Below, one piece after another: positions 1 through 37,461 of a stretch of DNA of 37,461 bases (positions within the stretch are counted from its first letter, which is position 1; the number at the start of each line of letters is the position of its first letter). The stretch comes from Flavobacteriales bacterium (GTDB lineage: Bacteria > Bacteroidota > Bacteroidia > Flavobacteriales_D > Sanyastnellaceae). The notes beneath the pieces were generated by a model, which did not search any database, was not told the origin of the DNA, and was given only the letters and a program-made list of their open reading frames with translations. The position numbers were made by a program, and so were the translations under genes. The stretch spans positions 1 to 37,461 of the forward strand of contig PKEB01000027.1 of the NCBI GenBank assembly GCA_002863125.1. Direction: 5' to 3'.

Positions 1-123
1 CGAACGCAACGTGCCGATCGCAGGCGGCGTTTACATCATCCACGTCGATGTCCCAGGCATCGGTGAGAAAACACTCAAGTGGTTCGGCATCATGCGCCCA
101 ACCGATTTGGATAACTTCTGATT
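1..123. repeat. Left arm of a perfect 123-base terminal inverted repeat
   Basis: Bases 1-123 are the exact reverse complement of 37339-37461; the first mismatch is at base 124. The repeat covers the last 39 codons and stop of a T9SS-type gene plus two bases. Beyond it the two flanks differ completely: here a PorV-like gene follows, at the other end a terminator. This looks like two genomic copies of one gene end, or a shared assembly overlap, rather than transposon ends, because no transposase is present. Confidence 0.95.
2..121 (+). CDS. 3' end of a large secreted/cell-surface protein gene, T9SS sorting-tail-like (partial)
   Basis: The open frame enters from the left edge and ends at TGA 119-121, giving 39 residues. 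They include GGVYIIHV and the end KWFGIMRPTDLDNF. A short Gly-Val-Tyr beta strand followed by a Lys-containing strand at the very C-terminus resembles the last strands of type IX secretion sorting domains, which direct proteins across the outer membrane and are then removed or retained. The PorV/PorQ-family gene starts 18 bases downstream, so the two are probably co-transcribed and functionally linked. The N-terminal body is outside the window, so the actual function cannot be read. An identical copy of this tail ends the window on the other strand. Confidence 0.7.
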   Translation, partial: ERNVPIAGGVYIIHVDVPGIGEKTLKWFGIMRPTDLDNF

Positions 124-139
124 TGACCCCGAATTCGCT

Positions 140-1189
140 ATGAAGAATATGCAACATACCATCCTCGCATCCGCTGCCCTGACAGCGTGCTTGATGCTCA
201 CCACGGCGGTCTTTGCCGGAAATCCAGACCGTGCCGGTTCGGCAGGTGCTGGCCAGCTCCTGATCAACCCGTGGGCACAGTCCAACGGCATGGCAGGCAC
301 CAACATGGCCATCACAGAAGGCCTCGAAGGAACCTTCCTCAATGCAGCCGGCCTGGCGTTCATCAACCAAAACGAACTCCGTTTTGCCAACACGCAGTAC
401 CTCTCTGGTTCGGGCATCTCGCTCAACGCCATTGGTTTCGCCACCACGGTCGGTGACGGGGCGGTCCTTGGTTTGAGCGTAATGACCATGGGATTCGGTG
501 ACATTCCAATCACCACCGAAAACCTGCCGGAAGGCGGCATCGGTACGTTCTCGCCCTCGTTCTCGAACATCGGCGTCACGTATTCCAAGGCCTTCTCCAA
601 CTCGATTTACGGTGGCATCACCATGCGCATCGTGAGTGAGGCCATTTCGAATGTTCGGGCATCCGGTGTCTGCTTCGATGCAGGCATTCGCTACGTTTCA
701 GGCGACCGCCTCAACTTCGGCATTGCTTTGCGCAACGTCGGCGCTCCCATGCGCTTTGCAGGGGACGGTTTGACGGTTACCGCTACCCCACAGGGTTCGG
801 CTACGTCGCTCACCATGTTGCAGCGCAGCGAGCGCTATGAATTGCCTTCGTTGGTGAACATCGGATTTGGTTACGACGTCTACCAGTCGGAAATCATCAA
901 TACGACCCTTACCGGTCAGTTCATCTCGAATTCCTTCACCAAGGACCAATTCGGCGGCGGGTTGGAATTCACGTACAACGACCGCTTCGCCTTGCGTGCG
1001 GGCTACTTATGGGAGGATGGCGTAGGCAGCGATGAAGGCATCACTACCGCTTTCACTGGTCCTTCTGCCGGGTTCTCTGTGAATTTGCCTGCATCCCAAG
1101 ACGGTGCAATGATTGGCATCGACTACAGCTACCGAACAACCAATCCATTCAACGGAAACCACAGCATCGGCATCGTTTTGTCGCTGTGA
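140..1189 (+). CDS. PorV/PorQ-family outer-membrane beta-barrel protein
   Basis: This 349-residue protein has a signal peptide (about residues 1-26, cleavage near AVFA/GN) and then an all-beta, Gly- and aromatic-rich sequence of FadL/PorV type. The N-terminal block with NPWAQSNGMAGTNMA and the following FLNAAGLAF matches the typical start of PorV/PorQ proteins, where a conserved Asn-Pro/Ala segment precedes the barrel. PorV is the outer-membrane shuttle and attachment factor of the type IX secretion system. Paralogs often sit beside genes for T9SS cargo, and here the gene follows such a cargo tail by 18 bases. It is probably a dedicated partner of the upstream protein rather than the core PorV, because no other T9SS component genes are adjacent. 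The last residues (IVLSL) fit a terminal barrel strand. Confidence 0.8.
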   Translation: MKNMQHTILASAALTACLMLTTAVFAGNPDRAGSAGAGQLLINPWAQSNGMAGTNMAITEGLEGTFLNAAGLAFINQNELRFANTQYLSGSGISLNAIGFATTVGDGAVLGLSVMTMGFGDIPITTENLPEGGIGTFSPSFSNIGVTYSKAFSNSIYGGITMRIVSEAISNVRASGVCFDAGIRYVSGDRLNFGIALRNVGAPMRFAGDGLTVTATPQGSATSLTMLQRSERYELPSLVNIGFGYDVYQSEIINTTLTGQFISNSFTKDQFGGGLEFTYNDRFALRAGYLWEDGVGSDEGITTAFTGPSAGFSVNLPASQDGAMIGIDYSYRTTNPFNGNHSIGIVLSL

Positions 1190-1248
1190 TTTGACATCCT
1201 TTCACGGTCAGGTGGCGGGCTCCCCGCAACCTCTCCGTCGGAAATTCT

Positions 1249-1256
1249 TATCTTTG
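1249..1256 (+). promoter_or_regulatory. Putative Bacteroidota -7 promoter box upstream of greA
   Basis: TATCTTTG fits the Bacteroidota -7 consensus TAnnTTTG exactly. No clear -33 TTG is visible at the usual distance. Transcription would begin near 1260-1263, just before the hairpin at 1270-1304, so the greA leader would contain that terminator. Confidence 0.5.
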
Positions 1257-1269
1257 TAGAAGCATTGGA

Positions 1270-1304
1270 AGAGAAAGCCCGGTCGTTGGGTTTTCTCTTT
1301 TTTT
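1270..1304 (+). terminator. Rho-independent terminator, or greA leader attenuator
   Basis: AGAGAAAGCCC (1270-1280) pairs with GGGTTTTCTCT (1288-1298) over 11 positions with one G-U pair, around a 7-base loop, and a run of T follows to 1304. It lies 80 bases after the PorV-like stop and about 20 bases before the greA start. It may end the upstream transcript. Because a promoter-like box lies between the two, it may instead act within the greA leader. Confidence 0.75.
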
Positions 1305-1323
1305 GCCTCAACCCCCAATGGAC

Positions 1324-1800
1324 ATGGCAGACATCTCCTACTTTACGAAAGAAGGCTTGCAACGCCTCAAAGACGAAGTGCACCAGCTCGAAACAGTTGA
1401 GCGACCCAAGATCTCCCAGCAGATTGCGGAAGCGCGCGACAAAGGTGATTTGAGCGAAAACGCGGAATACGACGCTGCGAAAGAGGCCCAAGGCCTGCTC
1501 GAAGCCAAGATTTCCAAGCTCAAGAACACGCTGGCCAACGCGCGTCTCGTCGACGATTCCAAAATCGACAACACCAAGGTGTACATCCTGTCGACGGTCA
1601 AAATTCGCAACACGAAAAACAACGCCGAGGTGACCTACACCCTCGTAGCCGAAAATGAAGCCAATCTCGCGGAGAAGAAGATTTCCATCGACTCTCCTAT
1701 TGGCAAGGGCTTGCTTGGCAAAAGCGTAGGTGACATCGCGGAGGTGCAGGTGCCTGCGGGCATTATCCCGTTCGAGGTCCTCGAAATCTCACGCAGCTAA
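1324..1800 (+). CDS. greA: Transcription elongation factor GreA
   Basis: A 158-residue protein of normal GreA length. GreA enters the RNA polymerase secondary channel and stimulates cleavage of backtracked transcripts. The N-terminal coiled coil opens with YFTKEGLQRLKDEV, and the conserved tip region DLSENAEYDAAKEAQ carries the acidic residues that act at the polymerase active site. The C-terminal FKBP-like domain ends with the SPIGKGLLGKSVGD signature. The start at 1324 gives MADISYF, matching the usual family start; an ATG two codons upstream (1318) is possible. The HIT gene follows after one base, so the two form an operon. A hairpin lies immediately upstream. Confidence 0.96.
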   Translation: MADISYFTKEGLQRLKDEVHQLETVERPKISQQIAEARDKGDLSENAEYDAAKEAQGLLEAKISKLKNTLANARLVDDSKIDNTKVYILSTVKIRNTKNNAEVTYTLVAENEANLAEKKISIDSPIGKGLLGKSVGDIAEVQVPAGIIPFEVLEISRS

Positions 1801-1801
1801 G

Positions 1802-2191
1802 ATGGCCTCCATCTTCAGCAAAATCGTCGCCGGGGACATCCCGTGCCACCGCATCGCGGAAAACGACGAGTTCCTCGCCTTCCTCGACATTCAGCCCCTC
1901 GCGGAAGGGCACACCCTCGTCATCCCCAAAAAAGAGATCGACTACTTCTTTGACCTCGACGAGGGGCTGTTGAGCCGCATCAACTTGTTTGCTCGGGACG
2001 TAGCGAAGCAAATCGAGCGCGCCATTCCCTGCCAGCGGGTCGGGGTGGCCGTAATCGGGTTGGAGGTGCCGCACGCGCATGTCCACCTCATCCCGTTACA
2101 GTCCGTGAGCGACATCAATTTCGAGCGGCCCAAGCTCGACGTGACGCAAGAGCGGCTCGCCGCCACCGCGGAGCGCATCCGCAAGGCATAG
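1802..2191 (+). CDS. HIT-family (histidine triad) nucleotide hydrolase/transferase
   Basis: A 129-residue protein of normal HIT size. The family signature HAHVHLIPL occupies residues 91-99, with the triad histidines at 91, 93 and 95, the middle-to-last serving in nucleophilic catalysis on the alpha-phosphate of nucleotides. The N-terminus (IFSKIVAGDIPCHRI) and the LDIQPLAEGHTLVIPKK segment are typical of the bacterial HinT-like branch that cleaves phosphoramidates and adenylylated substrates. It starts one base after the greA stop; this greA-HIT order recurs in Bacteroidota. Its stop converges with the minus-strand sialidase-like gene nine bases away. The exact substrate cannot be told from sequence. 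Confidence 0.93.
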   Translation: MASIFSKIVAGDIPCHRIAENDEFLAFLDIQPLAEGHTLVIPKKEIDYFFDLDEGLLSRINLFARDVAKQIERAIPCQRVGVAVIGLEVPHAHVHLIPLQSVSDINFERPKLDVTQERLAATAERIRKA

Positions 2192-2200
2192 GCATCCTCC

Positions 2201-3529
2201 TTACTCCACGTACCCGTCGAGTATAGCCGTCCAGATGCTCAGGACACCACCGTCGTTGCGCGTCCAGATGGGCCGGACGATACCCCCGTATGCACTGATG
2301 TTGTTGTAATCTCCGAAAAAGCCTTTGGGATTTGTGCGGAATTTCTCTTCGCTGACACGCAAGTTTTCCCACGTGTCACCCCCATCGTAAGACGAAGCCA
2401 CGTACACCTCCGTGTCCCAAGTGGAGCGCAGGTTGAGGTTTTGGTGCTTGGCAAATGACGTACGGCGATCGTAGAAAACGATGTGCACGTTGCCCGTCAC
2501 GTCGTCGACGTCCATCCACGGAAAGAACTGCTGCGCGCCGGGCGAATCGTCGTTGACGCGGACCGGCTCTGTCCAGTTGCGGCCTTGGTCGTCGCTGTAC
2601 ACAAGCCACACATCGTTGTCATCCTCGCCGTTGCGGTTGTCTGTCCAGCAAACGTAAACGCGGCCGCTGTGGGGGCCGTTGCTGCGGTCGACACGTGTGA
2701 CCGGCATACCGTTGGCGCGTCCCACACCGCGGATATCTTGGTCCCAGCCCCCGGCGATAGTGGCGACGCGCAGGTCTCGCTTCAACCACGTGGTGCCGCC
2801 GTCCGTGCTGCGGTCCATCCAGATCGTATCAGCCTGTGCCCACGCCACGTACATCGTGCCGTCCGCGTCGATATCGGGTACTGCGCCTTCGACCGTTTCG
2901 TCGCCGTCCCGGCAATCGCCCGCGATGGCGTTGATGCGAACGGGTTCAGACCACTTTTTGGCCTTGCGGTTGGAGGTGCTGCATAAGATGACGGTGCTGT
3001 CGGCCTCCGCTGGACTGCCGTAAAGGTCAAACTGCGTCCAGCAGGTCAGCAGGGTGGAGCCGTCGGTGCTCACTGCCGCCCATTCCTTGTCTTGGTCTTT
3101 ACTTCCGTTCAGGCCCATCCCCGCGCCCTTGTTCCAGCGTTTACCCGCTTTTTTGGAGCGCTGGACGACAATGCGATCGAGCAACGCTTCCGAGCTCCAG
3201 GCTTGGCCATCGGGATTGGACAAATGGAGGTAGTAAAAATCTTTTTTGGGTGAAGCGACAATGCACGGATCGCCGTACACCCCGTATTTTGAAGTTAACG
3301 TCTCCGTCGCCCACGTCCATCCACCGTCCTTCGACACGTGTGCCCGGTCCAAGATGGAACCTGCCACCATGTGGCGGGGGTTGGCCGGACTCACCGCGAT
3401 TGACGGCTCGCAGGGCTGGTAATTGTAACCATATCCATCAAAAATCAGCACGTTGTCTGGAGCGCGTTGGGCATGAACCAATGTGCAGCTGCACGCCGCC
3501 ACAATGGCCAAAACAGGAGCGTGCTTCAT
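2201..3529 (-). CDS. Secreted BNR/Asp-box (sialidase-like fold) protein
   Basis: This 442-residue protein begins with a signal peptide (to about residue 20, ending LVHA/Q). It contains four Asp-box motifs of the form SxDxGxx[25 protein letters not shown] and SYDGGDTW. Such motifs mark beta-propellers of the sialidase/BNR type. The protein also has CEPSIAVSP near the N-terminus, common in exo-alpha-sialidase-like proteins of unknown activity. I do not see the full set of catalytic arginines and the Asp/Tyr-Glu pair needed to call a real sialidase. No T9SS tail is evident at the C-terminus (LDGYVE). Its ATG overlaps the stop of the His-rich lipoprotein gene by four bases, suggesting translational coupling. 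Function unknown. Confidence 0.8.
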
Positions 3530-4122
3530 TCCGAGGCTTCTCCGCCGTTCAATTCAGCTTGCACGGCGTCGTAAGCCGTTTGCAGCGACTGCAACTCAGC
3601 GAGCAACGCCGCCTGAATTTCGCGAATCTCCTCATCGCTCATGCCTTCCAAATTGAGTTCGTTGCCGTGGTCGTGCGCATGGTCATGGCCGTGGTCGTGG
3701 CCCTCGTGGTCGTGCGCATGGTCATGGCCGTGATCGTGACCCTCGTGGTCGTGCGCATGGTCATGGCCGTGATCGTGACCCTCGTGGTCATGTGCGTGGT
3801 CGTGATCGTGGTTGCGCGCATCGCCTGGGATGCCCACCACGGTCGACTCCCAATCGTGAAAGCGAACGTCCAACTCACCCAGTTGGCTTTCGAGTCGAGC
3901 AAGCTGAATGGCCAACGTGGAATCACCGGCGCTCATGCTCGCTTCAATTTCTTCTTCAATGCGCACCAATGAAGCCTGCATAGCCTCGTGCAAATCCCCG
4001 GAAATGCGGGTCAATTGATCGTGCAATTTGCGCGCTTCTTTCAGGCTTTCACTTTCCGCGGGTTCACCGCATCCAACGGCCACGCAGCACAGCACAATGG
4101 CCATTCCAACAAATCGGTTCAT
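3526..4122 (-). CDS. Histidine-rich putative metal-binding lipoprotein
   Basis: A 198-residue protein with a lipoprotein signal (AVGC, lipidated Cys18). Residues about 25-100 are predicted helical and coiled, rich in Glu, Leu and Ala. Residues about 103-153 consist of a 13-residue unit, [13 protein letters not shown], repeated three times and then partly a fourth time. The C-terminal 40 residues are again acidic and helical. His/Asp runs of this kind bind Zn, Ni, Co or Cu, and appear in periplasmic metal chaperones and stores, but which metal cannot be read. The gene sits between yidD (five bases away) and the sialidase-like gene (ATGA overlap), in the same run as a HupE/UreJ-family membrane protein, which strengthens a metal-related idea. 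No named family is recognised. Confidence 0.75.
3668..3810. repeat. 39-base coding tandem repeat (three copies plus degenerate fourth)
   Basis: Copies at 3668-3706, 3707-3745 and 3746-3784 are nearly identical, and a decayed partial copy extends to about 3810. Each unit encodes 13 residues of the His/Asp-rich stretch in the lipoprotein gene. The second and third copies look identical to each other, while the first differs at a few bases, so copy number may vary by slippage or recombination without breaking the frame. Confidence 0.92.
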
Positions 4123-4127
4123 GGGGT

Positions 4128-4370
4128 TCAGGTTTTTGTGTTTTCAGTTTCCGCTGCCGGCGGTACGGGATCATAGGCCGGTTTGCTCCACGGGTGGCAC
4201 CTGCCAATGCGGCGAATGGCCATCCAGCCTCCGCGCCACGGGCCGTGTACTTCAATGCTTTCCTTGGCATAAGCCGAACACGTTGGCTGGAATCGACAAT
4301 TGGATCCGAGCAACGGACTCAGCGCGACTTGATAGACGCGGACCAAGAACAGCATTATGGAACGAACCAT
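4128..4370 (-). CDS. yidD: Membrane protein insertion efficiency factor YidD
   Basis: An 80-residue protein that matches YidD along its whole length. The hallmark [19 protein letters not shown] carries the conserved cysteines, and GRCHPW follows. An N-terminal amphipathic segment ([16 protein letters not shown]) would anchor it at the inner membrane. YidD assists YidC-dependent insertion of membrane proteins. In many bacteria it lies between rnpA and yidC near rpmH, but here it is placed in a folate/metal run, with rpmH about 28 kb away. The ATG at 4370 is used; an internal Met at 4355 is an alternative. Confidence 0.95.
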
Positions 4371-4422
4371 GATGGAAATTTACGAAGTGCAGGGACGCCT
4401 TCACTACAGCCTCTGCCAAATT

Positions 4423-4992
4423 TCAAAAAGGCAAACGCTTCACCGCCATCAGGAACGCCACCGTTCCTGTCACAGCGCAGACGAAAACCTGCTGTTCGCG
4501 CGCCGTAACTCCAGCCGCACGTGCCAAGGAGGCCAGTGCCAAGCACACCGCAAGTATCAGCAATTGCCCCACTTCCACCCCCAAGTTGAAGCGCAGCAAC
4601 GGCATCACAATGCCTTCACCTTCTTCGCGCATCATCCGGAAAAAGGAGCTGAAGCCGAGTCCGTGAATGAGCCCAAACCCCACCGTGGCGAGGTAGGTCA
4701 CATTGTTGCCCCGCTGGCCTTTGGCACCGGCGCCACGGCGCAAGTTCCACAGAGCCGTGGCCGTGATGGTCACGGGGATGAGGAATTCAATCCACGCCCC
4801 ATCTGCGTGCACCCAGCCCATGCCCGCAAGGAGCAGTGTGATGCTATGACCGAGGGTAAAAGCGGTCGCCAGAAGCACTACGCGCCAGGCATCCGCCAAA
4901 CTCGCCCACGCCACCAGGGCCAACAAATACAGCATGTGGTCATATCCGTTGAGGTCGGTGATGTGCTCCACCCCCATGTAGATTTCATTCAT
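4423..4992 (-). CDS. HupE/UreJ-family membrane protein
   Basis: This 189-residue integral membrane protein has about six hydrophobic segments. The family motifs are visible: GVEHITD and GYDHMLYLLAL near the N-terminus, FTLGHSITLL in the second segment, FGLIHGLGFSSFF in the middle, and FNLGVEVGQL later. The conserved His and Asp/Glu residues within membrane segments are thought to carry divalent metal ions; HupE and UreJ proteins are linked to nickel uptake for hydrogenase and urease. No hydrogenase or urease genes are visible here, so the substrate is uncertain. The start overlaps the folA stop by four bases (ATGA). A His-rich lipoprotein gene lies two genes downstream. Confidence 0.88.
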   Translation of the reverse strand: MNEIYMGVEHITDLNGYDHMLYLLALVAWASLADAWRVVLLATAFTLGHSITLLLAGMGWVHADGAWIEFLIPVTITATALWNLRRGAGAKGQRGNNVTYLATVGFGLIHGLGFSSFFRMMREEGEGIVMPLLRFNLGVEVGQLLILAVCLALASLARAAGVTAREQQVFVCAVTGTVAFLMAVKRLPF

Positions 4993-5504
4993 GACGCAAT
5001 GTGGGTGTATTCGACAACCTCAAACGCATGCTCGTTGCGCTCGTCGGCTTCAAACCGACCGTGTGACACCCGGTCCCACCCCGTGGAGACGACGCTCAAA
5101 TCAAAAAAGGTGTCTCCCTCCGGTGCTGCGTCCACGTGAGTTAACAGCACCCGGCCAACATCGCCACGCTCAAGTGCTTGACTGTAAATCTCGCCGCCGC
5201 CAATGATGAATGCCTCCGCTGCACCGGTTGCCGCAGCAGCATCCAAGGCCGCCTGAAGCGAGTGCACAACCTGCGCGCCCGGCGCCGCATACTCCGTGTT
5301 ACGCGTCACCACGATGTTCGTGCGGTGGGGAAGCGGTCGGAACTTCTCCGGGATGGACTCGTAGTTCTTGCGACCGGTGATGACGGCGTGTCCACGCGTT
5401 GTTTCCGAGAAGAACTTCATGTCGTCGCGCAGGCGCCACACGAGGTCGTTGTCCCGTCCGATGACGCCGTTGTTGGCCACGGCAACAATGATGGAAATCC
5501 GCAT
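4989..5504 (-). CDS. folA: Dihydrofolate reductase
   Basis: A 171-residue enzyme of normal DHFR length. It reduces dihydrofolate to tetrahydrofolate with NADPH in the cytoplasm. Visible signatures are VAVANNGVIGRDNDLVWRL at the N-terminus, with the conserved Trp loop, MKFFSETTRGHAVITGRK with the conserved Thr, NYESIP, and the NADPH-binding IIGGGEIYSQAL. The gene lies nine bases after thyA, which produces the dihydrofolate this enzyme recycles; the pair is a classic operon. It overlaps the HupE/UreJ gene by four bases on its 3' side. Confidence 0.97.
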   Translation of the reverse strand: MRISIIVAVANNGVIGRDNDLVWRLRDDMKFFSETTRGHAVITGRKNYESIPEKFRPLPHRTNIVVTRNTEYAAPGAQVVHSLQAALDAAAATGAAEAFIIGGGEIYSQALERGDVGRVLLTHVDAAPEGDTFFDLSVVSTGWDRVSHGRFEADERNEHAFEVVEYTHIAS

Positions 5505-5513
5505 GGCCTGGGC

Positions 5514-6308
5514 TTAGACGGAAACTGCCGCTTTGATGTGCGGATGCGGATCGTAGTTCAACAACTTGAAGTCGTCGTAGGTGAAGGCAAACAAATCCTT
5601 CACGTCCGGATTCATCCACATCTGCGGCAGCGGACGCGGGTCGCGGGTCAACTGCTCACGGGCCTGTTCCACATGGTTGGTGTAAAGGTGGACGTCGCCA
5701 AACGTGTGCACAAATTCGCCCGGTTCTAAGTCGCACACTTGCGCCATCATCATGGTGAGCAAAGCGTAAGAAGCGATGTTGAAGGGAACACCTAGAAAGG
5801 TGTCAGCGGAACGTTGGTAGAGCTGGCAATTCAAGCGGCCATTGTCCACGTGAAACTGGAACAAGCAGTGGCACGGCGGCAAGGCCATCTCATCAATGAA
5901 ACTCGGATTCCACGCGGAAATGACGTGGCGTCGGGAATACGGATTGGTCTTGATTTGCTCCACCAACTTGGCAATCTGGTCGGTGTGGGTGCCGTCGGGG
6001 TTGGGCCAGCTGCGCCATTGGTAGCCGTAAACCGGTCCGAGGTCGCCGTTTTCGTCGGCCCACTCGTCCCAAATGCGGACGCCGTTGTCCTTAAGGTACT
6101 GAATGTTGGTGTCGCCTTGCAAAAACCACAACAGCTCGTGGATGATAGAACGCAGGTGCAGCTTTTTGGTGGTCAACACCGGAAAGCCTTCCTGCAAATC
6201 AAAACGCATCTGGTAGCCAAAACACCCGATGGTACCGGTTCCTGTGCGGTCTTCGCGCAGGTTGCCATTGGTCAGCAAATGGTCAAGTAAATCATGGTAT
6301 GCACGCAT
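5514..6308 (-). CDS. thyA: Thymidylate synthase (ThyA type)
   Basis: A 264-residue protein, the usual length of bacterial ThyA. It converts dUMP and methylene-tetrahydrofolate to dTMP and dihydrofolate. The N-terminal [12 protein letters not shown] motif binds phosphate, the SRRH block (residues 125-128) supplies phosphate-binding arginines, and the catalytic cysteine is Cys146 in [29 protein letters not shown] and the C-terminal [10 protein letters not shown] are also family signatures. It heads a minus-strand run thyA-folA-HupE/UreJ-yidD-lipoprotein-BNR protein. A promoter-like TACCTTCG lies four bases before its ATG. Confidence 0.98.
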
Positions 6309-6312
6309 GCTA

Positions 6313-6320
6313 CGAAGGTA
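6313..6320 (-). promoter_or_regulatory. Putative -7 box before thyA
   Basis: On the minus strand the sequence is TACCTTCG, one mismatch from TAnnTTTG, followed by four bases and then the thyA ATG. The same 8-mer precedes ruvC. The close spacing suggests a very short or absent 5' untranslated region. No -33 element is clear. Confidence 0.4.
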
Positions 6321-6389
6321 TTTCCTACCCCCTGCATTTCCCGTGCCCGTGGAAATCGGGTTGAAAAGAATTGGCTAACGCGGCGGACG

Positions 6390-7175
6390 TCAGGTGAAGC
6401 GGCGTACCGCCCATGATTTTTCCGCCAATGCATCCAATGGCATGGCCCAGCGGTAGAAAAAATTAATGACCACCAAGTGCAACACCAGCGTGGCATGCAA
6501 CGGCAAGATGTACCAAGGCCAGGCCAGGTCCGGCACAAACGGATTGTCCACCTTTGGCGCCTCCCACATGTACATGTAATTCGCTGAGATTTCTGCGGGA
6601 TGATAGGTATTGAGGTGCCAATTGAGCACCCCCACAGAAGTCGAGAGCACCGCCGCTACTACATACGTCCAGGCCCAACCCCACTTCGGAAAACGGAATC
6701 CATATACACGAGCCATGATGATGGGGATGACCAAGATGGCTGTGTGGTTCGCGTAGTATTGTGCCAGGATCAATGGAGCATCTCCGATGGTCAGCTGCGG
6801 CGTAAGCAACGCGTGTACCCCGCCGATCGTTCCGAGAAAGGCCGAAAACGTGAAGACTTTCTGGTTCTTCCAAAAGCAATTCAAAGCGACCAACCAACCA
6901 TTGATACCGCAGAAATGCACTGGCAAGTTGCGGTGGATGGTTAATTCCACGTCCGGGTTGAGCATCCCGTACAGAAGCGGCACGAGATTAACGAAGATCA
7001 TGAAAATCCCCAAGTTTCGGAGTGCTCGCTCCTTGCGCGAGCCGGTCAACTTTTGGTACGCTTGCACGACGGTATAACCGACCAAAACAGAACTGATTAA
7101 ACAATACCAATACCGCGGTTCATCCATGCGGACAATCACATCGTAGGCCTGTTGAATGGCTTCGGCTTCGTTCAT
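6390..7175 (-). CDS. TIGR02206/YwaF-family integral membrane protein
   Basis: This 261-residue protein has about seven hydrophobic segments. It matches the TIGR02206 (YwaF-like) family through NLPVHFCGINGWL, an in-membrane Pro-His-Cys motif, the YYANHTAILVIP segment, and the NYMYMWEAP motif followed by a WPWYILP segment near the C-terminus. Members are polytopic membrane proteins whose transport role is not established. The start codon overlaps the mscS-type stop by four bases, so it is translated with that channel gene. A gap of 81 bases separates it from thyA, which holds the thyA promoter-like box. Confidence 0.8.
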   Translation of the reverse strand: MNEAEAIQQAYDVIVRMDEPRYWYCLISSVLVGYTVVQAYQKLTGSRKERALRNLGIFMIFVNLVPLLYGMLNPDVELTIHRNLPVHFCGINGWLVALNCFWKNQKVFTFSAFLGTIGGVHALLTPQLTIGDAPLILAQYYANHTAILVIPIIMARVYGFRFPKWGWAWTYVVAAVLSTSVGVLNWHLNTYHPAEISANYMYMWEAPKVDNPFVPDLAWPWYILPLHATLVLHLVVINFFYRWAMPLDALAEKSWAVRRFT

Positions 7176-8248
7176 GATGGTGTGGAGTTAGTGGCCTCTT
7201 CGCCCTGGTGAATCAGGGTCTGGGTTGGGAATGCAAATTCAAGTTGCGCTGCGTTGAACCGGCGCAAGATTTCCAAGTTGATGGCGCCCGGCGTCAAGCA
7301 CACGTCCGCTTCCTTCCGGACGTAATAGATGGCGCTGACGTTGAGTGAAAAATCACCAAATCCGCTGAACCAAATAATGGTGTCGTTTTCGGTTCCAACG
7401 TGCTTTTCGACTACTTCACGTAAAATACCAATGGCCTCCTCGATGCGTTCAGGCGTCGTGTCGTACGTCAACCCAAGATCCAGCCGGATCTTCCGCGCAG
7501 GTTCGGCGGTCACATTCTCAACAACGCTATCGGTGAATTTGTGGTTGGGGATTGTGACGATGCGGCCTGCGAGGGTCTTGATGCGGGTCGAGCGGATGCC
7601 CACTTCAATGACAATGCCGTCTACGCCATCGAGTTGCACGCGGTCACCGACGACGAATGGTTTGTCGACAAAAACCGTAATACCCCCGAAAATATTGGCC
7701 ACGAAATCCTTCGCCGCCAGGCCCATGGCCAAACCGCCGATACCAACCCCCGCGAGAAGCGCGCCGACGTCGTACCCGGCGTTGTTCATCGCCATGATCA
7801 CCCCAAGTACCCAGACGGAGGAGCGCAGGGTTTTGCGGAGGATCGGTGCCATCTGCGCCATCATCGCCGATTCGGATTGCTCACCTGTTCGCGTCAACAG
7901 GCTGCCCAGCAGGCTATCCAGGAGGCGCGCTGCCATCCACGTCACATCGATGGCAACCGCAATGGAAAACACGTGCTCCATGAAGGTATCCACGTCTTCT
8001 CCAAAGTGCAGGTGGTCGTAGCCGAACCAAAAGCCGAGCAGGATGACCGCCAAGGCCAATGGCTCCTCAACCTGGTCCACAATCAAATCGTCCAGCTGGG
8101 TTTCCGTCTTGCTGGCCAATTTGCGCATGCGGCGACTGAACCAGCGGTACAGCAATTTTCCGACAACGATCCCGCCGATTGCCCACAGCAAGGCAATGCC
8201 CCACTCACGCAAAGGGTTACCCAAAAAAACCTGTTCCAAAAATTCCAT
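7172..8248 (-). CDS. MscS-family small-conductance mechanosensitive channel
   Basis: A 358-residue inner-membrane protein that releases solutes on hypo-osmotic shock. Several hydrophobic segments in residues 1-170 precede the pore helix VGIGGLAMGLAAKDFVANIF, with its Gly/Ala ladder. Directly after comes the beta domain GGITVFVDKPFVVGDRVQL, then a soluble alpha/beta cytoplasmic domain (IRLDLGLTYDTTPE). The protein is longer than E. coli MscS (about 286 residues) because of extra N-terminal membrane helices, which is common in the family. The gene is divergent from purK, with about 30 bases between the start codons, so the two promoters must overlap. Confidence 0.93.
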   Translation of the reverse strand: MEFLEQVFLGNPLREWGIALLWAIGGIVVGKLLYRWFSRRMRKLASKTETQLDDLIVDQVEEPLALAVILLGFWFGYDHLHFGEDVDTFMEHVFSIAVAIDVTWMAARLLDSLLGSLLTRTGEQSESAMMAQMAPILRKTLRSSVWVLGVIMAMNNAGYDVGALLAGVGIGGLAMGLAAKDFVANIFGGITVFVDKPFVVGDRVQLDGVDGIVIEVGIRSTRIKTLAGRIVTIPNHKFTDSVVENVTAEPARKIRLDLGLTYDTTPERIEEAIGILREVVEKHVGTENDTIIWFSGFGDFSLNVSAIYYVRKEADVCLTPGAINLEILRRFNAAQLEFAFPTQTLIHQGEEATNSTPS

Positions 8249-8266
8249 GCTGCAAAAAACGACAAA

Positions 8267-8274
8267 TATCTTTG
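8267..8274 (+). promoter_or_regulatory. Putative -7 promoter box of purK
   Basis: TATCTTTG matches the Bacteroidota -7 consensus TAnnTTTG, and the purK ATG begins only four bases later (8279). Transcription should therefore start at or very near the start codon. The same 30-base gap must also hold the mscS promoter on the other strand. Confidence 0.55.
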
Positions 8275-8278
8275 TACC

Positions 8279-9454
8279 ATGGGAATTGCCTCGAAAAACA
8301 CCGCTTCTTTCGGTCCTTCATTGCGCCTCGGCGTATTGGGCGGAGGGCAGCTGGGCCGCATGATGATTCAATCCGCAATCGACTTTGATGCCCGGTTGGA
8401 GGTCATGGACCCAAGCGCGGATGCGCCGTGCAGCAATTTCACGCACCGGTTTGTGCAAGGCGACCTCAACGATGCCGAGGCCGTCGTGGCCTTCGGGCGG
8501 GACTTGGACTGCATCACCATCGAAATTGAGCACGTGAGCGTCGAAGGCCTCCGCAAGTTGGAGCAACAAGGCGTACGCGTCATTCCCAAACCCGACCACT
8601 TGGCCACCATCCAAGACAAGGGCTTGCAGAAGCAATTCTTCGAGGCGAACGGCATCCCCACCGCGCCATACCAACTGATCGACAACGTGAGCGAAGTGGG
8701 GGCCATGGGCTTCCCCATCGTACAGAAAATGCGCAAGGGCGGGTACGACGGCAAAGGTGTCGTTGTGCTGAAAGACGAAGCGAGCGTCGACAAGGCGTTT
8801 ACCGTGCCGAGCGTTCTCGAAGCCGCGGTGGACATCGACAAAGAACTGAGCGTCATCGTCGCCCGCAACAGCGCCGGCGAAACGAAGTGCTTCCCGGTTG
8901 TCGAATCCGTTTTTGATCCGGTGGCCAACCTGGTCGACTACCTCATCGCACCTGCAGCGATCACGGCTGCTCAGGCCACTGAAGCAGAGCGGGTGGCCCA
9001 GCAGGTCGTGGAAGCCATGGATTTTGAAGGGCTACTCGCCGTAGAATTGTTCCTCGACACCTCCGGGAACATCCTCGTCAACGAAGTCGCACCCCGTACC
9101 CACAACAGCGGACACCACACCATCGAAGCCAACGTGACCTCCCAGTTTGAACAGCACCTGCGGACGGTGTTAGACCTTCCGCTGGGCTCGACGGCTCCGG
9201 TGCACGCCGTGGGCGCGATGGTCAATATTATCGGTACAGCCGATGCACAGGGCACCCCCGATTACAAAGGCATCGACGTAGCGCTCGCCACAGAAGGCGT
9301 TCACCCCCACCTCTACGGCAAATCCCAGGTCAAGCCCTTCCGCAAAATGGGCCACGTAACCATCACGGGCGGTTCCCGCGAAGAGGTTTTGGAACGGATG
9401 ATGCGCATTCGTGAACAACTGGCGGTGGAAGGAAAACAAACCCCCAGCGCATAA
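8279..9454 (+). CDS. purK: N5-carboxyaminoimidazole ribonucleotide synthase (PurK)
   Basis: A 391-residue ATP-grasp enzyme of purine synthesis that carboxylates AIR to N5-CAIR using ATP and bicarbonate. The N-terminal LGVLGGGQLGRMM (residues 17-29) is the PurK signature, followed by the ATP-grasp region KMRKGGYDGKGVVVL. The metal-binding end of the domain shows VNEVAPRTHNSGHHTIEA. The ATG at 8279 is chosen because it gives a short family-like N-terminus and follows a promoter box; the open frame upstream is antisense to the mscS gene and has no support. No purE is adjacent. ddl follows after 28 bases. Confidence 0.96.
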   Translation: MGIASKNTASFGPSLRLGVLGGGQLGRMMIQSAIDFDARLEVMDPSADAPCSNFTHRFVQGDLNDAEAVVAFGRDLDCITIEIEHVSVEGLRKLEQQGVRVIPKPDHLATIQDKGLQKQFFEANGIPTAPYQLIDNVSEVGAMGFPIVQKMRKGGYDGKGVVVLKDEASVDKAFTVPSVLEAAVDIDKELSVIVARNSAGETKCFPVVESVFDPVANLVDYLIAPAAITAAQATEAERVAQQVVEAMDFEGLLAVELFLDTSGNILVNEVAPRTHNSGHHTIEANVTSQFEQHLRTVLDLPLGSTAPVHAVGAMVNIIGTADAQGTPDYKGIDVALATEGVHPHLYGKSQVKPFRKMGHVTITGGSREEVLERMMRIREQLAVEGKQTPSA

Positions 9455-9482
9455 ACCGCGCCCGGCAACCGTTCTTGTTTCC

Positions 9483-10451
9483 ATGCAAGCCCTCGTCGTT
9501 TTCACAGGCGGTACCTCTGGAGAAGCCGAGATTTCCCGAAAATCTGCGGCCATGGTCATGGCCAACATCGACCGCACGCGGTTTGCGCCCACGCTGGTGC
9601 ACATCAACAATGACGGGTGGTTTGCGGTAGTGGAGGGCGAGATGCTCCCCACGGATCTGCAGCACCTCCAATCTGATCCGGCCAATTACATTGGCGCCTT
9701 TGTCATGGTCCACGGCACGCCCGGGGAGGACGGCAAGCTGCAAGCCGAACTGGAGGCGGCCGGCTTTCCGCACACAACGGGGGATGCAGATGCCATGGCA
9801 TTGACTTTTCACAAAGGCCGTACGACGGCGTTTTTGGCAGAACAAGGCCAACCCGTAGCTCGGACCGTGCAGATCGCACCCGGTGGGAAGTGGTCTGCGG
9901 AGGAACTCATCGAAGAACTCGGATTGCCCTGCTTCGTCAAGCCCAACGAAACCGGATCGAGCATCGGCATTTCCAAGGTCTCTGAAGCGGCCCAGCTCCA
10001 GGCCGCCATCGATACCGCCATGGCCGTTGGCGGCAGCGGCGTGGTCGTGGAGTCCCTGCTGCAAGGGCGCGAATTCACGTCCGGAGTCATTCCGGATGCG
10101 TCGGGCGATCCGGTGGCCTTGCCCGTGACCGAAATTCGAACGCACCGGGAATTTTTTGATTACGAAGCCAAATACGCCGGTGAATCCGAGGAAATCACCC
10201 CCGCTGAGATTTCAGCGGATTGGGCGCAAGCACTGCAGGCAAAAGCCATCGAGGTATACCGCGCCACGGGCATGCGCGGCATGGCGCGCGTGGACATGAT
10301 GTCCGAATCACCGGAGCAAATTCACATCATCGAGATCAACACGGTTCCCGGATTTTCTGAAGCCAGCATCATCCCGAAGCAGTCAGCCGCCGTGGGCTTG
10401 AGCAAGAAGGAGTTGATCAGCCGCATCATCGAGCAAACACTGCTCGCCTGA
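9483..10451 (+). CDS. ddl: D-alanine--D-alanine ligase
   Basis: A 322-residue cytoplasmic ATP-grasp ligase that makes the D-Ala-D-Ala dipeptide for peptidoglycan. The start at 9483 gives MQALVVFTGGTSGEAEISRKSA, the family N-terminus with the Gly-rich/Glu/Ser motif. Further signatures are MVHGTPGEDG, the ATP-binding FVKPNETGSSIGISK, FTSGVI, EITPAEIS, and the terminal IIEINTVPGFSEASIIPKQ with the metal ligands. The length is slightly short compared with Ddl enzymes carrying an omega loop extension. It follows purK by 28 bases; a shared transcript is plausible. Confidence 0.96.
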   Translation: MQALVVFTGGTSGEAEISRKSAAMVMANIDRTRFAPTLVHINNDGWFAVVEGEMLPTDLQHLQSDPANYIGAFVMVHGTPGEDGKLQAELEAAGFPHTTGDADAMALTFHKGRTTAFLAEQGQPVARTVQIAPGGKWSAEELIEELGLPCFVKPNETGSSIGISKVSEAAQLQAAIDTAMAVGGSGVVVESLLQGREFTSGVIPDASGDPVALPVTEIRTHREFFDYEAKYAGESEEITPAEISADWAQALQAKAIEVYRATGMRGMARVDMMSESPEQIHIIEINTVPGFSEASIIPKQSAAVGLSKKELISRIIEQTLLA

Positions 10452-10473
10452 CAGCAGGCAGGCAACGGTGCAC

Positions 10474-10506
10474 AACAAAAGAGGGTCACCCCGTTGGATG
10501 ACCCTC
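10474..10506 (-). terminator. Terminator hairpin between ddl and ruvC (T tract on minus strand)
   Basis: GAGGGTCA (10481-10488) and TGACCCTC (10499-10506) form a perfect 8-base-pair stem with a 10-base loop. On the minus strand it is followed by TTTTGTTG, fitting an end for the ruvC transcript. It could also stop ddl readthrough as a plain hairpin. The rest of 10452-10617 shows no gene; it holds only A/T-rich stretches. Confidence 0.75.
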
Positions 10507-10617
10507 CCCTGTTGAATGAAAACAAGTAAACTGTTATCTGAGCCGAAGCTCACCTCGCCCTTACGAAGTGGTTTGAGAAAAGGTTGCATTTTTTCAAAAA
10601 AAATCTGCCGCGCGCCT

Positions 10618-11202
10618 TCATGCGCCTACAACCCGGTCACTCTGGTCGGCCACAAACGCCTTCCAGCCGCTGTATCCAGCTTGCATCCGCGGTGAGGCCA
10701 ATTGAAAATGATGGCACAAGGCTACGGCCACGCCATCGCTGGCATCGAGTTCTTTGGGCATGTCGGCCGGTTTGATGGCCAACGTGCGCGCCACCATCGC
10801 CGCAACCTGCTCTTTGCTCGCGGCCCCAGAGCCAGTGATGGCCTGCTTGACTTTTCGGGGGGCGTATTCGGAAACGGGAATATCCCGAGACAAGGCCGCA
10901 GCGAGTGCGACCCCTTGGGCCCGGCCCAATTTGAGCATGGACTGTACGTTTTTGCCAAAAAACGGCGCTTCCACCGCTAAATGATCTGGGGCGTACGTCT
11001 CAATCAGCGCGGCGCACCGGTCAAAAATCCGCTTCAACTTGACCGCGTGGTCCTTGTACTTGGTGAGGTGCAACGCACCCATCTCCACCAGTTCCACTTG
11101 CTTGCCCCGCACTCGGATCACGCCGTACCCCATGATGGTGGTACCGGGGTCGATGCCCAAAATGATCTGTTCGGGCGCGGTCTTGGAGGGGTTGGAAGGC
11201 AT
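10618..11202 (-). CDS. ruvC: Crossover junction endodeoxyribonuclease RuvC
   Basis: A 194-residue Holliday-junction resolvase. The four catalytic acids are visible in order: Asp18 in LGIDPGT, Glu78 in LAVEAPFFGK, and Asp153 and Asp156 in ELDASDGVAVALCHH. The start at 11202 (MPSNPSK) is preferred; an upstream ATG at 11220 would place the start inside the divergent promoter region and add six residues. The minus-strand box TACCTTCG lies seven bases before this ATG. No ruvA or ruvB is nearby. The last 24 residues beyond the catalytic core (AGYSGWKAFVADQ) include a C-terminal stretch often seen in Bacteroidota RuvC. Confidence 0.96.
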   Translation of the reverse strand: MPSNPSKTAPEQIILGIDPGTTIMGYGVIRVRGKQVELVEMGALHLTKYKDHAVKLKRIFDRCAALIETYAPDHLAVEAPFFGKNVQSMLKLGRAQGVALAAALSRDIPVSEYAPRKVKQAITGSGAASKEQVAAMVARTLAIKPADMPKELDASDGVAVALCHHFQLASPRMQAGYSGWKAFVADQSDRVVGA

Positions 11203-11209
11203 GCTCCGA

Positions 11210-11223
11210 CGAAGGTACATTTG
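11210..11223. promoter_or_regulatory. Overlapping divergent -7 boxes for ruvC (-) and the YbhN-like gene (+)
   Basis: On the plus strand TACATTTG (11216-11223) matches TAnnTTTG and is followed after three bases by the ATG at 11227. On the minus strand TACCTTCG (11217-11210) lies seven bases before the ruvC ATG. The boxes share two bases, so RNA polymerase binding for one gene should exclude the other. Confidence 0.45.
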
Positions 11224-11226
11224 GAA

Positions 11227-12141
11227 ATGCGTATTCGCTACATCGTCACCGCGGCGGCCCTAGGCTATATCGCCTGGGCATTGACCGACCACAGCATCTG
11301 GTCGGACCCGGCGGCGTTGGAAGTGCTGTGGCACCCGAGTCGTCCGTGGCTCCTGTGCGCGCTCGCCGCAGGACTGCCAATCAACATTGGATTGGAAACC
11401 GCCAAATGGCACGCGCTGACCGCCACCGCAGACAAGTCCTGGACAGCTAGCCTCCGTGAAGCACTGGTCGGGGCGACGTTTGCGATGGTCACGCCCAACC
11501 GCACCGGCGATGCCGTTGCCCGCGTGGCTCTGTTGCCTGCAGATGAACGACCGCTCGGAACGCAAGCATGGCTGCTGAGTGCCTGGGCGCAAGCCGGATG
11601 GACCCTCACCTTTGGCACAGCCGCGTGGTGGGTGTTCACCGCGGACGGACAGATCCACCTGCCCATTCCCGCTGGGGCCCAGTGGGCGATACTCGCCGGG
11701 CTTGCTGCCGCAAGTGCAGTTTGGTGGCTCTTGCCTCGCCTCACCCGTTCTCCTCGGCGCATCAATCGGTGGTTGGAAGCCCGTTGGGGCCTCGTGTCAG
11801 ACCGGTGGACACCGCGTCAATACCGCTGGCAAATCGTCCTGAGCGGATTGCGCTACGCCGTATTTGCTACCCAGTTTGCCGCGGCCCTCGGCGCTTGGGG
11901 CATCGAGTGGGACCTGGCGCTCTACACCACCATCGCCGTGGTTTACCTTGGGAACATGATCGTTCCCACCGCAGCCTTGGCCGAACTAGGCGTCCGTGAG
12001 GCGCTCTTGGTGGCCTGGATGCAGCCGCCGGGATCGGTATTGCCGGGGCTGCTCGCTGCAGCCTTCCTCGTTTGGGTGGTCAACCTCGGGCTCCCCGCAC
12101 TCATCGGCGGTGGCCTGCAATTCCAACGGCGCCATGGATGA
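11227..12141 (+). CDS. YbhN/lysylphosphatidylglycerol synthase-like (UPF0104) integral membrane protein
   Basis: A 304-residue protein with about seven to eight hydrophobic segments and no soluble domain. The pattern of the YbhN/MprF-flippase-type family is visible: GLETAKWHAL with the conserved Lys-Trp, ATFAMVTPNRTGDAVARVALL (Pro-Asn-Arg-Gly-Glu/Asp region), and LAELGVREALLV late in the sequence. Family members flip or handle lipids or are of unknown function. The downstream GT2 gene overlaps by eight bases, suggesting the two act together, possibly in making or moving a glycolipid. The start is set by the promoter box three bases upstream. Confidence 0.75.
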   Translation: MRIRYIVTAAALGYIAWALTDHSIWSDPAALEVLWHPSRPWLLCALAAGLPINIGLETAKWHALTATADKSWTASLREALVGATFAMVTPNRTGDAVARVALLPADERPLGTQAWLLSAWAQAGWTLTFGTAAWWVFTADGQIHLPIPAGAQWAILAGLAAASAVWWLLPRLTRSPRRINRWLEARWGLVSDRWTPRQYRWQIVLSGLRYAVFATQFAAALGAWGIEWDLALYTTIAVVYLGNMIVPTAALAELGVREALLVAWMQPPGSVLPGLLAAAFLVWVVNLGLPALIGGGLQFQRRHG

Positions 12142-13231
12142 AGTGCTCATGCCGCTGGGTGTGATTGCCGGAGCGACCTGGCTCGCCTACGCGGCCTTCG
12201 CTTGGAACGTCGGTAAGCGATTGAAAGCCGCCGACCGCAGCAGCCGGCCCGTTGGGGACATTTCAGGTGAACTCACCGTACTCATCCCCTGCCGCAACGA
12301 AGCCGAGGCCCTTCCCCATCTGCTGAACGACCTCCAATCCCAATCTCACCCCGTCCGCATCGTGGTCATCGATGACGCGAGCACCGATGGTACGCTCCGC
12401 GCTGCAGAGGCAGCCGGAGTCACCTGCATCCCTGCAGAGGGTTCGGGCAAAAAATCCGCCCTGGCGACGGGCTTCAAGCACGTGAAAACCCCGTGGTTGG
12501 CCACGGTCGATGCCGACGTACGACTCGGTGCGGATTGGGCGCGCAGCCTGGTAGCTGCGGCGGTGCGCGAAGACGCCGCGTGCGTGCTCGGCGGGGTGGT
12601 CATCAGTACCGAGCCGTCAACCGCGTGGCATCGGTTTCAGCGGCTTGAATTTGCCGTCATACAAACGTGGATCGCAGGAGGCGTGCAATCTGGGCGACTC
12701 GCCATGGGCAGCGGAGCCAACAGCCTGTATGCCACCGCCGATTATCCGGTCGACGCCCTCCATCCCGAATGGGCATCGGGGGACGACGCGTTCGCCTTAC
12801 TTGCTCTTCGGCAGGCCGACAAGGCCATTCAGTGGTGCGGAGGTGCGGATGCTCAGGTATCCACTTCGGCCGCCCCCAACTGGAAGGCTCTATGGCAACA
12901 GCGCGCCCGGTGGGCCTCCAAGACCGGCGGACAAGATGCTGAAACCCGACGAACCGCCCTCACCATTGCGGCCGTCCATGCCGTCCCGGTCGCATTGGCC
13001 ATCAGCGCTTTGGTGACGGATGGGACCGCTGGTTGGAGGATGCTCGTGGGATTTGTCGCTGCGAAGGCACTCGTGGATTGGCGCTTGTTGGCGCTGGCCG
13101 GCCGGCAGTTTGGAATCACCTGGCACGCCAGCGATGCAGCGCAGTTCCCGTTTCGGTATGCCGTTTTGGTGTGGGGAGCGTGGTGGCAACTTCTACGGGG
13201 TGACGTTCAGTGGAAGGACCGCCGGATTTAA
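12134..13231 (+). CDS. Membrane-anchored family 2 glycosyltransferase
   Basis: A 365-residue protein with an N-terminal membrane segment (residues 5-25), a GT-A catalytic domain and hydrophobic segments after residue 270. Catalytic motifs are present in order: VIDDASTDGT (residues 78-87), the metal-binding DADV (126-129), SGDD (215-218), and the QQRARW motif (255-260), which is typical of processive or membrane-bound GT2 enzymes. It would transfer a sugar from a nucleotide donor to a lipid or glycan at the inner membrane. It overlaps the YbhN-like gene by eight bases. The donor and acceptor cannot be read from sequence. Confidence 0.87.
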   Translation: MDEVLMPLGVIAGATWLAYAAFAWNVGKRLKAADRSSRPVGDISGELTVLIPCRNEAEALPHLLNDLQSQSHPVRIVVIDDASTDGTLRAAEAAGVTCIPAEGSGKKSALATGFKHVKTPWLATVDADVRLGADWARSLVAAAVREDAACVLGGVVISTEPSTAWHRFQRLEFAVIQTWIAGGVQSGRLAMGSGANSLYATADYPVDALHPEWASGDDAFALLALRQADKAIQWCGGADAQVSTSAAPNWKALWQQRARWASKTGGQDAETRRTALTIAAVHAVPVALAISALVTDGTAGWRMLVGFVAAKALVDWRLLALAGRQFGITWHASDAAQFPFRYAVLVWGAWWQLLRGDVQWKDRRI

Positions 13232-13255
13232 TTTCACCCTACCAATTCGATTGAT

Positions 13256-14104
13256 TTGAATCGCCTCGCCCACCACCTTCCCGCTCGCATTGGAGCCTGC
13301 TGGATCGCCTTGCTCGTGCTGGTGGCTTTGGCCGGACCAGCAATTCGACCGGATGCCACCCCAAATGCAAATGACCAAGTTCTCGAACGCGCATTGCTAG
13401 CTCCAGGTTCGGAATGGACCTCAGCGGACGGAGGGACCCAAACCCACTGGCTCGGGACCGATCGCTACGGCCGGGATGTACTCAGCCGCCTCATGGCAGG
13501 GTCGGCCATCAGCCTCGGTGTGGGCTTCACGGCGGTGTTGATCTCGCTATTCATTGGCATACTGCTCGGGGCATGGGCCGGCTACCGCGGCGGACGGGTC
13601 GATGCAGTCATCAGTTGGTTCATCCAAGTTGTGTGGACGTTGCCAACGCTGCTCATGGTCCTCGCCATCACCATGGCATTTGGCAAAGGACTCTGGCAGG
13701 TGTTTCTCGCCATCGGTTTGACCATGTGGGTGGACGTGGCGAGGGTTGTGCGGGGGCAGTTTTTCGCCTTGCGGGAAATGGAGTTCATTCAAGCCGCGCA
13801 AGCTTTTGGATTTTCTGACCTGCGCGTGATGCTCCGGCACATGCTGCCCAATGCCACCGGACCCATCACCGTTATCGCCGCAGCTAATTTTGCCGCTGCC
13901 ATTCTCATTGAATCCGGATTGAGTTTCCTCGGCTACGGCGCCCAAATCCCCATCCCGAGTTGGGGCAACATTATTCAAGAACACTACCACCTCATCACCG
14001 GCAGCCACGCCTGGTTGGCCATCGCTCCCGGAGTGTTGATCATCAGCGTTGTGTTGGCGTTCACCTTTATTGGTGACGGGCTGCGGCAAACTCAACCGAA
14101 CTGA
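13256..14104 (+). CDS. DppC/OppC-type ABC transporter permease
   Basis: A 282-residue inner-membrane permease. The N-terminal membrane segment precedes the domain-start motif [16 protein letters not shown], typical of DppC/OppC/GsiD permeases, and the EAA cytoplasmic loop appears as [19 protein letters not shown]. The end [10 protein letters not shown] is also typical. About six membrane helices are predicted. The only plausible start is TTG at 13256; the frame is closed at 13229-13231 and no ATG lies between. No partner permease, ATPase or binding protein is adjacent, so it is an orphan half; partners must lie elsewhere. It starts 24 bases after the GT2 stop. Confidence 0.9.
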
Positions 14105-14127
14105 GGTTTTCGTTTTTACTTTGCGTC

Positions 14128-15072
14128 ATGAGCTCATCAGAAGGGGAATCGCCAATAAAAATTTTTGTCGCAGGACACCGCGGCATGGTCGGATCCGCCA
14201 TTGTACGCCACTTGCAGTCGAAAGGAATTTCAAGCATTGTCACACGTACTCGAGCGGAACTGGATCTCACGGACCAGCAGGCGGTTGATGCATTCTTCGA
14301 AAACGAAAAACCCCAACAGGTCTACCTCGCCGCAGCCAAAGTTGGCGGCATCCATGCCAACAACACCTACCGGGCGCAGTTCCTTTATGAAAACCTCATG
14401 ATGGAGGCCAACGTCATCCATGCGGCGTGGAAGCACGGCGTGGACAAACTGCTGTTCCTCGGTTCCTCGTGCATCTACCCGAAACTCGCCCCACAGCCGC
14501 TGGAGGAAGATGCGCTATTGACCGGTTCGCTCGAGCCCACCAATGAGCCTTATGCCATTGCCAAAATCGCGGGCATCAAGCTGTGCGAAACGTACCGCCA
14601 CCAATACGGCGCCAACTTCGTCAGCGCCATGCCCACCAACCTCTACGGCCCGGGCGACAACTACGACCTTGAGACGAGCCACGTCCTGCCGGCCCTGCTC
14701 CGCAAGATCCACACCGCCAAAGTCAATGGTCACCCGAGCGTTCCGCTCTGGGGAACAGGGTCGCCAAAGCGCGAGTTCCTGCACGTAGACGATTTGGCCG
14801 AGGCATGCGTGCACCTCATGGACACCTACAACGGCGAGGAGTGGGTCAACGTCGGCACCGGCGAGGACCTGAGCATCAAGTCCCTGGCCGAGTTGATTTG
14901 CGACATCGTTGGATACACTGGAGCGCTTGATTGGGACACCAGCAAACCCGACGGGACCCCCCGCAAGCTCATGAACGTCGACCGCATCAACGCGCTTGGT
15001 TGGAAAGCCAGCATCGGCCTTCGAGAAGGCATTGAACGGGTGTACGCCGAAGTCAAATCAACCTTCGAATGA
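14128..15072 (+). CDS. fcl: GDP-L-fucose synthase (GDP-4-keto-6-deoxymannose epimerase/reductase)
   Basis: A 314-residue short-chain dehydrogenase-type enzyme that converts GDP-4-keto-6-deoxy-D-mannose to GDP-L-fucose with NADPH. The Rossmann motif [10 protein letters not shown] lies at residues 16-25, GSSCIYPK at 112-119 carries the catalytic Ser region, and Tyr142/Lys146 lie in [22 protein letters not shown] and [13 protein letters not shown] are also characteristic. Its substrate is made by GMD, encoded at 34776-35864 in this window. The downstream Wzi-like gene overlaps by four bases, tying it to surface polysaccharide. A TTTG sits four bases before the ATG, with an imperfect TA. Confidence 0.96.
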
Positions 15073-16508
15073 CCCCAGCCCAGCCGATTCGCCTCGCTTT
15101 GGTGCTCCTTGCTTGGCTGCCAGTGGTGGCCTTTGGGCAGGCCGGCAACTGGTGGTCGCTGCGCGGGGCGGACAGCACCGGATTCGTTCCCATCGAACGG
15201 CTGGAATTAATCGAACCCTTGGAGGGCGGGAACTGGTGGCAGCGCACAGCACACAACCACCTGCTTGATTTCTCCGATACGGACCGGACTCAAAACCTGA
15301 TCGTGGTGGATCCAGTGGTGGAAGCGTACGTGGGATCAATCCGGACCGCGGATGTCGATGGCAATACCCAAACGCGCAGTTGGTGGGACAACATCCGTGG
15401 GGCGCGTTTTCAAGGCATCATCGACGGCAAGTGGCACGTGGGAGGCGAGTTGCTAGAGCGCCAAGGTTTGGCAGAACCGTTGCTCGGCTTCTGGGCGACA
15501 GATTACCGGATTCCGGGATGGGGACGGGCCAAGTTGGGCAAAGACGGCGGGTACAACACGGTGGACGAAGCATACTTCGATGTCATGTTCACACGGGGCT
15601 GGGTAGGACGTCAGTCACGAGCATGGGGATGGGACGCCGGGATCGACGCCCTGCACATTGGAACAGGGCGAGCGAGTGCTTTTTTGTCCCGGTATGCCGT
15701 CCCCGCACCGTACCTGCGAGTCACCCACCATCGTGCGCAACACCGAACGAGTCTGTGGTCGACCCGTTGGATGTCCACTCGGCGTGGGTCTCTCGGGGAA
15801 ACTGCTGAAGCACTGCTCGAACGCAGCCGTGCCATTTTCCTCACACACGAACAGCATATCGGGTCCTACTTCGTGGTTCAAGGTGTCTACAATTTCAGTT
15901 GGGAAGTGACGCGTCTGGAGGCAGCTGGAGGATGGGAAACGCTCGGATTCGAGGAAGGTGAACTGTACACCCCCACCCGGCATGTGGCAGGCCTCGATGT
16001 CCAATTTCACCAGCGCATCGCTTCGGCCCGCATCACTGCATACGCCCAACAATCTTTGACGTGGATTGGTAGCACGCAATCCGTGGCGCCACTCACCCAG
16101 GTTGCGGGCCTTAAAGCAACTGGTAACCGCTGGATGGCGCGCGCAGAATGGACCAAACGAGATCCCGGCCACTGCCGCGATTGCCACACCATCGCCGATG
16201 GCAGCTTTGGACCGATCCAAACCGAACTAAGCAACGCCGGCATCAACCTCCACAGCCTTTGGAGTGAAAGCCTTCGGGCGGAGACCCGCATGCGCGTTCA
16301 TGAGCGGTGGATGCTCAACGCCGCAGCAGAACAAACCGACCTGGCTGCCACTTGGCATGCGGACGTGCTGTTCGAATTGCAACCCACGTGGCCCTTACGC
16401 CTGTGGATGGGAATCGGGCAATGCAGTCCCCAGCTGCTCGGTGCGCCGTTTGAAAGCTACACCCGCCTGCGGTTGGGCGTGCATGCCGGCGTTCTCAATT
16501 GGGACTGA
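15069..16508 (+). CDS. Wzi-like capsule-assembly outer-membrane protein (first copy)
   Basis: A 479-residue protein with a signal peptide (residues 1 to about 23, ending AFGQ) and a beta-rich body. The region [16 protein letters not shown] with the following APYLRV resembles the Wzi-family core, where a conserved HxGxG/LS stretch is followed by a Pro-Tyr-hydrophobic strand. Wzi anchors capsular polysaccharide to the outer surface in enteric bacteria; Bacteroidota members are large families with roles in surface polysaccharide that are mostly untested. It overlaps fcl by four bases (ATGA). The assignment rests on pattern likeness to the better-conserved second copy at 17785-19365. Confidence 0.6.
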
Positions 16509-16602
16509 GTAACCCTTGGTGAGTTTTCCTCGTATTGTAATTGTCCACAATGAAGTAGTCATACTTTCCAGCACGGCGTCTTTTATTGTTTTTTTTTTGA
16601 AA

Positions 16603-16610
16603 TAGTTTAG
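16603..16610 (+). promoter_or_regulatory. Putative -7 box before the WecA/TagO-like gene
   Basis: TAGTTTAG is one mismatch from TAnnTTTG and lies seven bases before the ATG at 16618. The gap after the first Wzi-like gene is 109 bases and very T-rich just upstream (16581-16598). I see no terminator hairpin with a strong stem in that gap. Confidence 0.3.
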
Positions 16611-16617
16611 CGAATAC

Positions 16618-17769
16618 ATGATGCTTTTCATCGCCATAACAGCGTTTTTTATCGTGCTATTCGGTATGCCGGCCTTGATCAAAGTGGCGCGGGAAAAAGG
16701 CTTGATGGATTTACCGGAAGACCCACGAAAAATTCACAAGCGTGCGGTCCCGACCATCGGTGGTGTAATGATTTTTGCCGCCTTGTTGATTAATCTGTTC
16801 TTCTGGCTCGCAGTTGGACCGGCCCCGGCAACCGAGGTATTCCAGGCCGGCTCGGCGTTAGCAGCTTGCACCGTGATCATCTTTTTCATGGGATTAAAAG
16901 ACGACATCATCGGATTGGCCGCTTCCAAAAAACTATTGGTGCACCTTGGGGTGGGTTTAATGCTCATCACCGCTGGGGGGTACAAGATTCAAACCTTTGG
17001 GGGCTTGTTCGGCATCGAAGAACTTCCCGAGGCGCTTTCGCTCTTATTTTCCCTGTTTGTCTACGTCGTTGTTGTCAATTCCCTGAACCTGATTGATGGA
17101 GTGGACGGACTGGTGGGTGGCTACTCGGTGATTGCCATGTCCGCATTTGCCTTTTGGTTTTTGAATACTGGGCAAACTGCTGACGCCATCCTCGCACTGA
17201 CCATGGCGGGAGCCATGCTTGGCTTTTTGGTGTTCAATTTTGCCCCTGCGCGCATCTTCCTCGGAGATAGCGGATCCTTGTTAGTGGGACTGGTCGCATA
17301 TGCATTGGCGACCCACATCATCAACACGCCCCAGGAGCTCGTACCCGATGCATGGACGGGCATATCGAAGCCGGTGATCGCCATGAGCATCTTGGCTTAT
17401 CCACTGATGGACACGTTACGGGTGTTTTGCCTGCGTGCGGCACGCGGCATCAGCCCATTCAGCCCTGACCGGAACCACCTGCATCATCGCTTGATGATGC
17501 GCACCCGCAATCACGCGAAGACGTCTTTATTTGTATACATCTTCTCGCTGGGCATTGTTTGCATTGCCTGGGCACGCCCTTACCTCTTTCCACAGTTGGG
17601 AGAAGAAGGCATGTTCTTCGGCTTGTTTGCACTGAGTTTCCTGTGGTTCCTCCCTGTTTTGAGCAGCACCAAAGGCCAGCACAAATTGGCCCAACGACGC
17701 GATGAGCTGCTGCGGGACGCCGTCGAAAAAAGCAAGCAACAAGAAACTCAAGAATCGGCTATTGCTTGA
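16618..17769 (+). CDS. WecA/TagO-type undecaprenyl-phosphate sugar-1-phosphate transferase
   Basis: A 383-residue polytopic membrane enzyme of the MraY/WecA superfamily with about ten to eleven helices. It starts lipid-linked glycan synthesis by moving a GlcNAc-1-phosphate-type group onto undecaprenyl phosphate. The family sites are present: RKIHKRAVPTIGGVMIF, the GLKDDIIGL aspartates, NSLNLIDGVDGL, RIFLGDSGSLLVG, and the His-rich loop SPDRNHLHHRL, which points to WecA/TagO rather than MraY. A Lys/Glu-rich tail follows the last helix. It lies between two Wzi-like genes, which supports a capsule or O-antigen role. An ATG at 16621 is an equally possible start. Confidence 0.92.
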   Translation: MMLFIAITAFFIVLFGMPALIKVAREKGLMDLPEDPRKIHKRAVPTIGGVMIFAALLINLFFWLAVGPAPATEVFQAGSALAACTVIIFFMGLKDDIIGLAASKKLLVHLGVGLMLITAGGYKIQTFGGLFGIEELPEALSLLFSLFVYVVVVNSLNLIDGVDGLVGGYSVIAMSAFAFWFLNTGQTADAILALTMAGAMLGFLVFNFAPARIFLGDSGSLLVGLVAYALATHIINTPQELVPDAWTGISKPVIAMSILAYPLMDTLRVFCLRAARGISPFSPDRNHLHHRLMMRTRNHAKTSLFVYIFSLGIVCIAWARPYLFPQLGEEGMFFGLFALSFLWFLPVLSSTKGQHKLAQRRDELLRDAVEKSKQQETQESAIA

Positions 17770-17784
17770 TTGTACCTTTCGGAC

Positions 17785-19365
17785 ATGACGCGTGCCCGTC
17801 GCATCCTATTGTTTTTTCTATTTGTCTGCACGGGATGGCCTTGCCGTGGGCACGCGCAAGAACTCGTAAGTGACCATTGGGATATTGGTGCCTGGACGCC
17901 CGGTGCTGGAGGCGTTTGGCCTGCAGTGGTGCAATCGAATGACACCACCAACCGAGAATTGGATGTTCAAGGCTTCGGCGCACTGCAGTACAGTCCCGGC
18001 GCATTGCTCCGGGGCGCCTTTTGGGATTGGCCGTCTGCCGGGGGCGTTGGCTGGCAGCTGGGCATGACGTGGGACTGGACACATGACCGATTTTACACCC
18101 ATGGTCATGCCGAACATTGGCGAGTAGCCGGGGTCAATGCGGACGACTGGAACGAAGCGTGGCAATGGGGCACATGGGACGGCATGGGCTGGGCTTGGAA
18201 TCCAACCCAGGCCGACATCGCGCTTGCCCGGATAGTTGGCACCATTGGCTACAACCTGGGTCCATCCCTGTCAATCGAAGCCGGGAACCGCCGCCACCAT
18301 TGGGGCAAGGGCTGGCGTTCCCTGTGGCTGGATAGGCAAGCTGCGCCACTTCCGTTTGCGCGCATTGTATTGAACACTGAGCGCATCTCCTATGTGCACA
18401 TGATTGCGCGTACACAACACAGAACCGTCGGCAGCCCGGCAGATTTCCCGGGGTCCGGACAGCTGAGTCCAGGCGCTTACGTTGACAAACGCGGCAGCTG
18501 GTTGGCAAGCCACGCCATCGACGTGGCAATCGCTCCCGGTTGGACCGGCACGTTGTTCGGCGCCGTTACCTGGTTGGGTGCCGACAGCGGCTATACGTCG
18601 CGGTTTGAACCGGTCTATGCCTTGCCCGTGGTCGCCTTCCGACCGGCCGAATACGCCTTGGGGTCGGCGGACAATGCATTGATTGGTGCAGCACTCGCAT
18701 GGGTGCCTGCATGGGCCAACAACACCCTCCAGCTCTACGGCCAACTGATGCTGGATGAATTGGTCGTCAGCCAGGTATTCAGTCCAGATCAGTGGTGGGC
18801 CAACAAGTGGGGGCTGCTGGGCACCGCATCATGGCGACATCCATCGAATGGATGGGGCGCAGTCGTGGAGGCCTGCGCTGTCCGCCCCTACACCTACGCG
18901 CACGCGGCACCTGCTCAAAGTTGGACCCACAACCACCAACCGCTCGCCCACCCGGCGGGCAGCAATTTCATCGAAGGCCGTGCCCATGTGCGGTGGGAAC
19001 GCGGCGCTTGGAGTGCACACGCCGGCGTTGTCTTGCGGCAGCAGGGCGCGGATGAAGCCGTTGAACTCGACAAAGAGCCCACCTTCAGCATCGGTTCCAA
19101 CCCGCTGCTCTCCTACGTCACACGTCCAGCGGATTACGGCGTGGAATTGGGCTACACCGGTGACGGCATCGCCGGCGACACGGACCTCATCACGCAACGG
19201 CTCTTGTGGATCGATGTAGGCCACGACATTCCAAGGCTCGAGGGGCAGCAGGTGTTCGTCCGCGCCATGCAAAACCACCGCACCGGCGACCTGGGAACCG
19301 AAAACTGGTGGCGAGTGGAATGCGGTATTCGGCTTAACCGTGTCCTTGAAGAACGAAATTGGTGA
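17785..19365 (+). CDS. Wzi-like capsule-assembly outer-membrane protein (second copy)
   Basis: A 526-residue protein with a signal peptide (about residues 1-25, ending GHAQ). The core motif RRHHWGKGWRSLWLDRQ followed by PLPFARIVLNTERI matches the conserved Wzi-family segment of an Arg/His-Trp-Gly patch and a strand. The rest alternates aromatic and polar residues, as in an 18-strand barrel. The start at 17785 is preferred because it gives a clean signal peptide; a TTG at 17770 directly after the upstream stop is less likely. A TACCTTTC box lies at 17773-17780. It is tied to the WecA/TagO-like gene by a 15-base gap. Confidence 0.75.
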   Translation: MTRARRILLFFLFVCTGWPCRGHAQELVSDHWDIGAWTPGAGGVWPAVVQSNDTTNRELDVQGFGALQYSPGALLRGAFWDWPSAGGVGWQLGMTWDWTHDRFYTHGHAEHWRVAGVNADDWNEAWQWGTWDGMGWAWNPTQADIALARIVGTIGYNLGPSLSIEAGNRRHHWGKGWRSLWLDRQAAPLPFARIVLNTERISYVHMIARTQHRTVGSPADFPGSGQLSPGAYVDKRGSWLASHAIDVAIAPGWTGTLFGAVTWLGADSGYTSRFEPVYALPVVAFRPAEYALGSADNALIGAALAWVPAWANNTLQLYGQLMLDELVVSQVFSPDQWWANKWGLLGTASWRHPSNGWGAVVEACAVRPYTYAHAAPAQSWTHNHQPLAHPAGSNFIEGRAHVRWERGAWSAHAGVVLRQQGADEAVELDKEPTFSIGSNPLLSYVTRPADYGVELGYTGDGIAGDTDLITQRLLWIDVGHDIPRLEGQQVFVRAMQNHRTGDLGTENWWRVECGIRLNRVLEERNW

Positions 19366-19387
19366 GGTGATATCCCGCGCTGCTGCG

Positions 19388-19395
19388 TAATTTTG
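19388..19395 (+). promoter_or_regulatory. Putative -7 promoter box of the oxidase gene run
   Basis: TAATTTTG matches TAnnTTTG. The ATG of the heme O synthase gene is 17 bases further on, leaving room for a leader of about ten bases. It would drive the run from cyoE/ctaB onward. Confidence 0.5.
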
Positions 19396-19412
19396 CCCCC
19401 CAACTTGGGAAC

Positions 19413-20264
19413 ATGAAAGACATCGCAGCACTCTTCAAGGTCCGCCTCGGCTTCTTCGTGGTCATGTCTGCGATCCTCGGCTGGTTCATGGCCGTGGAGA
19501 CCTTGGATCTCAAAAGCTTCTTGCTGCTGACAATCGGAGGCTACCTGCTTACGGGTGCTTCGAATGGATTGAACCAGGTCATTGAAAAACGCGTGGATGG
19601 CTTGATGGAACGCACCGCCGAGCGCCCGCTTCCCGCTGGCCGCATGGAACCTTCGCAGGCGATTATGTACAGTGTTCTCGCTGGCATCATCGGCTTGGGG
19701 TGCCTGTTTACCTTGAATCCCCTCAGCGGTTGGTTGGGCGTTGCAGCGTTGGTTTCCTACGCATTCATCTACACACCGCTCAAGAGCCGTTCGACCCTCA
19801 GCGTGTTTGTTGGGGCCTTCCCGGGTGCATTGCCACCCATGATTGGGTATGTTGCAGCCACGGGGGACTTCGGCATCGAACCTGGGACGTTGTTTGCTGT
19901 TCAGTTCATGTGGCAGTTCCCGCATTTCTGGGCCATCGCTTGGCTCGCCCACGACGACTACCAGAAAGCTGGGTACCACATGCTGCCCTTCCGGGCGGGA
20001 CGAACCAAAGAAAGCGCTTGGCAAATCTTGATGTACACCGCGTTTTGCATCCCTGCGTCGCTGCTACCGTGGGCCCTTCCGGCGGGATCCCCGATGGTGG
20101 GCAACATCGCCTTGAGCGTGGCCATTCTCTGCGGAATCGGGTTCATGATTCCGGCCGTCAAGCTCTTCCGGACCTTGGACCGCAAGCACGCGCGGCAACT
20201 GATGTTTGCCTCGTTTGCGTACCTGCCGGTGGTGCAAATCGCTTACGTACTTGATAAAATTTGA
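19413..20264 (+). CDS. ctaB: Protoheme IX farnesyltransferase (heme O synthase)
   Basis: A 283-residue UbiA-family prenyltransferase with about eight to nine membrane helices. It adds a farnesyl group to heme B to give heme O, a precursor of heme A for cytochrome c oxidase. The prenyl-diphosphate site NGLNQVIEKRVDGLMERT (residues 51-68), followed by RPLPAGRM, is the CyoE/CtaB signature, and the second Asp-rich region is AHDDYQKAGYHMLP. It heads the oxidase genes. The start is seven bases before the first COX3 gene's ATG at its 3' end. In related genomes the subunit I gene usually precedes it; here a Wzi-like gene does. Confidence 0.96.
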   Translation: MKDIAALFKVRLGFFVVMSAILGWFMAVETLDLKSFLLLTIGGYLLTGASNGLNQVIEKRVDGLMERTAERPLPAGRMEPSQAIMYSVLAGIIGLGCLFTLNPLSGWLGVAALVSYAFIYTPLKSRSTLSVFVGAFPGALPPMIGYVAATGDFGIEPGTLFAVQFMWQFPHFWAIAWLAHDDYQKAGYHMLPFRAGRTKESAWQILMYTAFCIPASLLPWALPAGSPMVGNIALSVAILCGIGFMIPAVKLFRTLDRKHARQLMFASFAYLPVVQIAYVLDKI

Positions 20265-20270
20265 TTGAAC

Positions 20271-21065
20271 ATGGCCCAGACTTCAGCTGCCAAACCCGAC
20301 GTTTTTGAAGGACACGACCCCGCTGTTCGCGAGCGCACGAAGAAGATGTTGATGTACTTCATCGTTTTCGCCATCGTGATGCTGTTCGCGGGTTTTACCA
20401 GCGCCTACATTGTCTCCAACATGGGCCAATACTGGGTGCACGTGACGCCTACCACGCCGTTTTGGATCAGCAACGGTTTGTTGGTGCTTTCCTCGGTCGC
20501 CTTGTGGTTGGCCGTGCGGTGGATGCGCGCTGGGGATAAAGTCAAAACCCTCGCAGCCTTGGGCGGTACACTGCTGTTCGGCATTGGTTTCACCGTGAGC
20601 CAAGCGGAAGGCTGGCAGGGCATGGCCGACTTGGGCATGGGCTGGTCGGTGAGTGAACATGACTCGGGCATGGACGCCTACCGGTGGAACAGCATTGAAT
20701 CCATCATGGAAAGCGGCGCTGTCTACGGCGAGGACTATGAAGTTTCCCGCAACGGCCTTCCGTTGATCTACAGTCCCGAGCGCCAAGAATTTTATGCGTC
20801 GAACGACGAGCTGATGGTCAAGCCAATTACGCGGGATGTAGCACGCACCTCCAACTCCGGTGGCGGGTACCTGTGGGCCTTGATTGCGGTGCACATTTTG
20901 CACCTCATTTTCGGGTTTATTTACCTCGTTGTCAATGGCATACGTGTGGCCTTGGGGACCATCCACTCGGGTGATGTGGTCCGGCTCCAATCCCTCAGCA
21001 TTTACTGGCATTTCATGGGTGCACTGTGGCTGTACCTGTTCGCGTTCTTGTTCTTCTTGAACTAA
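20271..21065 (+). CDS. Cytochrome c oxidase subunit III, first copy, with internal soluble insertion
   Basis: A 264-residue COX3/heme-copper oxidase subunit III protein. Helices begin at RERTKKMLMYFIVF, with FAGFTSAYIV, and it ends with SIYWHFMGALWLYLFAFLFF, the family's His-containing final helix. Between helices, residues about 118-188 form a polar insertion (for example ESIMESGAVYGEDYEVSRNG) that has no helix character and is absent from the shortest family members of about 195 residues. The start at 20271 lies seven bases after the ctaB stop. Subunit III stabilises the proton-pumping core and has no metal centre of its own. Confidence 0.9.
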   Translation: MAQTSAAKPDVFEGHDPAVRERTKKMLMYFIVFAIVMLFAGFTSAYIVSNMGQYWVHVTPTTPFWISNGLLVLSSVALWLAVRWMRAGDKVKTLAALGGTLLFGIGFTVSQAEGWQGMADLGMGWSVSEHDSGMDAYRWNSIESIMESGAVYGEDYEVSRNGLPLIYSPERQEFYASNDELMVKPITRDVARTSNSGGGYLWALIAVHILHLIFGFIYLVVNGIRVALGTIHSGDVVRLQSLSIYWHFMGALWLYLFAFLFFLN

Positions 21066-21146
21066 AAATTCGCAGGGGAATTGAACGAAATACCCCGTTG
21101 ATTGTTTCCGGGCCACAAAAAAGGTGTTTCGTTGCAGGCAATTGAC

Positions 21147-21154
21147 TAAATTTA
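21147..21154 (+). promoter_or_regulatory. Possible internal -7 box before the second COX3 gene
   Basis: TAAATTTA is one mismatch from TAnnTTTG and lies 16 bases before the ATG at 21171, in a 105-base gap that is AT-richer than its surroundings. No other structure is evident in the gap. Confidence 0.3.
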
Positions 21155-21170
21155 CCGCCAAATTGTAGCC

Positions 21171-22151
21171 ATGGGCGGAGAAGCAACGAAAGCCATTTCG
21201 AAAGAAGTCCTCTGGGGAGGAGGTCGCTCACCTTTCAGCGTGAGTTATGGGAAGATGATGATGTGGTATTTCCTCGTGTCAGACGCGTTGACGTTCGGAG
21301 GATTGCTCACTGCATATGGATTCGTTCGCGCCAGCAGCACAGATGCTTGGCCCATCGGCGAGCAAGTGTTCCGCGCACTCCCCGGATTGGACGGAGAATA
21401 CCCGCTCATCTACGTAGCCTTGATGACGTTCATCCTCATTGTGTCTTCGGTCACCATGGTACTCGCTGTTGAGGCGGGTCACCGCAACGACAAAAGTGGC
21501 GTCATCCGCTGGCTCGGATTGACCATCATCGGGGGCTTTTTCTTCCTCGGTTCCCAAGCTTGGGAATGGTCGCACTTCATCCACGGCAGCGGCGGTTCGT
21601 TCCTGTTGGCAGAGAACGTCACAGTCACCGCAGACGACGGCGAAGTGTTCAACCTGTCCAAGGGCGATCCGGTCTTCATGGACCACCATTTTGGTCATTT
21701 GGCCGAGCCTTGGATTGAAGGCGAACCCAACGTCTCTTTGGTAGAGAGCGACCATGGCATCAAGCTGGTTGAGGTTGGTGAGCATTCCCACGAAGCAGAA
21801 TTGCACGCACTGACGCTCAACAAGTACGTCGAGAACGAATCCTTCGTCAGCGGCGATGAGGCCATGAAACTTTGGAACGCACGTTCCGGCACCTTCGCTT
21901 TTGGGGCGAACATGCACGACAACGAGTATGCGATTCAGCAAGCCTACGCGAACTTCTTCTTCTTCATCACCGGTTTCCACGGATTCCACGTGTTCTCGGG
22001 TGTGGTCATCAACATCATCATTTTCATCATGGTGATTCAAGGCGTATTCGAACGCCGCAAGCACTACGAAATGGTGGAGAAAATCGGCCTGTACTGGCAC
22101 TTCGTAGACCTCGTTTGGGTCTTTGTTTTCACCTTCTTCTACCTGGTCTAA
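21171..22151 (+). CDS. Cytochrome c oxidase subunit III, second copy, with His-containing insertion
   Basis: A 326-residue COX3-family protein. The N-terminal SYGKMMMWYFLVSDALTF, the VALMTFILIVSSVTMVLA helix, and the last helices FFFFITGFHGFHVFSGVV and GLYWHFVDLVWVFVFTFFYLV are strongly conserved in Bacteroidota subunit III. Residues about 140-250 form a large soluble insertion between helices, with two His-rich patches (MDHHFGHLAE and GEHSHEAELHA). It would pair with the first COX3 gene in one oxidase complex. It lies 105 bases after the first copy, with its own possible promoter. Confidence 0.93.
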   Translation: MGGEATKAISKEVLWGGGRSPFSVSYGKMMMWYFLVSDALTFGGLLTAYGFVRASSTDAWPIGEQVFRALPGLDGEYPLIYVALMTFILIVSSVTMVLAVEAGHRNDKSGVIRWLGLTIIGGFFFLGSQAWEWSHFIHGSGGSFLLAENVTVTADDGEVFNLSKGDPVFMDHHFGHLAEPWIEGEPNVSLVESDHGIKLVEVGEHSHEAELHALTLNKYVENESFVSGDEAMKLWNARSGTFAFGANMHDNEYAIQQAYANFFFFITGFHGFHVFSGVVINIIIFIMVIQGVFERRKHYEMVEKIGLYWHFVDLVWVFVFTFFYLV

Positions 22152-22178
22152 CCCTGCTCAATTTTAACCCCAGCAACC

Positions 22179-22556
22179 ATGGAACGCGACGACCTCATTG
22201 TAAACGATAGCTACGCCCTCAATTCCCACCACAGCGAAGAAGAAGGCGCCAAGATTCGCAAGAACATCTGGAAGGTTACGGGCATCCTCACCTTGCTCAC
22301 CACGGTGGAAGTCCTGATGGGCATCTACTTCAAGCGCTCGGAGACGTTCACGTGGACCATGATCAAGTGGTCGTTCATCATTCTGACGTTGGTGAAGGCT
22401 GCGTACATCGTTTTGGTGTTCATGCACTTGGGGGATGAGCGCAGCAACCTGAAAAAGGTCATCATTGCACCCTACATGCTCTTCATTGGGTACTTGATAT
22501 TCATTGCAATTTCCGAAGGTTTCGGGCATTTGGGCAACTTCAATACCCTGCACTGA
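22179..22556 (+). CDS. Small cytochrome c oxidase subunit IV (prokaryotic COX4 type)
   Basis: A 125-residue membrane protein with an acidic N-terminal segment (residues 1-25) and three hydrophobic segments. The motif VFMHLGDERSNLKK and the preceding KWSFIILTLVKAAYIVL match the small bacterial COX4/CyoD-like subunit seen after COX3 in Bacteroidota clusters. Its likely role is assembly or stability of the oxidase complex. It starts 27 bases after the second COX3 gene. Confidence 0.88.
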   Translation: MERDDLIVNDSYALNSHHSEEEGAKIRKNIWKVTGILTLLTTVEVLMGIYFKRSETFTWTMIKWSFIILTLVKAAYIVLVFMHLGDERSNLKKVIIAPYMLFIGYLIFIAISEGFGHLGNFNTLH

Positions 22557-22557
22557 G

Positions 22558-22617
22558 CCGGTGCATTTGAACCCTTTCGGGGGTTGAACTTCACCGCCAG
22601 TTCACCGGTTTCTTTCC
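22558..22617 (+). terminator. Weak terminator-like or attenuator structure before the SCO gene
   Basis: CCGGTG (22558-22563) can pair with CACCGG (22603-22608), and inside it AACCC (22570-22574) can pair with GGGTT (22581-22585). The pyrimidine run TTTCTTTCC follows. The T tract is interrupted, so full termination is doubtful; it may reduce expression of downstream genes. Confidence 0.35.
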
Positions 22618-22618
22618 T

Positions 22619-23854
22619 GTGAGCACTCCCCTTTCCAAAACCCTCAAGAAGTATGCGGTCCTATTGGGCATCATGCTCGCGTTGCCGTTGATTGGGCTCA
22701 TGGTTTTGGGCGTCCACGGAGAGCACCATTTCAACACCCTCCCTTACTTCACCGAGGACGGTACCACCGAAGCATTCAGCGAAAGCGTTCAACGGGTGCA
22801 GCCGTTCGCATTAACCAATCACCTTAGCGAGCCATTCGATTCCCAATCGCTCGACGGAAAGGTGTGGCTGGCGGCCTTCTTTGCGACCGATGCGCCGCAC
22901 GTGGCGCAAGTGACCAAGCAACTGCTCTGGCCCAACTTTCGGTACCGCGACGAGAGCGACATCACCACCGTGTGCTTCACGTTGGACGCTGAGCACGACA
23001 CGCCCGAAGTACTGGCCAAGTATGTCGAGCGCAACACGCGCTACAACGGTTTTGACGGGAAGTGGCAATTCCTCACTGGCAAGCAAACCGACATCGATGC
23101 CATCATTGCGGAATCTTTCATGATCGAGCGGGATCCCTCGGACCCCGACAACATCGCCACGCTCTGGCTGGTGGACAGCAAAGGCTACCTGCGCGGTGTG
23201 TACCACGCGGCTTCTGAAGATGCCATCAAGGACGCCGTGGAAGACATTGCCTTGCTCCAAAAGGAAATGGACGAGGCGGCCTACGCCAAGAAAAAGCGAG
23301 CGGAAGCGCTCGCCGACCTCCCTCCACTGCCCGTGCTGGGGCCAGAGGGGCACACGGTTCCGCCGTTTGCGTTTCTCGATAGCGACAGCGTGGAGTTTTC
23401 CCATTACGATTGTGACGGGCAGCTGCGCGTGGTTGACTTTTTCTTCACGACGTGCCCAACGATTTGTCCCATCATGTCCAGCCAAATGGCGCGCCTTCAA
23501 GCCGGAATCGAAGCGAAGGGAATGAAGGGCGACGTCCGACTCATCAGTCACTCCGTCGACCCGGAGAACGACACGCCTTCGCAGCTGAAAGAATACGGGG
23601 AGCGACTTGGTCAGGACCCCGTGGTGTGGAAACTGCTGACTGGCAACAAAGAAGACCTCTACGACCTCGCCCGCAACGGGTACTTCCTCACGGCCATTGA
23701 AAGCGATACCGCAGCCGGTGGCATCTTCCACAGCGACATCTTTGCAGTTGTCGACCGCAGCGGCCGCATCCGCGGTTACTACGACGGAACTGACACCGAG
23801 GAGGTGGATCAGCTGCTAGAAGCCGTCGAGCAACTCTGGGCACTCAATGAATAA
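22619..23854 (+). CDS. Two-domain SCO/SenC protein: degenerate N-terminal copy fused to an intact C-terminal copy
   Basis: A 411-residue protein with a membrane anchor at residues 11-31 and two thioredoxin-like SCO domains. The C-terminal domain (about 232-408) keeps the copper ligands Cys279 and Cys283 in FFFTTCPTICPIM and His371 in FHSDIFAVVDRSG, so it should deliver copper to the CuA site of cytochrome c oxidase. The N-terminal domain (about 60-215) aligns over the same elements (DTPEVLAKYVER with DTPSQLKEYGER; WLVDSKGYLRGVY with AVVDRSGRIRGYY), but FFATDAPHV replaces the CxxxC site and the His is lost. Ordinary SCO proteins have one domain of about 200-230 residues. The start is GTG; DUF420 follows after three bases. 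Confidence 0.88.
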   Translation: MSTPLSKTLKKYAVLLGIMLALPLIGLMVLGVHGEHHFNTLPYFTEDGTTEAFSESVQRVQPFALTNHLSEPFDSQSLDGKVWLAAFFATDAPHVAQVTKQLLWPNFRYRDESDITTVCFTLDAEHDTPEVLAKYVERNTRYNGFDGKWQFLTGKQTDIDAIIAESFMIERDPSDPDNIATLWLVDSKGYLRGVYHAASEDAIKDAVEDIALLQKEMDEAAYAKKKRAEALADLPPLPVLGPEGHTVPPFAFLDSDSVEFSHYDCDGQLRVVDFFFTTCPTICPIMSSQMARLQAGIEAKGMKGDVRLISHSVDPENDTPSQLKEYGERLGQDPVVWKLLTGNKEDLYDLARNGYFLTAIESDTAAGGIFHSDIFAVVDRSGRIRGYYDGTDTEEVDQLLEAVEQLWALNE

Positions 23855-23857
23855 GCC

Positions 23858-24400
23858 ATGGTAAACAACGAAACAAACGTAAAGCGCTTCATCTGGACCA
23901 TGGCGGTGGTCATCCCTACCGTCGTTGCCCTGTTGTTCCTCATCCCACCTGTGGAGTCCCTCTCGGAATCCACCCGGCAATCACTGTACATCCTTCCGAA
24001 GCTCAACGCCCTCTTCAACGGCACCGCCTTTTGCTGCCTCATCGCGGCGTACGCAGCCATTCGCAGCAAAAACATCAAAGTGCACCGCGCTTTCACCACC
24101 ACTGCGCTGAGCTTGAGTGTGCTGTTCCTCGTGAGCTACGTTGCTTTTCACTTGACCACCGAATCCACCAAATTTGGCGGCGAGGGCTGGATCCGCAGCG
24201 TTTACCTTTTCATCCTGATCTCCCACATTGTATTGTCTACTGGAATCATTCCGTTGGTGCTTTTCACCTATGCCCGAGGGCTGGGGATGCAAGTGGAGAA
24301 ACACCGCAGGCTGGCCAAAATCACCTGGCCAATCTGGCTGTACGTTACCGCAACCGGGGTGATTGTCTACTTGATGATTTCACCATACTACCCGCATTAA
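23858..24400 (+). CDS. DUF420 family membrane protein (YozB/CtaM-like)
   Basis: A 180-residue protein with about five hydrophobic segments. LPKLNALFNGTAFCCLIAAYAAIRSKNIKVHR, split across residues 47-78, and FILISHIVLSTGIIPLVLFT carry the conserved Asn and His of DUF420. In Bacillus the DUF420 protein YozB (CtaM) is needed to build active heme A oxidases, so a role in oxidase assembly fits. It starts three bases after the SCO gene and is followed one base later by the small CxxC protein. Confidence 0.88.
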   Translation: MVNNETNVKRFIWTMAVVIPTVVALLFLIPPVESLSESTRQSLYILPKLNALFNGTAFCCLIAAYAAIRSKNIKVHRAFTTTALSLSVLFLVSYVAFHLTTESTKFGGEGWIRSVYLFILISHIVLSTGIIPLVLFTYARGLGMQVEKHRRLAKITWPIWLYVTATGVIVYLMISPYYPH

Positions 24401-24401
24401 T

Positions 24402-24635
24402 ATGACCACAGTGCGCAAATTTCTCCCGCTCGTTTTGGCCTTGGTCGCCGTATTCGCTTGGGAACAAGCGACAGGGCAATGCGTCATGTGCAAAGCTGTA
24501 GCCGAAGACAGCGCCGATGACGGTGGCCTCGGTGCAGGGCTAAACCGTGGGATTTTGTACCTGATGGCCGTTCCTTACATTTTGCTTTCCGCCCTTTTCT
24601 TCGTAATTTATAAGAAGCGCAAGAGCGCATCTTAA
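24402..24635 (+). CDS. Small CxxC membrane protein of the oxidase cluster, function unknown
   Basis: A 77-residue protein. It has a signal-peptide-like N-terminus (residues 1-25), then CVMCKA directly after the expected cleavage site, a short acidic linker, and one membrane helix (about 50-70) ending in a Lys/Arg-rich tail. The topology suggests a membrane-anchored periplasmic CxxC head. Similar small proteins with a Cys-x-x-Cys after the signal and a Leu-Met-Ala-Pro-Tyr helix start occur near oxidase genes in Flavobacteriia. A copper or thiol role in oxidase assembly is an inference from place and motif. Confidence 0.75.
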   Translation: MTTVRKFLPLVLALVAVFAWEQATGQCVMCKAVAEDSADDGGLGAGLNRGILYLMAVPYILLSALFFVIYKKRKSAS

Positions 24636-24647
24636 GCGAAGAATCAC

Positions 24648-25367
24648 ATGACCTTTCCCCCCTGCGTCCGACTATTCGGACTGCTTCTCGGACTCCTAAG
24701 TTGCGTGCACGGCGCGGCTCAGTTCGTGGTGGAACGCAGCCCATGGCTCGACGGAGAGGCCGTAACGGAAGAGCCGGTGCACCAGAAGTGGGCGGTGGCC
24801 GACCAATCCACTGCCCAACTCATTCGAGCGGAACTTACTGTGGAGGGACTGAATCCCCGCAAGCCCGTGCGGTTGCGTGTCGATGAGGACACCACCATGA
24901 AATTGGCCCCCTACCGCCGGTATAGTCGGTTGTGCGTCGAGCCCGATTTCATGCTTTATGCAGACTACATCTTCGCCGATCCGAACATCCAGACGGATAC
25001 GCTGCTCCTCGAACCCCTAGCCATTGGATTGGAAACAGCCCTGCCAGCCATTGAATTCATGCCCGGCACCGAAGACCTGTATTTCACATCTGTGCCGGCC
25101 TTGGAAGCGTTGCGCGGATTCATTGAGGTCAACCCAACCGTATCGGTGGCGATTATCGGACACGAAGGGGAAGGCACGACTGAACAGCACCGCACTAGCC
25201 GGAATCGGGCGCGAGCGGTGTTTGAATACCTCGTGTCTTCAGGGATCAAGGCGAACCGCTTATCCGTCGAGGGCCGCGGTTCAGAACAGCGCCTGTACCC
25301 AAAGCCGGCAACTCCAGAAGAGGCGGAAGCCAACCGGCGCATCAGCATTCGAGTTACCAATTACTGA
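24648..25367 (+). CDS. OmpA-like C-terminal domain protein with atypical ligand site
   Basis: A 239-residue protein with a signal peptide (about residues 1-24, ending HGAA/Q). Residues 25-130 are a beta-rich region that I do not recognise. Residues about 134-239 form an OmpA/MotB-type domain: IEFMPGTEDLYFTSV, VAIIGHEGEG, RNRARAVFEYLVSSGIKANR and EANRRISIRV. The Arg of the peptidoglycan-binding pair is kept (RARA), but the Asp that normally follows His-Thr is replaced by Gly in GHEGEG. Weaker or altered peptidoglycan binding is possible. It starts 12 bases after the small CxxC gene. Confidence 0.85.
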   Translation: MTFPPCVRLFGLLLGLLSCVHGAAQFVVERSPWLDGEAVTEEPVHQKWAVADQSTAQLIRAELTVEGLNPRKPVRLRVDEDTTMKLAPYRRYSRLCVEPDFMLYADYIFADPNIQTDTLLLEPLAIGLETALPAIEFMPGTEDLYFTSVPALEALRGFIEVNPTVSVAIIGHEGEGTTEQHRTSRNRARAVFEYLVSSGIKANRLSVEGRGSEQRLYPKPATPEEAEANRRISIRVTNY

Positions 25368-25396
25368 TAAAGCGTTCGCAGACAGGCGCTTTGGGT

Positions 25397-25404
25397 TAAT
25401 TTTG
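25397..25404 (+). promoter_or_regulatory. Putative -7 promoter box of the tolC-type gene
   Basis: TAATTTTG matches TAnnTTTG and lies three bases before the ATG at 25408. Transcription would begin at or near the start codon. It separates the OmpA-like gene from the efflux genes by a 40-base gap. Confidence 0.55.
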
Positions 25405-25407
25405 TCC

Positions 25408-26868
25408 ATGCGCAAATTGAAACCTGCCATTCCACTTATCGGAGCCTTGGTGCTCGGATTCATGGCCCTTGTCCCTTTGCAAACTGCTGCACAGGAAGCC
25501 TGGTCCCTTCAACGCTGCTTGGATCATGCTTTTGAACACAACATCCAGATTCAACTCGGTGAACTGGGCGAGACCAGCGCAGCCATCGGCACGCAAACTG
25601 CAAAAGGTGCCTTTCTCCCGAACCTCGATGGAAACCTCTCCCACGGGTACAACTTCGGTCGAACCATTGACCCGTTCACCAACCAATTCGTGGAATCATC
25701 CGCCATTCGATCCAATAGTTTTGGCCTGAGCACCGGCATGGTGTTGTTCAACGGCTTTCAGAACCACCTGAACCTGCGCCGGGCCAAGTTGGCCCAGGAA
25801 TCGGCAGCAGCCCAACGGGAAATCGCAGAGAACAACGTCGTCCTCACCATTGCTGGAGCCTTCCTGAACGTATTATTCCAAGAAGAATTCGAGCGGGTAG
25901 CCGAATACAACCGCCAAGCGACAGCGCGTCAAGTGGACCGCATGCGGAGCATGGTTGCCGCCGGGGCAGCTGCCGAATTTGACCTCTACGATGTCGAAGC
26001 CCAATTGGCTGCAGACGAGGCGAACATCGTAAGCACCAAGAATGCCTTGGGATTGGCCAAGTTGAACTTGGTCCAGCTGCTTCAACTGCCCGCTTCAGAA
26101 GCCGATGGTTTCGAATTGATTCGGCCTTCAGACGAAGACCTTCAACGCACGGATCTGCCCTCCTCACCCGCGGCGGCCGTGGCCTATGCCCTGGGCTCCT
26201 TCCCCGAAATTCGGCAAGCGGAGTTGCAGGTTGAAGACGCCTTCATCGGGTTGGATATCGCAAAAGCCAACCGCTACCCCCGGCTGTTCGCGAGCTACAA
26301 CATCGGCACCGGCTACTCAGGTGCCTCCCGCAGCATTGACGGAGCGCCCTCAACGGAGGAATTTGTGCTGGCAGTGGTAGTGGACGACAGCACGTCGTAC
26401 GATCTCATTGCTCAACAAGAAGTCTACAACTTCATCACGACGCCGTTTGACGATCAGCTCAGCCAGAACTTCAACCAGAGCGTGTTCTTCTCCATGAACA
26501 TCCCCATCTTCAACAACTTCAGCGTGAAGTCCTCCATCGAACAAGCCGAAGTTTCTGCGCTCAGTGCCCAATACCAACTCGAACAGACGAAGCAGACGTT
26601 GACCACCAGCATCGAATCGGCCTGGGCCGATGCGCGTGCAGCCTCCGAACAGGCCGTGGCCCAAGAGGCTGCCTTGGTTGCGGCAGAGCGCGCCTTCCTG
26701 AATACCGAAAAACGCTACGAAGCAGGAGCGTCAACCGCCATTGACTATGCTGACGCCCGCACCCTGTTTGACAACGCCCGCGTCAACGCCCTTCGCGCCA
26801 AATACGATCTGGCTTTCAAAAGCCGCATCCTCGATTTTTACATGGGCAAAGCCATGACCTTCCGATAA
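25408..26868 (+). CDS. TolC-family outer-membrane efflux protein
   Basis: A 486-residue protein with a signal peptide (residues 1 to about 28, ending TAAQ) and the two-fold repeated helical-hairpin/strand pattern of outer-membrane efflux proteins. WSLQRCLDHAFEHNIQI is the usual N-terminal start, and DLYDVEAQLAADEANIV and AGASTAIDYADARTLFDNAR correspond to the conserved helix parts of the two halves. It would form the exit duct for a tripartite exporter together with the HlyD-type adaptor ten bases downstream. The ATG at 25408 is chosen because it gives a clean signal peptide; the frame is open for 384 bases upstream but overlaps the OmpA-like gene. Confidence 0.92.
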   Translation: MRKLKPAIPLIGALVLGFMALVPLQTAAQEAWSLQRCLDHAFEHNIQIQLGELGETSAAIGTQTAKGAFLPNLDGNLSHGYNFGRTIDPFTNQFVESSAIRSNSFGLSTGMVLFNGFQNHLNLRRAKLAQESAAAQREIAENNVVLTIAGAFLNVLFQEEFERVAEYNRQATARQVDRMRSMVAAGAAAEFDLYDVEAQLAADEANIVSTKNALGLAKLNLVQLLQLPASEADGFELIRPSDEDLQRTDLPSSPAAAVAYALGSFPEIRQAELQVEDAFIGLDIAKANRYPRLFASYNIGTGYSGASRSIDGAPSTEEFVLAVVVDDSTSYDLIAQQEVYNFITTPFDDQLSQNFNQSVFFSMNIPIFNNFSVKSSIEQAEVSALSAQYQLEQTKQTLTTSIESAWADARAASEQAVAQEAALVAAERAFLNTEKRYEAGASTAIDYADARTLFDNARVNALRAKYDLAFKSRILDFYMGKAMTFR

Positions 26869-26877
26869 CCCCTTGCC

Positions 26878-28167
26878 ATGAAATTCACGAAAAAATTCTG
26901 GATCATCAGCGTCGTTGCCATTGTGGTGCTCGGCATCGCTGGCAAGTGGTACGGCGGTCGGGAAACCCTAGACGAAGTGGATGTGAAGCAGGCTGCCGTT
27001 CGAGACATTGTCGAGCGCGTTTCGGCCTCGGGCAAAATTCAGCCGGAAACCGAAGTGAACATCACCGCCGAAGTGAGCGGTCAAATCCTCGCCTTGCCCG
27101 TAAAGGAGGGCGACCGGGTCGAAAAAGGCGACTTGCTCGTCCAGATCAACCCCGATTTGTATGAGGCGGCGCTGAACCGGGCGCAAGCCGCGGCCAACAG
27201 TGCCCGGTCCAACCTCGCATCCGCCAAAGCCCAGCACGCCCAAGCCAACGCCCAGTTTTTCGCCGCTGAAAAGAACTGGCAGCGCACCCAACAATTGTTT
27301 CGCGACAAGGTGGTTTCGCAAGCGGATTACGATGCCGGCGAAGCCAACTTCATCAGCGCCGAAGCGACCCTGACCGCTGCTTCGGAATCCATACGCAGCG
27401 CGGAGTTTGCCATTTCTAGTGCTGAGGCCTCGGTGCAAGAGGCCCGGGACAACCTGAGCCGTACCACCCTGCTCGCCCCCCAGTCCGGCACGGTCACAGC
27501 CTTGGTCAAGGAGGTCGGTGAAAGCGTGCAAGGGAATGGATTCACTGCGGGTGAGGTCGTCATGAAGGTCTCCGATCTATCCATCATGGAAGTGGATGTC
27601 GAGGTAAACGAGAGCGACATCGTCCGCGTCGGCATGAACGACGAGGCGGAAGTGGAAGTAGATGCGTACCTGGACGAATCGTTCATGGGCTCGGTCACCG
27701 AAATCGGCAACACGGCATTGAATGCGGGGCTCAACGGGTTCGCCATGGACCAGGTGACGAATTTTTCCGTGAAGGTGCGGCTACAACCAGAGAGCTATGC
27801 CGAGCTGCTCACCACCTTGGAAGATGCCTCCTCGCCGTTCCGGCCGGGGATGAGCGCCAAAGTGGACGTGCTCACCCGGAGCGCCGACGCCGTGGTATCG
27901 GTGCCCATTCAATCGGTCACCACGCGCGAATCAGAAACGGACGAGGAAGAGGATGAGCTGGGGGTGTTTGTGTTGGAGCCAAGCGGCGAGGTACGTTGGC
28001 AACGGGTGGAAACCGGCATCCAAGACAACCGCTACATCGAAATCAAATCGGGACTTGACACCACGCTCACTGTCGTGACTGGACCGTATCAAAGCGTTTC
28101 CCGCACGCTGGACGACGGTGATGCGGTCGAAATCAAAGCCACTGAAGAAGCGGAAGAGGACCAATGA
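26878..28167 (+). CDS. HlyD/MacA-type periplasmic adaptor subunit
   Basis: A 429-residue membrane-fusion protein. An N-terminal anchor (residues 6-25) precedes the lipoyl-type half-motif VSGQILALPVKEGDRVEKGDLL, split across residues 61-86, a long Ala/Gln-rich coiled coil (about 95-200), the second lipoyl half (LLAPQSGTVTALVKEVGE), and a beta-barrel region. It ends with a Glu-rich tail. It should link an inner-membrane pump to the upstream TolC-type protein. The gene that follows is tsaB, overlapping by four bases, and not the MacB-type permease or ATPase commonly found in this position, so the pump must be encoded elsewhere. Confidence 0.9.
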   Translation: MKFTKKFWIISVVAIVVLGIAGKWYGGRETLDEVDVKQAAVRDIVERVSASGKIQPETEVNITAEVSGQILALPVKEGDRVEKGDLLVQINPDLYEAALNRAQAAANSARSNLASAKAQHAQANAQFFAAEKNWQRTQQLFRDKVVSQADYDAGEANFISAEATLTAASESIRSAEFAISSAEASVQEARDNLSRTTLLAPQSGTVTALVKEVGESVQGNGFTAGEVVMKVSDLSIMEVDVEVNESDIVRVGMNDEAEVEVDAYLDESFMGSVTEIGNTALNAGLNGFAMDQVTNFSVKVRLQPESYAELLTTLEDASSPFRPGMSAKVDVLTRSADAVVSVPIQSVTTRESETDEEEDELGVFVLEPSGEVRWQRVETGIQDNRYIEIKSGLDTTLTVVTGPYQSVSRTLDDGDAVEIKATEEAEEDQ

Positions 28168-28904
28168 GCGCGCGGATTTTAGCCCTTGAAACTTCGACCC
28201 TGTCGTGCTCTGTGGCGCTTTTTGACGGCGGTGCCTGCGTGCATTCCGAACAGCGATGCGAGGAACAGCATGTGCACGCCTCCAACCTGCTCCCCATGAT
28301 CGATGCCGCGCTGAAAGCAGTGGGGTGGCAAGCCTCAGACTTGGCATCAGTTGCGGTCTGCGCTGGGCCCGGGAGTTACACGGGGTTGCGTATTGGCACC
28401 TCTACTGCCAAAGGCATTTGCCACGCCCATGGCATTCCCCTCATCGCCATCAATAGCTTGGAAATTCAGGCCTACCATACAGTGGCCAATGGGCCCCTCG
28501 AAGCGGGTACAACGGTAATTGCTGTGATGGACGCACGTCGGGATGAAGTGTACACGCAAACGTTCCGCTGGTCCGGTGAGCGTTTCGACGCCTTGAATGA
28601 GACGCGGGCACTGGTCATCGAATCCCGGACCGACGTGGATGTGCTCTTCCCCCACGCCACCGGTGATGCCATCGTCGTGGGCGATGCCGCTGACAAAACA
28701 GAGCGCTTGCTCGCGGGTACGGGCATCACTTGGCAATTCACCTCAGTCCATCCGACCGCCGAATGCGCGCGCATTCCTGCGCTCGACGCTTGGGCCAACC
28801 AGCGCTTCGAAGACGTTGCGTACTTCACCCCGGCCTACCTGAAGGACTTCCAAGCTGGCCAACCCAAAGACCCGCTCGGGTTACGCAAATCCGCACCAGC
28901 ATGA
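28164..28904 (+). CDS. tsaB: tRNA threonylcarbamoyladenosine biosynthesis protein TsaB
   Basis: A 246-residue ASKHA-fold protein that pairs with TsaD and TsaE to make t6A at position 37 of ANN-decoding tRNAs. The N-terminal ILALETSTLSCSVAL, the LLPMIDAAL segment, and the signature VCAGPGSYTGLRIGTSTAKG are diagnostic. MDARRDEVYTQ is also conserved. The start overlaps the adaptor gene and the stop overlaps the next gene, both by ATGA. Confidence 0.96.
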   Translation: MSARILALETSTLSCSVALFDGGACVHSEQRCEEQHVHASNLLPMIDAALKAVGWQASDLASVAVCAGPGSYTGLRIGTSTAKGICHAHGIPLIAINSLEIQAYHTVANGPLEAGTTVIAVMDARRDEVYTQTFRWSGERFDALNETRALVIESRTDVDVLFPHATGDAIVVGDAADKTERLLAGTGITWQFTSVHPTAECARIPALDAWANQRFEDVAYFTPAYLKDFQAGQPKDPLGLRKSAPA

Positions 28905-29335
28905 CCTTCAACGCCTCCTTTCGCAATGCAGCCATCGCCCTTGGCGCCCTCGTGCTTTTGCAGGCGCGGTGCAACGATCCGCAGCAATTCATCCCGTACG
29001 TCCCGGTGGATTTCTCGGTCAATGTCAACCTACCGGCCTACATCGACCTGTCGGTGCCCAGCGGCCACGTGCTCGTCAGCGGAGGTTCGCAAGGAATCAT
29101 CCTGTACCGCTACACCCTCGACCAATTCGTCGCCCTCGACCGGCACAGCACATATGACATCCCGGCCAATTGCCAGGTCGAAGTGGCTGAAGACGGCCTG
29201 CTCATCACCGACCCGTGCAGCAATTCTGAATGGCTCATCATCGACGGTTCGGTCGTCTCGGGGGATGCCGTGTACCCGCTACATCGGTATTCGACGCAGT
29301 GGAACGACCCGGTGTTGCGCGTTTTCAATCAGTAG
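28901..29335 (+). CDS. Degenerate Rieske-like secreted protein, function unknown
   Basis: A 144-residue protein starting at the ATGA overlap with tsaB. The N-terminus has a hydrophobic export signal ending near Cys, but the lipobox is poor (LQARC). The strand pattern FSVNVNLPAYIDLSVP, GIILYRY, LIIDGSVVSGDAVYPLHRY resembles the Rieske-like family found in Bacteroidota, in which the DGxxxxGPAxxPL end of the Rieske domain is still visible. The cluster-binding motifs are lost: the first has no Cys-x-His (DRHSTYD), the second reads DPCSNSEW instead of CPCHGSEF. So it should not bind a 2Fe-2S cluster. It meets the minus-strand exosortase-partner gene tail to tail with an 11-base overlap. Confidence 0.65.
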   Translation: MTFNASFRNAAIALGALVLLQARCNDPQQFIPYVPVDFSVNVNLPAYIDLSVPSGHVLVSGGSQGIILYRYTLDQFVALDRHSTYDIPANCQVEVAEDGLLITDPCSNSEWLIIDGSVVSGDAVYPLHRYSTQWNDPVLRVFNQ

Positions 29336-29888
29336 ACTCGTCGATTCGCATCCGTTCAAAGAGGGACGGCACCAATACGATCAGCAACGAAGGCAAGGGC
29401 GACTGCAAGAAAGCCAAGAACTCATGGGCTACGCTGTAGCCCGTCTTTCCAGGTACTAAAGCCAAAAACGCCGCCATAATGGTTCCGGCAATGGCATACA
29501 TGACAATGAGCCACGGCCACCGTTCGAAATGCCCGGTCGTCCGGAGAAAAAGGGCGTCCAGCGCAAAAAACACCAAGAGGATGCCGATGCTCAACGCCCA
29601 TTTCATGCGCGCCAACTGCGGCAGCGAATACCGGTGAAACCCATTCCACGTGCGCTCCATGACGTAGTAATGAATCCGCTTGGGCTGCGGGTTGACATCA
29701 AACCATTTTTCACGCAACTCAGCGGACATTTCCGCCACGCCCGGGTTTTCCTGGAGCACGTGGACGTAGTGGTTCAATTGAACCTTGGCCCGTTCCTGGT
29801 AGAAGCCAAACACCAGCATGCCTGCGAGCACCACGATCCACAATGGCCGACGGCGGGGAAGGATGGGTTTGTGCGTAGGAGCGGTCAT
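29325..29888 (-). CDS. Exosortase-associated integral membrane protein
   Basis: A 187-residue protein with an N-terminal membrane segment (about 15-30), a polar region of about 70 residues (ERAKVQLNHYVHVLQENPG and onward), and three hydrophobic segments in the second half. Its start overlaps the exosortase stop by four bases. Bacteroidota exosortases are commonly encoded next to a small partner membrane protein, as in the XrtF- and XrtX-type systems, and position, topology and size fit this role. I cannot name the subtype from sequence alone. Its 3' end overlaps the Rieske-like gene by 11 bases. Confidence 0.65.
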   Translation of the reverse strand: MTAPTHKPILPRRRPLWIVVLAGMLVFGFYQERAKVQLNHYVHVLQENPGVAEMSAELREKWFDVNPQPKRIHYYVMERTWNGFHRYSLPQLARMKWALSIGILLVFFALDALFLRTTGHFERWPWLIVMYAIAGTIMAAFLALVPGKTGYSVAHEFLAFLQSPLPSLLIVLVPSLFERMRIDESTD

Positions 29889-30466
29889 GCAACTGGCGAT
29901 TCAGGGCGCTTCAAACCAAACCCGGCACCAACCGCATACCCATACCAAAGTGCGAAAATGATACTGTACACAAAGACGGTAAAGGTGTAGTCGTGATTGA
30001 ACTTGAGGGCTTCTTCACCAAAATACAATTGAATCATCAAGAGACTGATGATGCGCAAAATGTTCGCCGCATGGATGGTGGCAATGCCCGCCGGGATGTA
30101 CCACAGCTTTCGCAACCAGCGACCGGGAAAAGACAGAATGAAAATGGCGAAAAGCGCGAAAAGTATCACCCCATCGCATGCATGTCCTACCAGGACGCCT
30201 TGGGCTCCGTGGATGCCCACGCGGTATCTGAATTCACCGTCATTTTCCTGATAGAACGCCAGCGGCTCATAACCAAGAACATCCACCACCGACTCGGTGA
30301 CCACAATGAGGTTCTGGGTGATGTGCTCGTCTAGCAAGGTAGCGGGTTTGAGGTAGGTCTCGTAGGCTAGGTGCCAAACGATGTACCCCCCGAAACCCAG
30401 GACCAGAAAACGGAAAACGTCCGGTTGAGACCGGACGAATTCGCGCAATTTCTGTATCCAATCCAT
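29885..30466 (-). CDS. Exosortase-family transpeptidase (archaeo-/exosortase fold)
   Basis: A 193-residue polytopic membrane protein with about five to six helices. The exosortase catalytic triad is visible: Cys97 in GHACDGVILFALF, Arg138 in AANILRIISL and His158 in KFNHDYTF. The FILSFPGRW and WYIPAGIA segments are also typical. These enzymes cut C-terminal sorting tails of exported proteins in the inner membrane, often for attachment to surface glycans. It lies seven bases after the ahcY stop and overlaps the partner gene. In Flavobacteriales the usual class is XrtF; the motif before the Cys (GHACDG rather than GCNG) may mean another class such as XrtX. No PEP-CTERM-like target is evident in this window. 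Confidence 0.85.
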   Translation of the reverse strand: MDWIQKLREFVRSQPDVFRFLVLGFGGYIVWHLAYETYLKPATLLDEHITQNLIVVTESVVDVLGYEPLAFYQENDGEFRYRVGIHGAQGVLVGHACDGVILFALFAIFILSFPGRWLRKLWYIPAGIATIHAANILRIISLLMIQLYFGEEALKFNHDYTFTVFVYSIIFALWYGYAVGAGFGLKRPESPVA

Positions 30467-30473
30467 CGTGGGA

Positions 30474-31793
30474 TCAATAGCGGTAGAGATCGGATTTGAA
30501 CGGACCGTTGACAGGAACGCCGATGTAGTCGGCTTGTTCTTGCGTCAGCGTTTCCAGCTCGACGTTGATCTTGTCCAAGTGCAAGCGTGCCACCTCTTCG
30601 TCCAAGTGCTTAGGCAGGGTGATTACCTCGTTCTTATAGGCCGCTGCATTCTTCCACAGCTCCAACTGAGCGATGGTCTGATTGGTGAAGGAGTTCGACA
30701 TGACGAAGCTGGGGTGGCCTGTCGCGCAGCCCAAATTCACCAAGCGGCCTTCAGCCAACAAGATGATGTCATGGCCGTTGACATTGTACAAATCAACCTG
30801 CGGCTTAATGGTGTCTTTGGTGTCGCCGTGGTTGGCATTCAACCAGGCGACGTCGATTTCGTTGTCGAAGTGCCCAATGTTGCACACGATGGCTTTGTCT
30901 TTCATCGCTTCGAAGTGTTCTCCGCGGATGATGTCCTTGTTGCCCGTTGCCGTACAGATGATGTCGGACTCGACAACCACATCGGCCATGCGCTTCACTT
31001 CGTAGCCATCCATGGCCGCCTGCAGTGCGCAGATGGGGTCGATTTCGGTCACAATCACTCGGCAACCGGCATTGCGCAGGGATTCTGCGGTACCCTTGCC
31101 GACGTCGCCGTATCCAGCGACAACCGCCACCTTACCGGCCATCATCACGTCGGTAGCCCGGCGGATGGCGTCCACTGCGGACTCGCGGCACCCGTACTTG
31201 TTGTCAAACTTGGACTTGGTCACGGAGTCGTTGACGTTGATCGCCGGCATCGGCAGCGTGCCAGCCTTCATGCGGTCGTACAAGCGAAGCACTCCCGTGG
31301 TGGTCTCCTCGGATAAGCCCTTGATGCCATCGGCGAGCTGCGGGAACTCGTCCAACACCATGTTGGTCAGATCCCCTCCGTCGTCCAAAATCAAGTTCAA
31401 TGGCTTGCGCTCCTCGCCAAAGAACAGCGTCTGGCGAATGCACCAGTCAAATTCGTCTTCGTTCATGCCCTTCCAAGCGTAGACTGGGATGCCGGCTGCG
31501 GCAATGGCTGCCGCGGCGTGGTCTTGCGTTGAGAAGATGTTGCATGAGGACCAAGTCACGTCCGCGCCGAGCTCCACGAGGGTCTCGATCAAAACGGCCG
31601 TTTGAATGGTCATGTGGAGGCAACCAGCGATTCGGGCACCCTTCAGCGGCTTGTCCTCCCCGTACTTGGCGCGCAGCGCCATCAATCCCGGCATTTCGGC
31701 TTCCGCCAAACGGATTTCCTTCCGGCCCCATTCAGCAAGGCTGATGTCCTTTACTTTGTAGGGCAAGTATTCTGTCGTCATTACTGTACTCAT
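30474..31793 (-). CDS. ahcY: Adenosylhomocysteinase
   Basis: A 439-residue cytoplasmic enzyme that splits S-adenosylhomocysteine to adenosine and homocysteine and so relieves inhibition of methyltransferases. The substrate segment [17 protein letters not shown] (residues 56-72), the Asp/Glu/Lys pocket, the NAD-binding AGYGDVGKG (226-234) and the C-terminal [10 protein letters not shown] with its cofactor-contacting Lys and Tyr are all present. The start at 31793 is used; an internal Met at 31781 ([10 protein letters not shown]) is as likely. Two perfect -7-like boxes lie upstream on the minus strand. The exosortase gene follows after seven bases, so it may be transcribed from the ahcY promoter. 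Confidence 0.97.
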
Positions 31794-31812
31794 ACTTCGT
31801 TGTATTCGAGTG

Positions 31813-31841
31813 CAAAACTAGTACAAACAAAATTACCCTTG
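31813..31841. promoter_or_regulatory. Divergent promoter region of ahcY (-) and the PPTase gene (+)
   Basis: On the minus strand TAGTTTTG (31820-31813) and TAATTTTG (31835-31828) both match TAnnTTTG. The first lies 19 bases before the ahcY ATG. On the plus strand TACCCTTG (31834-31841), one mismatch, lies 20 bases before the PPTase ATG and overlaps the second minus box by two bases. Use of one promoter may block the other. Confidence 0.5.
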
Positions 31842-31861
31842 CACCCCCTGAATGCACGCCA

Positions 31862-32515
31862 ATGGCCGATTTCACAGTGATTTTCAAAAGTTTGGCACCG
31901 CTGGCAACGGCGGGATTCAGCACGTGCAATGAGGCGGTCATCGCAGAATGGGCTGCGGCACAGGCTCGGTTTCCCCATAGAGATGTCGCCGCCTTGCCCC
32001 CCGCTCGGCAGCTCGAGCATTGGTGCGTTGATCAGGCCTTTCACGCCATCGGCCATCCAGGTCTGCGTATTGCACACAACGCCGAAGGCAAACCGAAAGC
32101 CATTGATCGGCCTGAAATTCACGTGAGCATCGCCCACCACAACACGGCAGACGGTTGCTGGGCAGCGGTTGCCTGCAGCGATAGCGCCATCGGCATCGAT
32201 GTGGAGGCCGAGCGGGACCAGTTGCAGCGGATTGCCCCGCGCTTCTTGAGCGAATCGGAGCGAACTGCGTTGGGCACAGCGCCTGCCGAATTGGCTGCTG
32301 CATGGGCGATCAAGGAATGCATGTTCAAAGCGTTTGGACCGGCGCTGGATTTCCGAGCGGATTTGGAAGTGGCTTGGTGCGGGATGGAATCCGCTGAGGC
32401 GTCGGGCGTTGCGGGGCACGTTCGAGGCCGCGAGGGTCGATACCGTTTGGCTCAGTTGCGGATGGCTGGTGCTCATGCCCCGGTCTGGGTAGCGCTCGGC
32501 CCCGTTCGGGATTGA
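31862..32515 (+). CDS. 4'-phosphopantetheinyl transferase superfamily protein (Sfp type)
   Basis: A 217-residue protein that should transfer phosphopantetheine from CoA to a serine on an acyl or peptidyl carrier protein. The two Mg/CoA-binding motifs are IGIDVE (residues 110-115) and WAIKECMFK (148-156), and the SIAHHN segment (89-94) is the substrate-side loop. The two-half length and the N-terminal half with weak similarity match the Sfp/EntD class rather than AcpS of about 125 residues. It is divergent from ahcY and ends at a bidirectional terminator facing rpmH. A carrier protein partner is not visible. Confidence 0.9.
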   Translation: MADFTVIFKSLAPLATAGFSTCNEAVIAEWAAAQARFPHRDVAALPPARQLEHWCVDQAFHAIGHPGLRIAHNAEGKPKAIDRPEIHVSIAHHNTADGCWAAVACSDSAIGIDVEAERDQLQRIAPRFLSESERTALGTAPAELAAAWAIKECMFKAFGPALDFRADLEVAWCGMESAEASGVAGHVRGREGRYRLAQLRMAGAHAPVWVALGPVRD

Positions 32516-32522
32516 TGGGCAC

Positions 32523-32550
32523 AAAAAAAAGGAGCTGGTCGGCTCCTTTT
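32523..32550. terminator. Bidirectional rho-independent terminator between PPTase (+) and rpmH (-)
   Basis: AAAAGGAGC (32527-32535) and GCTCCTTTT (32542-32550) form a 9-base-pair stem with a 6-base loop. On the plus strand TTTT closes the stem; on the minus strand the stem is followed by more T (complement of the A run 32523-32530). A second small hairpin, CTCCGC/GCGGAG (32560-32574), lies between it and the rpmH stop. Confidence 0.88.
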
Positions 32551-32587
32551 CTATGGGGTCTCCGCTCAGCGGAGTGAAATGCATTGC

Positions 32588-32755
32588 TTATCGCTCGATG
32601 CCTTTGTGGCGTCGCTCCGAACTTACGCTCAACTTCTTGCGGCCTTTCGCTCGGCGTGAGCTCAAGACGTTGCGTCCGTTGGCAGAAGACATGCGCTTGC
32701 GGAAACCGTGCTTGTTTCGTCGCTTGCGTACTGAAGGTTGAAATGTCCTTTTCAT
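32588..32755 (-). CDS. rpmH: 50S ribosomal protein L34
   Basis: A 55-residue very basic protein. It starts [18 protein letters not shown], then [13 protein letters not shown] and [13 protein letters not shown], the textbook L34 sequence, and ends GIER before TAA (32588-32590). L34 is a small protein of the large ribosomal subunit that binds 23S rRNA. The gene stands alone, without rnpA, yidC or dnaA, and with yidD about 28 kb away. It is followed by the shared terminator. Confidence 0.97.
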
Positions 32756-32771
32756 GGCTTATCACATTGTA

Positions 32772-32815
32772 GGAAGGCAACAGACCTTCCTCCCAAATTC
32801 GGGAGGGTAAAGATA
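32772..32815 (-). promoter_or_regulatory. rpmH promoter-like box and structured leader
   Basis: On the minus strand TATCTTTA (32815-32808), one mismatch from TAnnTTTG, is followed by two possible hairpins: CCTCCC/GGGAGG (32806-32789) and GGAAGG/CCTTCC (32790-32772). The two share two bases, so they could compete. If the box is right, the first stem is partly outside the transcript. The region 32756-32903 holds no gene. Confidence 0.4.
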
Positions 32816-32890
32816 CACACAGATTTCGTGTGTCCAAACCTTCCGGCGGGAAAGATGCATTTTTCAGCCCCTTGACCGGTGATTCGCGTG

Positions 32891-32898
32891 TAATTTAG
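32891..32898 (+). promoter_or_regulatory. Putative -7 box before the ABC exporter gene
   Basis: TAATTTAG is one mismatch from TAnnTTTG and lies five bases before the ATG at 32904, the same tight spacing seen at purK and tolC. Confidence 0.35.
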
Positions 32899-32903
32899 CC
32901 CCA

Positions 32904-34730
32904 ATGGAACGGACGGAAGAAGAAGCGCGGAAGTTCAATTGGAAGAACTGGGGGGTAGTACGCAAAATGGGGTATTACCTCCGTCCGCACGCCTGGGGGT
33001 ACGCCCTCGGGGTATTGATCATCAGTTTGAGCGGCGTGCTGACGCTGTTGGTCACGCGGCTCTGGGGACAGCTCGGAGGCGTTGGAGCCTCCACCGGCGA
33101 AGAGGCGGGCGTCGAATCGCCCATGGCTATGCTGAACATCGACATGCACAGTTTGACCGAAGTAGGCTGGCTCATCTTGCTGGTGCTAGCGGTTCAGGCG
33201 ACGTTGAGTTTTGGCCGGGTGCTACTTTTTGCCAAAATGACCGAGGACATGATGCTGGCCATGCGGAACGACGCCTTCGAAGCGATTGTGAGCATGCCGA
33301 TGAAATTCTTCGATACGCGGCGCGTGGGCGACTTGAACAGCCGGGTGTCCGCGGACATCACCGCCATTCAGGACGTGTTCACCACCACCTTGGCTGAATT
33401 GCTGCGGCAAATCATCATCATCGTCGGGGGCATCTTGGCCTTGCTTTACTTCTCGGTGACCCTCACGCTGTTGATGCTGGCGACCCTCCCGGTCATGATC
33501 ATCGCGGCCATCTTGTTTGGGCGCTTCATCCGCAAGCTTTCTAAACGCACGCAAGACCAAGTCGCCGAATCCAACACCATCGTTCAAGAAACGCTGACGG
33601 GCATCATCAGCGTCAAGAGTTTTGCCAATGAAGCGTGGGAAGTGGTGCGCTACCTCAACAGCATCAAGGACATCCGTTCCCTTGCCATGCGAGGGGCCAT
33701 CTGGCGCGGTGCGTTCGCTTCGTTCATCATCCTGTTCATTTTCGGTGCCATCACCCTGGTAATTTTCAAAGGGGCCGAATTGATGATGGAAGGCGGCCTG
33801 GCCAGCGAACACTTCTTCACCTTCCTCCTCATGACCGGTTTGGTCGCCGGATCCATTGGCGGCATTGCGGCACAGTTTTCGGCATTGCAGCGGGGATTGG
33901 GCGCCATCGAAAGCCTGATGGAATTGATGGAAGAATCCCGCGAGGAAGTCGTCACACGGGACGACCAAGCCTACCCCGCGCTTCAACTGCGCGGCGACGT
34001 CAGCTTTGAAGATGTGCACTTTCACTATGCCAACCGCGCCGATGTGAATGTGCTCACCGGGGTGAATTTGCGCATCGAACCGGGCAAGCGCGTGGCCCTC
34101 GTCGGCCCTTCTGGCGCGGGCAAATCCACCATCGCCTCCTTGCTCCAGCGGTTTCACGATCCCACGGCCGGCGTCATCAAAGTCGACGGCCAACCGCTCG
34201 ACCAATACGACTTGACCGGATTTCGAAAGCGCATTGCCTTCGTGCCGCAAGAGGTCATCCTGTTTGGCGGGGACATCCGCAGCAACATCGCCTACGGAAA
34301 AACCGACGCTTCTGACGCGGCCATCCGCTCAGCCGCGGAACAAGCCAACGCCCTCGCGTTCATCGAATCCTTTCCCGACGGTTTCGCCACCGTCGTCGGA
34401 GAGCGCGGCGTGCAACTCTCCGGCGGGCAACGCCAGCGCATCGCCATTGCGCGGGCCATCTTGCGAGATCCCGACATCTTGATTTTGGATGAGGCGACCA
34501 GCGCCTTGGACGCCAGCAGTGAAAAGGAAGTGCAGCTCGCGCTGGATGCGCTGATGAAAGACCGCAGCAGCCTCATCATCGCCCACCGCCTGAGCACCAT
34601 TAAGAATGCCGATCAAATCGCCGTCCTCTCCCAAGGCACAATCCTCGAAATAGGCACCCACGACACACTAATCGCCAGCGGCGGTGCGTATAAGAAGTTA
34701 GTTGAGAACCAGGAATTTGATCTGGCTTGA
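32904..34730 (+). CDS. ABCB/MsbA-type ABC exporter (fused membrane and ATPase domains)
   Basis: A 608-residue half-transporter. Residues about 25-335 form a six-helix membrane domain of type IV exporter class, and residues about 360-600 form the ATPase. Walker A is VGPSGAGKST (residues 400-409), the signature is LSGGQRQRIAIARA (about 505-518), and Walker B with the catalytic Glu is ILILDEATSALD (about 526-537), followed by the H-loop IIAHRLSTI. It probably works as a homodimer exporting lipids, peptides or drugs; MsbA-like lipid export is possible but not shown. An acidic polar insert lies between helices 1 and 2 (GGVGASTGEEAGVES). The gmd gene follows after 45 bases. Confidence 0.95.
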   Translation: MERTEEEARKFNWKNWGVVRKMGYYLRPHAWGYALGVLIISLSGVLTLLVTRLWGQLGGVGASTGEEAGVESPMAMLNIDMHSLTEVGWLILLVLAVQATLSFGRVLLFAKMTEDMMLAMRNDAFEAIVSMPMKFFDTRRVGDLNSRVSADITAIQDVFTTTLAELLRQIIIIVGGILALLYFSVTLTLLMLATLPVMIIAAILFGRFIRKLSKRTQDQVAESNTIVQETLTGIISVKSFANEAWEVVRYLNSIKDIRSLAMRGAIWRGAFASFIILFIFGAITLVIFKGAELMMEGGLASEHFFTFLLMTGLVAGSIGGIAAQFSALQRGLGAIESLMELMEESREEVVTRDDQAYPALQLRGDVSFEDVHFHYANRADVNVLTGVNLRIEPGKRVALVGPSGAGKSTIASLLQRFHDPTAGVIKVDGQPLDQYDLTGFRKRIAFVPQEVILFGGDIRSNIAYGKTDASDAAIRSAAEQANALAFIESFPDGFATVVGERGVQLSGGQRQRIAIARAILRDPDILILDEATSALDASSEKEVQLALDALMKDRSSLIIAHRLSTIKNADQIAVLSQGTILEIGTHDTLIASGGAYKKLVENQEFDLA

Positions 34731-34775
34731 CGGCATCATTCGAATTTGTACCTTCATAAAAACTACAGCGCATTC

Positions 34776-35864
34776 ATGAAAAAGGCATTGGTGACAGGGG
34801 TTACAGGGCAAGACGGGGCATACCTCACGGAGTTACTGTTGGAGAAGGGATACGAAGTCCACGGAGTCAAACGCCGCGCATCGTTGCTCAACACCGACCG
34901 CATCGATCACCTCTACCAGGACCCGCATGAAACGGATGTACGATTGAAGTTGCATTACGGTGACCTGACCGACAGTACCAACCTCATCCGCATCATCCAA
35001 GAAGTGCAGCCAGATGAGATCTACAACCTGGCGGCTATGAGCCATGTCAAGGTGAGCTTTGATACGCCCGAGTACACTGCCAACGCCGATGGCATAGGCA
35101 CACTCCGAATTCTCGAAGCCATGCGCATCCTCGGCATCGAAAAACAATGCCGCTTCTACCAAGCTTCCACCTCGGAATTGTACGGGTTGGTGCAGGAGAC
35201 ACCGCAAAGCGAAACCACTCCATTCTACCCGCGAAGTCCGTATGGCATCGCCAAGCTCTATGGCTTTTGGATTGTCAAAAACTACCGCGAATCCTACGGC
35301 TTGCACGCCTCAAATGGCATTTTGTTCAACCATGAAAGCCCCCTGCGCGGTGAGACCTTTGTTACCCGCAAAATCACGCGAGCAGTAGCCCAGATAGAAC
35401 ACGGCTTGAACGGCTGCCTTTACCTAGGCAACCTGGACGCCAAGCGTGACTGGGGCCACGCCAAAGACTACGTGGAAGGCATGTGGCGCATGCTGCAGCA
35501 GGACACCCCCGACGACTACGTATTGGCAACTGGCCGCACGGTGTCGATTCGTGATTTTGTCAATTTGGCATTCGCCGAAGTCGGCCGCACGCTCGAATGG
35601 AAAGGCTCAGGGGTCGATGAGGTGGGCATATGCACTCGCACCGGCCAAACGTTGGTGCAAGTGGACCCGAGGTACTTCCGTCCCGCAGAGGTTGATTTGC
35701 TGGTGGGCGATGCCTCCAAGGCCAAACGCGTGCTCGGCTGGGAACCCACGCACACCCTGGAGCAACTCTGTGCCGAGATGGTCGCCTCCGACCTCGCGTT
35801 ATTCGAGCGCACGAAGTACTTGCGCGACGGTGGACATGACGTGGTGACACCTCAGCAAGATTAG
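34776..35864 (+). CDS. gmd: GDP-mannose 4,6-dehydratase
   Basis: A 362-residue enzyme of the extended short-chain dehydrogenase class. It turns GDP-D-mannose to GDP-4-keto-6-deoxymannose using bound [14 protein letters not shown] (residues 8-17) is the cofactor motif, QASTSELYG (129-137) and Tyr156/Lys160 in SPYGIAK supply the catalytic residues, and [17 protein letters not shown] and [16 protein letters not shown] are family signatures. The start at 34776 (MKKALVTG) is chosen over an upstream in-frame ATG at 34746. It feeds GDP-fucose synthase, encoded 20 kb away in the window. The glycosyltransferase on the other strand ends five bases after its stop. Confidence 0.97.
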
Positions 35865-35869
35865 CACTT

Positions 35870-37150
35870 TTAAAGAAGTTCAGCGATTTTCCGCGCAAGC
35901 GCCTCTCTTGAAAATTGGGCGATTTCGTTTAGCTTCGGTTGAATTGGGGTCCCCCTTCCCTTCAACGCTGCCATCGTTCGGATAAATTCGCACATTTCTC
36001 TCTCTTCTGAGCGACCGAACGTCTGGCCTGCACCGCATTTTTCGATGATTTTGGCAGCATCTCCATGCTTGGGGCCCATGCACAAAATAGGGTTGCCCGA
36101 TTTCAGGTATTCAAAGAGCTTTCCAGAAACTACATGTTCCGCGTTGGGCACATCGGCAATGGCCATGACCAAGAGGTCTGCGCGCTGTTGTTTTTCATTC
36201 ACTTCACCATGCTTGACTTCGCCCATGAATTGAAAATCTGGCCAGATTTCCAATAGTTCCTCTTGGATGTCACTGTGAATTTTACCGTAGATCTCACAGG
36301 AAATTGAGGTGGTTTTAGAGCATTCAGCGATAGCTCGAAACATGGGCTGAAAGTTGTACAATGAGGACAATGTCCCCGTGTACACCACTCGGAAATTCTG
36401 GTCTCTCTGGTGCTCGGGGTTCAGTGATTTGAAATCACGGCTGTCGAATCCATTATGCACCACCTGAACCTTACCGGGCTTCAACCCGAAGTCTTCTGTC
36501 AAATCCTCGCCCATCTTCTCCCCTACCACAACGAGCGTATCCGCTGCATCAACGACTTTGCGCTCATAGTACCTATCCAATGCGCGACTGGCGAATGAAT
36601 GTCCTAACTCGTGATAAAAGATAATACCGGACCATGGATCTCTGAAATCCACAATCCACTTGACGCCGAACTCTTTCTTGAGCTTCCAGCCAATTAACTG
36701 CGTAGAGTGAGGCGGGCTGGTAGAAATAACCGTATCGAACGTGTTTTCACGCATCAACTTACGACCGGCAGCGAGGGCATATCGATTCCATCCCCGCCGA
36801 GGATCCGGTATAAAAAGATGCGTTCGGATGATGGCAAGCAACTTGAATTTCCACTTGGCCTTTTTCGGAATTGAAAAGTTGGAAGCCACATCTGTCCCAT
36901 CCTTTTTCCACCAGGAGAGAATGCGGTAGGGATTGAAGGCACGACTGCGCACAACCCGAATCTTCGGATGCACATCTTGGACAAGTCCTTCGTCGATATT
37001 GGGGTAGTTCGCATGACCCGGATCCACCGTGAGCACGGTGATGTCGTGCCCGATCTCCGCGAGATAATATGACATCTTTAACCAACGCTGTACACCCGGG
37101 CCTCCGGAAGGCGGCCAGTAATATGCGATGAGGAGGATTTTCTTTTTCAT
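35870..37150 (-). CDS. Family 4 glycosyltransferase (GT-B fold)
   Basis: A 426-residue cytoplasmic or membrane-associated glycosyltransferase. The N-terminal YYWPPSGGPGVQRWLKMSYYL is common in Bacteroidota GT4 enzymes, VDFRDPWSG follows, then the linker strand FRVVYTGTLSSLYN and the donor-binding site region SGKLFEYLKSGNPILCMGP, with the Glu/Lys residues. It would use a nucleotide sugar to build surface polysaccharide. Its GC content is clearly lower than that of the neighbouring genes, which suggests recent transfer, as is usual for polysaccharide glycosyltransferases. It runs convergent with gmd. Donor and acceptor are unknown. Confidence 0.87.
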   Translation of the reverse strand: MKKKILLIAYYWPPSGGPGVQRWLKMSYYLAEIGHDITVLTVDPGHANYPNIDEGLVQDVHPKIRVVRSRAFNPYRILSWWKKDGTDVASNFSIPKKAKWKFKLLAIIRTHLFIPDPRRGWNRYALAAGRKLMRENTFDTVISTSPPHSTQLIGWKLKKEFGVKWIVDFRDPWSGIIFYHELGHSFASRALDRYYERKVVDAADTLVVVGEKMGEDLTEDFGLKPGKVQVVHNGFDSRDFKSLNPEHQRDQNFRVVYTGTLSSLYNFQPMFRAIAECSKTTSISCEIYGKIHSDIQEELLEIWPDFQFMGEVKHGEVNEKQQRADLLVMAIADVPNAEHVVSGKLFEYLKSGNPILCMGPKHGDAAKIIEKCGAGQTFGRSEEREMCEFIRTMAALKGRGTPIQPKLNEIAQFSREALARKIAELL

Positions 37151-37279
37151 GCAGGCTTATTCCATCTGTTCGACTCAGGCGTCAGCCAAGCGGTCCAATT
37201 CCACATCCGCGCAAAATAGATTTCAATGTTTGAGGCATAATGCGTTGCTTAGTCGTACGAAGTTCCCGTGCCAAGCACC

Positions 37280-37315
37280 AAAAAAAAGGGCGGTGGAAAC
37301 GCAATGTCCACCGCC
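37280..37315 (-). terminator. Rho-independent terminator after the right-hand T9SS gene end
   Basis: On the minus strand GGCGGTGGA (37315-37307) pairs with TCCACCGCC (37297-37289) over nine bases, followed shortly by eight T (complement of A at 37280-37287). A second palindrome, TTCAGCA/TGCTGAA (37321-37340), lies between it and the stop of the T9SS gene. The interval 37151-37340 contains no gene; it must hold the promoter of the glycosyltransferase, which I cannot point to. Confidence 0.85.
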
Positions 37316-37338
37316 TGTTGTTCAGCAATCGCGTGCTG

Positions 37339-37461
37339 AATCAGAAGTTATCCAAATCGGTTGGGCGCATGATGCCGAACCACTTGAGTGTTTTCTCACC
37401 GATGCCTGGGACATCGACGTGGATGATGTAAACGCCGCCTGCGATCGGCACGTTGCGTTCG
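37339..37461. repeat. Right arm of the perfect 123-base terminal inverted repeat
   Basis: Exact reverse complement of 1-123. Identity starts at 37339 and runs to the last base. It encodes the same 39-residue tail as the left end. Confidence 0.95.
37341..37460 (-). CDS. 3' end of a second T9SS-type surface protein gene (partial)
   Basis: The frame enters from the right edge on the minus strand and stops at TGA (37343-37341). Its 39 residues are identical to those of the left-end partial gene, ending KWFGIMRPTDLDNF. Unlike the left copy it is followed by a strong terminator rather than a PorV-like gene, so it is a separate locus with its own context, or the result of a misjoin. The rest of the gene lies outside the window. 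Confidence 0.7.
   Translation of the reverse strand, partial: ERNVPIAGGVYIIHVDVPGIGEKTLKWFGIMRPTDLDNF

Follow-up and report, generated by a model that had tools for sequence, protein, structure and literature searches.

The closest described systems are the Sco proteins of the SCO1/SenC family, such as YpmQ/BsSco and human SCO1. The protein studied here consists of two Sco domains, designated U (N-terminal) and D (C-terminal). Both share the fold of SCO1/SenC proteins and are homologous to them, and D also shares the CxxxC motif and the His ligand; the membrane anchor and the neighborhood of oxidase genes are common features as well. At the same time, the solved SCO1/SenC matches align to one domain each, whereas our protein combines in one chain a domain without copper ligands (U) and, behind it, a live copy (D).

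A Sco paralogue that likewise lacks CxxxC and His and occurs alongside a Cu-type Sco (HCC1) is the plant mitochondrial protein HCC2. The excerpted text of two studies describes HCC2 as a protein without copper motif that is not required for oxidase function (PMC3971200) and links it to stress defense (PMC3971200; PMC6307045). A review, as far as its excerpts go, mentions the interaction of HCC2 with a metallochaperone module, calls the action of a ligand-less Sco very surprising and states that its role needs more research (PMC6696091). By analogy, U may be considered HCC2-like: it has the Sco fold, no copper motif and a Cu-type paralogue beside it. HCC2, however, is a separate eukaryotic protein, whereas U is bacterial, lies among oxidase genes and is joined here to a live Sco.

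Two Sco paralogues for one oxidase are described, in the excerpted passages of two further sources, for human (SCO1/SCO2) and Paracoccus (ScoA/ScoB) systems (PMC9145763; PMC6696091). The U-D arrangement resembles both in that paired Sco paralogues go with one oxidase. SCO2, ScoA and ScoB retain the ligands and are separate proteins. Thiol-disulfide oxidoreductases of the TlpA/ResA type also act near CuA assembly. They share the thioredoxin fold with U, but U of the window lacks the Cys pair and is closer to Sco crystal structures (Z about 17–21) than to ResA (Z about 14). Neither a fused live-dead Sco nor this bacterial U gene was found among the literature matches listed, which covered few subscription papers. 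An earlier, sequence-only reading of this locus knew of no described system with this architecture; within these matches this is true of the live-dead fusion, but a ligand-less Sco was already known (HCC2).

The window, i.e., the whole stretch of 37,461 nucleotides analyzed here, contains the fused gene together with a group of oxidase assembly genes (Table 1).

Table 1. Features of the fused Sco gene and its neighbors in the window
Feature	Position	Strand	Basis or remark
UbiA family (ctaB-like), two COX3-family genes, COX4_pro	19413-22556	+	Pfam; upstream
Fused U-D Sco protein	22619-23854	+	411 aa, GTG start, stop within coordinates
N-terminal helix, residues 5-32	22631-22714	+	Modelled helix; N-terminus alike in split U copies
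U domain (ligand-less Sco fold), residues 60-215	22796-23263	+	Pfam, model, structure matches
DAPHV (residues 91-95) at the CxxxC place of U	22889-22903	+	Sequence, alignment
Asn178 of U at the ligand His place	23150-23152	+	Alignment
Charged helical linker, residues 216-244, without Cys	23264-23350	+	Sequence
D domain (canonical Cu-type Sco), residues 245-408	23351-23842	+	Pfam 92 bits; 4hde Z 23.8
CPTIC, Cys279 to Cys283, in D	23453-23467	+	Sequence
His371 in D	23729-23731	+	Sequence
DUF420 membrane protein (CtaM family)	23858-24400	+	Pfam DUF420 149 bits
Small CxxC peptide with hydrophobic segment	24402-24635	+	Behind DUF420

Both halves of the protein score above the curated cut-off of the Pfam family SCO1-SenC (PF02630; 22.8 bits), U with 48.8 bits and D with 92 bits. 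The predicted structure of the whole protein has a mean pLDDT of 87.6 and a pTM of 0.62, from which the individual domains are sound and the mutual placing of U and D is not fixed. U modelled alone reached a pLDDT of 94.0 and a pTM of 0.90. Its best solved match in the re-scored Foldseek ranking, where each match covers one domain, is the Sco protein 4hde (Z 21.2, 157 aligned residues, rmsd 2.2), which D matches as well (Z 23.8). The top 14 rows for U are Sco entries or Aquifex aq_2194, and the other thioredoxin-fold proteins follow below them with Z <=15.4; some NMR models of Sco also rank lower (Z 14.5–17). Thus, residues 60–215 are predicted as a Sco fold, in agreement with the sequence-only reading, which had recognized two SCO domains in this protein. 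Its borders for the first domain stand, while the second one, given as 232–408, is better placed at about 245–408.

D has all the features of a Cu-type Sco, namely the Pfam match, the fold, the CxxxC motif and the distal His; U has the Pfam match and the fold but lacks CxxxC and the distal His. The assignment of ligands in the earlier reading, with all three retained in the second domain and lost in the first, was therefore correct. The sole Cys of U in the window (C119) lies off the former site, and there is no CxxC of the TlpA/ResA type in this domain. The N-terminal helix, with its transmembrane (TM) character judged by eye from sequence, is read as a single TM anchor, as in separate U genes. 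In the model, a long helix (residues 200–232) extends into the linker between the domains. The last residues of the linker, LPVLGPEG, resemble the LPxxG segment that comes after the Cys of the lipobox in separate D proteins. At an E-value limit of 0.1, NCBIfam revealed no family for the fused protein, the DUF420 protein or the CxxC peptide.

A full-length fused frame was found in 19 out of 21 genomes of the same genus; in one of the others it is truncated by the contig end and one contained no match. A second set, 79 loci from MAGs, comprised 56 fused, 20 split and three partial or unrelated loci. The two sets overlap, several assemblies being common to both, so that the counts are not additive; the MAGs stem from many different projects, most of them titled Flavobacteriales and some Crocinitomicaceae. 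Since the full-length fused frame recurs in orthologues, a frameshift or an assembly error joining two genes, which the earlier reading had raised as a possible flaw, is ruled out. Taken together with the purifying selection described below, these counts make it extremely improbable that the locus represents a frameshift, a chimera or a decaying pseudogene domain. It should be mentioned that the titles of four MAG loci (L113, L114, L122, and L146; Chryseobacterium gleum, Euryarchaeota) mismatch their sequences, which cluster with Flavobacteriales rows.

The families sampled are designated f1 (Sanyastnellaceae, the family of this gene) and f2–f13. Fifteen other genera of f1 were sampled: in five the slot carries the fused gene, and in ten it is occupied by two neighboring genes. 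The order in the latter is cox4 – U – D – DUF420 – CxxC peptide, with U directly upstream of D in all ten genera. The sequence-only reading treated the locus as one odd fused protein; the fusion itself is real, but this description is too narrow, since 10 of the 15 genera have U as a gene of its own and fusion is repeated.

The state of the ligand places in U and D, as counted here, depends on the alignment. None of the 81 distinct U domains of f1, fused or split, has Cys in the old site. As the split copies also lack it, the loss of Cys predates the fusion. The His place is occupied by Asn in all 56 distinct fused U domains of f1, and His is present there in six out of 25 split ones. The 183 domains classed as D, with third paralogues and Sco of the outgroup counted in, read C, C, H in 181 cases; of the remaining two, one is truncated and the other contains X.

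Outside f1, U-like genes were seen in this slot in genomes sampled from f3, f9, f10, f11, and f13. In 56 out of 58 distinct domains of this kind, both Cys are present and the His is replaced by A, Y, F, S or W (Cys-type U); the spacing of their Cys is variable, from Cx3C to longer. Only one non-f1 U (L212) has C, C and His. In another one, a U-like domain of f10 (L052), the Cys have been lost too, with Y and S at the two places, apparently separately from the loss in f1. Sco-like genes with the Cys pair and without His (L048, L053, L055, L060, L062, L065, L066, L070, L071, and some of L172–L212) sit upstream of a Cu-type Sco in several families of the order. In two loci the D gene is split into two or three frames (L071, 7088–7718; L209, 3549–4091), by sequencing error or decay.

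The cox slot was sought in 23 genomes of other families and could be read in 22: ten contain U and 12 a single D without room for U. The 12 of the 22 read slots that are without U belong to families f2 and f4–f8, as judged from the cox slot only. On this evidence, CuA assembly as such does not require U.

In a tree of 94 U+D pairs, a quick tree with long branches among the Cys-type rows, the fused state needs three changes, and well-supported branches force all three. One split pair (L117/L119), whose D has a lipobox by eye, is nested in an otherwise fused clade of f1 (98*). Because fission would need a regained lipobox there, the simplest account is that the U-D fusion arose twice in f1 and once in f3; the three changes could also be mixed gains and losses. 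The fusion in f3 is represented by 15 loci (L173–L187) from three genera, with frames of 398–406 residues and a Cys-type U. A single clade of f1 U and Cys-type U has a support of 33 only in the quick tree, and trees with f1 U beside f1 D or beside all D fit equally (AU p 0.524 and 0.58). In a phylum-wide search of 198 genomes with a profile of Cys-type U, the matches listed from outside the order did not exceed 108 bits, the range of ordinary Sco proteins, and no fused double Sco was noticed among the rows listed. Among the best five of 106 plasmid-borne relatives, the top one was a single Sco gene of Pontibacter actiniarum (219 aa).

The Cys pair without His in most non-f1 U domains could form a dithiol site, and U may accordingly have its own job apart from D, for example in redox or stress defense as proposed for HCC2. 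The excerpted text of one study fits this proposal, since in it the ligand-less HCC2 rescues the sensitivity of yeast to ROS (PMC6307045). But U adjoins D in the oxidase cluster and has repeatedly been fused to it, and the lack of Cys in U of f1 excludes a thiol job at the former site in this family; we consider a separate job quite unlikely.

The same Cys pair is compatible with support of the redox or copper cycle of D, in which Cys-type U would reduce thiols of D or subunit II and U of f1 would retain binding only; Sco2 is cited as a possible keeper of the redox state of Sco1 in the available part of one paper (PMC3971200). Against it speak the variable spacing of the Cys, which does not suggest one conserved dithiol chemistry, and the low support for a single origin of the two U groups. 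This role of U seems very unlikely.

The fused and separate genes differ in their membrane anchors. Separate U genes have an N-terminus of TM type, as judged by eye. D genes beside a U encode lipoproteins, 36 of 39 by pattern and the remaining three (L199, L200, and L204) by eye; the D of L210, set aside by the distance rule, likewise has a lipobox. When D is alone in the slot, a lipobox is found in none of 12 genes, and a U-like TM start is present (L044–L047, L049–L051, L054, and L056–L059). A single D of this kind may have arisen by joining the anchor of a U to a D domain. Both lipoproteins and TM-type starts occur among the outgroup Sco genes of the class. None of the 39 linkers examined in fused proteins contains Cys, meaning that the lipid anchor of D is gone.

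These anchor changes are central to the main rival explanation, which reduces U to a passive role as spacer and membrane anchor; the fusion would then swap the lipid anchor of D for a TM helix, and the U domain would set the height of D above the membrane. The fused proteins indeed keep the U-type start without the lipobox Cys of D, and the anchor of D varies with the presence of a neighboring U in the way this explanation suggests. However, U also persists as a separate gene next to D genes that have a lipid anchor themselves. The main difficulty for this explanation is how strongly U is conserved: the constraint on U is higher than that on the catalytic domain, which is not expected of a spacer, and so a purely passive role appears unlikely.

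Within the genus, purifying selection acts more strongly on U than on D. Comparison of 20 genes (190 pairs) gave a median identity of 0.765 and pN/pS of 0.202 for U and 0.681 and 0.273 for D, the pN/pS values allowing only a rough comparison because synonymous sites are near saturation. Averaged over columns, conservation in 38 fused proteins of f1 amounts to 0.729 in U and 0.707 in D. The former Cys loop and its helix are more conserved in U (0.816 vs. 0.749), as is the C-terminal helix (0.838 vs. 0.507), while the situation is reversed for the His loop (0.887 in D vs. 0.739 in its U counterpart). Its conservation and pN/pS show that U is not decaying.

Since U adjoins D and has been repeatedly fused to it, we infer that the two work together. 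The explanation we favor, which we regard as evenly balanced between right and wrong, is that U is an old copper-free Sco paralogue that anchors D and packs against D, subunit II or an assembly factor. Fusion of the two adjacent genes would have produced a membrane-anchored pair of Sco domains. In this pair, D would function as an ordinary Cu/thiol Sco, metallating or reducing the CuA site of oxidase subunit II, and U would hold D at the inner membrane via its TM helix. The former active-site helix of U (TKQLLWPNFRYR) and its C-terminal helix (EDIALLQKE) would form this contact, through which U may take part in CuA assembly.

The sequence-only reading had suggested a docking or regulatory module for the CuA subunit, or for DUF420 and the CxxC peptide downstream. 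The ligand-less domain beside a live one was described correctly and the strong conservation of U fits such a module, which is, however, older and wider than this gene. Docking by U is thus plausible, and the interaction of HCC2 with the metallochaperone module agrees with a role of U as a partner. Pointing against it are the dispensability of HCC2 for the oxidase, the absence of U from more than half of the read slots of other families and the location of cox1 and cox2 on another contig.

The bacterial genes offer a ligand-less Sco tied to a live Sco by position and by repeated fusion among oxidase genes, and its role can be tested by removal of one domain of one gene. The pattern spans the order: the copper-dead Sco partner is older than the fusion and has repeatedly been fused with the live Sco. 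As a more tentative extension, which we think somewhat less probable than its opposite, a live and a copper-dead Sco may form an obligate pair for oxidase assembly, fused three times, in which the loss of ligands was adaptive and produced a dedicated docking subunit. If this is true, ligand-less Sco proteins elsewhere, HCC2 included, would be partner subunits rather than spare copper chaperones; and if the two U groups go back to separate duplications, the same solution would have arisen twice.

The genes behind the fused gene were also compared. DUF420 corresponds to CtaM, which Staphylococcus aureus and Bacillus subtilis need for oxidase activity according to the accessible text of one source (PMC9145763). 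The small CxxC peptide, with the CxxC just past an apparent signal peptide, had no Pfam or NCBIfam match; a C..C pattern is present in all 53 matching frames (duplicates included), most commonly as CSTC, CAMC or CVMC. Its gene was not seen in the f9 loci read.

The genome is 98.7% complete and contains one COX1 and one COX2 match, both on a contig other than that of the fused gene, C7 in the case of subunit II. A search for PCuAC gave no match in it and was positive in three of 14 control genomes; Sco would therefore be the expected route to CuA. A further Sco gene (L073) is located on contig C13 at 73765–74250; it reads C, C, H and has a TM-type start.
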